Shown in pieces: positions 1 through 64,000 of a DNA stretch of 64,000 nucleotides. The stretch comes from Gluconacetobacter tumulisoli (GTDB lineage: Bacteria; Pseudomonadota; Alphaproteobacteria; Acetobacterales; Acetobacteraceae). The translations under genes were made by a program, and so were the position numbers. The notes beneath the pieces are model-generated. The model did not search any database, was not told the DNA's origin, and saw only the letters and a program-made list of their open reading frames with translations. Each line of letters opens with the position of its first letter. Positions within the stretch are counted from its first letter, which is position 1. The stretch lies in assembly GCF_014174155.1 (NCBI RefSeq), contig NZ_JABEQM010000001.1, positions 434,001-498,000 of the forward strand. The letters are read 5' to 3'.

Positions 1-168
1 GTCGGCGCCCTTCAGCAGGATCATCCGTACCGACGGGCGTCCGTCCGCCGTGGCGGTGGCCAGCGCCATGGCGTTGGGGTCGGCGGGTTCGTGTGCCTCG
101 GCCTCCCGCATCCAGGCGGCGAACAGGGTGAAGGGGTCGGCCCCCAGATCGATCAGCGCGGCGGTCAT
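1..168 (-). CDS. pdxH: Pyridoxamine 5'-phosphate oxidase, N-terminal part (cut by window edge)
   Basis: Only the first 56 codons lie in the window. The protein begins [20 protein letters not shown] and continues with the PdxH hallmarks [13 protein letters not shown] and [11 protein letters not shown], which belong to the N-terminal and FMN/PLP-binding region of the family. PdxH oxidises pyridoxamine or pyridoxine 5'-phosphate to pyridoxal 5'-phosphate in the cytoplasm. The ATG at 168 is chosen because the next upstream ATG (176) runs into a stop after three codons. It is divergent from fabI, and the roughly 180 bp between them should hold both promoters. Confidence 0.88.
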
Positions 169-350
169 CGGGTCATTCCATCCAGTCTCCTAGTCTCCGG
201 CCATCTCGGTCTGCGCGATCGGCGCATGGCCCACATGCCACGCAGATGACGAAACCGGGGGCGCGCCGTGCCACGGATCTTGTCCCACGCGCCGGCTTGT
301 GCAACCACGACCCCAACCGATCATGCCATTTCCACACCAAGGATCCTATC

Positions 351-1190
351 ATGTCAGACGGCACGTCCAAAGTCCCGGCCACCGGCACGCTCATGAAGGG
401 CAAGCGGGGGCTTGTCATGGGCGTGGCCAACGACCGGTCGATCGCATGGGGCATCGCCAGCGCGGTGGCGGCGCAGGGCGGCGAGCTGGCCTTCACCTAC
501 CAGGGCGAGGCCCTGGGCAAGCGTGTCCGTCCGCTGGCCGAGCGCGTGGGATCGACGCTGGTCCTGCCCTGCGACGTGAGCGACGACGCCGCGATGGATG
601 CGACCTTCGCCGAGATCGAGGCGAAGTGGGGACAGCTGGATTTCCTGGTCCACGCCATCGGCTGGGCGGACAAGCAGTATCTGCGCGGCCGCTACGTCGA
701 CACCCCGCGCGATGCGTTCCTGACGGCGCTGGACATCTCGTGCTATTCCTTCACCGCCGTCGCGCGCCGGGCGGCGCGCCTGATGACGTCGGGCGGATCG
801 CTGCTGACGCTGTCCTACCTGGGGGCGGAACGCGTCATGCCGCATTACAACGTGATGGGCGTGGCCAAGGCGGCGCTGGAGGCCTCGGTACGCTACATGG
901 CGGCCGACCTGGGGCGCGACGGGATTCGCGTGAACGGCATTTCCGCCGGCCCGATCATGACGCTGGCGGCCAACGGGATCGGCGATTTCCGCTATATCCT
1001 GAAATGGAACCAGTACAACGCGCCGCTGGAGCGCAACGTGTCGCTGGACGAGGTCGGCGGCGCCGGCCTGTACATGCTGTCCGACCTGTCGGGGGGCGTT
1101 ACCGGCGAAATCCACCATGTCGATTCCGGCTATAACATCGTGGGCATGAAGAACCCGTCGGCGCCCGATATCACCGTCTCGGGCGACTGA
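351..1190 (+). CDS. fabI: Enoyl-[acyl-carrier-protein] reductase (NADH)
   Basis: This 279-residue cytoplasmic enzyme catalyses the last reduction of the type II fatty acid elongation cycle. It shows the divergent SDR fold of FabI: a glycine-rich cofactor segment GKRGLVMGVANDRSIAWGIA, the AIGWAD region, and the catalytic Tyr166-x6-Lys173 pair in HYNVMGVAK. The RVNGISAGPIMTLAA loop and a C-terminal SGYNIVGM also match the family. The frame is open upstream to 246, but the ATG at 351 follows AAGGATC and gives the usual family N-terminus. The next gene, aroC, starts 24 bp downstream, so the two are probably co-transcribed. Confidence 0.95.
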   Translation: MSDGTSKVPATGTLMKGKRGLVMGVANDRSIAWGIASAVAAQGGELAFTYQGEALGKRVRPLAERVGSTLVLPCDVSDDAAMDATFAEIEAKWGQLDFLVHAIGWADKQYLRGRYVDTPRDAFLTALDISCYSFTAVARRAARLMTSGGSLLTLSYLGAERVMPHYNVMGVAKAALEASVRYMAADLGRDGIRVNGISAGPIMTLAANGIGDFRYILKWNQYNAPLERNVSLDEVGGAGLYMLSDLSGGVTGEIHHVDSGYNIVGMKNPSAPDITVSGD

Positions 1191-1214
1191 CGGCCGCGAG
1201 GGGGACGCCGGGTC

Positions 1215-2318
1215 ATGTCGCACAATAGTTTCGGCCATCTGTTCCGCGTGACGACCTGGGGCGAAAGCCACGGGCCGGCGATCGGCTGCGTCGTCGACGG
1301 ATGCCCGCCGCGCCTGGCGTTGTCGGCCGCCGACATCCAGCCCTGGCTGGACCGGCGCCGCCCTGGCCAGTCGAAATATACCACCCAGCGCCAGGAGCCC
1401 GACGCGGTCGAAATCCTGTCGGGCGTGTTCGAGGGGCGGACGACCGGTACTCCCATCGCGCTGCTGATCCATAATACGGACCAGCGGTCGCGCGATTACG
1501 GCGACATCGCCGAACGCTATCGCCCCGGCCATGCCGACGTGACCTACGACCTGAAATACGGTATCCGCGACTATCGCGGCGGCGGCCGGTCGTCGGCGCG
1601 GGAAACCGCGATGCGGGTGGCGGCCGGCGCGGTGGCGCGGCAGGTGCTGGGCGGGGACGTGCGCATTCGCGGCGCCCTGACGCAGATCGGTCCGCATCGG
1701 ATCGACCGCGCCCGTTGGGATTGGGATGCCGTCGATGCCAACCCGTTCTTCTGTCCCGATCCGGACATGGTGCCGGTCTGGGAGGAGTATCTGGGCACGG
1801 TGCGCAAGGCCGGGTCGTCCGTGGGCGCGGTGATCGAAATCGTGGCCGACGGCGTACCGCCGGGGCTGGGCGCGCCGATTTACGGCAAGCTCGATTCCGA
1901 CCTGGCAATGGCGTTGATGAGCATCAATGCCGTGAAGGGCGTCGAGATTGGCGAGGGTTTCGCCGCCGCCGCCCTGACCGGCGAAGAAAACGCCGATCCG
2001 ATGCGGATGGAGGACGGCCGCCTGACGTTCTCCTCCAACCACGCGGGCGGTATCCTGGGCGGGATTTCGACGGGGCAGCCTGTCGTGGCGCGCTTCGCGG
2101 TCAAGCCGACCAGTTCGATCCTGACGCCCGTCGCCTCGGTGACGCGGTCGGGGGAGAATGTCGAGGTGGCGACCCGCGGCCGGCACGACCCCTGCGTGGG
2201 CATTCGCGCGGTCCCGGTGGGCGAGGCGATGATGGCCTGCGTGCTGGCGGATCACCTGTTGCGCCACCGGGCGCAGGTCGGCGACGACGTCAGGACGCCA
2301 GCGTTGCCTCCAGCGTGA
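1215..2318 (+). CDS. aroC: Chorismate synthase
   Basis: This 367-residue enzyme converts 5-enolpyruvylshikimate 3-phosphate to chorismate, the last step of the shikimate pathway, and needs reduced FMN. The N-terminus [20 protein letters not shown] is the family signature. Further matches are GRRRPGQ-like and [21 protein letters not shown] segments, and the C-terminal [24 protein letters not shown] lies upstream of the ATG. The last 29 bp overlap, in antisense, the 3' end of the convergent OsmC-like gene, so there is no room for a separate terminator between them. Confidence 0.96.
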
Positions 2319-2721
2319 TGGTGGCGTTCAGCAGCTTGGAGATCGGGCAGCCCGCCTTGGCCTTGGCGGCCAGTTCCTGGAACTGATCCTCGGTCGCGCC
2401 GGGGATGGTGGCGTTCAGGGTCAGGTGGGCCGCCGTTACGGCGAAGCCGTCGGGCTGCTTTTCCAGCGAGATGACCGATTTCGCGTCCAGTGCGGTTGCC
2501 GTCAGGCCGGCCCCGCCGAGTATGCCCGACAGGGCCATGGCGAAGCAGGCCGCGTGCGCCGCGCCGATCAGTTCCTCGGGGTTTGTGCCGGCCACGCCCT
2601 CGAAGCGCGTGTTGAACCCGTAGGGCAATTCCGACAGCGCGCCGCTCTGGGTGGAGACGGTGCCCTTGCCGTCCTTCAGGCCGCCTTGCCAGTGGGCAGT
2701 GCCGTATTTGGTGATGGTCAT
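2290..2721 (-). CDS. OsmC/Ohr-family peroxiredoxin-like protein
   Basis: This 143-residue cytoplasmic protein belongs to the OsmC family of thiol-dependent hydroperoxide reductases. The N-terminal [20 protein letters not shown] is typical of OsmC. The first cysteine lies in [12 protein letters not shown] and the second in [10 protein letters not shown], which are the expected redox pair. A strong AGGAGG stands upstream of the ATG at 2721. The gene converges on aroC with a 29 bp antisense overlap and diverges from metX. Family members defend against organic hydroperoxides or osmotic stress. The sequence fits OsmC better than Ohr (E. coli OsmC is of similar length), but the substrate is not shown. 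Confidence 0.9.
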
Positions 2722-3000
2722 GGGTCGGTTCCTCCTGCATTTTCGCCATGTCCGGCGGGCGCGCCCCCCGGGCAGGCAGGTCCGACCATAACGTCACGGG
2801 ATCCGGAGCGAAGCGTCCCCCGCGCACACGATGCGGTGAGAGGGGAGGCGGCGTCCCCCGGTTTCCCTCGCCGGCCATGCAAACTGTTGCGCCCGGCGGA
2901 CGCCGGTGCCATACGACGGCGGGTCGTGACAGGGGAACTGCCCGCTACGCTGTCCTGTCCGCGCCATGCAATCGTTCACGACGGAATGCCGGCCCGCGCG

Positions 3001-4161
3001 ATGGATCAGACCGTACCTGCCCTGCTTCAGCACGAATGCGTGGTGTTCCCCGAAGGCTTGCATCTGGAATGCGGGTTCCATCTGGCGCCGGTGCAGGTCG
3101 CGTACCGGACCTACGGCACCCTGTCGGCCGCGCGCGACAATGCCATCGTCGTCTGCCACGCCCTGACCGGCGACCAGTATCTGGCGGACACCCACCCCCT
3201 GACCGGCAAGCCCGGATGGTGGAGCCGCATGGTCGGCCCCGGCCTGCCGATCGATACCGACCGGTTCTTCGTCATCTGCATGAACGTGCTGGGCGGCTGC
3301 ATGGGTTCGACCGGCCCCCGCTCGCCGCGTTCGGGCGGCGAGGGCGGCAGCGCGGAGCCCTGGGGCACCGATTTCCCGCCCGTGACCATCCGCGACATGG
3401 TCCGCGCGCAGAAACTGGTGGTCGACAGGCTGGGCATTCGCCGGCTGTTCGCCGTCGTCGGGGGATCGATGGGCGGCATGCAGGTTCTGGAATGGGCCGC
3501 GACCTATCCGGACATGGTGTTCGCAGCCATGCCGATCGCGACGTCCCCCTTCCATTCGGCCCAGAACATCGCGTTCAACGAGGTCAGCCGTCAGGCGATC
3601 TTCGCCGATCCCGACTGGCATGGCGGCCGGTACTGGGAACGCGACGCCGTGCCGGCCCGGGGGCTGGCGGTCGCGCGGATGATGGCGCACATCACCTACC
3701 TGTCCGAGGAAGCCCTGACGCGCAAGTTCGGCCGTCGCGTCCGCCGCGACCCCTATGGCGACAACCCGCTGTCGCTGTTCGGCGAGATGTTCGAAGTCGA
3801 AAGCTACCTGCGGCACCAGGGATCGTCCTTCGTCCACCGGTTCGACGCCAATTCCTATCTGACGATCACGCGGGCGATGGATTATTTCGACCTGGGGACC
3901 GAGCATGACGGCGATCTGTCGCGGCCGTTCCACGGCACGCGCACGCGCTTCTGTATCGTGTCGTTTTCCTCCGACTGGCTGTTCCCCACGTCGCAGGCGC
4001 GCATGCTGGCCCGCGCGCTGAACCGCGCCGCCGCCAACGTCTCGTTCGTCGAGATCGAGAGCGACAAGGGCCATGATGCCTTCCTGCTGGACGAACCCGA
4101 TTTCGACCGCACGGTGCGTGGCTTCCTGTCCGGCGCCGCCGAACATGCGCGGATCGGCTGA
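3001..4161 (+). CDS. metX: Homoserine O-acetyltransferase
   Basis: This 386-residue alpha/beta-hydrolase-fold enzyme transfers acetyl from acetyl-CoA to homoserine at the entry to methionine synthesis. Visible motifs are [22 protein letters not shown], the nucleophile elbow [10 protein letters not shown] with its serine, and the late SDWLFP aspartate and DKGHDAFL histidine that complete the triad. Two in-frame ATGs (2986 and 3001) are possible and neither has a clean Shine-Dalgarno. 3001 gives the usual family length. Some MetX proteins use succinyl-CoA instead, and sequence reading alone does not settle this. metW follows after 3 bp. Confidence 0.93.
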
Positions 4162-4164
4162 CCC

Positions 4165-4770
4165 ATGCGGCTTGACCAGCGGCTGATTGCCGAAATGATA
4201 CAGCCTGGGACCCGCGTGCTCGATATCGGCAGCGGCGACGGCGCGCTTCTGGACTATCTGTTCCGCACCCGCGGCTGCGACGCCCAGGGCATCGAGATCG
4301 ACATGCAGGAAGTCACGCGCTCGGTGGCGCATGGGCTGCCGGTGATGCATGGCGACGCGGATCACGACCTGGCCCATTACCCCCAGCACGCCTTCGACTA
4401 CGTGGTGCTGCAGCGCACCTTGCAGGCCGTCGAACGCCCGCGTGAAGTCCTGCGCCAGATGTTGCGCATCGGGCGCCATGCCATCGTCTCGTTCCCTAAT
4501 TTCGGGCACTGGCAGTTGCGGCTGAAGCTGCTGACCTCCGGGCGGATGCCGATGACGGCGGTCTGGAACACGCCGTGGTACGAAACACCGAATATCCATC
4601 CCTGCACGATCCTCGATTTCCTGATGCTGTGCCGGGAGGAGGGCTATGTGGTCGAGGAATGGATGGCCGTGGATGAGGACGGCGAGCGGGCGCCCTGGCG
4701 CCGTTCCATCCGTCTGGCCAACCTGTTCGGCGAGCAGGCGTTGTTCCTGCTGCGACGACGGGGGGGCTGA
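4165..4770 (+). CDS. metW: MetW, methionine biosynthesis partner of MetX
   Basis: This 201-residue protein has a class I methyltransferase-like fold, with the SAM motif I VLDIGSGDGALL near residue 20 and FPNFGHWQLRLKLL plus TPWYETPNIH farther on. These are characteristic of MetW. It begins 3 bp after the metX stop, so the two are translationally coupled. MetW is known to act with MetX in proteobacteria that lack a conventional MetA route. Its exact role (activating MetX, or a methyltransferase) is less firmly established. Confidence 0.93.
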   Translation: MRLDQRLIAEMIQPGTRVLDIGSGDGALLDYLFRTRGCDAQGIEIDMQEVTRSVAHGLPVMHGDADHDLAHYPQHAFDYVVLQRTLQAVERPREVLRQMLRIGRHAIVSFPNFGHWQLRLKLLTSGRMPMTAVWNTPWYETPNIHPCTILDFLMLCREEGYVVEEWMAVDEDGERAPWRRSIRLANLFGEQALFLLRRRGG

Positions 4771-4773
4771 TCC

Positions 4774-5718
4774 GTGGGGGTGGATGGTGGGTTGAACGGC
4801 CAGGGCGCGAACGGGCACGAACTGGCCGAAGACGTGCGTACCGTGCTGGTCGGCATCGACGGCGGGGGAACGGGGACGCGCCTGCGCCTGGCCGCCCTGG
4901 ACGGTACGATCCTGGGCGCCGGGCAGGGCGGCCCCGCCAATATCGCGACGGATGCCGAATGCGGATGGCGGTCGGTCCGCGATGCGCTGGACCAGGCGAT
5001 GGCGCAGGCCGGGCTATCGCCGGAGGCATGCCGCCTGGTGGCCGGTGCCGGACTGGCGGGGGCCGAGGTCCCGGGCGCGGGCGCGCGCTTCATGGCCCTG
5101 CCGGCGATCTTCGCGCACATTGATATCGTGACGGATGCCTATACGTCCTGCGTCGGGGCGCATGGCGGACGGGACGGCGCCATCGTCGCGGCCGGAACGG
5201 GGACGGTGGGATATGCCATCGCCGGGGGGCAGGTTCGTCGGGTCGGCGGATGGGGCTTTCCCCAGGGTGACGAGGGCAGCGGGGCCTGGATCGGGCTGGA
5301 GGCCGTGCGCCTGATGCTGCGGGCCGGGGACGGCCGCGCGTCCCGCACGGCACTGACCGATTCGATCCGGGCTCTGGTGGCGGCTGACGGCGGGGATCCG
5401 ATGACCTGGGCGGTCGGGCTTCCGCCGGCCGGTTTCGCACGCCTGGTGCCGCTGGTCGTCGCAGCGGCCGGACGGGGGGACGGGCAGGCGCAGGCGCTGC
5501 TGGCCCGGGCGGGGGGCGAGATCGACGGCCTGCTGGCGGCGTTGCTGGACGGCGACGGGTTCCAGGACCTGTCCTGCTGCCTGCTGGGCGGTCTGGCCGG
5601 CGTCCTGCGGCCCTATCTGTCAGCGTGGAGTCAGGGGTGCCTGTCCGAACCGCAGGGCGGCGCGGTCGAGGGCGCGCTGGTGCTGGCGGGGCGGCTGCAT
5701 GCCGCGACGACCGGCTGA
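4774..5718 (+). CDS. BadF/BadG/BcrA/BcrD-family amino-sugar kinase (N-acetylglucosamine kinase-like)
   Basis: This 314-residue cytoplasmic kinase has the ASKHA ATPase fold. The phosphate-1 loop is GIDGGGTGTRLRLA, followed by a VAAGTGTVGYAI phosphate-2 motif and GGWGFPQGDEGSGAWIG, typical of the GlcNAc/glucosamine kinase branch. It begins with GTG 3 bp after metW, so it may be transcribed with metXW although no functional link is obvious. Related BadF-type kinases phosphorylate GlcNAc, MurNAc or glucosamine. The presence of murQ at 14.9-15.9 kb makes a cell wall recycling role attractive, but that is inference. Confidence 0.8.
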   Translation: MGVDGGLNGQGANGHELAEDVRTVLVGIDGGGTGTRLRLAALDGTILGAGQGGPANIATDAECGWRSVRDALDQAMAQAGLSPEACRLVAGAGLAGAEVPGAGARFMALPAIFAHIDIVTDAYTSCVGAHGGRDGAIVAAGTGTVGYAIAGGQVRRVGGWGFPQGDEGSGAWIGLEAVRLMLRAGDGRASRTALTDSIRALVAADGGDPMTWAVGLPPAGFARLVPLVVAAAGRGDGQAQALLARAGGEIDGLLAALLDGDGFQDLSCCLLGGLAGVLRPYLSAWSQGCLSEPQGGAVEGALVLAGRLHAATTG

Positions 5719-6170
5719 AGATAGCGGCCATCGTCCCAGGGCGATGACCATGTTCGTCGCCATCGGCAAGGCCACGCAGGCGGCGTGTCCCGCGCAAGTC
5801 GCCTGGCGTTGAAGCAGGTACGCCTGTGCGACCGCTGCGCCTGACACGGGGTGCCGCCAGCCTCCCGGTGCCGGCTCAACCGGACGATCGTCCGGAAAAG
5901 ACTTGCGAGGCATGCCGCGAACGGGTAGAAGCCGCCCGTGGATGGCCCGCGCCTGTCCCGCATGCTTACTTGTACGCACGTGCCTTGTTGACGCGGGGGG
6001 CACGGACTGGACGGACAAGCGCATCTTCCCTTTCCCAAACGGCTTGCGGTGACTGACAGCGTGCCCTGCGATGCAGGGTCGCGAACCGTGTTTCGTATTT
6101 TTTTCAAGACCGTTCCGGATGCTCATTCTGTCGTGAGGGTTCCGGCCATTCTGGTGCCGGGAGGCGCTTC
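5719..6170. other. Intergenic region upstream of the DEAD-box helicase, with a perfect 16-bp palindrome
   Basis: These 452 bp hold no convincing gene. The most visible element is the perfect palindrome CCGGACGATCGTCCGG at 5880-5895, followed by AAAAG on the plus strand. It could be an operator or a weak hairpin, but it lacks a T-run. An AT-richer stretch around 6097-6112, ending in TTTTTTC, lies close to the helicase and may carry its promoter. A long 5' leader is common for cold-inducible helicases, but nothing here proves one. Confidence 0.4.
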
Positions 6171-7454
6171 ATGACGACATTCTCCGACCTTCAACTTGCC
6201 GAACCGTTGCTGCGCGCACTGAACGAAGAAGGCTATACCACCCCCACCCCCATTCAGGCCGGCGCGATCCCGCATCTGCTGGCCGGGCGTGACCTGCTGG
6301 GCCTGGCCCAGACCGGCACCGGCAAGACCGCGGCCTTCGCGCTGCCCATTCTGCATCGGCTGCTGACGCATCACGGGCGCGCCAACCCCAAGGGTGCCCG
6401 CGCGCTGGTTCTGGCGCCGACGCGCGAACTGGCTTCGCAGATCGATGAGAGCTTCAAGGCCTATGCCCGCCACATGCGGCTGAGCCACGCCGTGATCTTC
6501 GGTGGCGTCGGGCAGGGCCGGCAGGTCGAGGCGATGCGCCGCGGCGTCGACGTGCTGGTCGCCGCGCCCGGCCGCCTGCTGGACCTGATGGGGCAGGGGC
6601 ATGTCGATCTGTCCGGCCTGGAGGTCTTGGTGCTGGATGAAGCCGACCGGATGCTGGACATGGGCTTCGTGCGCGACATCCGGCGGATCGTCGCCGAACT
6701 GCCGCGTGATCGCCAGACGCTGCTGTTCTCGGCCACCATGCCCAAGAGCATTTCCGACTTGGCCCACGGCCTGCTGCGCGACCCGGCAACCGTCCAGGTG
6801 ACGCCGCCGTCCAGCACCGTCGACCGGATCCGCCAGGCCGTCATGTTCGTCGATACCGAGAACAAGCGCGACACGCTGAAACTGCTGGTGGATTCGCCGA
6901 AGGTCGAACGCGCCGTGGTGTTCACGCTGATGAAGCATGAAGCCAACAAGGTCGCTGCCTTCCTGAACGACCATGGAATCGTGGCCGAGGCCATTCACGG
7001 CAACAAGTCGCAGGGTGCGCGCGAGCGCGCGATGGCGGGTTTCCGTTCCGGCGCGGTGAAGGTTCTGGTCGCGACCGATATCGCGGCGCGCGGCATCGAT
7101 GTCGATGACGTCACGCATGTCTTCAACTACGACCTGCCGAACGTGCCCGAAAGCTATGTGCACCGGATCGGCCGCACGGCCCGCGCCGGGCGTGAAGGCT
7201 GGGCCGTGTCGCTGTGCGACGCCGAACAGCGAGCATGGCTGCGCGATATCGAGAAGACGATCGCCAAGAAGATCCCGGTCGTCGTGGAACATCCGTACCA
7301 TTCCGAAACTGCCTCCAACTCCACCCTGCGTCCGCCCGTTCTGGGTGGTGGCGGCGGCCGTGGTCGGGGCGGCGGTGGCGGCGGCCGTCCGCAGCAGCGC
7401 CAGGGTGGCGGCGGCCATCGTGGCGGCGGTGGCGGCGCGCGCCGCGTCGCCTGA
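6171..7454 (+). CDS. rhlE: ATP-dependent DEAD-box RNA helicase (RhlE-like)
   Basis: This 427-residue helicase shows all main motifs in order: Q-motif GYTTPTPIQAGAIP, Walker A AQTGTGKTAAF, PTRELASQI, LDEADRMLDMGF, the SAT motif FSATMP, VFTLMKHEANK, ATDIAARGIDVDDV and YVHRIGRTARAG. The last 50 or so residues are glycine- and arginine-rich (RGRGGGGGG and similar), a flexible RNA-binding tail. GGGAGG precedes the ATG. Such helicases remodel RNA in ribosome assembly and mRNA decay and often respond to cold. The exact paralogue name is inferred from the short core and glycine-rich tail. Confidence 0.92.
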   Translation: MTTFSDLQLAEPLLRALNEEGYTTPTPIQAGAIPHLLAGRDLLGLAQTGTGKTAAFALPILHRLLTHHGRANPKGARALVLAPTRELASQIDESFKAYARHMRLSHAVIFGGVGQGRQVEAMRRGVDVLVAAPGRLLDLMGQGHVDLSGLEVLVLDEADRMLDMGFVRDIRRIVAELPRDRQTLLFSATMPKSISDLAHGLLRDPATVQVTPPSSTVDRIRQAVMFVDTENKRDTLKLLVDSPKVERAVVFTLMKHEANKVAAFLNDHGIVAEAIHGNKSQGARERAMAGFRSGAVKVLVATDIAARGIDVDDVTHVFNYDLPNVPESYVHRIGRTARAGREGWAVSLCDAEQRAWLRDIEKTIAKKIPVVVEHPYHSETASNSTLRPPVLGGGGGRGRGGGGGGRPQQRQGGGGHRGGGGGARRVA

Positions 7455-7462
7455 CGACATGC

Positions 7463-7496
7463 ATCCTGCCGATGCCCTGCGGGGCGTCGGCAGGAT
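7463..7496 (+). terminator. Hairpin terminator after the helicase gene
   Basis: Just after the stop codon, ATCCTGCCGA at 7463-7472 pairs perfectly with TCGGCAGGAT at 7487-7496. The inner bases extend the stem by GCCC/GGGC around a 4-base loop. The trailing sequence TTAAGGTTTATAAG is only weakly T-rich, so termination may be imperfect. Confidence 0.65.
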
Positions 7497-7540
7497 TAAG
7501 GTTTATAAGATCGGGCCTTGCCCGAACCCGCCAAGCCTAG

Positions 7541-8767
7541 CGCTACAGTTGCGTTTTTCTGAGAGTTCTGAATCTATGGATGACCATGATTCTGAACGAG
7601 ATGAATGGCGCGGCTTCGGTCGAGGATGTTCTGGCACTGACGTTGGAGGCGCTGCGGGACGTCAAGGCGCGGATGCGTGCGGTGTTCGGCCCGGAACGGG
7701 TGGCGGCATCGGCAGGCCGGTTTCTGGAAATACTGCTGGGCAACGAACTGCGTAAGACCGGCTGGATGCGGGCCGAAGCTGTGGGCGATCCGGGGCCGTG
7801 GCGGCAACAGGCATTGCTCGGGCGTGGCCGCTGGGATGCGGATGCGTTGCGTGCGCGATCAAGTTGTCGAGCATCTGGGGGATTCTGACGCAGTACTGGT
7901 GGTCGACGAAACTGGCTTCCTCAGGAAGGGCTCTGCATCGTGCGGGGTGGAGCGGCAATATACCGGGTCTGCCGGTAAGATCACCAATTGTCAGATCGGC
8001 GTATTCGCTGCCTATGTCTCGGACAAGAGGCACGCATTTCTCGACCGGGCTTTGTATCTGCCGAAAGCCTGGACTGAAAAGCCTGAGCGGCTGGCGGCGG
8101 CCCATGTGCCGGGCGATGTCCAGTTTGCCAGCAAACCGTCTCTGGCCACCGCGATGATCGGCCGGGCGCTTGCGGCCGATGTGCCGTTCCGGTGGGTGTC
8201 CGGCGACAGCGTCTATGGCGTTGGGGAACTGGAAATGGCTTTGCGCCGCGCGGGCAGGCTTGGTCCTTGGCATCAACGCCAATCACGGGTTTCATTCCTG
8301 GCGTCCGGACATCCGCTGGTCCGGCGAGGCGCGCGAAATCATCAAGACCCTGCCGGACGAGGCCCGGACCCGTGGGCTGCTGGCGCGGCACAATCCCGCC
8401 GATGGCGATCTGGCGTATTTCACGACCTGGTGCCCTCAGGAAACGCCGCTCGAGACATTGGTGCATGTCGAGGGCACGCGCTGGCGTATTGAAGAGAGCT
8501 TCGAGACCGCCAAGAACGAATTCGGCCTCGACCACAACGAGACCCGATCCTGGCATGGCTGGCACCGTCACGTCTCGCTGGTCATGCTGGCTTACGCCAT
8601 GATGGCCGCTGTGCGGTCCAGGGCGAACGCCATGGCGCTTAAAAAAGCCAGCCGCACAAACGCGACCGCATCTCGATCGACCATATCCTCCGATGATCGT
8701 TCTTTCGACGTGCTCATCAGGCCGCAGCATACCTCTCGCGCCTCAGAGCATAAGCGCAACTGTAGTG
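7541..8767 (+). mobile_element. IS701-family insertion sequence (inactive copy)
   Basis: The ends are imperfect inverted repeats: CGCTACAGTTGCG at 7541-7553 and the complement of CGCAACTGTAGTG at 8755-8767. They enclose 1227 bp coding for a broken IS701-type transposase. The left flank is CTAG (7537-7540). The right flank reads TTAG (8768-8771), now split by the next insertion. IS701-family elements are known to duplicate a 4-bp YTAR target, so both flanks fit if one has changed by a single base. It lies 86 bp after the helicase gene, just beyond its hairpin terminator, and has not disrupted it. Confidence 0.82.
7580..8767 (+). pseudogene. Frameshifted IS701-family transposase
   Basis: The transposase is spread over three frames. 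The N-terminus (EDVLALTLEALRDVKARMRA and onward) runs in one frame to about 7850. The middle, with VVDETGFLRKGSASCGVERQ and FRWVSGDSVYG (first two catalytic acids), runs in a second frame to about 8250. The C-terminus, with VLGINANHGFHSW and RWRIEESFETAKNEFGLDHN (third acid), is in a third frame. At least two indels are therefore needed to restore an open frame. It cannot make a full transposase as read. Confidence 0.85.
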
Positions 8768-8770
8768 TTA

Positions 8771-9613
8771 GGCGCTGTCTGCATTCAGGGATTCCCGTGG
8801 AGTTGAAGTTCTGATTCAAGGCTGTCGATGAAGGACAAGCCTTGAGCAGACGGACACTGACAGACGAGCAATGGAGCCGGATCGAAGGCCACCTTCCCGG
8901 CCGGCGCGGAATGCCCGTGCGGAGCGGCGTCGACAATCGACTGTTCGTGGATGCGATCTGGTGGATGGCCGGCAATGCTGCGCGTTGGCGTGACCTGCCG
9001 GACGTGTTCGGCAAATGGACCGCGGTCCACGCCCGTTTTTGACGTTGGTCACACGCGGGCGTCTGGGAAAGGCTTTTCCATGCCCTGGCCGATACTCCAG
9101 ACTTCGAATATGTCCTGATCGACAGCACCATCTCAAAGGTTCATGCCGATGCGACGGGCGCAAAAGGGGGGCTGAAGTTGCCGCCATCGGTCGTTCGCGC
9201 GGCGGGCTGACAACCAAGCTGCACGCTGTCGTCTATGCGATCGGTCTGCCTCTGCGGATCCATCCGACGCCGGGACAATGCGGCGACCGGCCCCAGGCCG
9301 AGGCCCTCCTGTCCGGTTTGCTGGACGTCGGCCATGTCATCGCCGATGCCGCTTACAACACAGACCCGCTACGCGCCTTCATAACTGACGACCTCGGGGC
9401 AACCGCTCAGATCAAGGCCAATCCCGGCCGCGCCATCATGCCTCCGATCAACTGGAGCCTCTACAAGGAACGCCATCAGGTCGAATGCTTCTTCAATAAA
9501 CTCAAACGCTTCCGCAGAATCGCCTTGCGATGCGAGAAAACGCTCCCCGCCTTCATGGGCTTCGTCCACCTCGCATGCGCCATGATCTGGCTACGGTGAA
9601 TGCAGACAGCGTC
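8771..9613 (+). mobile_element. IS5-family (IS427-like) insertion sequence
   Basis: The 843-bp element has near-perfect inverted ends sharing CGCTGTCTGCATTCA (left from 8771, right ending at 9613). It is flanked on both sides by TA (8769-8770 and 9614-9615), the target duplication expected for this group. It contains two overlapping reading frames as in IS427-type elements. It sits directly at the right end of the IS701 copy, inside that element's flanking YTAR site, so it arrived later. Confidence 0.88.
8842..9599 (+). pseudogene. IS5-family transposase, two-frame gene with a premature TGA in the first frame
   Basis: The first frame starts MSRRTLTDEQWSRIEGHLPG and carries FVDAIWWMAGNAARWRDLP. 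It is interrupted by an in-frame TGA at 9040-9042; the same frame then continues RWSHAGVWERLFHAL and YVLIDSTISKVHADATGAKGG, which holds the first catalytic Asp. A slippery AAAAGGGGGG run follows, where IS427-type elements shift -1. The second frame gives IGRSRGGLTTKLHA, VIADAAYN (second Asp) and HQVECFFNKLKRFRR (Glu). The frameshift is normal for the group; the TGA is a lesion that should inactivate it. Confidence 0.82.
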
Positions 9614-9625
9614 TAGGGCGGGAAG

Positions 9626-9970
9626 ATGTTTGGTTACGGCCTGTCGGCTCATGGCTCGCGCAAGCCTATCCTCGAACTCTGCGATGATGACTGGCGGGCG
9701 GGAACGGACGTTTATTTTCTGAACGTCATGAGCGCCACCCGACTCGTCGTTCCCGTGATGGAGGCACCTCAAACAGTCTTTCGGGCCGGCGGGATCGAGA
9801 GTCCACCTGCGACCGAGGAGTGTCGCACCAGTGTACCGCTTCGACGGTATGGTGTCAGCGACGAGGTCGTAGCGACAATTGCACGTTTCTCGCCTTTGAT
9901 GCCGCGGCTATATCACCGGACAGAACATTCGCGTGACGGGGCATGACCAGCTCGGTCTGATCGCTGGCCA
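9626..9970 (+). pseudogene. Remnant of a short-chain dehydrogenase/reductase gene
   Basis: Pieces of an SDR protein are recognisable: DDDWRAGTDVYFLNVM and ATRLVVPVME from the central helices, then VPLRRYGVSDEVVATIA from near the C-terminus, with about 100 codons missing between them. A frameshift near 9895 follows, after which another frame reads GYITGQNIRV, the usual SDR ending. The start (Rossmann GxxxGxG) is absent, probably lost on the side of the insertion sequences. It is dead as read. The lost enzyme could have been a polyol dehydrogenase, given the polyol permease nearby, but that is a guess. Confidence 0.7.
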
Positions 9971-10123
9971 ACGCAGGGGCGGGTGTTGAAAGAAAATGCG
10001 CGCGGTCTCACCGCACGTCCAGAAGCGACGGGCGGGTGTTTGTGGGGATCGAAATGGACGATGGCGCATATCCGTCGTCTGACGATTTCATAGTGTCACA
10101 AAATGGCTGTCTTCCGGGAATTT

Positions 10124-10213
<90 letters not shown>

Positions 10214-10331
10214 GATGGGCATTCTTATTCATGGTTTTGTCGGGGGATGCAACCGGGCAGACACCCGGCCTTCCATGCGGAAGGCCGGAGCGTGGGCCGG
10301 GACGGCGTGGATGGTGCCGTCCCGGATCGGG

Positions 10332-11684
10332 TCAATGCAGGACGGGGGTTTCGCCGTACATGCCGTCCGCGTGCCGGTCGGTGCGTTGATCCGCGTATCG
10401 ACCAGCACGCTGGGCCGTTGCAGCCTCCGCGCGGGCATGGTCCGGAACGGACAGGTACAGGGTCAGGATCCCGGCGAAGGCATAGAGGCCGGAGAAGATC
10501 CAGATGATGCCCTCGATCCCGTGCCAGCCTTCGAACCAGGTGACGATGGCGGGACCGACCCAGGTGCTGGCGCCGGCGCCCAGGCCCAGTGCGGACAGGG
10601 CGGCCGCCTTTTCCTTCGGACAGATCTGCGGCACCAGGCCCGACAGCGGCACGAAGGCCGCGACCGTCGCGCCGTAGAAGATGCCGGCCAGTGAGGCGAC
10701 CAGGAAATTGCCGTGATAGGCCATCGGCACGTAATAGAAGACCGGCACCGAGATCGCCGCCCCCAGGCAGCCCGCGATCGACACCACCGTGCGATGTCCC
10801 AGGCGGTCGGCCAGCATCCCCGATACCAGGTTGAACAGGATGTTGCTGAGGAACACAATCGACAGCAGCTGCAGCCACTGCGACAGGGTGAAGCCGACGA
10901 CCTTCATGAAGAAGGACGGCATGATCACCAGGAACGCGTATTCCGACGCCGTGTCGATGGTGCGGACGATCATCGCCACGAACGTCTTGGGCTCGCGCCA
11001 CAGGATGCTGAGGGAACCGAAGAAGATTCCCTTCACGGAGACATGCTGCGGGGCCAGGCGGCTCGCCCCCACGCGTTCGCGCGTCAGCAGCAACGCCACC
11101 AGGCCGCCGGCGACCACCAGGCCCAGCGACGACCAGAAGGTGGCGAGTTCGCCGATGACCGGAATGGCGAAGCTGGCGAACAGCGACCCCAGCGTCGGCA
11201 GTCCGCCCGAAAACGCGAACCAGAACCAGCCGGCGGCGGAGCCGAGCTGGCGCGGCGGGGTCGCGGCGGCGATCCAGACCAGGAAGCCATAGGCGAACAG
11301 GGGATAACCCAGTCCGCGCAGCGTATAGGCGACGACCATCATCGGGTAGCTGCCGACCTGCAGGCCCATGACCAGGAAGGCCACCTCGAACACGCTCCAG
11401 ATGGCCAGACCGATCCACATGACCCGCTTCGGTCCCCACAGGTCCGACAGCGGGCCCGACAGCCAGGAGGAAATGGAGACCGCGACACCATAGACCGTGA
11501 ACAGGAACGCCACGTCGCGTGCGGATTGGCCGTGATTTTCGAGATAAGGCGCCAGATAGCCGGCCTCTACGCCATCGCCGATCATGAAGAGCAGCAACCC
11601 GACAAACCCCCAGAGAAGGGGTCGTGGAATGCCGATCCTGTCGGCCAGGGAGGGGCGGTCGGACAGAACGTCTGTCTGCGTCAA
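10332..11684 (-). CDS. MFS polyol permease (RbtT/DalT-like)
   Basis: This 450-residue inner-membrane transporter has about 12 hydrophobic segments. It matches the polyol permease branch of the major facilitator superfamily: LLFMIGDGVEAGYLAPYL near residue 32, LSDLWGPKRVMWIGLAIW, and LRGLGYPLFAYGFLVWIAAA. That branch includes ribitol and arabinitol proton symporters. The start is TTG at 11684, because AGAGGAG lies 9 bases upstream of it and no ATG gives a complete first membrane segment. The upstream AT-rich region carries its promoter. A sugar-alcohol substrate is inferred from family only. Confidence 0.85.
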   Translation of the reverse strand: MTQTDVLSDRPSLADRIGIPRPLLWGFVGLLLFMIGDGVEAGYLAPYLENHGQSARDVAFLFTVYGVAVSISSWLSGPLSDLWGPKRVMWIGLAIWSVFEVAFLVMGLQVGSYPMMVVAYTLRGLGYPLFAYGFLVWIAAATPPRQLGSAAGWFWFAFSGGLPTLGSLFASFAIPVIGELATFWSSLGLVVAGGLVALLLTRERVGASRLAPQHVSVKGIFFGSLSILWREPKTFVAMIVRTIDTASEYAFLVIMPSFFMKVVGFTLSQWLQLLSIVFLSNILFNLVSGMLADRLGHRTVVSIAGCLGAAISVPVFYYVPMAYHGNFLVASLAGIFYGATVAAFVPLSGLVPQICPKEKAAALSALGLGAGASTWVGPAIVTWFEGWHGIEGIIWIFSGLYAFAGILTLYLSVPDHARAEAATAQRAGRYADQRTDRHADGMYGETPVLH

Positions 11685-11849
11685 GGGGAGATGCTCCTCT
11701 TTAACAGGCAGCCAACATAACTATGAGGGGCTTCGCCTCATTACGAAGCATCGATGCAAGCTGCATTCGAAATCGTGGTCCGTGGGACGCGGCGATTCGA
11801 AATCATCATGTAGGGATGCGCGCCGTGGGCGCTGAAGCAGATCCGGTGT

Positions 11850-12300
11850 CTGACAATGTTATCCGAGTTATCCGAGGGGCGGATAATAAAGACACAGGAA
11901 GAAATCGCTATGAGTAAGTCATGGACGTGCATTCAGGAAAATACGAAGCTGAATGACGATAAATCACACCATCTGCGTGATTTTGATGCGAATAAAAATG
12001 GATTGAGCCAACCATCCTTTCGTTTTGATGTTCATATGCAATCTTCCATACGAAAAAATGTTCAGAAATGGAAGAAAAATATTCGTAAAATTTGGCGATA
12101 GTAAGGTTTGTGATGGAATTTGTATTCAAAAAACTCAGATAAATTTGATTTAAATGGTTCTGCAATCACTTGATTTCGGATTATTCTATATTGTATAGAT
12201 AATTTGTTTACACTAATACGAAATTTTATTCATAATTTCGTCCAAGAGGTAAGAAAGTATTCAGAATGTGAAAAAATATGGTCCGTGACAGTTGAATGCC
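11850..12300. other. AT-rich island unlike the surrounding sequence
   Basis: About 450 bp are strikingly AT-rich (runs such as TTTGATTTAAATGG and GAAATTTTATTC) in a G+C-rich chromosome. The stretch lies between the polyol permease and the 2OG oxygenase gene. It contains one small ORF with a good ribosome-binding site (11910-12101) and otherwise no convincing gene. Recent horizontal acquisition, or a promoter/leader region, would both explain the composition. No insertion sequence end or direct repeat was seen at its borders. Confidence 0.7.
11910..12101 (+). CDS. Small basic hypothetical protein
   Basis: A 63-codon ORF starts MSKSWTCIQENTKLNDD, with AGGAAG eight bases before the ATG, the best ribosome-binding site in the AT-rich island. 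The C-terminal third is strongly basic (SIRKNVQKWKKNIRKIWR). I do not recognise a family. There is no signal peptide or membrane segment. It could be a short regulatory or antimicrobial-like peptide, a DNA-binding fragment, or a chance ORF in AT-rich DNA. An 85-codon ORF on the opposite strand overlaps it but lacks a comparable start site. Confidence 0.4.
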   Translation: MSKSWTCIQENTKLNDDKSHHLRDFDANKNGLSQPSFRFDVHMQSSIRKNVQKWKKNIRKIWR

Positions 12301-12323
12301 GGCATGTGCCGCGCCCGCCGGAA

Positions 12324-12356
12324 GGGGCGAGCCGGCCGGCCGGCCGGCTGCGCCCC
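12324..12356 (-). terminator. Strong G+C hairpin after the 2OG oxygenase gene
   Basis: GGGGC at 12324-12328, then GCCGGCCGGCCGGCCGGC at 12331-12348, then GCGCCCC at 12350-12356, fold into a very stable stem 14 bp after the oxygenase stop (minus strand). There is no T-run, so it may work as an mRNA-stabilising or pausing hairpin rather than a classical intrinsic terminator. Confidence 0.45.
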
Positions 12357-12369
12357 CGGTCAGGTTCGG

Positions 12370-13158
12370 CTACCTCGACCGGCCGTAGAAGCCGAGGCGC
12401 TCTTCCGGGCTGAACGTCACGCCGGGCCGTTCGTAGTATGAAAACACCGCTATCATGCGGTCGCGGCGGCCCCTGACCGTGGTGACGCGGTGCGCCGTAT
12501 TCTTGCCGCGGAAGACGTTGAGCGTGCCCGGCCGTACCTTCATGATCCGGGCCTGTTCGTCGTGACCCGCCAGAAGGCGGGCAACCCCGTCATAGTTCGG
12601 ATCGTCATCCGAGCGTAGATCGGTCCGATATTCGAATTCGCCGCCCTGTTCGGCTGCCTGCAGCAGCAGCGTCGTGGTGAATTCGGAGCGGTCGAAATGC
12701 CAGTTCAGCGCCTCGCCCTGCCGATAGGACATGACGTTGGCGCGCGCCAGCGGGTCTTCCATGGCGTACAGCCGCGGCTTGTCCATCGTTGCCGCCAGGA
12801 AGCGGATCAGCGGTTCGTACTCATAGACCGCCAGTATAAGGCTGTCCGGAAACTGGTCGGCACAGACGGTATGGTTGATCGTCTCCACCTTTTGCAAGGC
12901 GGGGTGATCGGCGGCAAGGCCGGGAAGGTCCGGCTTGAAATAGATATTGTGCCAGCGCCTGTGCTCATGCGATCGCGATGCCATGATCGGACGTATTTCG
13001 GCCACCGCCTTTTCTGCGACGCCCGGTCGCAGGAAGCCTTCGAGATTGAACATGCCGTCCCGGGCCAGTTCGGCCCTGGATTTTTCCACAAGTGCGGACC
13101 ATGCGCCGGAATTTTCGCGGTCAAGCGGGTAGCGGTCGAGGTCGATGAGATCCTTCAT
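12370..13158 (-). CDS. 2-oxoglutarate/Fe(II)-dependent oxygenase, BesD/HalD-like fold family
   Basis: This 262-residue cytoplasmic protein has the facial triad of Fe(II)/2OG oxygenases: His154-Phe-Asp156 in LNWHFDRSEF and His223 in GKNTAHRVTTV, with Arg residues soon after to bind 2OG carboxylate. The GGEFEYRTDLRSDDDPNYD stretch is shared with the amino-acid-acting BesD/ArpA-like group. Because the aspartate is present (radical halogenases have Gly or Ala there), hydroxylation is more likely than halogenation. The ATG at 13158 follows AAGGAGG. It is divergent from a LysR regulator, probably its controller. The substrate is unknown; a free amino acid or small peptide is possible. Confidence 0.78.
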   Translation of the reverse strand: MKDLIDLDRYPLDRENSGAWSALVEKSRAELARDGMFNLEGFLRPGVAEKAVAEIRPIMASRSHEHRRWHNIYFKPDLPGLAADHPALQKVETINHTVCADQFPDSLILAVYEYEPLIRFLAATMDKPRLYAMEDPLARANVMSYRQGEALNWHFDRSEFTTTLLLQAAEQGGEFEYRTDLRSDDDPNYDGVARLLAGHDEQARIMKVRPGTLNVFRGKNTAHRVTTVRGRRDRMIAVFSYYERPGVTFSPEERLGFYGRSR

Positions 13159-13230
13159 GGTGTGCTCCTCCTTGCGGCAGCAAGAGGGCGCCAATTAAAT
13201 CTTTTCCTCAACCGGCCAAATTGTTAGGTC

Positions 13231-13252
13231 TTCGAAAGAAAATATTTCGGAA
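13231..13252. promoter_or_regulatory. Inverted repeat, possible LysR operator
   Basis: CGAAA-N7-TTTCG at 13233-13249 is a near-palindrome containing T-N11-A, the usual core of LysR-type binding sites. It sits directly before the LysR start codon and about 75 bp from the oxygenase start. This would suit autoregulation and control of the divergent gene. Assigned by pattern only. Confidence 0.45.
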
Positions 13253-14151
13253 TGACCATGAAGAAATTGCCGCCGCTGAACGCGATGAAGGCTTTCGAGG
13301 TCGCCGCCCGCAGCGGCAGCTTTACGCTTGCCGCTGGTGAACTGGGGGTCTCCTCCGCCGCGGTGAGCCAGCATGTGCGTAACCTGGAAGCCTATTTCGG
13401 CAAGCAACTCTTTCTACGTAACGGCAACCGCATCACGATGACGGATGCCGGCCATGCGATCTATCCGCAGACGTCGCGCGCGCTGGACGACATCGCGGCC
13501 GTGACAAGCCGGATTCTGGAAGGCGAGCTACGTCCAAGGCTTGTCGTCAGCGTGCCTTTTTCGCTCGCCGAAGCCTGGCTGGTGCCGCGGCTTTCCGGTC
13601 TGGTCGACCGCGACCCGCGAATCGCAATCGACATCCGTGTGGAGGACGATCCGATCGACCTTGCTCGGCATGATATCGACCTGCGCGTCAGCTATGGCGA
13701 TTATCATTATCCCGGTCTCAAGGTCATGCGCCTGGTACATGACGAGGTGACGCCGGTGTGCTCGCCCGAGTTCTGGCACCGCCATGTGCCCCCCGGCGGG
13801 AATCTGGGTGATTTCCACCCGAGCGCCTTCATCCATACGCATTGGGGTCCGACCTACGCATCGCACCCCACCTGGTCGGACTGGTTTCGGCATGCGGGGA
13901 TGGGCCTGCGGCCGGATCCGGCGCATGGACGGCGCGTCGGCTTGTCCAGCCTGGCGATCTCGGCAGCGCGGTCGGGGCTGGGTATTGCGCTTGCCCAGCG
14001 TGCGCTTGCCCGCCCCGACCTGGAGGCGGGGCGGCTGATCTCGCTCTCGTCAGTTTCGCTGAAGCTCGGGCACGCCTATTGCGCTTTCCTGCCATCGGCC
14101 AAGCCCGTGCGCGACGAGATCGAGGTTCTGCTGGCGTTGTTGCAGGCGTAG
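13252..14151 (+). CDS. LysR-family transcriptional regulator (GcvA-like)
   Basis: This 299-residue regulator has an N-terminal winged helix-turn-helix, with LPPLNAMKAFEVAARSGSF at residues 6-24 and GELGVSSAAVSQHVRNLE following. The C-terminal substrate-binding domain contains PRLSGLVDRDPRIAIDIRVE and DLRVSYGDYHYPGL, as in the GcvA/AmpR-like branch. An alternative ATG lies at 13258. It is divergent from the 2OG oxygenase across 93 bp, a classic LysR-target arrangement. The inducer may be the oxygenase substrate. Confidence 0.9.
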   Translation: MTMKKLPPLNAMKAFEVAARSGSFTLAAGELGVSSAAVSQHVRNLEAYFGKQLFLRNGNRITMTDAGHAIYPQTSRALDDIAAVTSRILEGELRPRLVVSVPFSLAEAWLVPRLSGLVDRDPRIAIDIRVEDDPIDLARHDIDLRVSYGDYHYPGLKVMRLVHDEVTPVCSPEFWHRHVPPGGNLGDFHPSAFIHTHWGPTYASHPTWSDWFRHAGMGLRPDPAHGRRVGLSSLAISAARSGLGIALAQRALARPDLEAGRLISLSSVSLKLGHAYCAFLPSAKPVRDEIEVLLALLQA

Positions 14152-14297
14152 GGGGCGACAGGGGATTATCGACGTCTACTTGCCTCGCGCGACGTCAGTG
14201 GCCGTCAGTGGGATGGCGGTGTGGGAACGGCATGGCGCGGCACCCACCAGTGCTATCGTTCGCCTGGCGTCGTCGCGGAAAAGCGAACGTGTACGTA

Positions 14298-14345
14298 TGC
14301 AAAACAACCGAACGGGTTATGCAAACCGATTTGCAAACCTGCAAA
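14298..14345. repeat. Four clustered TGCAAA repeats
   Basis: TGCAAA occurs at 14298, 14320, 14332 and 14340, each followed by A or C, in the 220 bp between the LysR gene and tRNA-Arg. Spacing is 22, 12 and 8 bp, so it is not a strict tandem array. It may be a protein-binding cluster or simply low-complexity sequence. Confidence 0.5.
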
Positions 14346-14371
14346 CTTCTCGTCGGCTAACCCATTGATAT

Positions 14372-14448
14372 TGGCGCGCCCTGCTGGATTCGAACCAGCG
14401 ACCCACAGCTTAGAAGGCTGTTGCTCTATCCGACTGAGCTAAGGGCGC
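14372..14448 (-). tRNA. tRNA-Arg (TCT anticodon)
   Basis: The minus strand reads GCGCCCTTAGCTCAGTCGG at the 5' end. The anticodon loop CTTCTAA gives TCT, decoding AGA. The T arm is GGTTCGAATCC, and the acceptor AGGGCGC-G ends with encoded CCA. 77 nt. Confidence 0.96.
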
Positions 14449-14479
14449 GCGGGGCCGGGATCCCTATGCCGGAACCCGG

Positions 14480-14785
14480 TCAGTGCGTCCAGTTCTGGAC
14501 CCGGTCGTACCGGAAATTGTCGGCATAGACCTTGGGCTTGCGGACGCGTGCGATGGGCAGTTCCAGGTCGTACGGCACCGCGTGGCGGTCGGCGTAGGCG
14601 ATGGCGGCATCGCGGTCGGGGAAGCGCAGGCGGATCTGCGACCGGGTGTCCCGGCTTCCGGTCCAGCCCATCAGCGGATCCTGCTGCCGGGGCTGCGTCT
14701 GGCCGTATTCCAGGATCCAGTCGTGCGTGTTCGCCTGGCCGGATTGCGTGGCGGTCTTCGCTTCCTTGTAGATTCGGGCCCGCAT
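14480..14785 (-). CDS. NDUFS4-like accessory subunit of respiratory complex I
   Basis: This 101-residue protein starts MRARIYKEAKTATQSGQANT and contains HDWILEYGQ, DPLMGWTGSRDTRSQIRLRF and KPKVYADNFRYDR. These are hallmarks of the alphaproteobacterial and mitochondrial NDUFS4 (18-kDa) family, which sits on the matrix/cytoplasmic arm of NADH:quinone oxidoreductase. AGAAGGAG precedes the ATG at 14785. It lies between tRNA-Pro (23 bp upstream) and tRNA-Arg (31 bp downstream) on the same strand, apparently in one transcript. No other nuo genes are in the window. Confidence 0.9.
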   Translation of the reverse strand: MRARIYKEAKTATQSGQANTHDWILEYGQTQPRQQDPLMGWTGSRDTRSQIRLRFPDRDAAIAYADRHAVPYDLELPIARVRKPKVYADNFRYDRVQNWTH

Positions 14786-14808
14786 GGAATGAAACTCCTT
14801 CTTCCCGC

Positions 14809-14885
14809 TGGTCGGGGCGCCCGGACTCGAACCGGGGGCCTCGTGTACCCAAAACACGCGCGCTACCAGGCTGCGCCACGCCCCG
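14809..14885 (-). tRNA. tRNA-Pro (TGG anticodon)
   Basis: The minus strand reads CGGGGCGTGGCGCAGCCTGG. The anticodon stem-loop CGTGT-TTTGGGT-ACACG gives TGG. The acceptor CGGGGCG/CGCCCCG is followed by A and an encoded CCA. 77 nt. The NDUFS4-like gene starts 23 bp after its 3' end. Confidence 0.96.
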
Positions 14886-14945
14886 AACCTGCGGGGAAGC
14901 TATGAGTCCTTGCGCACTCTGGCAAGCGCCCGCGTGAAAATTTCG

Positions 14946-15878
14946 TCACACGCCAGCGGTGCCCGCCGTCACGGAACGGAGAGCCGCCCGCAGCACTCCG
15001 TCATGGCGCGCCAGGGTGGACGCGGCATCGTCCGGCGTCAGGCCGTGCACCACCAGGATCGCGGGCTTGACGCGCCCGTCGGTGCCCGCCAGGGCAGACG
15101 CGGCTGCCTCCGCGGTGCAGCCGGTCAGGTCCCGCACCATGCGCACGGCGCGGTGGCGCAGCTTTTCGTTGCGGGCGCGCATGTCGACCATGCGGCCGGC
15201 ATGGACGCGGCCCAGCCCCACCATCATCGCGGTCGACAGCAGGTTCAGCACGATCTTCTGCGATGTGCCGGCCTTCATGCGCGTCGATCCCGCGATCGCT
15301 TCCGCGCCGGTTTCGAGCAGGATCGGATGGGTGGCGCTGTCCAGAAGGGCGGACCCGGCGCTGTTGGCCACCCCGATCGTCAGCGCGCCGACATCGTTCG
15401 CCGTCCGGACGCAGGCCAGGGTGTACGGGGTGCGTCCGCTGGCGGCCAGGGCGATCAGGACGTCATTCGGTCCGACCCCCGCCGCCTGCATGTCGTGCCG
15501 CGCGCTGTCGGTATCGTCCTCGGCGTTCTCGACGGCCTCGGTCAGCGCGCGGGGGCCGCCGGCGATCAGCAGGATCGTCCGGCTGGCCGGCCAGTCGAAT
15601 GTCGGTTCCAGCTCCGCGCCGTCCTGCGCGGCCAGCCGTCCCGAGCTGCCGGCACCGGCATAGACCAGGCGGCCGCCGGCGCGCAGGCGGGGCAGGGCGG
15701 CCTCGACCGCCGTCGCGATGGCGGACAGGGCCGGCCGGATGGCCGCCACCGCCGTCATCTGTCCTTCCCACAGCGACGCGACCTGCACCGGGACGGGCCA
15801 GGTGTCGAGGTCGGCGGTCGCCGGGCTGAAGGCCTCGGTCGCCGGGATGGCGGTGGGGGGCGGGGGGGCGCTGGTCAT
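14946..15878 (-). CDS. murQ: N-acetylmuramic acid 6-phosphate etherase
   Basis: This 310-residue cytoplasmic SIS-domain enzyme cleaves the lactyl ether of MurNAc-6-phosphate to give GlcNAc-6-phosphate and D-lactate in peptidoglycan recycling. Motifs include RLVYAGAGSSGRLAAQDGAEL, the catalytic-loop EDDTDSARHD region, ALAASGRTPYTLA, and GAEAIAGSTRMKAGTSQK. The start ATG follows GGAGCC. It is the third gene of a probable csaA-gpt-murQ operon (19 bp after gpt). The substrate kinase is not adjacent; the BadF-type kinase at 4774-5718 is a candidate partner. Confidence 0.95.
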   Translation of the reverse strand: MTSAPPPPTAIPATEAFSPATADLDTWPVPVQVASLWEGQMTAVAAIRPALSAIATAVEAALPRLRAGGRLVYAGAGSSGRLAAQDGAELEPTFDWPASRTILLIAGGPRALTEAVENAEDDTDSARHDMQAAGVGPNDVLIALAASGRTPYTLACVRTANDVGALTIGVANSAGSALLDSATHPILLETGAEAIAGSTRMKAGTSQKIVLNLLSTAMMVGLGRVHAGRMVDMRARNEKLRHRAVRMVRDLTGCTAEAAASALAGTDGRVKPAILVVHGLTPDDAASTLARHDGVLRAALRSVTAGTAGV

Positions 15879-15897
15879 GACGGCGTGCGGCTCCGTG

Positions 15898-16380
15898 TCA
15901 GCTCGCGGTCTCGGACTTGCGGGCCAGTGGCGGAATGAACAGCGGAGCGGTGTCCCACGGGAACAGCACCCAGGTCGCCTGCGGGACCTCGACGACGAAC
16001 ATGTCGGTCAGCGGCTTGCCCGACGGCTTGGCGTACAGGCAGGCGAACAGCGCCTTGGGCAGCAATTGCCGGACGATCTGCGCGGTGACCCCGGAATCGA
16101 CCAGGTCGTCGATGATCAGGAACCCCTCACCGTCGCCGGCAGCGGTCGGCGCCTTGACGACCTGCGGCTTGCCCTGATGCTCCTCGTCATAGGTGACCAC
16201 CGACACCGTTTCGATCAGGCGGCAGTCGATTTCACGCGCGATGATCGCTGCGGGAATCAGGCCGCCGCGCGTGACGGCGACGATGCCCTTGAACGGGCCG
16301 CGGGGGATCAGGGTCTCGGCCAGCAGGCGGGCGTCGCGGTGAAGCTGGTCCCAGGTGACGGTTGCGTAGGTAGTGGCCAT
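15898..16380 (-). CDS. gpt: Xanthine/guanine phosphoribosyltransferase
   Basis: This 160-residue purine salvage enzyme makes XMP or GMP from the base and PRPP. It has IVAVTRGGLIPAAIIARE near residue 33 and the PRPP-binding motif FLIIDDLVDSGVTAQ near residue 88. The C-terminal WVLFPWDTAP is typical of the family. Its ATG overlaps the csaA stop as ATGA, so the two are translationally coupled. Confidence 0.93.
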   Translation of the reverse strand: MATTYATVTWDQLHRDARLLAETLIPRGPFKGIVAVTRGGLIPAAIIAREIDCRLIETVSVVTYDEEHQGKPQVVKAPTAAGDGEGFLIIDDLVDSGVTAQIVRQLLPKALFACLYAKPSGKPLTDMFVVEVPQATWVLFPWDTAPLFIPPLARKSETAS

Positions 16381-16745
16381 CAGAACAGCTTTCCTCCGTC
16401 TGGCACGGTTTGGTCGGGTCTAATCAGGACGACGTCGCCCCTGTCGTCGGGCATGCCCAGGGTCAGCACCTCGCTGCGGAAGGGGCCGATCTGCCGTGGC
16501 GGGAAATTGACCACGGCGCAGACCTGGCGGCCGATCAGCAGCTCGGGCGTGTAATGGGTCGTGATCTGCGCGGACGAGCGTTTCACGCCGATCCGGGGGC
16601 CAAAATCGATCCACAACTGGTAGGCCGGCTTGCGCGCCGCGGGAAACGGCCTGGCGTCCACCACGGTACCGACGCGGATGTCCAAACGCGCGAACGTCTC
16701 GATATCCGTGAGGGGAGGCAGGCTGGACGGGTCGATGTCTGTCAT
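16380..16745 (-). CDS. csaA: CsaA-like tRNA-binding protein
   Basis: This 121-residue protein is a single OB-fold tRNA-binding domain. FARLDIRVGTVVDARPFPAARKPAYQ is the conserved family start, followed by GVKRSSAQIT and VVNFPPRQIGPFRSEVLTLG. CsaA is known as a chaperone-like, export-related protein in Bacillus that binds tRNA. It is first in the csaA-gpt-murQ operon. Confidence 0.92.
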   Translation of the reverse strand: MTDIDPSSLPPLTDIETFARLDIRVGTVVDARPFPAARKPAYQLWIDFGPRIGVKRSSAQITTHYTPELLIGRQVCAVVNFPPRQIGPFRSEVLTLGMPDDRGDVVLIRPDQTVPDGGKLF

Positions 16746-16863
16746 TGGATGGTTTTGCCCGCGCGGCGACCGTTTTGCAAACGGACGTTAGCGGTTCCGT
16801 GACCAGGAATTCGTCATGCATGCGGGTGGAAAAGGTGCGGCGGACCGCTATTGTCGCCACATC

Positions 16864-18147
16864 ATGAACGCTCATTCCGAAACGCGATCCGTACCAGGCG
16901 ACCAGGCCGACGATCCGCTGCCTTCACGCTCCTCCCGGCCCCTCGATCATCCGGGTTTCGTCGTCTTCCTGACGGCGCGAACCCTGTCCTCGTTCTCGTC
17001 GCAGGTCCAGGCCGTGGCGGTCGGCTGGCAGATCTACATGCTGACGCACACTGCGCGGTCGCTTGCCTGGGTCGGCCTGGCGCAGTTCCTGCCAATGTTC
17101 TGCCTGACGCTGATCGCGGGCCATGTGGCGGACCATTTCAACCGGCGCATGATCGTCGCCACCTGCCAGGGGCTGGAGGCCTGCGGCGCGCTGCTGATGG
17201 CGGTCGGATCGTTCGGCCACTGGCTGACGCCGCCGATGATCTACATGATGGTCGCCCTGTTCGGCACCGCCCGCGCGTTCGAGATGCCCAGCCAGCAGAC
17301 ATTCCTGCCCGCCCTGGTGCCGCCGTCTGTCTTTCCGCGGGCTGCCGCGCTGTCGTCCTCGCTGTTCCAGGTGGCCTCCATCATGGGGCCGTCGATGGGG
17401 GGGCTGTTATATGGAATCGGGGCCGGGTTCTGTTACGCCACCTGCACCGCGGGGTTTGGCCTGGCCATGATGGGGACGCTGGCCATGAAGCTGGAGGCAC
17501 CGGCGCGGGTGCGGCGTCCGATGACCCTGGCGACGGTGCTGGGGGGACTGCATTTCATCCGCGCGCAGCCCGAGATGCTGGGCGCGATCTCGCTGGACCT
17601 GTTCGCGGTCCTGCTGGGGGGGGCGACGGCGATGCTGCCGCTCTATGCCAACGATATCCTGCATGCCGGCCCGATCGGCCTTGGATTGCTGCGGATGTCG
17701 CCGGCCGTGGGTGCGCTGGTCTGTGCCCTGGCCTTTGCGCGCTGGCCGCTGAATCGCAATGCAGGAATGTGGATGTTCGTCGCGGTGGCGATTTTCGGGG
17801 TCGCGACGATCGGTTTCGGCCTGTCGGATTCGATGCCGCTGTCGATTCTGGCGCTGGCGATCCTGGGGGGCGCCGACGTCGTCAGCGTGGTGGTGCGCGG
17901 CGCACTGGTGCAGTTGCGCACGCCCGACGAGATGCGCGGACGGGTCTCGGCGGTGAACATGCTGTTCATCGGGTCGTCGAACCAGCTGGGCGAGTTCGAG
18001 AGCGGCATGCTGGCCAGCCTGATCGGCCCGGTGGAGGCCGTGGTGCTGGGCGGTGTCGGAACGATTGCCGTGACCCTGCTGTGGATGCGGCTGTTCCCCG
18101 GCCTGCGGCGTCTGGACCGGCTGGACGATATCCGGCCGGCGCAATAG
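16864..18147 (+). CDS. MFS transporter, transmembrane secretion effector type (MFS_3)
   Basis: This roughly 427-residue membrane protein has 10-12 hydrophobic segments. It matches the EntS-like exporter branch: FLTARTLSSFSSQVQAVAVGWQIY, WVGLAQFLPMFCLTLIAGHVADHFNRR, and GALVQLRTPDEMRGRVSAVN near the C-terminus. Family members often export siderophores or drugs, but the substrate cannot be read from sequence. The start is uncertain; ATG 16864 is taken, and an in-frame ATG at 16816 would add 16 residues. Neither has a strong ribosome-binding site. It is divergent from csaA. Confidence 0.85.
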   Translation: MNAHSETRSVPGDQADDPLPSRSSRPLDHPGFVVFLTARTLSSFSSQVQAVAVGWQIYMLTHTARSLAWVGLAQFLPMFCLTLIAGHVADHFNRRMIVATCQGLEACGALLMAVGSFGHWLTPPMIYMMVALFGTARAFEMPSQQTFLPALVPPSVFPRAAALSSSLFQVASIMGPSMGGLLYGIGAGFCYATCTAGFGLAMMGTLAMKLEAPARVRRPMTLATVLGGLHFIRAQPEMLGAISLDLFAVLLGGATAMLPLYANDILHAGPIGLGLLRMSPAVGALVCALAFARWPLNRNAGMWMFVAVAIFGVATIGFGLSDSMPLSILALAILGGADVVSVVVRGALVQLRTPDEMRGRVSAVNMLFIGSSNQLGEFESGMLASLIGPVEAVVLGGVGTIAVTLLWMRLFPGLRRLDRLDDIRPAQ

Positions 18148-18227
18148 CGCGTGGGTCGTCGGCTTCGGCCGGCGCCCGCGGCGCGCTCGATGGACCGGCC
18201 CATGCTGTATGATGCAAGGAAAAAGGG

Positions 18228-18303
18228 TGGCTCCCGAAGTAGGACTCGAACCTACGACCCAGCGATTAACAGTCGCTTGCTCTACCAACTGAGCTATTCG
18301 GGA
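18228..18303 (-). tRNA. tRNA-Asn (GTT anticodon)
   Basis: The minus strand reads TCCCGAATAGCTCAGTTGG. The anticodon loop CTGTTAA gives GTT. The T arm is GGTTCGAGTCC, the acceptor pairs with TTCGGGA, and the gene ends in GCCA. 76 nt. A T-run (about 18362-18371) lies upstream of it. Confidence 0.96.
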
Positions 18304-18460
18304 TCAGCGCCGGGGCACCGTATAGCGGAGGTCCGGTTTGGACGTAAACCCCCTTCCGGATGTTTTTTTTGACGGGTAGGAGAGCCCTCATCCGACATAG
18401 GGTACGTCTTCGCACGGGGGCGTCTGGCGGGTGAGACAACGAGTGGAATGGGGCGGCGGC

Positions 18461-19555
18461 ATGGGCGAAGGCAGCGGGCGATCCGGACGGCTGGTGCTGC
18501 ATCGTCGCACGGTGATCGCGGGGGCGGGCGTGGGGGTGGCACTGACGGCCGGGCTGGTGATCCGCAACCAGATCCGGCACCCGCCGACCTATTACAAGGC
18601 ACGGCCGGACGGCCGGTTTCGGCGGCTGGTCCTGTCCTGGCCGACGTCCAACACGCTGGTGTTCGTGGTTGCGCGGGCGCGCTTCTTCGACCGCTATAAC
18701 CTGGACGTCGTGCCGATCGAGGGCGCGCGTACCGGGCGGGGCACCGTCGCCGACCTGCGCGGCGGGCGCTGCGTCGGTGCCGTCGCGCCGCTTCTGACGT
18801 GGCTGGACCTGTTCCGCGAGGGCGGTCTTCAGGCACGGATCGTCGCCGGCATACAATCGGGGGCGTTCAGGCTGCTGCTGCGCCGGGGGGTAAAGGTCAC
18901 GCGCCTGGACAATGTCGCGGGCCTGCGAATCGCCGTGACCGACCAGGACATGGCGGATCGGCTGTTCTTTTCGGTGATGATGCGGCGCAAGGGCATCGAC
19001 CCCGAGGGCGGGGTGCATTGGGTGATCGTGCCGCCGGACCAGGTCCTGGACGCCGCCCGGGCGGGCGAGATCGACGCGGTGGCCGCGCATGACCCGCTGG
19101 CGTGGCAGCTGCTGCGCGGCGCGGACTCGCCGTTTTCGGAACTGGCGAACAGCACGACCGGCCATTATGGGGAGCGCACGAACCTGGCACTCGGCCTGTC
19201 GGACGCCTTCCTGCAATCCGACCCGGCGGCTGCGGTCGCGCTGGTGATGGCGTTGCGCGCGGCATCGGACTGGATCAGGGCACAGCCGGACCAGGTGGCA
19301 ACCCTGCTGGCCGGGCAGATTGCTGGCATGGGGGCGGACGAACTGCGTGCGATGCTGCGGCACGAGACGCTGGGCATCAGTCCGGTCGGGGCCGATCTGC
19401 GCGTGCAGGTGGCGCAATATGTCGATGAAATGAAGCTGCTGGGCCGGATGCCCGACACCGTCGGCTCGTCGGCCTATGCCCGCAAGATCTGTTTCAACGT
19501 CCTGCAGGCCGAGGCGCCGGGCCAGTATTGGTCGCTGCCGGTCGGACCAACCTGA
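18461..19555 (+). CDS. Orphan ABC transporter substrate-binding protein, SsuA/TauA/nitrate-like
   Basis: The roughly 364-residue product has an HRRTVIAGAGVGVALTAGLVI N-terminal segment with twin arginines and a hydrophobic core, consistent with Tat export or a membrane anchor. The body looks like the periplasmic-binding fold of the sulfonate/nitrate family (PTSNTLVFVVARARFFDRYNL, DLRGGRCVGAVAPLLTWLDL, AARAGEIDAVAAHDP). There is no lipobox. No permease or ATPase gene is next to it, so it may be an orphan or work with a system elsewhere. The frame extends to a GTG at 18431; ATG 18461 is the more likely start. Confidence 0.72.
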   Translation: MGEGSGRSGRLVLHRRTVIAGAGVGVALTAGLVIRNQIRHPPTYYKARPDGRFRRLVLSWPTSNTLVFVVARARFFDRYNLDVVPIEGARTGRGTVADLRGGRCVGAVAPLLTWLDLFREGGLQARIVAGIQSGAFRLLLRRGVKVTRLDNVAGLRIAVTDQDMADRLFFSVMMRRKGIDPEGGVHWVIVPPDQVLDAARAGEIDAVAAHDPLAWQLLRGADSPFSELANSTTGHYGERTNLALGLSDAFLQSDPAAAVALVMALRAASDWIRAQPDQVATLLAGQIAGMGADELRAMLRHETLGISPVGADLRVQVAQYVDEMKLLGRMPDTVGSSAYARKICFNVLQAEAPGQYWSLPVGPT

Positions 19556-19675
19556 GAGAGAAAATGGTCCGGCATGCGCCCTGTTGGGGATCCGATGCGT
19601 CGCATGTCAGACCAGCCTCTGTCGCCCTGGATCCGGAGCAGACCGGTTTCCGGAGGCCGGCGGCCTTTGGCGGTT

Positions 19676-20575
19676 TCAGGGCAGCGCCCTGAGGCTTGCC
19701 GCCGTGTGGACCGCGCCGTAGCGCACCTGTTTTTCCTTCAGCCAACGCCGATAGGCGACCGACAGGGAGTCGGCGCGGGTCGGGATTTCCGCGCGTGGGT
19801 CCAGCGGCAGCAGGCGGGGGCGCTGGTTTTCCAGGATGATGCGGTCCTGCAGGAAGATACGTTGCTGGAACTGGATCAATTCCGCCTGGGGGGATGAATC
19901 GTCGATCAGGAACATGACCGGATGGGCCCGGCAGCGATCCGGCGCGGTTGGCTGGATGAACAGGGCGATCACGTCGGGACGCACGGGATCGTTCGGGCAG
20001 GATTTGTACAGCAGGGTCACGAACGGCGACGCGACACGGTAGATGTACTGCGCCTCGACCCCGGTGTGGGAGGAATGCGCGGCCTGTGGCTGATGGAAGC
20101 GGCAGTCGGTCGCCCAGACTTCGTCCACGTCGCGGCGGATTTCGGTATGATAGCGGGAGACTTCGGTCTCGGGCTCGGCCCCCAGGATGCCGGTATGGAC
20201 GAAGGGAAAATGCGCGAGGTCGAGGAAATTCTCGACCACCCGCAAGCCCGAGGCATGGACCTCGACCGATCCGCAGCAGACCAGCCGGCGGTCGGGTTCA
20301 TCGGCGTCGGGGATCGATACCGGGGCGGCGGGCGGCGTGCCCAGGCTGGTCCACAGGCAGCCATGCCGTTCGGCGACCGGCAGCGGGTCAGTGCGTCCGG
20401 CGCCCCGTACCGCGATCGCCCCGTTCCGATGACGCCGGACCGTCAGGTCGACGCCCAGCAGGCGCGTGCGCATGCCGGTGGGGCCGAGGCTGTCCAGGAA
20501 GCCGATGGCGTGCCAGCAATTCAGCACCGCGCGGTCGTCGGGATCGGCGCGGTCGGAGTGGCGGGTATCGGTCAT
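19676..20575 (-). CDS. Rieske-less mononuclear non-haem iron oxygenase (NdmC-like catalytic subunit)
   Basis: This 299-residue protein looks like the catalytic half of a Rieske-type oxygenase without a Rieske cluster. The mononuclear-iron motif is clear, NFLDLAHFPFVHTG, giving Asp119-x2-His122-x4-His127, and a later acidic ligand (Asp244) lies in FLQDRIILENQRP as in the VanA/N-demethylase group. The N-terminal region lacks both CxH and CxxH. Family knowledge: NdmC of the caffeine N7-demethylase also lacks a Rieske cluster and takes electrons from a Rieske domain on another protein. Here a free Rieske protein lies at 26069-26800. It starts 9 bp after the permease stop, last in the importer operon. 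Confidence 0.78.
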   Translation of the reverse strand: MTDTRHSDRADPDDRAVLNCWHAIGFLDSLGPTGMRTRLLGVDLTVRRHRNGAIAVRGAGRTDPLPVAERHGCLWTSLGTPPAAPVSIPDADEPDRRLVCCGSVEVHASGLRVVENFLDLAHFPFVHTGILGAEPETEVSRYHTEIRRDVDEVWATDCRFHQPQAAHSSHTGVEAQYIYRVASPFVTLLYKSCPNDPVRPDVIALFIQPTAPDRCRAHPVMFLIDDSSPQAELIQFQQRIFLQDRIILENQRPRLLPLDPRAEIPTRADSLSVAYRRWLKEKQVRYGAVHTAASLRALP

Positions 20576-20584
20576 GCATTTCCC

Positions 20585-21523
20585 CTATCTGATGTCACGG
20601 TGGTAGGGGACGCCCAGCGCCGCGGGCGCGGCCATGACGCGGCGTATCCGGTGCCAGACGACGACCGGGACGATGATGAAGGCGATGGTGCCCAGATAGG
20701 GCAGCATGTTCAGGATTGCGGGGGCGATCGGCCAGTTCCGGGCCTGCCCGACGAAGGACAGCGCGGTGATCAGGCCGAACAGCAGGCCGGACAGCGTGGC
20801 GGCGAACGGGCGGTAGCCGGCGAAGATCACCAGCGCCAGCGCAATCCAGCCGCGCCCGGCGATCAACCCTTCGGACCAGACGGGCACGTAGGTCAGGGTC
20901 AGGTAGCCGCCGGCCGCTCCCGCCAGGCCCGCGCCCAGCGTGACGTACCAGAACCGCATGGACGTGACGGCAATGCCCGCCGCGTCGGCCGCCGCCGGGT
21001 TTTCGCCCACCGCGCGCATGTTCAGCCCATGGCGCGTATGGAACATCACCCAGTGCGCCGCCGCCGGCAGCACCAGATAGATCAGATAGACCAGCAGGTT
21101 CTGCGCGAAGACCGCCGGCCCGACGATCGGCAGTGCCGACAGGATCGGGATTGCCACATGGCCGAAGGTGGCGGGCGAGGGCATGCCGGCATAATCGTGC
21201 CCGATGGTCGCCGACAGACCCAGCCCCATGAAGGTGACGGCCAGTCCGCACAGCACCTGGTTGGCGCGCATGATGACGGCGGCGCAGGCGAAGACCATGC
21301 CGCCCGCCGCCCCCGCTACTGTGGCGGCCAGCAGGCCCAGCCAGGGATTGGGGGTCGCGACGACGGTGATGATGGCGACGACCGCGCCCAGGGACATCAG
21401 ACCCTCGACACCCAGGTTGGTGACGCCGACCCGTTCGGCCAGGACCTCGCCCAGCGCGGCCAGCGCCAGCACGCCGCCTGCCAGCACGGCGGTGGCCAGC
21501 ATGCCGGTCAACAGCGCGATCAT
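20585..21523 (-). CDS. ABC transporter permease, nucleoside-type (BMP system), second subunit
   Basis: This 312-residue inner-membrane protein has about 8 hydrophobic segments and the BPD_transp_2 pattern: LGEVLAERVGVTNLGVEGLMSLGA at the start and NPAAADAAGIAVTSMRFWYV in the middle. It corresponds to the YufQ/NupC-type permease of the BmpA/PnrA-associated nucleoside importers. The ATG at 21523 overlaps the stop of the preceding permease as ATGA. Confidence 0.9.
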   Translation of the reverse strand: MIALLTGMLATAVLAGGVLALAALGEVLAERVGVTNLGVEGLMSLGAVVAIITVVATPNPWLGLLAATVAGAAGGMVFACAAVIMRANQVLCGLAVTFMGLGLSATIGHDYAGMPSPATFGHVAIPILSALPIVGPAVFAQNLLVYLIYLVLPAAAHWVMFHTRHGLNMRAVGENPAAADAAGIAVTSMRFWYVTLGAGLAGAAGGYLTLTYVPVWSEGLIAGRGWIALALVIFAGYRPFAATLSGLLFGLITALSFVGQARNWPIAPAILNMLPYLGTIAFIIVPVVVWHRIRRVMAAPAALGVPYHRDIR

Positions 21524-22575
21524 GGTGCGGCCTCCTTGCTTGTGGAGACGGGACGGTAATGGGCCAGTTCGTCGCCGATGGAGATCATGAACAGGACCAG
21601 GCCGGTAATGGCCAGGACCGTGGATGCCGTCAGTTGCTGGGTTTGCAGCACGATGCCGGAATCGAGGATGAAGGCCATCAGCAGCGCCGCCGGCAGCACG
21701 TTCAGGCATGACCCGCGCGCCAGGACCGCCACCACGATGCCGAAATAGCCGAAATTATTGGCAATGCCGCCTTGCAGGCGATGGACGGTGCCCGCGACCT
21801 CGGACACGCCGGCCAGGGCGGCCAGCGCGCCCGACAGCAGCATGACCGCCACGATGCGCGCCCGCACCGGTATTCCGGCGTAGCGCGCGGCCTCGGGATT
21901 CGCGCCGCTGATCCGGACCTCATAGCCCCAGCGGGTGCGGTCCAGCGTCGCTGCCAGGATCGCCACCACCGCCAGAGCCAGCGGGAAGCCCCAATGGACG
22001 ACGCCCCAGAGGTCGGGGATGGCGACCGGCAGCCGCGCGGTCGACGCCAGGGCGCCGGTCACGCGGTCATGCCATGGTCCGACCGCCAAGTATGATGTCA
22101 GCAGCGCCGCGACGAAATTGAGCAGCAGGGTGGTGATGATCTCGTTCACGCTGGCATAGGCCCGGGCCAGGGTCGGGACCAGGATCCACGCCATGCCGCA
22201 CAGCACGCCGCAGAATGTCATCAGCGGCAGGACCAGCAGGGCTGGCCCATGCACGAACAGGCCGATCCCGGCGGCGCCGATCGCCCCGGCGTAGAACTGG
22301 CCCTCCGCGCCGATGTTCCAGATGCCGATCCGGCTGGTGACGGTGACGGCGGCACCCGTCAGCATCAGCGGCGTCATGAACAGGGCCAGATCCTCCAGCC
22401 CGAAGCGCGACCCGACGGTGGAGCGCACGACCAGTTCGGCCAGCAGCGCCGGGTCGCGTCCCGACAGGGCCAGGAACAGGGTGGTCAGCAGCAGCGCCGC
22501 GATGACGGCGCCCGCCCGCCATATCAGCAGGCGCGTCGGGGAAACCGAGGGCAGGCGCTGGACGATGCGGGCCAT
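21520..22575 (-). CDS. ABC transporter permease, nucleoside-type (BMP system), first subunit
   Basis: This 351-residue inner-membrane protein has an N-terminal membrane segment after a short basic leader and the permease core GIWNIGAEGQFYAGAIGA, SVNEIITTLLLNFVAA and GANPEAARYAGIPV. This is the YufP/NupB type that pairs with the shorter permease. Its start overlaps the ATPase stop (ATGA). With the ATPase and BMP-type binding protein it forms a complete importer. Confidence 0.9.
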   Translation of the reverse strand: MARIVQRLPSVSPTRLLIWRAGAVIAALLLTTLFLALSGRDPALLAELVVRSTVGSRFGLEDLALFMTPLMLTGAAVTVTSRIGIWNIGAEGQFYAGAIGAAGIGLFVHGPALLVLPLMTFCGVLCGMAWILVPTLARAYASVNEIITTLLLNFVAALLTSYLAVGPWHDRVTGALASTARLPVAIPDLWGVVHWGFPLALAVVAILAATLDRTRWGYEVRISGANPEAARYAGIPVRARIVAVMLLSGALAALAGVSEVAGTVHRLQGGIANNFGYFGIVVAVLARGSCLNVLPAALLMAFILDSGIVLQTQQLTASTVLAITGLVLFMISIGDELAHYRPVSTSKEAAP

Positions 22576-24164
22576 CAGGTCGTCCCCCCTGTATGCGCGG
22601 CGGTGCGGCCGCCCATCAGCAGGCCGATGGTTTCCATGTCCGCCGTCGCGGCGTCGATCGTGGCCATCAGGCGGCCCTGGAACAGGATCCCGATCCGGTC
22701 GGCCACGTTCAGCAGTTCCTCCAGATCCTCCGACACCAGGACGATGGCGACGCCCCGGTCGCGCAGGTCGGTCAGGTAGCCCAGGACGGTCGCGATCGCC
22801 CCGATATCCAGCCCCCGGCTGGGGTAGGCGGCGACCAGGATCCGATCGGCGATCCGGATCTCGCGCCGGGCGACCAGGCGTTGCTGGTTGCCGCCGGACA
22901 GGTTGCGGATCGGCATGGCGTAATCGGGAATGCGGACGGCGGCCGCGTCGGCGATCTGGCGCGCCAGGGCCTGCGCCGCGCGGGGGGCATAGCCGCCGCG
23001 CCCGCCGATCGGCGGGCGATCATATTCACGCAGCGCCATGTTGTCGGCGATGTCCAGCGACGGGGCCAGACCGCTGCGGAGCCGGTCCTCGGGGATGTGA
23101 CCGATGCCGGCGCGCGCGAAATGCGCGGGGTCGGGCGTCGCGACCGGGACGCCGTCCAGCAGGATGTCGCCGGCGTCGGGGGCCAGCAGGCCCGTCAGCA
23201 CCTGCGTCAGTTCGCGCTGGCCGTTTCCCGCGACGCCGGCGATGCCCAGGATTTCCCCGCCGTGCAGGTCCAGCGTCACGTCACGCAGGGTTTCGATCCC
23301 CCGTTCGTCGCGGGTGGTGACGTGGCGCAGGCCCAGGGCCGGCCGGGCCGCCACCGGGGCGGCGCCGGGCGGACGGGCGCGCAGGTCGCGGCGGACGATG
23401 TCGCGCCCCACCATGGTCCGGGCCAGCATCGCGGGCGTGCAGTCAGCCGTCGCGAAGGTGCCGATCTTGCGGCCGCCGCGCAGGATGCTGATCCGGTCCG
23501 AGATGTCCATGACCTCGTCCAGCTTGTGACTGATGAGGATGACGGCGTTGCCCTGGGCGCGGAAAACCTGCAGGGCGCGGAACAGGTCGCGCGCCTCGGT
23601 GGGCGTCAGGACCGCCGTGGGCTCGTCCAGGATCAGCAGCCGGGCCTGGCGCGCCAGCACGCGCAGGATTTCGACCCGCTGCTGTTCGCCCGCCGACAGA
23701 TCGGCGATCCGGGCGTCGGGCCGGACGGCGAAGCCGAACCGTTCGGACAGGGCGCGGGTGCGGGCCTCCAGCACGCGGGTCGAGGCCCGGGGGGGCGTGT
23801 CGCGCCAGCCCAGATGGATATTTTCGGCCACAGTGAAGGCCTGCACCAGCTTGAAATGCTGATGCACCATGCCGATGCCGGCTCGGATCGCCTCCTGCGG
23901 CGAGGCCAGGCGTTGGGCGTAGCCGTCCAGCACGATCTCGCCCGCGTCGGGCTGATAAATGCCGGTGACGATGTTCATCAGCGTGGATTTGCCCGCGCCG
24001 TTTTCGCCCAGCAGGGCGTGGATCTCGCCCGGTCGGACGTCCAGGCTGACATCCGCGTTAGCGATCACGCCGGGGAAATATTTCGAGATCCCCATAAGCT
24101 GGAGGATCGGCGGCGTGCCGGGCGGCAGCGGCGGCGCTTCGCCGGAGGATGGTGCGTCAGTCAA
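22575..24164 (-). CDS. ABC transporter ATPase with two nucleotide-binding domains (nucleoside-type)
   Basis: This cytoplasmic ATPase of about 529 residues has a first domain with Walker A GENGAGKST, signature LSAGEQQRVEILR and Walker B LLILDEPTAVLTP. Its second domain has a degenerate nucleotide loop (GVAGNGQRELTQ) and signature NLSGGNQQRLV, the usual pattern for BMP- and sugar-type importers. The start is a TTG at 24164 overlapping the upstream stop (CTTGACTGA), preceded by GGAAGGGG. The first ATG is too far inside the domain to be the real start. Confidence 0.88.
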   Translation of the reverse strand: MTDAPSSGEAPPLPPGTPPILQLMGISKYFPGVIANADVSLDVRPGEIHALLGENGAGKSTLMNIVTGIYQPDAGEIVLDGYAQRLASPQEAIRAGIGMVHQHFKLVQAFTVAENIHLGWRDTPPRASTRVLEARTRALSERFGFAVRPDARIADLSAGEQQRVEILRVLARQARLLILDEPTAVLTPTEARDLFRALQVFRAQGNAVILISHKLDEVMDISDRISILRGGRKIGTFATADCTPAMLARTMVGRDIVRRDLRARPPGAAPVAARPALGLRHVTTRDERGIETLRDVTLDLHGGEILGIAGVAGNGQRELTQVLTGLLAPDAGDILLDGVPVATPDPAHFARAGIGHIPEDRLRSGLAPSLDIADNMALREYDRPPIGGRGGYAPRAAQALARQIADAAAVRIPDYAMPIRNLSGGNQQRLVARREIRIADRILVAAYPSRGLDIGAIATVLGYLTDLRDRGVAIVLVSEDLEELLNVADRIGILFQGRLMATIDAATADMETIGLLMGGRTAAHTGGTT

Positions 24165-25287
24165 GGCCGCTGACCCCTTCCACCGCCCAGTCCCATTGGT
24201 AGATATGGTCGTCGTCCATCGTGGCGCCGGCGGGCACCCTGACCCGCCCGGCGGCATCGCGGATCGGGCCCTGGAACGGGTTGTAGCCGCCCAGGATGCG
24301 CGCGCGCATGGCATCGGCCTGCCGTGCGATGTCGGGTGGCACGCTGCTACCCCATGTGTCGCGGTCCACGCCGTGGCCCAGCGGCAGGAAGCAGGGTGCC
24401 GCCCGCCAGGTGCCCGCCAGACGCCGGCGGACCTGTTCGACATAGAATGCCCGGAAATCGAGCATGACCGAGCTGACATAGGCGTCGGGGCCGTATTGCC
24501 GCATGTCGGTGTTCCACATCGCCGCCTTGATGCCGCGTTGCTGGGCCACGCGCAGATAGGCGGGTTCGTCCATGATGCCGCACAGGAAGTCGCACCCGTT
24601 TTCGGCCAGGGCGGTGCCCGCCTGCGTCGCCGCCTGCGGGTCGAACCAGGCGTTGATCGAGATGGCCTGCAAGCTCACCGCCGGATTGACCGCGCGCGCG
24701 CCCAGCAGCACCGCATTGGCCCCTGCATAGACCGAGGGAATCGGGAACGAGCCGACGAAGCCGATCCGGTTGGTCCGGGTCATCAGACCGGCCGCGATGC
24801 CGATGATGTAGCTGGCGTACCAATGGGTGATGTAATGCCAGCCCAGATTGCCGGTGACGGTGTGGCCGTCGCATTCCATGAAGGCGACTTCGGGCGCCCG
24901 GTCGGACACGTCGCGGATGAAATCGCCATAGTTCGAGGTCGCGATGACCATCTGCGCGCCCTCGGCGACGAACTGGCGGAAGATGCGCGTCGCGTCGGCG
25001 GAATAGGGGATGCTTTCGACATAGACGGTGCGCAGGCGCGGAAAGGCCTGCCGGACGGCCAGTACGCCCTGGTTATGCGCGGCGGTCCAGCCGCCGTCGG
25101 TGATCGGGCCGGTATGGCCGAAGGCGATCAGCGCGTCGGCCTCGGCCACCGGGGGCAGGAGGCGTGGCGCCGCTGTTGCCCGTAATGGCGCCGGGCGCAG
25201 CAGGGCGGACCCTGCCGCCCCGGCGGCCAGCCCCAGCATGCGGCGTCGCGGCGTCAGAAGCCGCCCCCGCGGCATCCGGCTGGTCAT
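24157..25287 (-). CDS. BMP/PnrA-family substrate-binding protein, Tat-type signal
   Basis: This 376-residue product has TPRRRMLGLAAGAAGSALL near its N-terminus, a twin-arginine-like signal instead of the lipobox found in most BMP proteins. The mature part reads DALIAFGHTGPITDGGWTAA, VAFMECDGHTVTGNLGW and RIGFVGSFPIPSVYAGANA, which is the BmpA/PnrA purine-nucleoside binding fold. Family knowledge allows nucleosides or other heterocycles as ligand. A GTG at 25332 could add 15 residues. It lies 60 bp after the nicotinamidase gene and overlaps the ATPase gene. Confidence 0.85.
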   Translation of the reverse strand: MTSRMPRGRLLTPRRRMLGLAAGAAGSALLRPAPLRATAAPRLLPPVAEADALIAFGHTGPITDGGWTAAHNQGVLAVRQAFPRLRTVYVESIPYSADATRIFRQFVAEGAQMVIATSNYGDFIRDVSDRAPEVAFMECDGHTVTGNLGWHYITHWYASYIIGIAAGLMTRTNRIGFVGSFPIPSVYAGANAVLLGARAVNPAVSLQAISINAWFDPQAATQAGTALAENGCDFLCGIMDEPAYLRVAQQRGIKAAMWNTDMRQYGPDAYVSSVMLDFRAFYVEQVRRRLAGTWRAAPCFLPLGHGVDRDTWGSSVPPDIARQADAMRARILGGYNPFQGPIRDAAGRVRVPAGATMDDDHIYQWDWAVEGVSGLD

Positions 25288-25347
25288 GCGCGATTCGGAA
25301 CGATCATCTGTTCGTCTTCCCCCCGTTTGCACTGCGCGCCGGTCTGG

Positions 25348-25953
25348 TCAGGCCCCCGCCAGATCGCCGGCCCGTACGCGGTGGATGCCGTGCCCGCCCA
25401 ATGTGCGCCAGGTGGCGTCGGGCGCGGGCGCGATCCCACGACAGGCATCTTCGATCACGAACGTATCGAAACCAAGGGCCTTTGCGTCGAGGGCGGTGAA
25501 GGCCACGCAATAATCCAGTGCCAGGCCGGCGATGAGGACGCGGCGTATTCCCATGCCCGATAGCCAGTATTCCAGACCGGTGCGGGTGACGCGGTCGTTG
25601 TCGAGAAAGGCGGAATAGCTGTCGACGTGCGGCGCGCGGCCCTTGCGGACGACCAGTCCGATCCGCGTCTGGTCCAGATCCGCCGCCAGATCCGCCCCGC
25701 GCGTGCCGGCGATGCAATGGTCCGGCCAGCTTCCGGCCGGGGCCGCGTTGCGGGGGTGGGTACTGGCGAAGGACGCGTGGCCGCGCGGATGCCAGTCCTG
25801 GCTGGCGGCCTGCTGGCCGAAGGGCAGGCGCGTCAGATGGTTGATGACCGGAATGACCGCGTCGCCGTCCGGCACCGCCAGCGGGCCGCGCGGCAGGAAA
25901 TCGTTCTGCACGTCGATGATCAGAAGGGCGTCGTGACCGGTGATCTGGATCAT
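25348..25953 (-). CDS. pncA: Nicotinamidase (isochorismatase fold)
   Basis: This 201-residue cytoplasmic amidohydrolase releases ammonia from nicotinamide to give nicotinate. The catalytic triad is visible: Asp14 in LIIDVQNDF, Lys104 in VVRKG, and Cys149 in GLALDYCVAFTA. Metal-binding residues lie in QDWHPRGH (Asp53, His55, His59). It is first in the operon with the BMP importer and Rieske-less oxygenase. Its presence there suggests the imported compound may be a nicotinamide- or pyridine-type heterocycle, or that this is the cell's NAD salvage gene placed by chance. Confidence 0.9.
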   Translation of the reverse strand: MIQITGHDALLIIDVQNDFLPRGPLAVPDGDAVIPVINHLTRLPFGQQAASQDWHPRGHASFASTHPRNAAPAGSWPDHCIAGTRGADLAADLDQTRIGLVVRKGRAPHVDSYSAFLDNDRVTRTGLEYWLSGMGIRRVLIAGLALDYCVAFTALDAKALGFDTFVIEDACRGIAPAPDATWRTLGGHGIHRVRAGDLAGA

Positions 25954-25977
25954 TGTCGGCCTCGGTTGGATGGCGGC

Positions 25978-26022
25978 GATGGAACATTGCGGTGATGGAA
26001 CAGGGATGGCACGGTTTTGGCC
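25978..26022 (+). promoter_or_regulatory. Possible sigma-54 promoter with upstream direct repeats, divergent intergenic region
   Basis: TGGCACGGTTTTGGCC at 26007-26022 has the GG-N10-GC core of -24/-12 promoters (consensus TGGCAC-N5-TTGC, one mismatch in TTGC). The nonamer GATGGAACA is repeated at 25978 and 25994, 16 bp apart, just upstream. The predicted start site would lie about 35 bp before the Rieske gene. A nitrogen-regulated (NtrC-type) promoter would suit catabolism of an N-heterocycle. Pattern-based only. Confidence 0.4.
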
Positions 26023-26068
26023 GCCGGGCTATCGGGAAGCAACCGACCGGCGTGGAGGGATGCGGGGC

Positions 26069-26800
26069 ATGGCCGAACGGATGCGGCCGGCGCATGCGCG
26101 CGCGCCGGCAGGGGAGACCGCCGACGGTGCCGGTCATGGTGCCGGTCATGGGAATGGCTGGTACCCGCTGATGCTGTCGATGGATCTGGAAGAGGGGACA
26201 GTGGCTGGCTGCACGGTGCTGGGCCGCGACCTGGTCGTCTGGCGCGACGCCGGCGGGCAGGCGCATGTCTGGGACGACCGTTGCCCGCATCGGGGCATGC
26301 GGTTCAGCCTGGGGATCGTGCGCGCCGGCATGCTGGCGTGCCTGTATCATGGATGGCGGTTTGGTCCGGACGGGCGATGCGCCCATATTCCCGCCCATCC
26401 CGAATTGTCGCCCCCGCCGACATTGCGCGCTGATCCACTGACCGCGGCGGAGCGGGACGGGCTGGTCTGGGTGGCCTTGGGCGACGCGCCCGCGCATGGC
26501 CCCGCCACCGGCGTGTCGGCACCATGCGTACCCGTTCGGTCGCTGGCGGTGGATGCCCCGGCGCAGGAGGTGGCGCGGGCCATCGGCCTGCCGGCAGGCA
26601 GCCGGGCGGGCGGCCTGGACCGTGACATCGACGGGCTGGTGCTGGCGGCGGTGCTGCCGGTCGACCGGGCGCGCAGCATGCTGCATCTGCTGGTCATCAG
26701 GCCGGCGGGTGTCGGCACGGATCGGGATCGGCGAAGGCGGGTGGCGGTATGGGGGCAGGATCTGCGCGACCGGCTCGAAGGCGCGTGGGCGGCGGCATGA
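26069..26800 (+). CDS. Free-standing Rieske [2Fe-2S] protein with a truncated oxygenase-like C-terminus
   Basis: This protein of about 243 residues has a complete Rieske cluster site: Cys72-Pro-His74 in DDRCPHRGM and Cys91-x2-His94 in ACLYHGWRF, within WRDAGGQAHVWDDRCPHRG, typical of ring-hydroxylating oxygenases. The C-terminal 120 residues contain VWVALGDAPAH but no iron-binding D-x2-H-x4-H motif. It therefore looks like an electron-transfer partner for the Rieske-less protein at 19676-20575. The start is uncertain (ATG 26060, 26069 or 26081); GGAGGG suits 26069. It overlaps the next gene as ATGA. Confidence 0.82.
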   Translation: MAERMRPAHARAPAGETADGAGHGAGHGNGWYPLMLSMDLEEGTVAGCTVLGRDLVVWRDAGGQAHVWDDRCPHRGMRFSLGIVRAGMLACLYHGWRFGPDGRCAHIPAHPELSPPPTLRADPLTAAERDGLVWVALGDAPAHGPATGVSAPCVPVRSLAVDAPAQEVARAIGLPAGSRAGGLDRDIDGLVLAAVLPVDRARSMLHLLVIRPAGVGTDRDRRRRVAVWGQDLRDRLEGAWAAA

Positions 26801-27456
26801 CCGATCTCGTGCTGCCCGATCTTGTGCTGCACGACGACGTGTTGGACGAAAATTGCTATCGCGTCCGCCTGTTCCTGTCGCTGCTGGGACACCGGGCCCG
26901 GACGGTCGCGGTGAATGTCGTGCCGGGCGGCGCGCAGGACAGCCCGGCCTTCCGCGCCATCAGCCCGGCGGGAATACTGCCCGTCCTGCGGATCGCGGGC
27001 GTCGATGTCTGCGGCGCGGGGGCGGCGCTGCTGGTGCTGGCGCACGAGTCAGGAGGGCACGGGTCAGGGACGTGGCTGCCGCGCGATCCGGCCGGCTTCG
27101 CGGAGGTCGCGCACTGGCTGGCGTTCGCGGGTGGGCCGCTGACGGCTGCGGTGCGGGCGCGCCGGGTCTTCCTGTTCGGCGAACCGGGTGACCGCGACGG
27201 ATTGCGTCGTCAGGGGGCAGCCGCCCTGCGGATCATGGAGGACCACCTGGCCCTGCGCTGGCTGGACGGCAGACCCTGGTTCGCGGGTGACGGCCCCACA
27301 GTGGCGGATGTCGCCCTGTTTCCGTCCTTCGCCCTCTGCCGGGACTGGGAAGTCGGGCATGAAGCCTTCCCCGCGCTGCGGCGCTGGATGCGCCGCATGC
27401 GCGCGCGACCCGGCTTCGTCACCATGCCCGGCATTCCCGATCCGGGCCTGTTCTGA
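26797..27456 (+). CDS. Glutathione S-transferase-like protein (NdmE-like position)
   Basis: This 219-residue cytoplasmic protein has an N-terminal thioredoxin-like part (ENCYRVRLFLSLLGHRARTVAVN, SPAGILPVLRIAG) and an all-helical C-terminal domain (EDHLALRWLDGRPWFAGDGPTVADVALFP), the standard GST layout. Its start overlaps the Rieske gene stop, so the two are produced together. The caffeine N7-demethylase also includes a GST-like protein, NdmE, that supports the complex. An ordinary glutathione-conjugation role is equally open. Confidence 0.85.
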   Translation: MTDLVLPDLVLHDDVLDENCYRVRLFLSLLGHRARTVAVNVVPGGAQDSPAFRAISPAGILPVLRIAGVDVCGAGAALLVLAHESGGHGSGTWLPRDPAGFAEVAHWLAFAGGPLTAAVRARRVFLFGEPGDRDGLRRQGAAALRIMEDHLALRWLDGRPWFAGDGPTVADVALFPSFALCRDWEVGHEAFPALRRWMRRMRARPGFVTMPGIPDPGLF

Positions 27457-27704
27457 CCGGGGCGATCATGTCGTTTGCGGATATGTCCGCGATAGGGCAG
27501 GCGTGCCAGGGCACGTGGCCGGAATGCCGGTATTAAAAATCTTTTCATGCTGTAGAAGCAAATTTCTGGAGATCTGTCACCGAGGACTCCCCCACGCGCA
27601 TGGCAGCCATAAGAAACCGCTCGCAGGTCTCATGCGTCAATGACGGGAGACCTGGTCCTGTCCACAGGGACGACGGACGCGCCGAACAGTAGCGGAGACA
27701 TTCC
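27457..27704. other. Intergenic region, no gene seen
   Basis: These 248 bp separate the GST gene from the first cupin gene. A short CCGG-AATG-CCGG stem followed by TATTAAAAATC near 27513-27535 might end the upstream transcript. The rest looks like a promoter region for the cupin gene. Confidence 0.4.
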
Positions 27705-28157
27705 ATGCGCCTTCTGCCCGCCCTTGCAGCAACACTTCTGATGAGCAGCCCCCTTCTTGCCCATGCGGCCGGGCCGGACTCGCAGACCGCCTCGGGGCAT
27801 GCCGATATCCTGGTCAAGAGCGACCATTCCTGGAACGGTGTCGCTTACCAGCATTATCCGGCCACGCCCCCGCAACTGACGGTCCTGCGTCTGACGATCC
27901 CGCCGCACACGGCACTGCCGTGGCATATTCATCCCGTTCCGAACGCGGGCTATGTCCTGGCGGGGCAATTGACGATTCAGGATCGCGCCACGGGTAAGGA
28001 GCAGACGTTCCATACCGGCGAAGCCTTCACCGAAAGCGTGAACGACCCCCATCGCGGTGTCTCGGGCAATGAACAGACCGTCCTGATCCTGACCTATTCC
28101 GGCACGAAAGGCACACCGACATCGGTGCCGCTGAAGGGAGAGAAAACGGAATACTGA
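27705..28157 (+). CDS. Exported small cupin-domain protein
   Basis: This 150-residue product begins with a clear Sec signal peptide (MRLLPALAATLLMSSPLLAHAA, cleavage after Ala). The mature part is a single cupin barrel: motif 1 is PWHIHPVPNAGYVLAGQL, with two histidines but Asn where Glu is usual, and motif 2 is GEAFTESVNDPHRG with its histidine. GGAG precedes the ATG. Function is unknown; similar proteins often bind a metal in the periplasm. Confidence 0.8.
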   Translation: MRLLPALAATLLMSSPLLAHAAGPDSQTASGHADILVKSDHSWNGVAYQHYPATPPQLTVLRLTIPPHTALPWHIHPVPNAGYVLAGQLTIQDRATGKEQTFHTGEAFTESVNDPHRGVSGNEQTVLILTYSGTKGTPTSVPLKGEKTEY

Positions 28158-28191
28158 CGTCGGGACAGTGACGTATGGAGGGACGATTCGA

Positions 28192-28221
28192 GAAAATATA
28201 CGAATATCAAATCATATTTTC
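28192..28221. promoter_or_regulatory. AT-rich inverted repeat between the first cupin gene and the VOC gene
   Basis: GAAAATAT at 28192-28199 and ATATTTTC at 28214-28221 are a perfect 8-bp inverted repeat with a 14-bp spacer, 80 bp before the VOC gene. It may be a regulator site for the VOC-cupin pair, or a weak terminator for the first cupin gene. Confidence 0.35.
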
Positions 28222-28301
28222 AAACGTCATCTCGGTCGGCGACAATCGGAACCACCCATCGTCCGGTTCGTTGTTTTCGGACATGGAGTGTGGAGATAAG
28301 C

Positions 28302-28853
28302 ATGGAAGATTCCAATGATCGTTCCGGCCTGCCGCGCGGCATAGACCATGTCGGCGTGACGGTTTCCGACATCGATGCAGCCATTCGGTTTCTCGAGCGG
28401 GCTTTCGGTGCCGTGCCGCTGTACCGCAACGTCACGCCCGACCATCCGCAGAAAGGGCCGGAAACGGAAAAGACGCTCGGCCTCGCCGAGGGGACGGTCG
28501 TGCGTGAAATGTGCATGGTGGCCCTGGGGACCGGACCTTGCATCGAACTCTTTGAAATGCACGGACCGGACCAGCGTCCTGCCGTGCGTCCGTGCGATTT
28601 CGGCGTCCAGCATTTCGCCGTCTATGTCGATGACATCGAGGCAGGCTGCAGGCGTTTCACCGCGGCTGGCGGCACGTTGCTGACCCAGCCGCAGAAGCAG
28701 CCTTCGCTCGAGGAAGGACCCGGAAATTTTTTCTGTTATGGGCAGGCGCCATGGGGAATGATCATTGAATTGCTGGCTACGCCCAGTCGCGAACATTTCG
28801 ATGCGGTGTCGCCCGAGAAACGCTATCAGCCGCCGCCGAGGCAGGCAGGATGA
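28302..28853 (+). CDS. VOC-superfamily (glyoxalase/dioxygenase-like) protein
   Basis: This 183-residue cytoplasmic protein has two beta-alpha-beta-beta-beta modules of the vicinal oxygen chelate fold: GIDHVGVTVSDIDAAIRFLERAFGA with the first His ligand, CIELFEMH, QHFAVYVDDIEAGCRRFTAAGG, and APWGMIIELL with a late Glu. These are enough for a divalent metal site. Substrate unknown. ATG 28302 follows GGAGA. It overlaps the second cupin gene as ATGA. Confidence 0.83.
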   Translation: MEDSNDRSGLPRGIDHVGVTVSDIDAAIRFLERAFGAVPLYRNVTPDHPQKGPETEKTLGLAEGTVVREMCMVALGTGPCIELFEMHGPDQRPAVRPCDFGVQHFAVYVDDIEAGCRRFTAAGGTLLTQPQKQPSLEEGPGNFFCYGQAPWGMIIELLATPSREHFDAVSPEKRYQPPPRQAG

Positions 28854-29368
28854 TACGTATCGCCATTCTTGCCGGGTTCGTTTCGTCTGCCTGGATGATC
28901 GGACCTGCCCGCGCGGACACTCCTCCGCCACGTCCGACGATGTGGTACTGGCATAACTGGACGGATCATGCGGGCGTCAGCCACATGACGAAATGTCCGG
29001 TTCGTGACTTTGATCTCAAGACCATGTCGAAACCTGCCGGTCCCCAATGGCAGGACAGGATGAAGAACGAGCACGGCCAGGTGATCTTTACCGTGCAACC
29101 GGCGCACTGGAACGGCGCGTGGCATCCCGATCCGAAGGTACAGTGGATCATACCGCTCAGTGGCGCGTGGTATGTCACGGCCATGGACGGCCACAAGGTT
29201 GTCATGGGACCGGGAGACGTGTCTGTGGGTGAAGACCAGCTCAGCCGGAAGGATCAGCAGGGCCATGTCGGGCACGATGCCGGAAATGTCGGTGACGGAC
29301 CGGCGGAATTGATGGTCATTCAGACGGATGAAACGCCCACGACCGACCGGCCTTGCCGATTCAGGTAG
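28850..29368 (+). CDS. Exported cupin-like protein
   Basis: This 172-residue product starts with a Sec signal (MIRIAILAGFVSSAWMIGPARA). The core VQWIIPLSGAWYVTAMDGHKVVMGPGDVSVGED and DQQGHVGHDAGNVGDG is a cupin pattern with histidines in the second motif. It is translationally coupled to the VOC gene. I do not recognise the pathway. The pair plus the first cupin may act on the same small molecule on both sides of the inner membrane. Confidence 0.75.
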   Translation: MIRIAILAGFVSSAWMIGPARADTPPPRPTMWYWHNWTDHAGVSHMTKCPVRDFDLKTMSKPAGPQWQDRMKNEHGQVIFTVQPAHWNGAWHPDPKVQWIIPLSGAWYVTAMDGHKVVMGPGDVSVGEDQLSRKDQQGHVGHDAGNVGDGPAELMVIQTDETPTTDRPCRFR

Positions 29369-29439
29369 ACAGACACGGTTCCCACTCCTGTGATTTCCGA
29401 AATGCCGAGGGCGCGGCGCGCTCGACCGCGGTACGGCGT

Positions 29440-30786
29440 TTATGGCTGATCGGCGTCCGGGCGGCGGGGGCGGCGGGTGACCAGGAGCTGGTTGATGCGG
29501 AATCCTTCGACGTCGACGACTTCGAACAGGAAATGCGCGGCTTCGACCCGGTCGGCCTTGCGGGCCATGCGGCGCAGGCGATGCATGACGAAACCGCCGA
29601 TCGTATCGAAGTTATGGCCGTCGGCGAGGGCGGCGATGCCCAGTTCGCGGGTCACGTCGCCGATGGGCGCGGCGCCGTCGATCAGCCATGAATTTTCATC
29701 CCGGCGGACGATCGCCTGTTCCTCGAACGGGTTGGCCAGCCCGTCCATCAGCGCGCCCATGATATCCTTGAACGTGATCAGCCCGACGACCAGCCCGTAT
29801 TCGTTGACGATCAAGGCGAAGCCCGCGCCATGGGTGTCGAACTGCGCCAGCGTGTCCCACAGATTGAGCGTATCGGGCAGGGACAGCACGTCGCGGCGCA
29901 TGCGGTAGATCTGGCCCGACGCCGGCAGGCTGGTGCCGGCGGGCTCGGTCACCGGCCCGTCCTCGACCACCGCGGCCAGCACGTCCTCGGCCCGGATCGA
30001 GCCGATGACGTTGTCCAGCCCGCCATCGCAGAGCGGATAGCGCGAATAGGGGCGGACGCGGACCTTGTCGCGCTGGATTTCGGCGCTTTCCTGTACGTCG
30101 AGGAACACGATCTCGTCCCGCGGGGTCATGGCTGAGGTGACAGAACGATCCTGCAGGCCCAGCACGTTCTGGATCATCTGGTGTTCCTGCTCCAGCAGGA
30201 TGCCCGATGCCGTGCCGGCCGCCAGGATCGCGCGCAGGTCCTCGGGCGTCACGGGATCAACCGCCGATGCCGCCGGGATCTTCAGCGCGCGGAGGATGAC
30301 GTCCGAGATCTTGGAGAAGATCCAGACCGACGGATAGAGCACGCGTAGCGCCAGCGCGGGGAACCAGCCGATGGCCAGGGCCACGCGGTCCGGCGCGTTC
30401 ATCGCGATCCGCTTGGGCAGCAGGTCGGCGAACAGCACGAACAGGCCCGTCACCACCAGGAACGAGACGGTGGAGGCGATATGCCCGGCCAGAGCCTCCT
30501 CGAGGCCGAACGATTGCAGGATCTGGGCCAGCGGCGGCGTGATCAGTTCGCTGCTGATGACGCCGCCCAGCACGCCGACCGCGTTCAGGCAGATCTGCAG
30601 GACGGTCATCACCTGGCCGCTGTTGCGGCGTAGGCGCAGGAAATTGACCGCGCGGGCGTCGCCGGCCTCGGCACGGGTACGCAGCCGGACCTCGCGTGCC
30701 GCCGCGAACGAGATTTCCGAGAGCGAGATCAGGATGCTGACGGCGATCAGCAGGACGATGGCGACCAGGCCGCCCAGCAGGATCAC
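29440..30786 (-). CDS. CorC/HlyC-family membrane CBS protein (hemolysin-like)
   Basis: This 448-residue inner-membrane protein begins VVILLGGLVAIVLLIAVSIL, followed by the DUF21 domain (LITPPLAQILQSFG, LFVLFADLLPKRIAMNAPD). A CBS pair follows (MTPRDEIVFLDV and TFKDIMGALMDG), then a CorC_HlyC domain at the C-terminus. Such proteins are linked to magnesium or other cation efflux and resistance. The start is GTG 30786, in a G-rich context; a longer upstream frame lacks membrane segments and is not used. It lies 164 bp downstream of ligA on the same strand. Confidence 0.88.
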   Translation of the reverse strand: MILLGGLVAIVLLIAVSILISLSEISFAAAREVRLRTRAEAGDARAVNFLRLRRNSGQVMTVLQICLNAVGVLGGVISSELITPPLAQILQSFGLEEALAGHIASTVSFLVVTGLFVLFADLLPKRIAMNAPDRVALAIGWFPALALRVLYPSVWIFSKISDVILRALKIPAASAVDPVTPEDLRAILAAGTASGILLEQEHQMIQNVLGLQDRSVTSAMTPRDEIVFLDVQESAEIQRDKVRVRPYSRYPLCDGGLDNVIGSIRAEDVLAAVVEDGPVTEPAGTSLPASGQIYRMRRDVLSLPDTLNLWDTLAQFDTHGAGFALIVNEYGLVVGLITFKDIMGALMDGLANPFEEQAIVRRDENSWLIDGAAPIGDVTRELGIAALADGHNFDTIGGFVMHRLRRMARKADRVEAAHFLFEVVDVEGFRINQLLVTRRPRRPDADQP

Positions 30787-30950
30787 GACCGGCCCCCCCG
30801 GACGGCGCCATGCCGCGTCGCGGGCAAGAGGGCAGGACGGGACGGGAGGGGGGGACGGACGGTCCCGGTGATGGAATGGGGCATGCGGTGCGCAGCGTAG
30901 CGCATCTTTCGTCTCCGCCGCCAGCCACGGCAGGGTTGCCGCGCGGCCTG

Positions 30951-34794
<3,844 letters not shown>

Positions 34795-34834
34795 GGGAAG
34801 GGAGCGCGCGGGAGGGGGCGGGACCGCACGCGGA

Positions 34835-35737
34835 TCAGAAGACCGCGTGCCACGCGCGGGAGAAGAAGCCGCGCCGCGCCGGCCCGCCATGGTCGTGCTG
34901 GGGGGAGACCGGAACCGGCATGTCGGCGGCCAGCAGATGTTCGCTGCGCAGCATGTTGTAGCTGTAGCGGTACCATTTGCTGCCGGGATAATTGTAGGAC
35001 AGCACCGACGCCGAGCGGCGCGCCTGCTCCGTCAGGCCCAGGTCCAGATAGACCTCGACCAGTCGCTCCAAGGCCTCGGGGACATGGTTCGTGGTCTGGA
35101 AATCCTGGATCACGCGCTGGTAGCGATTGACCGCGGCCTCGTAATTGCGCTGCTGCTGGTAGAAGCGGCCGACGAGCATTTCCTTGCCGGCCAGATGGTC
35201 GCGGCAGAGATCGATCTTGAGCTGGGCATCACGGGCGTAGGGCGATTGCGGGAAGCGGGTGACGACCTCTTCCAGCGCGTTCATCGCCTCGACGGTGCCC
35301 TGCTGATCGCGCTGCACGTCGGCCACCTGTTCGTAATAGCACAGGGCACGAAGATAGAAGGCGTAGGCGGCGTCGGGACTGGTCGGATGCAATTCCAGGA
35401 AGCGGTCCAGCTGCTGCACGGCATCAGGATATTTATCCTGCAGATAGTCGGCGTAGCCTTCCATCAGCTGCGCGTTGGCCGTGTATCCCGAGTAGGGATA
35501 ATTCTGCTGCAGGACCTCGAACTCGGCGGCGGCAAGCGGGTAGCGTTGGCTGCGCAGGGCGTCGATCCCGTTATTGTAGAGCGTGTCGGCCGACGCCATC
35601 CGGGATACCATCTCGTCCGCGGATTTCTTGCTGGCGCAGGCCGCAAGCACCAGCATTACGGAAAGCGAGGCATATCGGACGGCACGACGGCCTGTCGGAC
35701 GGTCAGCGAAGGGGAATCGAAATCTGCGCAATGACAT
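34835..35737 (-). CDS. bamD: Outer-membrane assembly lipoprotein BamD
   Basis: This 300-residue lipoprotein has basic residues, then SLSVMLVLAACASKK with the lipobox cysteine, then five TPR-like repeats beginning LYNNGIDALRSQRYPLAAAEFEVL. BamD is an essential member of the BAM complex that folds outer-membrane beta-barrels. GGAAGAG precedes the ATG. In alphaproteobacteria it commonly sits between lpxC and recN, as here. Confidence 0.95.
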   Translation of the reverse strand: MSLRRFRFPFADRPTGRRAVRYASLSVMLVLAACASKKSADEMVSRMASADTLYNNGIDALRSQRYPLAAAEFEVLQQNYPYSGYTANAQLMEGYADYLQDKYPDAVQQLDRFLELHPTSPDAAYAFYLRALCYYEQVADVQRDQQGTVEAMNALEEVVTRFPQSPYARDAQLKIDLCRDHLAGKEMLVGRFYQQQRNYEAAVNRYQRVIQDFQTTNHVPEALERLVEVYLDLGLTEQARRSASVLSYNYPGSKWYRYSYNMLRSEHLLAADMPVPVSPQHDHGGPARRGFFSRAWHAVF

Positions 35738-35833
35738 GCCGGCTCTTCCAGTTCGGTCTGCCTTATATCATGCGGCGGGCCGGGGTGAAGGCCGTGTTGT
35801 CGTTTTCGTTGCGGGTCGGATCGAATTTGCCGG

Positions 35834-36850
35834 TCATGCCGCCACGCGCAGGGCCTGCGCCTGGGGGGCGCGAGTCCGGATGCGCCACGCGCCGCGATCG
35901 GCGAACAGCGTCCGCAGCAGCCGGTTGTTCAGGGCATGACCGGATTTGTGACCCGTGAACAGGCCGGTGAGGACGCCCCCGGCCAGGTACAGGTCGCCGA
36001 TCGCATCGATCATCTTGTGACGGACGAATTCGTCAGGACGGCGCAGTCCGGTCGGGTTGAGGACGGCATCGCCGTCGACCACGATCGCATTGTCCAGCGA
36101 TCCGCCGCGCGCCAGGCCTGCGGCATGTAGCGCCTCGATTTCCTGGCGCAGGGTGAAGGTCCGGCAATTGGCGAGGTCCCGCCGGAAGACCTGCCGGTCG
36201 AAGCGCATGGCGAAGGTCTGCGCGCCGATCGCAGAGGCGGAAAAATCGATCGACATCGTCATCGACAATCCGGCCTCGCGCCCCGGGCGCAGTTCGGCGA
36301 AGGCATCACCGTCGGCGACGCGGACCGGGCGCAGGATCTCGATGACCGTGCGGGGGGCGGTCTGCTCCACATGCCCCGCGCAGTCGAGCAGGAAGACGAA
36401 ATCGGCGGCCGAACCGTCGAAGACCGGAACCTCGGGCCCATCAAGGTCGACATAGGCATTGTCGATGCCGCCCGCCGACAATGCGGACATCAGATGTTCT
36501 ATCGTCGCGACCCGCAGGGCGGGATCGTGCGGATCGGCGATGACGGTGCTGAGGCGGGTGTCCGCGACATGGTCGAACCGGGCCGGAATGCTGCGCCCGT
36601 CCATGTCGATGCGTCGGAAGACGATGCCGGTATGTTCCGGTGCCGGGTGCAGGGCCAGGGCGATTCGCCGCCCCGTATGCAGGCCGGTCCCGACGCAGGA
36701 AATGGACTGGCGCAGCGTCTGCTGGCGTGCCGTGCGCGGAAGGGGGCGGCTGGTGCCGTCGCGGCCCGGCATGTCGGCGGTGGTGGTGCTGTCGGCGGAA
36801 ATCGGGCCGCGGTTGGATGTTACCACCGAGGTTGCCAGCATACCGTCCAT
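35834..36850 (-). CDS. lpxC: UDP-3-O-acyl-N-acetylglucosamine deacetylase
   Basis: This 338-residue zinc deacetylase commits to lipid A synthesis. Zinc and catalytic motifs are RVATIEHLMSALSAGGIDNAYVDLDGPE and RHKMIDAIGDLYLAG near the C-terminus, with TGLFTGHKSGHALNN supplying the last histidines. The N-terminus has an extra 40 or so residues before the core (TLRQSISCVGTGLHTGRR), longer than in E. coli. AGGGGACG precedes the ATG. A terminator separates it from ftsZ, so it likely has its own promoter. Confidence 0.95.
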   Translation of the reverse strand: MDGMLATSVVTSNRGPISADSTTTADMPGRDGTSRPLPRTARQQTLRQSISCVGTGLHTGRRIALALHPAPEHTGIVFRRIDMDGRSIPARFDHVADTRLSTVIADPHDPALRVATIEHLMSALSAGGIDNAYVDLDGPEVPVFDGSAADFVFLLDCAGHVEQTAPRTVIEILRPVRVADGDAFAELRPGREAGLSMTMSIDFSASAIGAQTFAMRFDRQVFRRDLANCRTFTLRQEIEALHAAGLARGGSLDNAIVVDGDAVLNPTGLRRPDEFVRHKMIDAIGDLYLAGGVLTGLFTGHKSGHALNNRLLRTLFADRGAWRIRTRAPQAQALRVAA

Positions 36851-36970
36851 CTGCGTCCCCTGCGTTGATTATTGTTCAGCCGTTACAGGAACGACAGTTT
36901 GATCTCTAACGGGAACGCCGGTCTGCGGCCAGTCAATCATTATTGCCGTCTGTTACGGCGTAACATATTG

Positions 36971-37016
36971 ATAAAGAAAGAGATAAACCCGTAATGCCCA
37001 GGGTGGGCACTACGGG
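36971..37016 (-). terminator. Intrinsic terminator after ftsZ
   Basis: On the minus strand CCCGTA-G-TGCCCA pairs with TGGGCA-T-TACGGG (36988-37016), followed by TTTATCTCTTTCTTTAT. It is a classical hairpin plus T-rich tract 12 bp after the ftsZ stop, ending the division transcript before lpxC. Confidence 0.85.
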
Positions 37017-37027
37017 TCAGAAGGGGC

Positions 37028-38470
37028 TCAGGGCTGGCGGCGCAGGAAGGCCGGAATGTCCAGTCCGACCTCGTCGGCCGAGGCCTGCCGCACGGCCGCG
37101 GCGGGTTCGTGCTCCGGCAGGGCGGGTTCGGCGCGCGGGGCCTCCTGCGCCGGGGCGGCGCTCCGGCGCAGCACGCCGGTGACGATGTTGAACAGGCTGT
37201 TGCCGCGCTGGGGCGCGGGATGTGTCTCCTCGGGACGCGGCGCCTCGGAAAACAGGGGCGAACGCGGCGACGGGCGGGCGCCCTGCTGCGCCACCCGATG
37301 CGGCACCGAATTGGGCGACGGCGCCCCGACGGGCGCCGAATTGAGGAAATTCGGCGCCTGGTGGCGCGGCGAGGGGGACTGCGCCGCGGCCAGCGCGGCT
37401 TCGGTCGCCGCCGGGTCGTCCTGGACCGGGGCGGCCTGCGTCGCATCGGGCGTGGCCGGCGCGGCCTCGGGGTGACCCGGCTCGGCCATGCGGATCGGCG
37501 GGGTGTCGATGCCGGTCGCGACGACCGAAACCCGGATGCAGCCGTTCAGCGTGGGATCGATCGCCGAGCCGAAGATGATGTTGGCGTCGTCGGCGACTTC
37601 CTCGCGGATGCGGTTGGCGGCCTGGTCGACTTCGTACAGCGTCATGTCCTCGCCACCCGTGATGTTGATCAGCAGGCCGCGCGCGCCCGCCATCGACGTG
37701 TCTTCCAACAACGGGTTGGAAATCGCGTCTTCGGCGGCGGAAATGGCGCGATTCTCGCCTTCGGCCTCGCCGGTGCCCATCATCGCCTTGCCCATCTCGG
37801 CCATCACGGTCCGGATGTCGGCGAAATCGAGATTGACCAGGCCGGGCGCCATCATCAGGTCGGTCACGCCGCGCACGCCCATGTAAAGGACATTGTCGGC
37901 CATCTTGAACGCATCCTTCCAACTGGTGCGCTCATTGGCCAGGCGGAAGAGGTTCTGGTTGGGAATGACGATCAGCGTGTCGACGAATTGCTGCAGTTCC
38001 GCAATGCCGCTGTCGGCGGATTTGGACCGGCGCGCCCCTTCGAACGTGAAGGGCTTGGTGACGACGCCGACCGTCAGGATGCCGCGTTCGCGGGCCATGC
38101 GCGCGATCACCGGGGCCGCGCCGGTTCCCGTGCCGCCGCCCATGCCGGCGGTGATGAAGACCATGTGCGCCCCGTCGAGATGCCGGGCGAGTTCGTCCGC
38201 CGCCTCCTCGGCCGCCGCGCGGCCGATTTCGGGCTTCGCCCCGGCGCCCAGGCCCTGCGTCAGGTGCGGGCCCAGCTGAATCCGGCGATCCGCCTTGCTG
38301 TGCGACAATTGCTGCGCGTCGGTGTTCGCCACCACGAATTCCACGCCCTGCAACTGGGACTGGATCATGTTGTCGACCGCATTCGTGCCACCGCCCCCGA
38401 CGCCGATCACGGTGATGCGCGGCGTGAAGTCCGAATGATTTTGCTGCGGGATGGAGAGGTTGAGGGTCAT
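37028..38470 (-). CDS. ftsZ: Cell division GTPase FtsZ
   Basis: This 480-residue tubulin homologue forms the Z-ring. Motifs are [16 protein letters not shown] near the N-terminus, GTP-binding [31 protein letters not shown], and a C-terminal peptide DIPAFLRRQ for FtsA and other partners. A linker of about 140 Pro/Ala-rich residues separates the globular domain from that tail, long for the family but usual in alphaproteobacteria. GGGAGA precedes the ATG. The 98 bp before it holds a cluster of GANTC sites. Confidence 0.97.
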
Positions 38471-38501
38471 GGGCGTCTCCCGGGACGAGGCGTATGAGTA
38501 C

Positions 38502-38562
38502 GATTCAGATTCATAAGAGCGGGGTTGGCGATTCGGGCGTTTTTCAGGGGGCTATTTGAATC
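38502..38562. promoter_or_regulatory. Cluster of four GANTC methylation sites between ftsA and ftsZ
   Basis: GATTC occurs at 38502, 38508 and 38530, and GAATC at 38558, all in the 98-bp gap between the two genes. GANTC is the CcrM methylation target, which ties transcription to the cell cycle in Caulobacter and relatives, including at ftsZ. The gap is likely to carry an internal ftsZ promoter. Regulation is inferred. Confidence 0.5.
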
Positions 38563-38568
38563 ATTTTA

Positions 38569-39972
38569 TCACACCCTGTCGCGTATGAATTCGACGATGC
38601 GGCGCAACATTCCAGGTGCGCGGGGTTCGGCGAAATCGATGTCGCCCAGCGCGCCGCCCGCGCCCGCCGCCCAGGCCAGCAATCCGGCCGACGTCGCGAA
38701 GGACGGCCAGGCCGCCGGATCTTCGGGCAGGCCGCGGATTCCGGTCGGCCGGCCCAGGCGGACCTGGCGGTTCAGGATGCGCGCGGCCATGTTGCCCACG
38801 CCGTCCAGCAGGGATGCGCCGCCGGTCAGGACGACGCGTCCGTCGGTGGCCCGGCCCACGCCGGCGGATTCCAGCCTGTCGCGCACCATTTCGAGTGTTT
38901 CCTCGATTCGTGGACGAATGATTGAAACCACCTTGGATCGGGAAATATTGACGAATTGATGGTCATCGTCACCGATCAGCTGCACCGGCAGAAGGTCCAG
39001 GTCGTCGTCGGCGGACAGTTCGGCCGAGCCGTACATGGTCTTGAGCCATTCCGCGCTGTCGATCGATGTCGACAGCACATGCGCGATGTCGCGGGTGACG
39101 TGCTGCCCGCCCACCGGCAGGCAGGCGGTGTGCAGCAACTGCCCTTCGCCGAAGATGGCGATCGAGGTCGTGCCGCCGCCCATGTCCACCACGGTCACGC
39201 CCAGGTCGCGTTCGGCGGCGTCCAGCACCGACAGGCCCGACGCCAGCGGAGCGGAGACCAGTTCCTCGATCTTCAGTTCCGCGCGCGACAGCACCGTCTC
39301 CAGGTTGCGCAGCGCGGTGGTCGAGGCATCGATGACATGCAGCCGCGAGGTCAGCTGGTCGCAGAGATGGCCACGCGGATCGGCGACGCCGGCCGTTTCG
39401 TCCACCGAGAAATCGAGCGGCAGCGTGTGGATCGTCGAGCGTCCCTCGCTCATCGCGCGCATCCGGCCCTCGGTCACCACGCGGCGGACGTCGGATTCCG
39501 TGATCTCGCGCCCGCCGACGGGCCAGCGGACATTGAACAGGCGGCTTTCGGGATGGCCGCTGGACAGGTTGACGTACACCTTGTCCAGCCGCCGTTCGGC
39601 CGCGTCCTCGGCCTGGCCGACGGCGGCGCGGATGGCGGCCTCGGCCTGGCGCAGATCGACGATGCCGCCCGACCGCACGCCATGTGACCGGCGCCAGCCA
39701 TGGCCCAGCACCCGCAGCGTACCGTCCGACTCGCCCCGGCCGATCAGGCACATGATCTTCGTCGAACCGATATCCAGCACGCCGAACGTGCCCGGGCGCC
39801 ATGTGCGCGGCGCCATCGGTTCGTCCGGCGGGGGCAGGGCGATGACCCGGCTGCCCGACGATCCGCCGGTCGCCTGGGGTGCGTGCTGGTCCTTGCGTCG
39901 GGCGCGCCGGCGGCGCACGGCCCGGGCGGGGGGCTGCTCCCCCGTTGGCGGGACCACGACCAGATCGTTCAT
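38569..39972 (-). CDS. ftsA: Cell division protein FtsA
   Basis: This 467-residue actin-like ATPase tethers FtsZ to the membrane. Actin-fold motifs are GVLDIGSTKIMCLIGRG, LGVTVVDMGGGTTSIAIF and RVVLTGGASLLDGV; the C-terminus ends with an amphipathic-looking GMLRRIVEFIRDRV. A stretch of about 50 residues, rich in basic residues at first (VRRRRARRKDQH), precedes the actin core. It overlaps ftsQ by ATGA. Confidence 0.96.
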   Translation of the reverse strand: MNDLVVVPPTGEQPPARAVRRRRARRKDQHAPQATGGSSGSRVIALPPPDEPMAPRTWRPGTFGVLDIGSTKIMCLIGRGESDGTLRVLGHGWRRSHGVRSGGIVDLRQAEAAIRAAVGQAEDAAERRLDKVYVNLSSGHPESRLFNVRWPVGGREITESDVRRVVTEGRMRAMSEGRSTIHTLPLDFSVDETAGVADPRGHLCDQLTSRLHVIDASTTALRNLETVLSRAELKIEELVSAPLASGLSVLDAAERDLGVTVVDMGGGTTSIAIFGEGQLLHTACLPVGGQHVTRDIAHVLSTSIDSAEWLKTMYGSAELSADDDLDLLPVQLIGDDDHQFVNISRSKVVSIIRPRIEETLEMVRDRLESAGVGRATDGRVVLTGGASLLDGVGNMAARILNRQVRLGRPTGIRGLPEDPAAWPSFATSAGLLAWAAGAGGALGDIDFAEPRAPGMLRRIVEFIRDRV

Positions 39973-40973
39973 GTGCGCCTCCGTTGGGCAGGTTCGCCGC
40001 CCAGGGGCGGCAGGGTCGAGGCGGTGGGCGTCATGGGAACAGGATGAGGGGCGGCAGCATGGGGGGCGACGGGATGGTCGGCTTTTCCCCCGGCAGCCTT
40101 GTCGTCGGCGGGCTTGCCGGCCACCGGTGCTCCACCGGATGCCGGGGCGGCCGCGTCGGCGGACGGCGGCGGTTGCTGCACCACCAGGCGGTCCGGCAGG
40201 CGCATGTCGATGCTGATGACCGGGCGGTCCAGCAGCTTCATGCCGGCCTGCAGGTCGGCAAGGCGGCGCAGGGCGGGAATTTCCTCGCCTTCCGGCAGCA
40301 GGACCGTGGTGCCGTCATGCAGCAGCAGGTTCCAGCGCCGCTGGCCGACCCGGATCGCCGCGGTGACCCGTGACTGGACGACCGGCTGGGCGGCCAGCGC
40401 GTCGATCAGCGCCGCCGCGGCGACATTGGCGTCCGGTCCGACCACCAGCGGCAGCTGGAGGAACGCCTGCGCGTCCTTGCCGGTCATGCCCTGGTCGCGC
40501 ACCTGGGTGCCGGCCCGATCGATCAGCATGAAACGGCCTTGGTTCTGCCAGACGGCGAAGGGCCGGCGTTCGGTCAGGCGCACCACGATTGTGCCGGGCA
40601 GGTGCCGCTCGACCACCGACCGGTCGACGAACGGCAGCGCGTCGATCCGCCGGCGCGCGGCCTCGACGGAAAAGCCCAGCACCGGGTCGCCCAGCCGCAC
40701 GCCCAGGGCGTCCTGCAGTGCGGCCTCGGTCGTCAGGTAGCGGCCGCTGACGGTGATCCTGGTAATCCGCAGCGGCAGCAGGCTGACCAGCTTCGCGCGG
40801 ATCGGGGCGAACCGTTCCTCGGATCGCATGTCGCGCAGCACGGCGACGGCGCCCAGCGCGCCTGCGGCCAGCATGAGGACAAGCACAATCGGCCGCACCA
40901 TGCGGCGCTGCCGCCGCATGAAGATCGACAGCCGTGACGGCCGGTCGTTGCGATTGTCCCCGTGGCGCGTCAT
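39969..40973 (-). CDS. ftsQ: Cell division protein FtsQ
   Basis: This 334-residue bitopic membrane protein has a basic cytoplasmic tail, one membrane segment ([19 protein letters not shown]), a POTRA domain (RITRITVSGRYLTTEAALQDALGV) and the FtsQ domain. The last 60 or so residues are Pro/Ala-rich and unlike the short E. coli tail. It lies 10 bp after ddl and overlaps ftsA. Confidence 0.94.
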   Translation of the reverse strand: MTRHGDNRNDRPSRLSIFMRRQRRMVRPIVLVLMLAAGALGAVAVLRDMRSEERFAPIRAKLVSLLPLRITRITVSGRYLTTEAALQDALGVRLGDPVLGFSVEAARRRIDALPFVDRSVVERHLPGTIVVRLTERRPFAVWQNQGRFMLIDRAGTQVRDQGMTGKDAQAFLQLPLVVGPDANVAAAALIDALAAQPVVQSRVTAAIRVGQRRWNLLLHDGTTVLLPEGEEIPALRRLADLQAGMKLLDRPVISIDMRLPDRLVVQQPPPSADAAAPASGGAPVAGKPADDKAAGGKADHPVAPHAAAPHPVPMTPTASTLPPLGGEPAQRRRT

Positions 40974-40983
40974 GTGCGGCGTG

Positions 40984-41940
40984 TCATGTCCGGCAGGTTG
41001 CGTGCTCGACCATCCAGCGGCACAGCGCGCCGTAGGAGATGCCGCAGGCGTTCGCCTGTTCGGGCAACAGCGAGGTGGCGGTCATGCCCGGCTGGGTGTT
41101 GACCTCCAGGATCACCAGGCGTCCCGGCCCGTCGCCGCATCCGGTGTCGTCATAGCGGAAATCGGTGCGCGACGCGCCCGCGCAGCCCAGTGCCTGGTGC
41201 GCGACGACGGCGATGCGCAGGGCCTCGGCGAACGCATCGGGATGGATTTGCGCGGGCAGCACGTGGTGGGAGCCCCCGGCCTCGTATTTCGCGGCATAGT
41301 CGTAGAATTCATGCGCGGCGTCGGGATTGGGCGTGATGTCGGTGATCGTCAGCGCGCGGTTGCCCATCACGCCGACCGTCAGTTCGCGGCCAGGGATGAA
41401 CTCCTCGACCAGCGCCTTCGGGCCATAGGTCCAGGCGGCGGCGATCGAGGCACGGCGGTTGGAGCCCGGACGCACGATTTCCACTCCCACCGACGATCCC
41501 TCGTTCAACGGCTTGATGACGTAGGGCGCGGGCAGGGGATCGGCGGCCGGAAAATCCGCGATGTCGATGACGCCGCCCGCCGCGACCGGCAGGCCGGCGG
41601 TGGCGAACACCGCCCGGGCGGCGGCCTTGTCCATCGCCACGGCGGACGCGCGGACGCCCGAATGGGTATAGGGGATGTTCATCCAGTCCAGCACGCCCTG
41701 GATCGACCCGTCCTCGCCGAAACGGCCATGCAGGGCGTTGAAGACGACGTCGGGCCGGTGGGCGGTCAGGTCGGCGACGATCGCGCCCAGGTCGGGGCCG
41801 GCATCCAGTACGCGGACATCGTAGCCCTCCTCGCGCAGGGCCGCGCTGATGCCCCGGCCGCTGGCCAGGCTGACCTCGCGTTCGGCGGACAGGCCGCCGG
41901 TCAGGACGGTAATGCTCCGGGCCGGGTGCGGGGCGGTCAT
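40984..41940 (-). CDS. ddl: D-alanine-D-alanine ligase
   Basis: This 318-residue ATP-grasp enzyme makes D-Ala-D-Ala for murF. Key segments are LTGGLSAEREVSLASG, DVVFNALHGRFGEDG, YVIKPLNEGSSVGV, and the C-terminal LEVNTQPGMTATSLLPEQA with the metal-binding Glu and Asn. Its start overlaps the murB stop (ATGA). Confidence 0.95.
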   Translation of the reverse strand: MTAPHPARSITVLTGGLSAEREVSLASGRGISAALREEGYDVRVLDAGPDLGAIVADLTAHRPDVVFNALHGRFGEDGSIQGVLDWMNIPYTHSGVRASAVAMDKAAARAVFATAGLPVAAGGVIDIADFPAADPLPAPYVIKPLNEGSSVGVEIVRPGSNRRASIAAAWTYGPKALVEEFIPGRELTVGVMGNRALTITDITPNPDAAHEFYDYAAKYEAGGSHHVLPAQIHPDAFAEALRIAVVAHQALGCAGASRTDFRYDDTGCGDGPGRLVILEVNTQPGMTATSLLPEQANACGISYGALCRWMVEHATCRT

Positions 41941-42953
41941 GGCGCGTCTCCTGTGGTCGGGGGGGCGGCGGGGCGGCCGATCCGCTTGATTTCCCAGTCC
42001 AGCGTCACGCCGGTCCGTTCGCGGACGCGCTGGCGGACCGTCTCGCCTAGCCGTTCCAGGTCGGCGGCTGTCGCCGAACCGGTGTTGAGCATGAAATTGC
42101 AATGCTTCTCGCTGATCTGCGCGCCGCCCAGGGTCAGGCCCCGGCAGCCGACCGCGTCGATCAGTTCCCAGGCCTTGCGGTTCGAAAGCGCGGCGTCCGG
42201 ATTGCGGAAGGTCGACCCCCCGGTCCGGGCCCGCGTGGGCTGGGAGGACTCGCGCGATTCGCGGATCAGGGCGATGGCCTGCCGGATGTCGGCGGGCGCG
42301 GCGGCGGTGCCGCGCAGGCGGGCCCGGGTGACGATCGATCCGGCCGGCAGGGCCGAACGGCGATAGCCGAAGCCCAGCGCGGTCGCGGACAGCCGCACCC
42401 TGTTGCCATCGCGCGTCACGATGTCCGCCCAATCCAGCACGGCCGCGGTGTCCGACCCGTAGGCCCCGGCGTTCATCGCCACGGCACCGCCGATGGAACC
42501 GGGAATGCCGGCCAGGAATTCCAGGCCCTTCAGCCCGGCATCGGCCGCGTGCTCGGCAACGGTCATGTCCAGACAGGCCCCGCCGACCACCAGCCCTTCG
42601 CCCTCGACCACGATGTCCGAGAACCCGCGGCCCAGACGGATGACGATCCCGTCGATCCCGCCATCGCGCACGATGACGTTCGAGCACGCGCCCAGCACCG
42701 TCAGCGGAATATCGGGCGGCAGGCGGGTCAGGCAGGTGGCCAGGTCCTGCGCGTCGGCCGGCTGCAGCAGGACCTCGGCGGCCCCGCCGACGCGGAACCA
42801 GGTCCTGGGCCCCAGCGCAGCCCCTTCGGTCAGCCGGCCACGAAAGTCCGGCAGCAGGGCGCGCAGCCCCGCCGTCCACGTCGCAGATGCCTCGGCGCCG
42901 GCGTCCTGGGACCCTGCCCCGGTGTCGGGCGGAAGGGCGGCGGTCGTCGTCAT
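41937..42953 (-). CDS. murB: UDP-N-acetylenolpyruvoylglucosamine reductase
   Basis: This 338-residue FAD enzyme reduces the enolpyruvyl group to give UDP-MurNAc. Motifs are [22 protein letters not shown] (FAD-binding start), [21 protein letters not shown], and [15 protein letters not shown] with the catalytic Glu downstream. It overlaps murC and ddl by 4 bp each. Confidence 0.95.
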
Positions 42954-44395
42954 GCCGCGAAATCACCCTTTCGTCCTGCGCCGGCCGGGGCCTGCAGGGC
43001 GGCAAGTTCCTTCGGCAGGGCCTGCGCCCAGTTGGTGATGCTGCCTGCGCCGAGGCAGACGACGAAGTCGCCGGGGCGGGCGACGGCATGGATCATTTCG
43101 GCCAGATGCTCCGGCGCCGGCAACGGCACGACCGAGCGATGGCCGCGTTCGCGCAGGCCCTCGACCAGCGCGTCGCGATCGATGCCCGCGATCGGGGCCT
43201 CGCCCGCCGCATAGACGTCGGCCACCACCACCGTGCCGGCGTCGTTCATGCAGGTGCAGAACTCGCCGAACAGGCTTTGCAGCCGGGAATAGCGATGGGG
43301 CTGGACGACGGCGATGACGTTGCGCGCGCCGGCCTGGCGCGCCGCCTTCAGCACGGCGGCGATTTCCACCGGATGGTGGCCGTAATCGTCGATCACGGTG
43401 ATGCCACCGGTTTCGCCCGTGCGGGTGAACCGCCGCTTGACGCCCCGGAACCCGGCGAAGGCCGAGCGGATGGTGGCGTCGTCGATTTCCATCTCCACCC
43501 CCACGGCGATCGCGGCCAGCGCGTTCTGTACGTTGTGATGGCCCAGCATCGGCAGGCGGAACGGCCCGGCGCGACGGGTGCGGTTGCGGGTGCGGTTGGT
43601 CACCACGACCTCGAACGTCGCGCCCAGCTTGTCGGTGATGACCTTCTCCGCGCGGATGTCGGCCTGGGGCGAGAAGCCGTAGGTGACGATCCGGTGGTCC
43701 GACAGGCGGGGGATCATCTGCTGCACCGCCGGATGGTCGATGCACAGGACCGCGAAGCCGTAGAAGGGGATGTTGGACACGAACTGGTCGTACGCGGCCT
43801 GCATGGCCTCGGCCGTGCCCCAATGGTCCAGATGCTCCGGGTCCATGTTGGTGACCACGGTGATGACCGAGGGCAGGCGCAGGAACGATCCGTCGCTTTC
43901 GTCGGCCTCGACCACCATCCAGTCGCCCGAGCCCATGCGGGTGTTGGTGCCGTACGCCTCGATGATGCCGCCATTGATGACGGTGGGGTCCAGGTGCGCG
44001 GCTTCCAGCACGGCGGCGACCAGGCTGGTGGTGGTCGTCTTGCCGTGGGTTCCGCCGACGGCCACGGACCAGCGCAGGCGCATCAGTTCGGCCAGCATCT
44101 CGGCCCGGCGGACGACGGGGATCAGGCGGCCGCGCGCGGCCACGACCTCGGGGTTGTCGCGGCGGACGGCGGTCGACGTCACCACGACCTGGGCGGCGCC
44201 CAGATTGGCGGCGTCGTGGCCGATGGTCACCGTGATCCCCGCCGCGCGCAGGCGCTGGACATTGGCATTCTCGGCGATGTCAGACCCCTGGACGGCATAG
44301 CCCAGCATGTGCAGCACCTCGGCGATGCCGGACATGCCGATGCCGCCGATCCCGACGAAATGGATGGTGCCGATGGAAAGGGGCAGGGCTCTCAT
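42950..44395 (-). CDS. murC: UDP-N-acetylmuramate-L-alanine ligase
   Basis: This 481-residue Mur ligase adds L-Ala to UDP-MurNAc. Features are [20 protein letters not shown] (UDP-binding), ATP loop [27 protein letters not shown], and [14 protein letters not shown]. It overlaps both neighbours by ATGA. Confidence 0.96.
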
Positions 44396-45561
44396 GCGTG
44401 GGTCTCCGTCTTCGCGCCTGTCGGATAGGCGGGGCGGGGCTGCTGATGCAAGCGTCCTTCGATCAGGTCCGCGAACAAGCGCGCGGCATCGGGACGGGCG
44501 AGGGCGCGGGCGGCGTCGGCGGCGGCGGCAAGGCCGTCGGGTTCGTCCAGCAGGGATCCGATCCGCGCGGCCAGCGCCGGGGGGGTGAAATCGGGCTGGC
44601 GGATCATCCAGGCGGCGCCGGCCTCGGCCAGGGCGGCGGCGTTGGCACCCTGTTCGTCGCTGGCCGCGATCGGCAGAGGCACCAGGATCGCGGGACGGCC
44701 CGCATCGGCCAGTTCCGCGACGGACGAGCCGCCGGCGCGGCCGATCACCAGATGCGCGCCGCCCAGCAGCCCGGCCACGTCCGAGAAGAACGGCGAGACC
44801 GTGGCCGGAATGTCCATGTCCGCATAGGCGGCGCGGACGCGTTCGACATCCTCGGCGCGGGCCTGCTGGGTGACGTGCAGGCGGGCGCGATGGTGGGCCG
44901 GCAGCAGCGCGAGGGCGGCCGGGACGACGTCGCTGAACACCCGTGCGCCCAGCGATCCGCCCCAGACCAGCAGCCGGACGGCCTCGCCCGGCGGGACATA
45001 GGGCCGGTCGTGCAGGGCTGCGATCGCGTCGCGGACCGGCATCCCGGTCAGGACCGGCGCGGCCCCGGCCGGCAACCGGGCGACCCGCGCGAACGAGGTC
45101 GCGATGCCGTCGGCGAAGCGCGACAGCACGGCATTGGCCTGCCCCAGCACGGCATTGCCTTCATGGATGAAGATCAGCGGCCGCGCCCGGCCCAGCAGGC
45201 GCGCGCCCAGCAGCGGCGGGACCGAGGGGTAGCCGCCGAATCCGACCACTGCCGCAGCGTTCAGCCGGCGCAGGATCGCACGCGCCTGCACCGCGCCGCG
45301 CGCCAGCGCCAGGGCGGCGCGCAGGCCGCGCGACAGACCGCGTCCGGCGATGCCGGCCCCCGGCAGCACGAATTGCGGGCCGCCGGCGAACACGCCTTCG
45401 CTCCGTTCGCCGGCCCGGCGGTCGGTCATCAGCGCGATGGCATGGCCGCGCGACGCCAGTTCCCGCGCCAAGGCCTCGGCGGGGATGAAATGGCCGCCGG
45501 TTCCCCCGGCGGCGATGACGATGGGGCGGCGGCCCGTGGCGATATCCGGACGCGCGCTCAT
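44392..45561 (-). CDS. murG: UDP-GlcNAc:lipid I GlcNAc transferase
   Basis: This 389-residue membrane-associated GT28 glycosyltransferase converts lipid I to lipid II. The N-terminal [38 protein letters not shown], and C-terminal [26 protein letters not shown] are signature segments. The start ATG 45561 overlaps the ftsW stop. Confidence 0.96.
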
Positions 45562-46721
45562 GCCGTGGCCCTTCGTGGCCGCAGGGCGGGGCGGCCGCGT
45601 GGAATCCGGCTTTCGCCCATGCGATGGCGCGTCAGGGCCAGGACCATGCCGATGGTCAGCGCGACCGACATCGCCGACGACCCGCCATAGGAAATGAACG
45701 GCAGGGTCATGCCCTTGGTCGGGATCAGATGCAGGGTGGACCCCATGTTGACGAAGGCCTGGAGGCCGAAGCCGGTGATCAGCCCGGTCGAGGCCACCAC
45801 GACGAACGGATCGTCCTCGCGCAGCAATTTCAGCAGGGTCCGCACGACGATCAGGCAGAACACGCCGATGATGAACAGGCAGATCAGCATGCCGAACTCC
45901 TCGCCCGCGACGGCGAAGACGAAATCGGCGTGCGCGTCGGGCAGCAGGTCCTTCACCCGCCCCTCGCCGGGGCCGCGACCCATCAGGCCGCCGTTGCCGA
46001 AGGCGCGCAGCGCGGTGTCGATCTGGTAATGATCGCCGACATTGGGATGCAGGAAGCGTTCGACGCGCGAACGCACATGCGGAAACACCATGTAGGCGCC
46101 AAGGAACGCCGCGATCATGCAGCCGACGCCGGCGCCGACGAAAAACAGGTTCAGCCCGTCGATGAACAGCTGCGCCAGGAAGACGGTGGTGATGACGCTG
46201 AGCATGCCGATGTCGGGTTGCGATTTCAGCAGCACGAGAATGGCCGCGAACAGTACCAGCGCGATGGCCATGCCGGGGAACAGGCGCCGGGCACGACGTT
46301 CGGTCAGCAGCCACGCGGTGACGACGGCGAAGCAGGGCTTGAGGAATTCCGATGGTTGGACCGACATCATCGGCAGGGCGATCCAGCGCCGGGCCCCCTT
46401 GATCTCCACCCCGTGGACCAATGTCAGCGCGGTGGCGCCGACAGCCAGGACGAAGCCCACGGCGGCCAGCCGCTTGACCCCCCGGGGCGAGAGCAGCGAC
46501 GTGCCCGTCACGATCAGTCCCGCCAGGGTCAGGAAGATCACCTGTTTCAGGATGAACATGTCGCGCGACGCGCCGATGCGGGTCGCGACCGCCGGGCTGG
46601 CCGCCAGCATCAGCACGTAGCCGAAGCCGATCAGCACGCCGACGCAGCACAGCGTCACCCGGTCGACATTGCGCCACCAGCGCGCGAGATAGGACGTGTC
46701 GACGCGCGACATGCCGGCCAT
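45558..46721 (-). CDS. ftsW: Septal SEDS glycosyltransferase FtsW
   Basis: This 387-residue polytopic protein has about ten membrane segments and polymerises lipid II at the septum with FtsI. Diagnostic segments are GARRWIALPMMSVQPSEFLKP, GGLMGRGPGEGRVKDLLPDAHADFVFAVAGEE, and GMTLPFISYGGSS. ATG 46721 overlaps the murD stop (TGATG). Confidence 0.95.
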   Translation of the reverse strand: MAGMSRVDTSYLARWWRNVDRVTLCCVGVLIGFGYVLMLAASPAVATRIGASRDMFILKQVIFLTLAGLIVTGTSLLSPRGVKRLAAVGFVLAVGATALTLVHGVEIKGARRWIALPMMSVQPSEFLKPCFAVVTAWLLTERRARRLFPGMAIALVLFAAILVLLKSQPDIGMLSVITTVFLAQLFIDGLNLFFVGAGVGCMIAAFLGAYMVFPHVRSRVERFLHPNVGDHYQIDTALRAFGNGGLMGRGPGEGRVKDLLPDAHADFVFAVAGEEFGMLICLFIIGVFCLIVVRTLLKLLREDDPFVVVASTGLITGFGLQAFVNMGSTLHLIPTKGMTLPFISYGGSSAMSVALTIGMVLALTRHRMGESRIPRGRPALRPRRATA

Positions 46722-48103
46722 CACTCGGTCTCCCCTGCCAGATGCAGCGCACGGACCAGGTCTGCGAAATGCTGGCCGCGATGCTCGAAACTTCGAAACT
46801 GATCGAAGCTGGCGCAGGCCGGCGACAGCAGGACCGCCGGCACATGGCCCGCACGCGCGGCAGCGAAGGCGTCGGGCACCGCGCGGTCCAGCGTGCCGGC
46901 GATGGTATGCGGCACACCATGCGCGGCCAGCGTTTGGGCCAGCGCGGCGGCGTCCCGGCCGATCAGGAAGGCATGCGCGATGCGGGGGAAGAACGGGGCC
47001 AGATCCTCGATCCCGCCGGCCTTGGCGGTGCCGCCGGCGATCCAGACCAGCCGGTCGTAGCATCCCAGCGCCCGGGACGCGGCGTCGGCGTTCGTCGCCT
47101 TGCTGTCATCGATGAAGCGGACGCCGTCGATGGTGTCGATCAGCTTCTGCCGGTGCGCCAGGCCGGGAAAGCTGCGCAGGGCAGCCGCGATGCCCGCGCG
47201 CGGCGCCCCCAGCGACAGCGCCATGGCCACGGCGGCGGCCGCGTTTTCCGCATTGTGGGCGCCCGGCAGGGACGGGGCGTCGGCCAGAGCCGCGATCGCG
47301 CCGGTGTCGTCCCGCAAGGTGCCATCCATGCCCGTCAGGTCGGCGGCCACGGTGCCGGACACCGTCATCGTCGGGATGCCCTGTGCCGTCAGTTCGTCGC
47401 GCAGGGCCGTATCCGCCATGTCGTCGATGCCGACCACCGCGAGGTCGTTCGCTGTCTGCCGGTCGAAGATGTGCAGCTTGGCGCGCCGGTAGCCGTCCAT
47501 GTCGCCATGGCGGTCCAGATGGTCCGGCGTCAGGTTCAGCAGGCATGCGGCATCGAACCGCAGGCTTTGCAGCCGTTCGAGCATGTAGGACGACATTTCC
47601 AGCACATACACGCCATTGTCGGGCAACAGCGGCAGCGAGAGGGCAGCCGGCCCCAGATTGCCGCCGGCCGCGACCGGAACGTCGCTGGCCAGCAGGATGT
47701 GGGCCAGCAGCGCGGTCGTGGTGGATTTGCCGTTCGTGCCGGTGATGCCGGCGAAGCGCGCGCGCGATCCTGACCGGCGCACGGCCTGGAACAGCAGTTC
47801 CGCATCCGACAGGACGGGAATTGCGGCCTGGCGCGCCATCAGGGCAACGGTATGGGGCTGCGGCAGGGCATGCGGGATGCCGGGCGACAGGACCAGCGCG
47901 TCGAACCCCGCCAGCGTGTCGAACGGCGCCACCGCGACGCCCGTGACGTCCTGCACCGCCGCGCGGGCGGCGGGGCCGTCGTCCCAGGCCTGGACCCGGG
48001 CCCCCATCGCGGCCAGCGCGCGGACGGCGGGCGCGCCGTTGCGGCCCAGCCCCAGCACTGCGAAGCGGTGTCCGGCGAACAGGTCGGGGGGGAAGGCGGT
48101 CAT
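46721..48103 (-). CDS. murD: UDP-N-acetylmuramoylalanine-D-glutamate ligase
   Basis: This 460-residue Mur ligase has the N-terminal UDP-binding [20 protein letters not shown] loop [18 protein letters not shown], and C-terminal [17 protein letters not shown], and adds D-Glu. It is coupled to mraY upstream (ATGA) and ftsW downstream. Confidence 0.96.
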
Positions 48104-49191
48104 CGCAGCTTCAGCGTGGCAAGGCCACACAGTCCCAGGACGATGGAGACGATCCAGAACCGGATCACGATCTTGGGTTCCTGCCAGCCCTTCTTTTCGA
48201 AATGATGGTGCAGCGGCGCCATCAGGAACACCCGGCGTCCGGTGCGGCGGAACCAGAAGACCTGGATGATGACCGACAGGGTTTCGACGACGAACAGACC
48301 GCCGACGATGCACAGCACCAGCTCATGCTTCACCGCGACCGCCACCGCGCCCAGCGCGCCCCCCAGCGAGAGCGAGCCCGTGTCGCCCATGAAGACGGCA
48401 GCCGGCGGCGCGTTGAACCACAGGAAGCCCAGCCCGGCCCCCACCAGGGCCGAGCAGAAGACGCATAATTCGCCCGTCCCCGGCACGGCGTGCAGCTGCA
48501 GGTAGTCGGCGAAGACATGGTTGCCGACCAGGTAGGCGATCAACGCGAACACCAGCGCGGCGATCACCACCGGCACGATCGCCAACCCGTCCAGCCCGTC
48601 GGTGAAATTGACCGCGTTGCCGAAGCCCGCGATCGTGATCATCGCGAACAGCGGGAAGGCGAAGCCCAGCGGCAGGAGCAGGTCCTTGATGAAGGGGAAC
48701 GCCAGGTGGTTGGCCAGGTCGGCGGGCATCAGGCTTTCCAGCCAGAATCCCCCGACCAGCGAGGCCGCGAATTCGCAGCCCAGGCGCATCCGCTTGGACA
48801 CGCCCGCCGTGTTGCGGCGCGACAGCTTCAGGTAATCGTCGGCGAACCCCACCGCGCCGAAGCACAGCGTGACCAGCAGCACCGCCCAGACATAGCCGTT
48901 CGTCAGGTCGGCCCAGAGCAGGGTCGAGCCGAACAGGGCAGCCAGGATCAGCACGCCGCCCATGGTGGGGGTGCCGGCCTTCTCCAGAATATGCCGTTCC
49001 GGCCCCAGGGCGCGGATCGGCTGCCCCTCGCGCTGGATCCGGCGCAACTGCGCGATCAGCGGGTTGCCCATTACCAGCGAGATCAGCAGCGCCGTCAGGC
49101 ACGCCGCCCCGGCGCGGAAGGTGATGTAGCGGAACAGGTTCAGGATCGTGACGTGGGCCGCCGCATGATGCTGGATCAGATTGTACAGCAT
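48100..49191 (-). CDS. mraY: Phospho-MurNAc-pentapeptide translocase
   Basis: This 363-residue membrane enzyme makes lipid I. About ten hydrophobic segments carry the motifs [41 protein letters not shown] (catalytic Asp) and [23 protein letters not shown] 49191 overlaps the murF stop. Confidence 0.96.
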
Positions 49192-50603
49192 CAGACCGCT
49201 TCCCTCGGCGCGGAGGCGGCCGGGGGAGCGGCGACAAGGGCGGCGACGATGTCGCGCATGCGGCTGCCGAGGCTGCCCTTGACCAGGACGACGTCGTCCT
49301 GGCCGAGCGCGTCGCGGACCAGCGGTGCGAGCGTCGCCGCATCGGGCGCCCATGCGCCGCGGCGGGAGGAGGGAGTCAGGTCAAACAGATATTTCATATT
49401 GGGGCCGGCGCAGAAAACGAGGTCCGCGTTGTCAAGGAGTGCGGGAAGGAGAGATTCATGTTCGGCGCGGGCGAAGGCGCCGAGTTCGCGGATGTCGCCC
49501 AGCACCGCCACCCGCCGCGCGGCGGGAAGCAGACCCAGCACCGCGAGCGACGCGCGGATCGACAGGGTGGACGCGTTGTAGCTTTCATCCAGCAGGGCGG
49601 CCCGGCCGTCCAGGATCGGCGTCAGCGCGCCGCGTCCCGATCCGGGCCGGAAACCGGCCAGCGCCGCGACGGCAGGGACGACATCCGCCCCCAGCGCGGC
49701 CACGGCGGCCAGGGCCGTCACGGCATTGCGCGCCAGGTGCAGCCCCGGTGCGTTCAGGCGGACCGGCACGCACCGGCTGCCGCGGGTACCACCGCAGGTG
49801 ATAATGAAGTCGCTGCCGTCGCCGGTCATCCGCAGGTCGGACAGGCAGACATCGCTGCCGGGTTGCATGCCCGATGTCCACAGGCGCGCGCCTGCCTGTG
49901 TCGCCCGGTCGGCGAAGAGAGGCAGGCCGGTCGCGTCGTCGGGGACGATCGCCGTGCCGCCGGACGGCAACGCCGCGATCAGTTCGGATTTTTCCAGTGC
50001 GATGGCGTCCAGGCTGCCCATATGGCCCAGATGCGCCCCGGCGATGGTGGTGATGATCGCGACATCCGGCCGGATCAGGGCGGCCAGCGGGGCGATTTCT
50101 CCCGGATGGTTCATTCCGGCCTCGGCCACGCAGAACATCGCATCGGCTGGCAGCCGCGCCAGGGTCAGGGGGACGCCCCAATGGTTGTTGTAGGACGCCA
50201 CCGCACCATGGGTCGGGCCGATGGCCGCCAGAGCCAGGCGCAGCATGTCCTTGGTCGTGGTCTTCCCTACGCTACCGGTGACGGCGACCATGTGGCCGCC
50301 GAAGCGTGCGCGGGCAAAGCGGCCCAGGTCGTGCAGGGCCGCCATCGTGTCGGCGACGCGCAGCAGGCGCGGATCGTCGATGCCGGTGGCATCATGCACC
50401 AGGACGGCGGCGGCCCCCTTGTCCAGCGCCGTGCGGACATGGGCGTGGCCGTCGCCGGCCTCGCCGACCAGGGCAATGAACAGGTCCCCCGGCGCCAGAG
50501 TGCGGGTGTCGATCGATACCCCCGTCACGGAGATGGAACCGTCGCCTGCGAACGTGCCACCCGTCGCGGCTTCCAGAGCGTCGCGGGTCCACAGGATGGT
50601 CAT
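49191..50603 (-). CDS. murF: UDP-MurNAc-tripeptide-D-alanyl-D-alanine ligase
   Basis: This 470-residue Mur ligase has N-terminal [26 protein letters not shown] loop [18 protein letters not shown], and [17 protein letters not shown]. It adds the D-Ala-D-Ala made by Ddl. Overlaps murE by 4 bp. Confidence 0.95.
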
Positions 50604-52084
50604 GCCGGCACGCCTGCCAGCCGGCGGATGACGGACACGTCGTCGAACGGCAGGGTCGTGGTCCCGATGGTCTGGCCCTGTTCGTGGCCCTTGCCGGCGA
50701 CGACCAGCACGTCGCCGGCGCGCAGCATCGACAGGCCCTCGGCGATGGCGCGGGCGCGGTCGCCGATGTCCAGGGCGCCGGGCGCGCCGGCCAGGACCTC
50801 GCCCCGGATGAAGGCCGGATCCTCGGTGCGGGGGTTGTCGTCGGTCACGATGGCGATGTCGGCGCGGCGCGTCGCCTCCTGGCCCATCAGGGGGCGCTTG
50901 CCGCGATCACGGTCCCCGCCGGCGCCGAAGACGGCGATCAGCCGGCCCGTCGCATGCGGTCGCAGCGCGTCCAGCAGGCGGGCCAGCGCGTCGGGCGTAT
51001 GGGCGTAATCGACATAGGCTGCCGCCCCGTTCGGCAGCAGGATGGCGCGCTCCATCCGGCCGCGCACGCCGGTCAGGGCCGGCAGCGTATCGATCGCGCG
51101 CGCCAGCCCCTCGGCCCCCGGCGCGGCCAGGGCAGCGGCCAGCAGGACGTTGTCGGCCTGGAACCGGCCGGGCAGGGCCAGGACGATGTCGCGTACTACA
51201 CCGCACACCGCGATCCGAAGGCGCTGACCTTCGGGCAGCGGGGTGCTGTCCAGCAGGCGGATCGTGTCACCGGACTCGCCGACCAGGCGCAGGTCCAGCC
51301 GGCGGCGCGCCGCGATGTCGCGCAATGCATCCAGGGTCGCCCCGTCCATGTCCCCATTTGCGGCGGCCAGCGCGCCTTCGGGCAGCAGCGTGTCGAACAG
51401 GCGCAGCTTGGCGGCGCGATAGGCGTGCAGCGTGCCGTGATAATCCAGATGGTCGCGGGTCAGGTTGGTGAAGCCGGCGGCCGCCAGGCGCAGCCCGTCC
51501 AGGCGGCGCTGTTCCAGTCCGTGCGACGAGGCCTCGATCGCGACATCGGTGACGCCGCCCCGCGCCATGGCGGCAAGGGCCGTCGCCAGCCCGACGCTGT
51601 CCGGTGTGGTCAGGACCGGGCCGCAATCGGGCAGGGGGATCCCCGCGATCAGGCCCAGCGTGCCGATGCTGGCGGCCTGGCGTGCCTGATGCGTCCAGAT
51701 CTGGCGCAGGAAATCGACGGTACTGGTCTTGCCGTTCGTGCCGGTGACGGCGACGACGTGCTCCGGCTGCGCCCCGGCGAACGATGCCGCCAGACGCGCC
51801 AATGCCTGGCGGGGGTCGTCTACCCGGATCAGGGGACGGGGCGGCACGTCTGCCGGCCAGACGGTGTCGCGCGGGGCGACGATCACGGCGGCCCCGGCGG
51901 CGACGGCCGCGGGAATGAAGGCGCGCCCGTCGGCCCGGGTGCCGGGAATGGCGACGAACAGCGTGCCTGGCCCGACGTGGCGGCTATCGGCGGTGACGCC
52001 TGAAATCGCCACGTCGGCCACGCCGTCGGCCAGGGCAGCGATGGATCGGCCCGAATCGGCCAGCAACCGGCGCAGATGGATCAT
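50600..52084 (-). CDS. murE: UDP-MurNAc-L-Ala-D-Glu:diaminopimelate ligase
   Basis: This 494-residue Mur ligase has ISGVTADSRHVGPGTLFVAIPG, ATP loop VTGTNGKTSTVDFLRQ, and the late DDNPRTEDP motif that marks meso-diaminopimelate (not lysine) as substrate, as expected in Gram-negatives. It overlaps ftsI and murF by ATGA. Confidence 0.96.
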   Translation of the reverse strand: MIHLRRLLADSGRSIAALADGVADVAISGVTADSRHVGPGTLFVAIPGTRADGRAFIPAAVAAGAAVIVAPRDTVWPADVPPRPLIRVDDPRQALARLAASFAGAQPEHVVAVTGTNGKTSTVDFLRQIWTHQARQAASIGTLGLIAGIPLPDCGPVLTTPDSVGLATALAAMARGGVTDVAIEASSHGLEQRRLDGLRLAAAGFTNLTRDHLDYHGTLHAYRAAKLRLFDTLLPEGALAAANGDMDGATLDALRDIAARRRLDLRLVGESGDTIRLLDSTPLPEGQRLRIAVCGVVRDIVLALPGRFQADNVLLAAALAAPGAEGLARAIDTLPALTGVRGRMERAILLPNGAAAYVDYAHTPDALARLLDALRPHATGRLIAVFGAGGDRDRGKRPLMGQEATRRADIAIVTDDNPRTEDPAFIRGEVLAGAPGALDIGDRARAIAEGLSMLRAGDVLVVAGKGHEQGQTIGTTTLPFDDVSVIRRLAGVPA

Positions 52085-54162
52085 CCCCGCGACTCCGCGA
52101 TATCGGTCGAGGCCGAGCGGCTGGGCCGTTCGGCCCGCGCGGTATGCAGGCGCGCATGGGGCGGGACGTCGGCCACCGTCAGTTCGCCGTGCCGGCCGCC
52201 TTTCCGTTCGGGCTTCGGCTGGTTGCGCGGGTCGCCCGGATCATTGCCGGGCCCCAGCGCGCGATAGCCGTGCGGCACCGCCGGTTCCATCGGGATCGCC
52301 AGCGTATCGTCGACGGCCTGCGCGTTGGCCGTATCCGGGAACAGGCCCAGCATCGGGCCGATGCGCGTCACGATCTTCGACACCGTGGGGGCCGCGTTCC
52401 ATGCCGCCGTTGTCCAGCCATGGGTCTGCGGCGTGGCCTTGGGGCTGTCGAGCATGACATAGACCGCGTAACGCGGCGCGTTCATCGGGAAAATTCCGGT
52501 AAAGGCCGCGATGTTGACATGCTTCAGGTACCCGCCGTGCGGGCCGATCTTCTCGGCGGTGCCGGTCTTGCCGCCGACGAAATAGCCAGGGGATTCGGCC
52601 GTCTTGCCGGTGCCCTTGGTCACGTCCAGGCGCAGGATGCGGCGCAGCAGCGCCGAGGTTTCGGGCGAGATCACGCGGCGGCCTTCCGGCGCGGGCTCGG
52701 CATCCAGGGCGGCATCCCGCGCGGCGGCCGGCTGGGCAGCCTGCGTGCCGAGGCTTGCCAGGGTGGCCTGGGAGCCGCTCTCCGCCGGCGCCGCGTCGCG
52801 TGACAGCAGGGTCGGCCGAACCAGGATGCCGCCGTTCACCGTCGCGGCGGTGCCGCGCACGATCGCCAGCGGCGGCTCGGCAACGCCATGGCCGAACGCC
52901 ACCGTCATGACCGTGGCGATGCCCCAGTTACGCAGGGCGGGCACGATAGGATGGGCCGATTCCGGAAGTTCGATTGGTACCGGCGCGAAGAACCCCATGG
53001 CGCGCAGCCAGTCCTGCTGCCGCTGGGCGCCGACATCCAGCGCGATGTGCGCCGCCGCCGGGTTGGACGAATAGGCCATCACCTCGGTCAGCGACAGCCA
53101 TGGCGCGAAATGGTCCGACTTCATGTCCGAGATGGTGAAGCGTCCGATATGGATCGGAATGCTGGAAAACCGGTCCCAGATATGGGCGACGCCCAGTTGC
53201 AGCGCCATCGCGGCGGTCTGCAGCTTGAAGGTCGATCCGGGTTCATACATGCCGGTGACGGCGCGGTTGAAGCGCGCGTCGGGATCGGCGCGCCCGAAAT
53301 CGTTGGCGTCGTAGTCGGGCAGGCTGACCATGGCGACGATCTCGCCGGTGTTGACGTCCATCACGATGGCGCTGGCGCCGATGGCCTGGAACGTGTCCTT
53401 GGCTGCCGCCAGTTCGTCGCGCACCACGGCCTCGATCCGCACGTCCAGCGACAGGCGCAGCGGCGTGCGGTCGCTGTCCAGGCGCTTGTCCAGGAACCGT
53501 TCTACGCCCGCGACACCATGGTCGTCGATGTCGACAGCGCCCATGATGTGGGCGGCGACCTTGCCCAGCGGATAATGACGCCGTTCGCCCGGTTCGAAAT
53601 AGATGCCGGGAATCCCCAGATTGTTGATCGCCACCTCCTGCATCGGCGTGATGTCGCGCGCCAGGTAGATGAACTGCTTTCTGGTGGACAGGCGGCGGAT
53701 CGTCTCGGTGACGTTCATATCGGGCAGGACGGTCTTGAGCTTGCGGGCCGCGTCCTCGGGTTCGATCATTTCCTGGGGGTTGGCATAGACCTGCGCGACC
53801 GGCAGCGAAATGGCCAGGACCTGGCCGTTGCGGTCGACGATCGAGGCGCGATGGACCTGCGGCAGCGCGAAATCGCCGGCCATCATGCCCTTGGGGTCGC
53901 TTTTGGGGATGTCGGGGACCTGCGGGGCGATCTGCCGCCGTTCGGGCGCCATCGGCATGAGGACTGTGGCGACCGCCAGTTTCAGCGCAACGGCGCCGAA
54001 CAGTACGCAGAACCCTGCGGACACGCCCAGCAGGCGCATCTGCGTCCGTTCGCGCGCGGTGCGGGTGCGCAGATCGTCGCCGGTGACCCGCACGTCCATC
54101 CGCGGGGGGCGGGAGGGCCCGCTCCGCCTGGTATCTGGTGTGTCGGTCGGGCCGTTGGTCAT
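52081..54162 (-). CDS. ftsI: Septal transpeptidase PBP3 (FtsI)
   Basis: This 693-residue class B penicillin-binding protein has one membrane segment near residue 45 (LLGVSAGFCVLFGAVALKLAV) and a pedestal domain with DRNGQVLAISLP. The transpeptidase motifs are STFK (in YEPGSTFKLQ), SSN (in MAYSSNPAA) and KTG (in FVGGKTGTAEK). It is about 100 residues longer than E. coli FtsI because of an Ala/Pro-rich insert at about residues 454-494, between SSN and KTG, and a basic C-terminal tail. It overlaps murE and lies 27 bp after ftsL. Confidence 0.95.
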   Translation of the reverse strand: MTNGPTDTPDTRRSGPSRPPRMDVRVTGDDLRTRTARERTQMRLLGVSAGFCVLFGAVALKLAVATVLMPMAPERRQIAPQVPDIPKSDPKGMMAGDFALPQVHRASIVDRNGQVLAISLPVAQVYANPQEMIEPEDAARKLKTVLPDMNVTETIRRLSTRKQFIYLARDITPMQEVAINNLGIPGIYFEPGERRHYPLGKVAAHIMGAVDIDDHGVAGVERFLDKRLDSDRTPLRLSLDVRIEAVVRDELAAAKDTFQAIGASAIVMDVNTGEIVAMVSLPDYDANDFGRADPDARFNRAVTGMYEPGSTFKLQTAAMALQLGVAHIWDRFSSIPIHIGRFTISDMKSDHFAPWLSLTEVMAYSSNPAAAHIALDVGAQRQQDWLRAMGFFAPVPIELPESAHPIVPALRNWGIATVMTVAFGHGVAEPPLAIVRGTAATVNGGILVRPTLLSRDAAPAESGSQATLASLGTQAAQPAAARDAALDAEPAPEGRRVISPETSALLRRILRLDVTKGTGKTAESPGYFVGGKTGTAEKIGPHGGYLKHVNIAAFTGIFPMNAPRYAVYVMLDSPKATPQTHGWTTAAWNAAPTVSKIVTRIGPMLGLFPDTANAQAVDDTLAIPMEPAVPHGYRALGPGNDPGDPRNQPKPERKGGRHGELTVADVPPHARLHTARAERPSRSASTDIAESRG

Positions 54163-54189
54163 GTTGCCTGCGCGGTTTGCGATAGGTCG

Positions 54190-55077
54190 TCAGTTACTGA
54201 CGGGAACGGGCGGCGGAAGGGCGCCGGAACGGGTGAAGCCCAGCGAGGATCCCCTGCCGTACCCCCGTGCCTCCTGATACGGCGCCGGGGGGGCTGCCGG
54301 TCGCCAGGCCGCCACGGCGATCGGCGCCGGACGCGGCGGGTGGTCGGCCGCCATCCGGGTGATCGGGCCGGCGGCGGCAGGCGGTAGCACGGGGCGCTGG
54401 GCACGGGCAACGGTAAGGGCGGCACGGTGTTCGATGTTATGTGTCAAATCGGGCGAAATGGCGGCAGGCCGCGCCGGATGGGGCGCAATGGTGTGCAATG
54501 CGGCCTCCTGCACCGGGGGGGATGCGGCCTCGGCCATCATGACCGGACGCTCGGTCCGGGTCGGACGGTCGGACCCGGCGGAACCGCCGGCCACGGGACG
54601 ATGCGCGGCGGCGACGCGGACGGGTTCTTCGGCCGTCAGGTGGGGGGGAAGCGCGGTCGGCGCCGCCGGAACGGTCCCGCCGCTGGCCACGCGCGCGGCC
54701 GTCTCGGCCGGCGGCAGCGGCGATGCGGCCGCCGCCAGGGTCGCGCCGATCGTCGCGCGCGGGTTGGCCACCGGCAGCGGCTTCGATCCCGGGGCGGGCA
54801 GATGGTCGGCCAGCGACGCCATCTGGATGAATTGCGTCGGCGCCATCGGCCGGATCCCGGGCAGGAAGCGGGCGGACAGCGTCCCCAGCCGGTCAGGCTG
54901 GTTCAGCAGCGCCCATTCCGCGCGCATCATCGCGGTCTGTTCGCGGATATGCTGCGTGTCGGCGACGATGCGCGAGATCTGCTGATCCAGCAGCGTCGTC
55001 TGATGCTTCTTGGAATAGAGGAACAGCCCGGACAGACCGGCCATCACGGCGCAGAGAAAGGTGAAGGACCGGATCAT
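54190..55077 (-). CDS. ftsL: FtsL-like division protein with a long Pro/Ala-rich C-terminal extension
   Basis: The 295-residue product starts with a membrane segment ([21 protein letters not shown]) and a heptad-rich coiled-coil ([27 protein letters not shown]), followed by [11 protein letters not shown], the usual FtsL pattern. Position between rsmH and ftsI confirms the assignment. FtsL proteins are usually about 100-150 residues. Here about 190 extra residues rich in Pro and Ala follow. ATG 55077 overlaps the rsmH stop. Confidence 0.88.
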
Positions 55078-56105
55078 GGGCGACGTTCCGTGGTCAGGGG
55101 GTGTCGGGTCGGGGCCGCGGGGTCCGGGACCCCGGGGGGCGCAAGGCGTTCGATCGCGCGCAGGCGCGCGCTGCGGGCGCGCGGATTGGCGCGGCATTCC
55201 GCGTCTGTGGGGCGCAGGGCCTTGGCGGTCAGCAGCCGGAAATCCGGCGCGTCCCGTTCGGCGCGCATGGCGCCGGGATCGTGGCGCGAAGGGGCTGGCA
55301 TCCGTCCGGCGGCGCGGTTCATCGCCCGCTTGACCAGCCGGTCTTCCAGCGAGTGGAACGACACGACGACAAGCCGGCCGCCCGGCGCCAGCATCTCGGT
55401 CGCCTGTTCCAGGCCCGAGACGATCTGCCCCAGTTCGTCATTCACATGGATACGGATGCCCTGGAACGATCGGGTGGCGGGGTCGATGCCCGACCTGTCG
55501 CCCGGGACGACCGAGCGGATGATATCGGCCAGGCGGAACGTCGTCTGGATCGGGGCCTCGGCGCGGGCGGCGACGATGGCGGCGGCGACACGGCGGGACC
55601 GCCGCTCCTCGCCATATTCATAGATGATGTTCGCCAGGTCGGATTCCGCCATCGTGTTGACGATGTCGGCCGCCGTCGGGCCGGTGTCGCCCATGCGCAT
55701 GTCCAGCGGGCCGTCCGTCCGGAACGAAAACCCGCGTTCGACTTCATCCAGCTGGAAAGACGACACGCCCAGGTCGAGCACGACGCCATCCAGCACCGGT
55801 GCGTCACGTGCCGCCAGCAACTCGCGCATGTCGCCGAAGCCGCCCAGCACCATATGCAGGCGCGGTGCCCCGTCCGGCGCGCGCAGTTCGGCCTGCAGCG
55901 CCTCGCCCCGCCGGATGGCGGCGGGGTCGCGGTCGATGGCCCACAGCGTGCAGTGCGCGGCCGACAGGATGGCGCGGGCATAGCCGCCGCCGCCGAACGT
56001 GCCGTCCAGATAGGTCGCGCCGTCGCGGGGGGCCAGCATGTCCAGCACCTCCGGCAGCATGACGGGGATGTGGCCGGTGGCGGGCAAGGGGGGGATAAGG
56101 GTCAT
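55074..56105 (-). CDS. rsmH: 16S rRNA m4C1402 methyltransferase
   Basis: This 343-residue SAM-dependent enzyme methylates N4 of C1402 in the ribosomal P site. Motifs are [32 protein letters not shown] at the start, [20 protein letters not shown], and [13 protein letters not shown]. It overlaps mraZ and ftsL by ATGA. Confidence 0.96.
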
Positions 56106-56593
56106 TGGGTCGCCGCCCCGTTGCCGGACGGCGAGGACGTGCCGCCCCGTGCGGGCAAGGCCACCTGGCGCGAGCGCGTCCGGGCCTCGGCGCGCCTGCG
56201 CTCGGCGGCGGCGGGTTCCCAGATCTGGAAGATGCGGCCAAGCCCCATGAACGCCACGCTGTCGGTCAGGCCGGCATGTTCCTTCAGCGCGTCGGGCAGG
56301 ATGATCCGCCCCTCGCGGTCCGAATCCGCGGGATAGGCGTCGGCATAGAGCGCCGCGGCCATGTCGTCATGATCGTCGGAGAACATGTCCAGCCGGTCCA
56401 GGGGCTGGCTGAGGGCGGCGAAGGCTGCGGTCGGCCAGGCCTCGATACACGGATGCTGGTGGGACGGGCGCAGGATGACGAGCGATTCGCCTGCGGCGGC
56501 CTGGGCGCGCAATGCCGTGCGGAAGCTGGCGGGAATCGAGACGCGCCCCTTGGCGTCGAGGCGATTCTGATGGGTGCCAAGGAACACACTCAC
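56102..56593 (-). CDS. mraZ: Transcriptional regulator MraZ
   Basis: This 163-residue protein has two SpoVT-AbrB-type repeats: [21 protein letters not shown] at the start and [20 protein letters not shown] later. MraZ binds TGGGN repeats upstream of its own operon and represses it. The family N-terminus suggests GTG 56593 (or GTG 56587). An ATG at 56677 is in frame, but it would add 28 residues and place the operator inside the gene. The C-terminus has a basic tail. First gene of the dcw operon. Confidence 0.9.
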
Positions 56594-56666
56594 GCTACGC
56601 GATGCCCCCCTTGGCTGGTTGTGCGGCGATGGACCGTCGATCCCGTTTTCTGAAACCCGCATCGTC

Positions 56667-56707
56667 CGGGTTTTCATGGGATATCATGGGATTTTATGGG
56701 ACGTCAA
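56667..56707 (-). promoter_or_regulatory. mra promoter with MraZ operator
   Basis: TGGGA occurs at 56677, 56687 and 56697 with exact 10-bp period, and an imperfect CGGGT lies one period further at 56667. This is the TGGGN-N5 tandem array bound by MraZ, seen on the plus strand here. On the coding strand TTGACG (complement of 56702-56707) could be the -35 element and TATCCC around 56678-56683 the -10, so the operator overlaps the core promoter. Confidence 0.75.
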
Positions 56708-56915
56708 ATTAAACGCATCGAAATTCTGGCGGAAAACCGCTGTTTTTTGGTGATTCGCCAAGTCCCGATCTCCCTGCTGCCAATCGAGGTGCGTCCAGAC
56801 GCGATCCAGGCGGTATGAATACGGATGTTTCCGTTATGTTCTATTTATGAAGACCAGAACGCACGGCATCCGAACCGGGAAAACACCCAGGAAAGAGGGG
56901 ACGAAGGAAGGAAAT

Positions 56916-57333
56916 GCCAGATGGTCTGTAAGCCGGGTTCTGTCCACCTTCTGACGAAGGGGGGCGACCATTCCTCTGGGACGCGCCTTGCGGCGCGCCT
57001 CACGCGACCAACCCGAACGACGGGGCGGAGACCCCCGACGATCCCGCGCGACGGCGATTCGTCTGTCGTTCCTATTCGGTCTTGCTCCCGGTGGGGTTTG
57101 CCCTGCCGCCTGCGTTACCGCACGCGCGGTGCGCTCTTACCGCACCGTTTCACCCTTGCCCGCACCATCTCCGGCAAGCCGGAATGCCGTGGGGGCGGTT
57201 TGTTTTCTGTGGCACTTTCCCTGGGGTCGCCCCCGCCGGCCGTTAGCCGGCACCGTTCCTCCGTGGAGCCCGGACTTTCCTCCATCGCACGGAAAATCCA
57301 TGCAACAGCGGTCGCCCGACCATCTGGCCTGCG
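56916..57333 (-). ncRNA. rnpB: RNase P RNA (bacterial class A)
   Basis: Reading the minus strand, the conserved core GAGGAAAGTCCGGGCTCC lies near the 5' end. The 3' end has ACAGAACCCGGCTTA followed by CAGACCATCTGGC, which pairs with GGCCAGATGGTC at the 5' end. About 418 nt, expected for class A. It is the catalytic RNA that matures tRNA 5' ends. Exact ends are approximate. Confidence 0.93.
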
Positions 57334-57413
57334 GAAACTGACGATGCCGCCGGGTTGCGTCAAGGGGGAATGCGCCGCATCAAGGACGGGCAACGGGATG
57401 GAGGGATGCTGGA

Positions 57414-58406
57414 ATGGCTCTCGGACCGGAACGGCGCGCGGGGCCGGGCCTCGTGGCGCGCCTTCTGCTGCGGCACCTGGCCAGCCGGGCCACCGGGCGG
57501 GCGCATGTTCCCCGTTCGCTGGAAGGCATCAGGCGGTTGCTGGACCGTCCATGCTTTCCCCAGCGCCTGTCCGGCCTGCCCCTGCGCCGGGTGCTGCATC
57601 TGCGTGTGCCGGGGGCGACGGAATTGCGTCCGGCGCGGCTGTACATTCCCCATGGGCGCGTCAGGGGGGCGGTCCTGTTCATGCATGGCGGCGGATTCGT
57701 CCATTGCGGGCTGAACTCGCATCACGGGATCTGCTGCCGCCTGGCCCGCGCCTCGGGGGCCGCGGTCCTGTCGTACGATTATCGCCTGGCGCCCGAACAT
57801 CGTTTTCCCGCGGCGATCGAGGATTGTCGCGCCGCGCTGGACTGGCTGGCGGGCGAGGCCTGGCGCTGGGGCGGGCGCGTGGCGGTCGCGGGCGACAGCG
57901 CGGGCGGCAACCTGGCGGCCGTGCTGGCGCTGCTGGCGCGCGACGGGGGCGGCCCCGACCTGGCGATGCAGTTGCTGTACTACCCGTCCCTCTATGGCGC
58001 GCGCGATGTGCCGTCGCGCCAGACCTACGGGCATGGCTACATGCTGACGACCCGGCTGCTGGAATGGTACGCGCAGCAATATGTCCGCACGCCGGACGAT
58101 CTGCGCAATCCGCTGGTCGCGCCGATCTTCGCGCCGTCACTGTCAGGGGTGGCGCCGGCGGTGATCGTGCCGGCCGAATGCGATCCGCTGCATGACGAGG
58201 GCACGGGCTATGCCGAGGCCCTGCGCGCGGCGGGCGTGCCGGCGACGGTACGATGCTATCCCGGCACGATCCATGGCTATCTGAACCTGTATTCGATCAT
58301 GCCGTGGGGGAAGGCGGCCATCCGTTTCGGTGGAAGGCAGCTGCGTGCCGCCTTTGCCGGCAGGTCGATTTCCAGGACCGCTTTTGGCGTCCAGGGGCAG
58401 TCCTGA
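57414..58406 (+). CDS. HSL-family alpha/beta hydrolase (esterase/lipase)
   Basis: This 330-residue cytoplasmic esterase has the oxyanion-hole motif LFMHGGGFVHCGLNSH, the YRLAPEHRFPAAIEDC block, the nucleophile elbow VAGDSAGGNLAA, then AECDPLHDEG (Asp) and GTIHGYLNLY (His). All HSL-type catalytic residues are present. GGAGGG stands eight bases before the ATG. The natural ester is unknown. It converges on petA across 18 bp. Confidence 0.88.
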   Translation: MALGPERRAGPGLVARLLLRHLASRATGRAHVPRSLEGIRRLLDRPCFPQRLSGLPLRRVLHLRVPGATELRPARLYIPHGRVRGAVLFMHGGGFVHCGLNSHHGICCRLARASGAAVLSYDYRLAPEHRFPAAIEDCRAALDWLAGEAWRWGGRVAVAGDSAGGNLAAVLALLARDGGGPDLAMQLLYYPSLYGARDVPSRQTYGHGYMLTTRLLEWYAQQYVRTPDDLRNPLVAPIFAPSLSGVAPAVIVPAECDPLHDEGTGYAEALRAAGVPATVRCYPGTIHGYLNLYSIMPWGKAAIRFGGRQLRAAFAGRSISRTAFGVQGQS

Positions 58407-58424
58407 TCCCGGGCTTTTCCCGCG

Positions 58425-59087
58425 TCAGATCTGCAGGATGTTGGAAAAGTCGAAATCCGATCCGGGCGGATTCTGGCCGACGCGGATCATTGTCGGGCTG
58501 GGCATCGAATAAGGGGGGACCGGCAGGTTGTAGGGCGCGGGCGCGCCGATGAAGACCCGTCCGGCCAGGTCGAATTTCGACCCGTGGCAGGGGCAGGCAT
58601 AGCCCCCGGGCCAGTTGGCGACCGGCGTGCTGGGGTCCGGTGTGGGTGCGTAGGTCGGCACGCAGCCCAGATGGGTGCAGATCCCCACCACGACCCCATA
58701 TTCGGGCACGATGGAGCGATGCCAGTTCGTGGCATAGGGCGGCTGCTGCATCATGCCGGATGCCCCGTCGCGCAGGCGCGCCTTCAGCGCGGCCTCCTGC
58801 AGTCGCGCCAGGGAGTCGGGGGTGCGGTGGGTGATGAAAACCGGGTTGCCGTGCCATACCACCGTGATCTGCTGGCCCGGCGGCAGCTTGGAGACGTCCA
58901 CGTCGATCGGGGCATGGGCGGCGGCGGCATCGCCCGGCCGCAGGCTGTCGAGAAACGGCCAGGCGAAGGCGGCGACACCCGCCCCGGCGGTGGCCAGGGT
59001 CACCAGCGTCAGGAAGTCGCGCCGCCCGGCCGTCGGGGCGGTGTCGGCCGGTATCGGTCCGGGCCGGGTCTGTCCGGTCGTCGTCAT
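58425..59087 (-). CDS. petA: Ubiquinol-cytochrome c reductase Rieske subunit
   Basis: This 220-residue protein has a Tat-type start ([21 protein letters not shown]), which is also its membrane anchor. The Rieske site is CTHLGC and CPCHGSKFD (two Cys/His pairs plus the disulfide cysteines). It transfers electrons from ubiquinol to cytochrome c1 in the periplasm. In most alphaproteobacteria it heads a petABC operon; here the gene converges on a hydrolase, so cytochrome b and c1 genes must lie elsewhere. AGGACG precedes ATG 59087. Confidence 0.93.
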
Positions 59088-59187
59088 CTGCGTCCTGTGT
59101 GCCGGTGTCTCCGGGACGATGCCCGTTCGCATGTAGGTAGCCGTGCCGCCGCCCGGGCTGCAAGGGGCCGGGCCGGCGGGAGGGGAA

Positions 59188-59628
59188 CTAGCGGGGCAGG
59201 GCGTGGAACTGCCCGGGCGAGCCCCAGTCCGTCTGCGCGGTCTGCGCCAGCCGGTCGATCTTCAACGTGAACAGCTTGGGCAGCGTGCCCTTCGCGCCGG
59301 GGCAATGTCCCGAATGCTTTTCCATCACGTCGAAGCGCACCGCGTCCGGCGGGTCGTTGCCGTTGACGATGAACAGCAGGCAATCGCCGCGCGTGTCCGT
59401 CATGCCGTTATGCGTGACCACGGTACGGAAATGCTCGACCAGGGCGGTGTCGTCGAACCAGTTGGCATGGCGGAACGTGATCTGGTCCGCCGCCTGGTCC
59501 AGCCAGCCCATGCGCGCGCTGATCACGGCCAGCAGTGCCAGGGGCACGACCAGCAGCACCCGCCTGACGATACGCTGGCGCATCGTCAGGCGGGGACGTC
59601 GTCCCGAAAGAAGGGGGTCTCGAGCCAT
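59188..59628 (-). CDS. Hypothetical single-span membrane protein
   Basis: This 146-residue product has a basic head and one membrane segment ([20 protein letters not shown]) at about residues 20-40. A periplasmic part without a recognised motif follows ([41 protein letters not shown]). Cysteines in GDCLL and SGHCPGA might form a disulfide. It starts 5 bp after the zwf stop, so it is probably co-transcribed with zwf. I do not recognise its function. Confidence 0.68.
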
Positions 59629-59633
59629 CCGGA

Positions 59634-61112
59634 TTATACCATGTCCTCGTGCCATTGATGGCCGCTGCGCGCCAGCAGCGCCTTCGCCGCGGCCGGGCCC
59701 CAGCTGCCGGCGGGGTAGGATTCCAGCGGCACCTTGTTCTCGCTCCAGCCCTTCAGGATCGGATCGGCCCAGCGCCATGCGGCCTCGACCTCGTCACGGC
59801 GGATGAACAGCACCGGGTCGCCGCGCACGACGTCCAGCAGCAGCCGCTCGTAGGCGTCCGGATAGCGGGTGCTGAATGCCGTTTCGAAGGCGATGTCGAT
59901 GTCGGCCCGGCGCAGGGCCAGGGAATCGGTCGGCGTCGGATCCTTGGTCGAAACCGACAGCGTCACGCCTTCATCGGGCTGGATGCGGATGACCAGCCGG
60001 TTCGCATCGGGGCGGGTCGGGAAGATCGACCACGGGGCGGCCTTGAACTGGATGACGATCTCGCTGCACTTCTCGGCCATCCGCTTGCCCGACCGCAGGT
60101 AGAAGGGCACCGTGCCCCAGCGCCAGGAATGGATTTCGGCCCGGATGGCGACGTAGGTCTCGGTGCTGCTGGTCGCGTCCTGGCCCAGATCCTCCAGGTA
60201 GCTCGGCAGGGTCTTGTCGCCATTCTTGCCGCGCGTGTACTGGCCGCGCACCGTAAAGGTCGCAACGTCTTCCGGTGAGATGGGGCGCAGGGCGTGCAGC
60301 ACCTTGAGCTTCTCGTTGCGCAGGCTGTCGGCCTCCAGCGAGCCCGGCGGGTCCATCGCGACCAGGCACAGCACCTGCAGCAGATGGTTCTGGATCATGT
60401 CGCGCAGCGCGCCCGACTTGTCATAATACGGACCGCGTCCCTCGACGCCTACCGTCTCGGCCGCCGTGATCTGGATATAGTCGATCGCGTCGCTGGACCA
60501 CAGCCGTTCGAACACCGGGTTGGCGAAGCGCAGCGCGATCAGGTTCTGGACCGTTTCCTTGCCCAGGTAGTGGTCGATGCGGAAGATATGGTTTTCCGGG
60601 AAATGCTTGCCGACCCCGTCATTGATGGCGTCGGCGCTGAGCAGGTCGGTGCCGATCGGCTTTTCCAGCACGACCCGGGACTGCGGCGTCACCAGGCCCT
60701 GGTTGCTCAGGTTCTCGCAGATCTGGCCGTACAGGCCGGGCGCGGTCGCCAGGTAATAGACCCGGATGCGGTCGGCGGGCGTTTCGGCCAGCAGGGATTT
60801 CAGCGCGGGCCAGGTGCTGTCGGCCTCGGCGCCGTTCAGGCTGACGTAATGGACCAGGTCCAGGAAACGGCGCGCCGTGTCGTCGTTCAGGTCTTCCGCC
60901 TTGACGAAATTCCGCAGTGCCTTCTCGGCGCGGGCCTGATAATCCTCGCGCGACAGCGGGGAGCGCGCGGTGCCGATGATCCGGGAATCGTCGGGGATCT
61001 GCCCGTCGCGATAGCGGTAGTAGAGCGCCGGCAGCAATTTGCGCATCGTCAGGTCGCCGGTTGCCCCGAACACAATGTAGTCGAACGTATCCACGGGTGG
61101 GAGCTGAGCCAT
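59634..61112 (-). CDS. zwf: Glucose-6-phosphate 1-dehydrogenase
   Basis: This 492-residue enzyme oxidises glucose-6-phosphate to 6-phosphogluconolactone and reduces NADP or NAD. The cofactor motif is [18 protein letters not shown], the active-site motif RIDHYLGKE, and the substrate-binding EKPIGTD is intact. AGGAGG lies 9 bases before ATG 61112. In acetic acid bacteria this feeds the pentose phosphate pathway. Confidence 0.95.
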
Positions 61113-61366
61113 CGAAGCGGCCTCCTGCAAGGTTCTGATTGTTGCAATTGGGCGGCGCGCGGGCGCGCGTAGGCCGGCACCCTTGCCGTGGAGACGACCT
61201 GCCTTCGTTGGGTTTGGGCCGAGCCCCCCTTGGCTGTCAAGTTGCCATTGACCGGCCGCCACCGTCACGATAAGCCCGCCGTTCCCTTCGCGCCCGGCCT
61301 GGTTTTCCATGTCTGCCGGGCCGGGCGGGCGAGGTTCCAACCACGATGCTGGAGGCATGCGGTTCC

Positions 61367-61639
61367 ATGGATGCGGAAAATTTTGCAGGCGACGACAAGG
61401 CGGCGGTCGGTGGAATCGCGGCGGACCGGCTGCGCAGCATCATCGAGCGGGTCGAGCGCCTGGAAGAGGAACGCAAGGCCCTGGCCGGCGACATCAAGGA
61501 CATCTTCACCGAGGCGAAATCCGCCGGCTTCGACGTGAAGGTCATTCGCCAGATCATCCGCCAGCGCAAGCAGGAGCCCGCCGAGGTGGAAGAGCAGGAG
61601 ACCCTGCTGGACATCTATCGTCGCGCCCTGGGTATGTGA
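61367..61639 (+). CDS. gapR: GapR-like DUF2312 nucleoid-associated protein
   Basis: This 90-residue all-helical protein reads AADRLRSIIERVERLEEERKALAGDIKDIFTEAKSAGFDVKVIRQIIRQRKQEP, the DUF2312 signature. The Caulobacter member GapR is known to bind overtwisted DNA ahead of the replication fork. ATG 61367 gives the usual length; an in-frame ATG at 61346 would add 7 residues. The name is by family. Confidence 0.88.
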   Translation: MDAENFAGDDKAAVGGIAADRLRSIIERVERLEEERKALAGDIKDIFTEAKSAGFDVKVIRQIIRQRKQEPAEVEEQETLLDIYRRALGM

Positions 61640-61737
61640 CATTCTGGGCATGTGACGTTCAACGGGACCCTTGCGCCGGACGGGGCTGATCTGGTCAGAC
61701 TGGCGTTCGGATCCGTTCATTTTCTGGTCGTGTGCCG

Positions 61738-62421
61738 ATGCCGTTCCCGTTTTCCGACTGGATGCCCTGGTGGCTGCAGCTGACGCTGCTGATCGCCGGG
61801 ACGTTGTTCGCCTTCGTGTGGCTGCTGATGCCCTTTGCCGTCTTCGGCCTCAAGGGGCGGCTGGACGCCATTGCGCTGCAACTCGAGGATTTGCAGGCCG
61901 AATTGCGGGTCCTGGCCCTGGCGCCCGAGGACCGGCGTCCCGCGATGGCCGCCCCGCCGCGCGTGGCCGTCGCCCCGGTGGTGGAACCGGTGCCCCCGCC
62001 GGCACGCCTGGCAGAGCCCCCCGTCGGCAGCCGGGTCAGCGATGCCTACGTGCCCCGCCCCGAACGCCCGGTGGCGCCCCGTCCGACCCGGTTCGACCCC
62101 CCGCCCGCAGTCGAGGTCCCGCGTTCGCCGCCGCCGGTGGAACCACCGCCAGCCGCCCCGCCGCGCCCCGCGCTCCGTGCCCCGCTGGAGGATGCCCGGC
62201 CCATGCCGTGGCACGACCGGCCGGTGGCCCCGCCGTCCGATCCCCTGCCGTCCGCGGGCCCGCGGCGGACCCCGTCCGTCGAGCGTTCCCCGATGACGGA
62301 CCGGGGAATGGATCCCAGGCAGGTGGACCGCGGGTCGGCCGATCGGGGACATGCCGATGACGAATGGGGCGCGCGGCGTCCCCGGTCGGAACCGACCCTG
62401 CGCTGGCCACCCCGAACCTGA
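61738..62421 (+). CDS. Single-span membrane protein with long Pro/Arg-rich tail
   Basis: This 227-residue product has one hydrophobic segment (WWLQLTLLIAGTLFAFVWLLMPFAVF) near the start, a short helix (LDAIALQLEDLQAELRVLAL), and then about 150 residues rich in Pro, Arg and Ala without domains. The tail looks disordered. A GTG at 61732 is an alternative start. I do not recognise it; it could be an envelope-anchoring or scaffold protein. Confidence 0.65.
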   Translation: MPFPFSDWMPWWLQLTLLIAGTLFAFVWLLMPFAVFGLKGRLDAIALQLEDLQAELRVLALAPEDRRPAMAAPPRVAVAPVVEPVPPPARLAEPPVGSRVSDAYVPRPERPVAPRPTRFDPPPAVEVPRSPPPVEPPPAAPPRPALRAPLEDARPMPWHDRPVAPPSDPLPSAGPRRTPSVERSPMTDRGMDPRQVDRGSADRGHADDEWGARRPRSEPTLRWPPRT

Positions 62422-62422
62422 G

Positions 62423-62436
62423 CCGCCTGCAGGCGG
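62423..62436 (+). terminator. Perfect palindromic hairpin after the membrane protein gene
   Basis: CCGCCTGCAGGCGG begins one base after the stop codon and is a perfect 14-bp palindrome (5-bp stem, TGCA loop), followed by ACTTTG. It may be a weak terminator. Confidence 0.4.
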
Positions 62437-62616
62437 ACTTTGACGGAACGAATACTGAATTTCCGGCGGTCCGGCGGCGCTGTGCGGCGGGTAGCCAGGT
62501 GTTCGTCCGGAGATTCGGCCTGGCGACGAGGGCACCCTTATGGGCCGCCCGTCGCGAAGCACGGAAAACGCGTGGCATATCGCCGCCAGACCGAATGTCC
62601 GGACGGAGTTAAGGGA

Positions 62617-63744
62617 CTATCTCAGGACCAGGTCGTCGCGGTGGATCATTTCGTCGCGGCCGCGCCAGCCCAGCAGGCCCTCGATATCGTCCGAGCGGTG
62701 GCCGGCGATCTGGCGCGCATCGGCGGCGCCGTAGGCCGACAGGCCGCGCGCGACCTCGCGGCCATCCCGATCCGTCACCACCACCAGGTCCCCGCGTTCG
62801 AACGTGCCGGTCACGCTATGGACGCCGGCCGGCAGCAGGGATGATCCCGCCGCCAGCGCATGGCACGCGCCCGCATCGATCGCCAGGCTGCCCGCGGGCG
62901 CCAACCCGCCGGCGATCCAGCGCTTGCGCGCCGAGCGTCCATCGGGTGCGGGCAGGAACCACGAACAGCGCGCGCCGTCCAGCAGGCGCGACAGTGGCCG
63001 CATGTCCTTGCCAATGGTGATGACCATGGCGCATCCGGCCTGCGTCGCGATCCGCGCCGCCATCAGCTTGGTCCGCATGCCGCCCGAGGAATAGCCGGGC
63101 GGCGGCGCGCCGCCCATCGCCTCGATCTCGTCGGTCAGGGCCGTGATGACGGGCAGGTGTCGCGCGGCGGGGTCGGTACGGGGGTCGGCGGTGTACAGGC
63201 CGTCGATGTCGGACAGCAGGACCAGCTGGTCCGCGCCCGTCATCTCGGCCACGCGGGCGGCGAGGCGGTCATTGTCGCCGAAGCGGATCTCGGTCGTCGC
63301 GATCGCGTCGTTCTCGTTGATGACGGGAATGCAGCCCAGGCCCAGCAGCGTGTCCAGGGTGGCGCGGGCGTTGAGGTAGCGGCGGCGATCCTCGGTATCC
63401 CCCGGCGTCAGCAGCATCTGGGCCGCGACCAGCCCGTGGGCCGACAGCGCGTCGGCCCAGGCCTGGGCCAGGCGGATCTGCCCGACCGAGGCCGCGGCCT
63501 GCTTTTCCTCCAGCCGCAGGGTGCGCCGGGTCAGGCCCAGGCTGTGCCGCGCCAGCGCGATCGCGCCGGAGGAGACGACGATGACATCAGCCCCGTTCGC
63601 CCGCAGGGCAGCGATGTCGCGGGCGACGCTGTCCAGCCAGGTCGTGCGGGGCGCTGCCCGGTCCGGATCGACCACCAGCGCGCTGCCGATCTTGACGACG
63701 ACGCGGCGGGCGGCCTTCAGGTCCGGCAGGACAATGGAGGTCAT
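62617..63744 (-). CDS. proB: Glutamate 5-kinase
   Basis: This 375-residue enzyme phosphorylates glutamate in proline synthesis. The kinase domain has [34 protein letters not shown] and [23 protein letters not shown]-terminal PUA domain ([29 protein letters not shown]) follows. Its ATG overlaps the obgE stop (ATGA). Confidence 0.96.
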
Positions 63745-64000
63745 GTCGCGGCGCCGTGGTCCGTGGTGCCATGGTCGGCGACGCCGGGGGCGGGACCGGC
63801 CTCGCGTTCCGCCTCGCGGGTCGCGGTGACGCGATCCTGAAGCAGGCGCAGGACGGCGTCCACGCCCTGCCGCGTGGCGCCGGAGAGGGTAACGACCGGC
63901 TGGCCGCTGGCCTTTTCCAGCGCCCGGCGGCGGCTGGAAATCTGCTGCGGCGTCATGGCGTCGGTCTTGTTCAGGGCGATGATTTCCGGCTTGTGGGCCA
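63741..64000 (-). CDS. obgE: Obg GTPase, C-terminal part (cut by window edge)
   Basis: The 86 codons in the window begin inside [20 protein letters not shown], which holds the G4 motif NKTD, then [20 protein letters not shown] (G5) and an acidic-poor C-terminus EREAGPAPG. Obg is a ribosome-associated GTPase. The obgE-proB order with an ATGA overlap is common in alphaproteobacteria. Confidence 0.92.

Follow-up and report, generated by a model that had tools for sequence, protein, structure and literature searches.

The 64,000-nucleotide stretch of Gluconacetobacter tumulisoli DNA analysed here (the window) encodes a Rieske oxygenase whose two metal centres lie on different proteins, and judged from sequence such a split oxygenase, with a GST-like partner and usually an importer of its own, is present in many plant-associated bacteria. 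It looks like an unfused, widely distributed relative of the enzyme by which caffeine loses its last methyl group. At a probability of roughly 0.6, we read it as a heteromeric purine N-demethylase that is supplied by the importer and feeds xanthine dehydrogenase.

The divided oxygenase and its importer

The locus comprises two divergent gene groups, and all eight genes of the original prediction were confirmed at their positions. On the minus strand lies FeOx (19676–20575; 299 aa), a mononuclear-iron oxygenase subunit of the NdmC family that matches Pfam VanA_C at 73 bits and has neither a Rieske domain nor a Rieske motif, as had been claimed. A gap of 9 bp separates its start from permease A (20585–21523, minus), whose start is overlapped by the stop of permease B (21520–22575, minus; both Pfam BPD_transp_2). 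Together with a double ATPase (22575–24150, minus; ABC_tran, start codon not settled) and a BMP/PnrA-type substrate-binding protein (24157–25287, minus; Bmp), these make up the full BMP-type ABC importer that had been proposed. The models for a B6 ABC transporter (NCBIfam NF047927–30) scored 45, 144–148 and 450 bits, all below their cut-offs (400, 400–465 and 670). The last minus-strand gene is that of the nicotinamidase PncA (25348–25953; Isochorismatase). On the plus strand are a free-standing Rieske subunit (26069–26800; Pfam Rieske, 80 bits), which carries the motif Cys72/His74, Cys91/His94 and no iron-site motif, and a GST-like subunit (26797–27456; GST_C), and the predicted translational coupling of the two is seen in an ATGA overlap at 26797–26800. 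An Rfam scan of the window returned only four tRNAs and RNase P, and a scan of 11 related loci gave no match at all; riboswitch control is thus disfavoured.

The complementary losses are strongly conserved. An order-wide search of 200 genomes, in which a carrier was defined by a FeOx of at least 55% identity, found 29 carriers (own genome included); the Rieske and GST genes adjoin FeOx in 27 of these and stand together elsewhere in the other two. Hence the expected co-occurrence in relatives holds well for these three genes and fails for the nicotinamidase, discussed below. We further compared 99 distinct loci, after 11 of 80 GTDB loci (themselves the best 80 of at least 524 confirmed stretches) had been dropped as duplicates of loci already in the set. 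The iron motif is kept in 99 of 99 FeOx proteins and the Rieske motif occurs in none, while the 93 complete Rieske partners all have the Rieske motif and never the iron motif; in the remaining six loci the Rieske ORF is cut by the locus edge (two) or lies elsewhere in the genome (four). In 91 of the 93 the genes are arranged divergently, and a relocated Rieske gene travels with the GST gene or with a small acylphosphatase-like gene. The latter lies directly upstream in 80 of the 99 loci and is absent at the window locus; of three members tested, one scored 13.3 bits with the acylphosphatase Pfam PF00708 (gathering threshold 22.5) and two gave no match. One genome has FeOx and Rieske both as fragments only. 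In 63 of the best 80 GTDB loci the importer lies no more than 9 kb from FeOx.

Within FeOx, Asp119, His122 and His127 are invariant, and the original prediction took them for the iron triad. This is probably wrong in one position: in this superfamily the Asp of the D-x2-H-x4-H motif serves as a bridge between subunits. The third ligand is instead probably Asp244, the counterpart in the alignment of the final acidic residue in the SxtDIOX motif EEDIRIL and a position unchanged in 48 of 48 sequences aligned; the ligand roles given here are putative.

Kinship with NdmCDE and other oxygenases

In PMC4408171, NdmC is described as the iron-bearing subunit of an N7-demethylase for 7-methylxanthine, a complex that also contains NdmD and the GST-like NdmE. 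The idea of a divided, NdmCDE-like oxygenase is supported: FeOx falls in the NdmC family, the Rieske protein matches NdmD over the latter's N-terminal half, including the linker, and the GST-like protein is the counterpart of NdmE (33–38% identity to NdmE-type proteins). The comparison was made with plasmid loci standing in for the sequences of Pseudomonas putida CBB5, so that the NdmC references are NdmC-type proteins encoded on plasmids of Pseudomonas and Paraburkholderia and not CBB5 NdmC itself; one of the three lies inside an NdmA/B-C-D-E cluster with formaldehyde genes, and another in a similar cluster in a caffeine-named Paraburkholderia. FeOx is 44–46% identical to these three and 24–33% identical to seven full-length oxygenases, and by this measure it groups with the N7-demethylase subunit and not with the full-length enzymes. 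In a quick tree, which has several long branches, the NdmC-type proteins fall amid the FeOx proteins of split systems.

The two systems share a Rieske-less iron oxygenase, a GST-like subunit and a Rieske domain on another polypeptide, and there are also clear differences. In NdmD the Rieske domain is fused to an FMN/NADH/2Fe-2S reductase, whereas here it is free: the Rieske partner is a stand-alone ORF of 198–335 aa in 93 loci, consistent with the predicted lack of a fused reductase, and a search of the window and 109 related loci with the reductase part of an NdmD-type protein gave no match at E 1e-5. Relatives of the window system usually add the acylphosphatase-like gene. Furthermore, NdmCDE lies beside NdmA/NdmB and formaldehyde genes, whereas here the neighbours are the importer and, in the loci of relatives, purine deaminases; across the window and the 109 related loci NdmA/NdmB gave only Rieske-domain matches, and the formaldehyde-detoxification genes of NdmCDE-type clusters gave no FghA and one FrmA match of 27%. 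Homologues of ndmCDE have been described in Sinorhizobium and Mesorhizobium among 18 organisms (Summers 2013, via PMC4408171), and the part of the latter that treats these homologues makes no mention of an unfused Rieske form. The pSymA locus of S. meliloti 2011 has the same FeOx family, but with a fused Rieske-reductase.

It is informative to set the system beside more distant enzymes. HpxDE and full-length NdmA/NdmB belong to the same superfamily and act on purines, but they hold both metal centres on one chain and are only 24–31% identical to FeOx. Likewise, SxtT/SxtDIOX and NdmA, among the best solved relatives (PDB) of both the FeOx and Rieske halves, are single-chain enzymes. The chlorophyllide a oxygenase of Micromonas resembles the present system in being divided over two polypeptide chains, a suggested heterodimer (PMC9615114), although it is an algal enzyme with another substrate and is compared here at superfamily level.

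Neighbouring genes and the probable reaction

The original prediction of a heterocyclic or nucleoside-like substrate is supported, and we narrow it to purines because of the neighbouring genes. Among the best 80 of at least 524 GTDB stretches, a guanine-deaminase-like gene lies near FeOx in 45 loci and an 8-oxoguanine-deaminase-like gene in 29. An adenine-deaminase-like cluster and an adenosine-deaminase cluster (one member tested of each) account for 18 and 7 loci. The first two kinds recur in both Acetobacteraceae and Rhizobiales, the last two in Rhizobiales. To look beyond the loci, we compared the 29 carriers with 29 non-carriers (58 of the 200 genomes), the non-carriers being hand-picked from four genera only. 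A divergent guanine deaminase paralogue is present in 18/29 carriers vs 1/29 non-carriers (Fisher P 2e-6, not phylogeny-corrected), and the sole non-carrier that has it is the genome with the FeOx and Rieske fragments. The locus-type 8-oxoguanine-deaminase paralogue (542–563 bits) is present in 23/29 vs 2/29 (P 2e-8, not phylogeny-corrected), with relatives at 490–511 bits in two further carriers and three further non-carriers; these score ranges were set after inspecting the score lists. Both paralogues are absent from the window's genome and its sister. OHCU decarboxylase is present in 58/58 genomes, and xanthine dehydrogenase is over cut-off in 28 of the 29 carriers.

In ordinary Rieske oxygenases, electrons cross between neighbouring subunits. 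In the system proposed here, the pair of metal centres that an ordinary alpha subunit holds together would be divided over two proteins: FeOx would provide the substrate pocket and the mononuclear iron, and the free Rieske protein would pass electrons from its [2Fe-2S] cluster across the protein interface to FeOx. The complex would be held together by the GST-like protein, joined in most relatives by the acylphosphatase-like one. The BMP-type transporter would take up the substrate. FeOx being akin to NdmC, a purine is most likely N-demethylated oxidatively, and the resulting base would enter purine catabolism via the deaminases and xanthine dehydrogenase. Against this reading stand the near-absence of formaldehyde-detoxification genes from the window and the 109 related loci and the lack of both deaminase paralogues in the window's own genome and its sister. 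The most attractive candidate is 7-methylguanine, which the divergent guanine deaminase could convert to 7-methylxanthine and the split complex to xanthine. As to the electron donor, the idea that it lies outside the locus stands, given a Rieske protein without a fused reductase; a VanB-type reductase is disfavoured as a general donor, as it shows no association with the system (11/29 carriers vs 12/29 non-carriers; Fisher P 1.0).

Other readings of the same genes must be weighed. The 8-oxoguanine-deaminase-like neighbours, of which the two tested exceed the curated cut-off (556 and 555 vs 532 bits), would fit a split complex that hydroxylates a purine at C8 without molybdenum, as HpxDE does, turning guanine or xanthine into 8-oxoguanine or urate, with the deaminase leading 8-oxoguanine to urate; HpxD-like full-length oxygenases are indeed relatives of FeOx (31%). 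However, FeOx is closer to the NdmC-type proteins, the genome of the window already encodes an HpxD-like oxygenase, next to a VanB-type reductase, and HpxDE is a single-chain oxygenase with a reductase partner that replaces xanthine dehydrogenase, whereas here there are two chains and no such replacement is needed because nearly all carriers have that enzyme. The replacement, our first idea from the deaminase neighbours, is therefore disfavoured, and C8-hydroxylation as a whole seems unlikely. We give similarly low credence to the view that the complex oxidises a heterocycle that is neither methylated nor a purine, for example a triazine-like compound or a derivative of nicotinamide, with the purine deaminases as hitch-hikers of the amidohydrolase family. 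The nicotinamidase in the window locus, TRZ/ATZ-type amidohydrolases in some loci and a second paralogous locus that joins FeOx to another amidohydrolase and a molybdenum hydroxylase speak for it; the recurrence of purine-deaminase-like genes in Acetobacteraceae and/or Rhizobiales loci speaks against it.

The nicotinamidase itself adds little to that case. PncA (NCBIfam bifunctional nicotinamidase, 185 bits vs a cut-off of 174) is the only full-length match in its genome, a match occurs somewhere in 57 of the 58 genomes, and 9 of the best 80 of at least 524 GTDB loci contain the gene, all nine of them Gluconacetobacter or Acetobacter; for these reasons it reads as probable housekeeping NAD salvage outside the system rather than the functional part once supposed, and as the genome's sole full-length copy it also disfavours a nicotinamide-derivative substrate. 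Less probable still is that FeOx uses another Rieske donor, the Rieske and GST-like proteins being remnants that have decayed or serve regulation. Outside the genus these two proteins are less conserved relative to the window (about 35–50% and 26–55% identity) than FeOx in the same loci (52–67%), but the invariant cluster ligands, the near-constant divergent order, the company kept by moved Rieske genes and the genome in which both FeOx and Rieske are fragmentary all speak against this.

Implications and a possible origin of NdmD

If the purine N-demethylase reading is correct, split Rieske oxygenases would form a large family in which NdmCDE is a single branch and no longer a caffeine curiosity. 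With the metal centres on two proteins, inter-subunit electron transfer becomes open to study by mixing independently made subunits. More speculatively, plant-associated Alphaproteobacteria may use the system to catabolise methylated guanine, such as 7-methylguanine from RNA caps, rRNA and tRNA, by import, deamination and N7-demethylation with a four-protein oxygenase, NdmCDE being a later branch that arose by Rieske-reductase fusion; we put this forward tentatively. A limited literature search found no description of a bacterial route for a methylated RNA purine, and should the substrate be one, such a route would be gained for that compound.

The free Rieske protein has about 100 C-terminal residues beyond those originally described, and hhalign pairs this domain with the NdmD linker at 87% (P 3.7e-6), against at most 0.1% for six controls with shuffled columns run against the linker. 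Because the match thus covers the N-terminal half of NdmD including its linker, NdmD looks like a free Rieske protein fused to a reductase, which would suggest its origin. The C-terminal domain gave no signal with full-length oxygenases (P 0.58 and 0.59); against FeOx it gave P 0.017 and the NdmD linker gave P 0.0012 (19%), values that hint weakly at a vestigial catalytic domain.

Iron site and Rieske cluster on separate proteins

The eight genes of the original prediction are present in two divergent groups. The leftward group (- strand) encodes a nicotinamidase, a BMP binding protein, a double ATPase, two permeases and a Rieske-less mononuclear-iron oxygenase subunit (FeOx, 19676..20575); the rightward group (+ strand) encodes a Rieske protein (26069..26800) and then a GST-like protein (26797..27456), the two genes overlapping by ATGA. 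Pfam detects no Rieske domain in FeOx, whose best solved relatives are SxtDIOX, SxtT, NdmA and NdmB, and the Rieske protein matches the N-terminal domains of these four and of other Rieske oxygenases. The iron triad first assigned to FeOx, Asp119/His122/His127, needs amendment at Asp119, which we take to be the bridging Asp. The third iron ligand is instead likely to be Asp244, which is invariant in 48/48 aligned sequences and, in a comparison with SxtDIOX, coincides with its EED.

The proposal that iron site and Rieske cluster are divided between two proteins is borne out by complementary motifs across 99 distinct loci: FeOx keeps the iron motif in 99/99 and has the Rieske motif in 0/99, and the complete Rieske partners carry the cluster motif in 93/93 and the iron motif in 0/93. 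The two genes are divergent in 91 of 93 pairs. FeOx occurs at ≥55% identity in 29 of 200 genomes of the order, own included, with the Rieske and GST genes adjoining it in 27 of these carriers and paired elsewhere in the genome in the other two; one further Acetobacteraceae genome, G114, has FeOx and Rieske as fragments only, <1 kb apart. In the wider class, FeOx is found at E 1e-40 in 8 of 385 genomes, again including its own.

A GTDB search yielded at least 524 candidate stretches encoding a FeOx relative; the best 80, all at ≥57% identity and largely from Rhizobiaceae and Acetobacteraceae, were analysed. The expected co-occurrence holds within ~9 kb of FeOx for the Rieske gene (76/80; found elsewhere in the genome in the other four), the GST gene (74/80) and the BMP importer (63/80), but not for the nicotinamidase, which is at the locus in 9/80. 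The window nicotinamidase is the only full-length match in its own genome, and a match exists somewhere in 57 of 58 genomes (the 29 carriers of FeOx and 29 non-carriers from genera g1, g12, g21 and g35). Three genes downstream of the window GST gene (28290-28853, 27705-28157 and 28850-29368) look, by eye, to encode one VOC-family and two secreted, cupin-like products; the products of 28290-28853 and 27705-28157 cluster only with the locus of the sister species G. azotocaptans.

In 80 of the 99 distinct loci, an iterated profile search detects a gene for a small acylphosphatase-like protein; in all 78 measurable cases it shares the strand of the Rieske gene and lies ≤100 bp upstream of it (examples of the gene are L104:2150-2467, L058:10239-10598 and L180:10865-11149). 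The protein falls below the Pfam Acylphosphatase cut-off, and no Pfam or NCBIfam family exceeds its cut-off in three members tested. The gene was not found in the window or in the fused-NdmD loci L175, L176, L178 and L179, and is missing at E 0.01 from 12 of 16 genomes searched (own, G. azotocaptans, two G. diazotrophicus-type and eight others); it therefore cannot be essential everywhere.

Kinship with NdmCDE

According to a review, no oxygenase had been reported to have its Rieske domain on a separate protein before NdmCDE, which has homologues in 18 organisms, Sinorhizobium and Mesorhizobium among them (PMC4408171). On plasmids of P. putida MT178 and of Paraburkholderia caffeinilytica CF1, two full-length oxygenases cluster with NdmC-type and NdmD-type proteins, a GST and formaldehyde genes, which is the set described for caffeine N-demethylation (PMC4408171). 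FeOx shares 44-46% identity with three NdmC-type proteins (MT178, CF1 and plasmid p420352) and 24-33% with seven full-length oxygenases, including two encoded in its own genome. In a quick tree whose rooting is not strong, the NdmC-type proteins nest inside the split family, beside FeOx proteins with free Rieske partners, and on this topology the fusion of Rieske to reductase looks derived.

The last 100 residues of the free Rieske protein match the NdmD linker domain (hhalign probability 87%, P 3.7e-6, 91 columns), with six shuffled controls reaching ≤0.1% probability against that linker, so that the free subunit corresponds to the entire N-terminal half of NdmD. This domain may conceivably be a shrunken catalytic domain: compared with FeOx, the Rieske C-terminal domain gives P 0.017 and the NdmD linker P 0.0012, but against full-length oxygenases the values are P 0.58 and 0.59. 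A two-chain analogue of the split oxygenase is Micromonas CAO (PMC9615114). A term search of a 2025 Rieske review (PMC12445004) returned no mention of NdmC, and, among the papers listed, the literature search found neither the phrase 'free-standing Rieske' nor a paper combining the BMP family, guanine deaminase and Rieske.

An unfused Ndm-like cluster also lies on pKNA08, a plasmid typed as conjugative, in the kombucha isolate Komagataeibacter nataicola DS12 (NZ_CP118673.1, 116.8-123.4 kb; L180). Besides a separate PDR/VanB reductase (42% identity to the reductase half of NdmD), it comprises two FeOx-Rieske-GST sets and a pair of full-length oxygenases that share 67% and 55% identity with a single NdmA/B-like protein of MT178. 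In a near-identity search of a plasmid collection, pKNA08 was the only one of seven matched records to cover the cluster; the literature search found no paper joining Komagataeibacter, caffeine and Rieske.

Purine enzymes, substrate and electron donor

The neighbours of FeOx in relatives' loci include proteins resembling guanine deaminase (349 and 346 bits against a cut-off of 375, two members tested) and adenine deaminase (354 against 472.5, one member), as well as 8-oxoguanine deaminase (556 and 555 against 532, two members) and adenosine deaminase (272 against 217, one member). An ordinary guanine deaminase (515-582 bits) is present in all 58 Acetobacteraceae genomes checked, but a second, divergent one (330-370 bits) occurs in 18/29 carriers and 1/29 non-carriers (P 2e-6, ignoring phylogeny), the single non-carrier being G114, the genome with FeOx and Rieske fragments. 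This pattern repeats within four genera (g1, g12, g21 and g35), and a quick tree separates the divergent enzyme from the ordinary type and groups it with guanine deaminases of rhizobial loci. For the 8-oxoguanine deaminase of the locus type (542-563 bits), the counts are 23/29 carriers and 2/29 non-carriers (P 2e-8, ignoring phylogeny), with relatives at 490-511 bits in two further carriers and three further non-carriers. Xanthine dehydrogenase exceeds its cut-off in 28/29 carriers and 20/29 non-carriers (P 0.012, ignoring phylogeny), and OHCU decarboxylase is present in 58/58 genomes.

Taken together, a special guanine deaminase, an NdmC-type oxygenase and xanthine as the end point would point to methylated guanine as the substrate. 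Two observations count against this: the own genome and its sister are without both special deaminases, and the formaldehyde genes of NdmCDE clusters were not found in these loci.

A VanB-type reductase (E 1e-20) is not associated with the system, occurring in 11/29 carriers and 12/29 non-carriers. In the own genome, an HpxD-like oxygenase has an adjacent VanB-type reductase (G000:C4:276182-277880), and the latter is a possible electron donor in trans.

Members of a second FeOx subfamily (L061 = G199:C199, L150 and L163) adjoin a different TRZ/ATZ-type amidohydrolase; L150 also has a PucCDE-like molybdenum hydroxylase, and the L150 and L163 genomes carry the Rieske gene elsewhere, beside the acylphosphatase-like gene. 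Finally, four genomes of genus g21 without xanthine dehydrogenase matches (G047, G050, G053 and G121) have a FeOx-like gene, its open frame 349-369 aa long, that neighbours a guanine deaminase and is separated from the OHCU decarboxylase gene by ~1.6 kb, an arrangement suggesting a possible HpxD-type route in these genomes.
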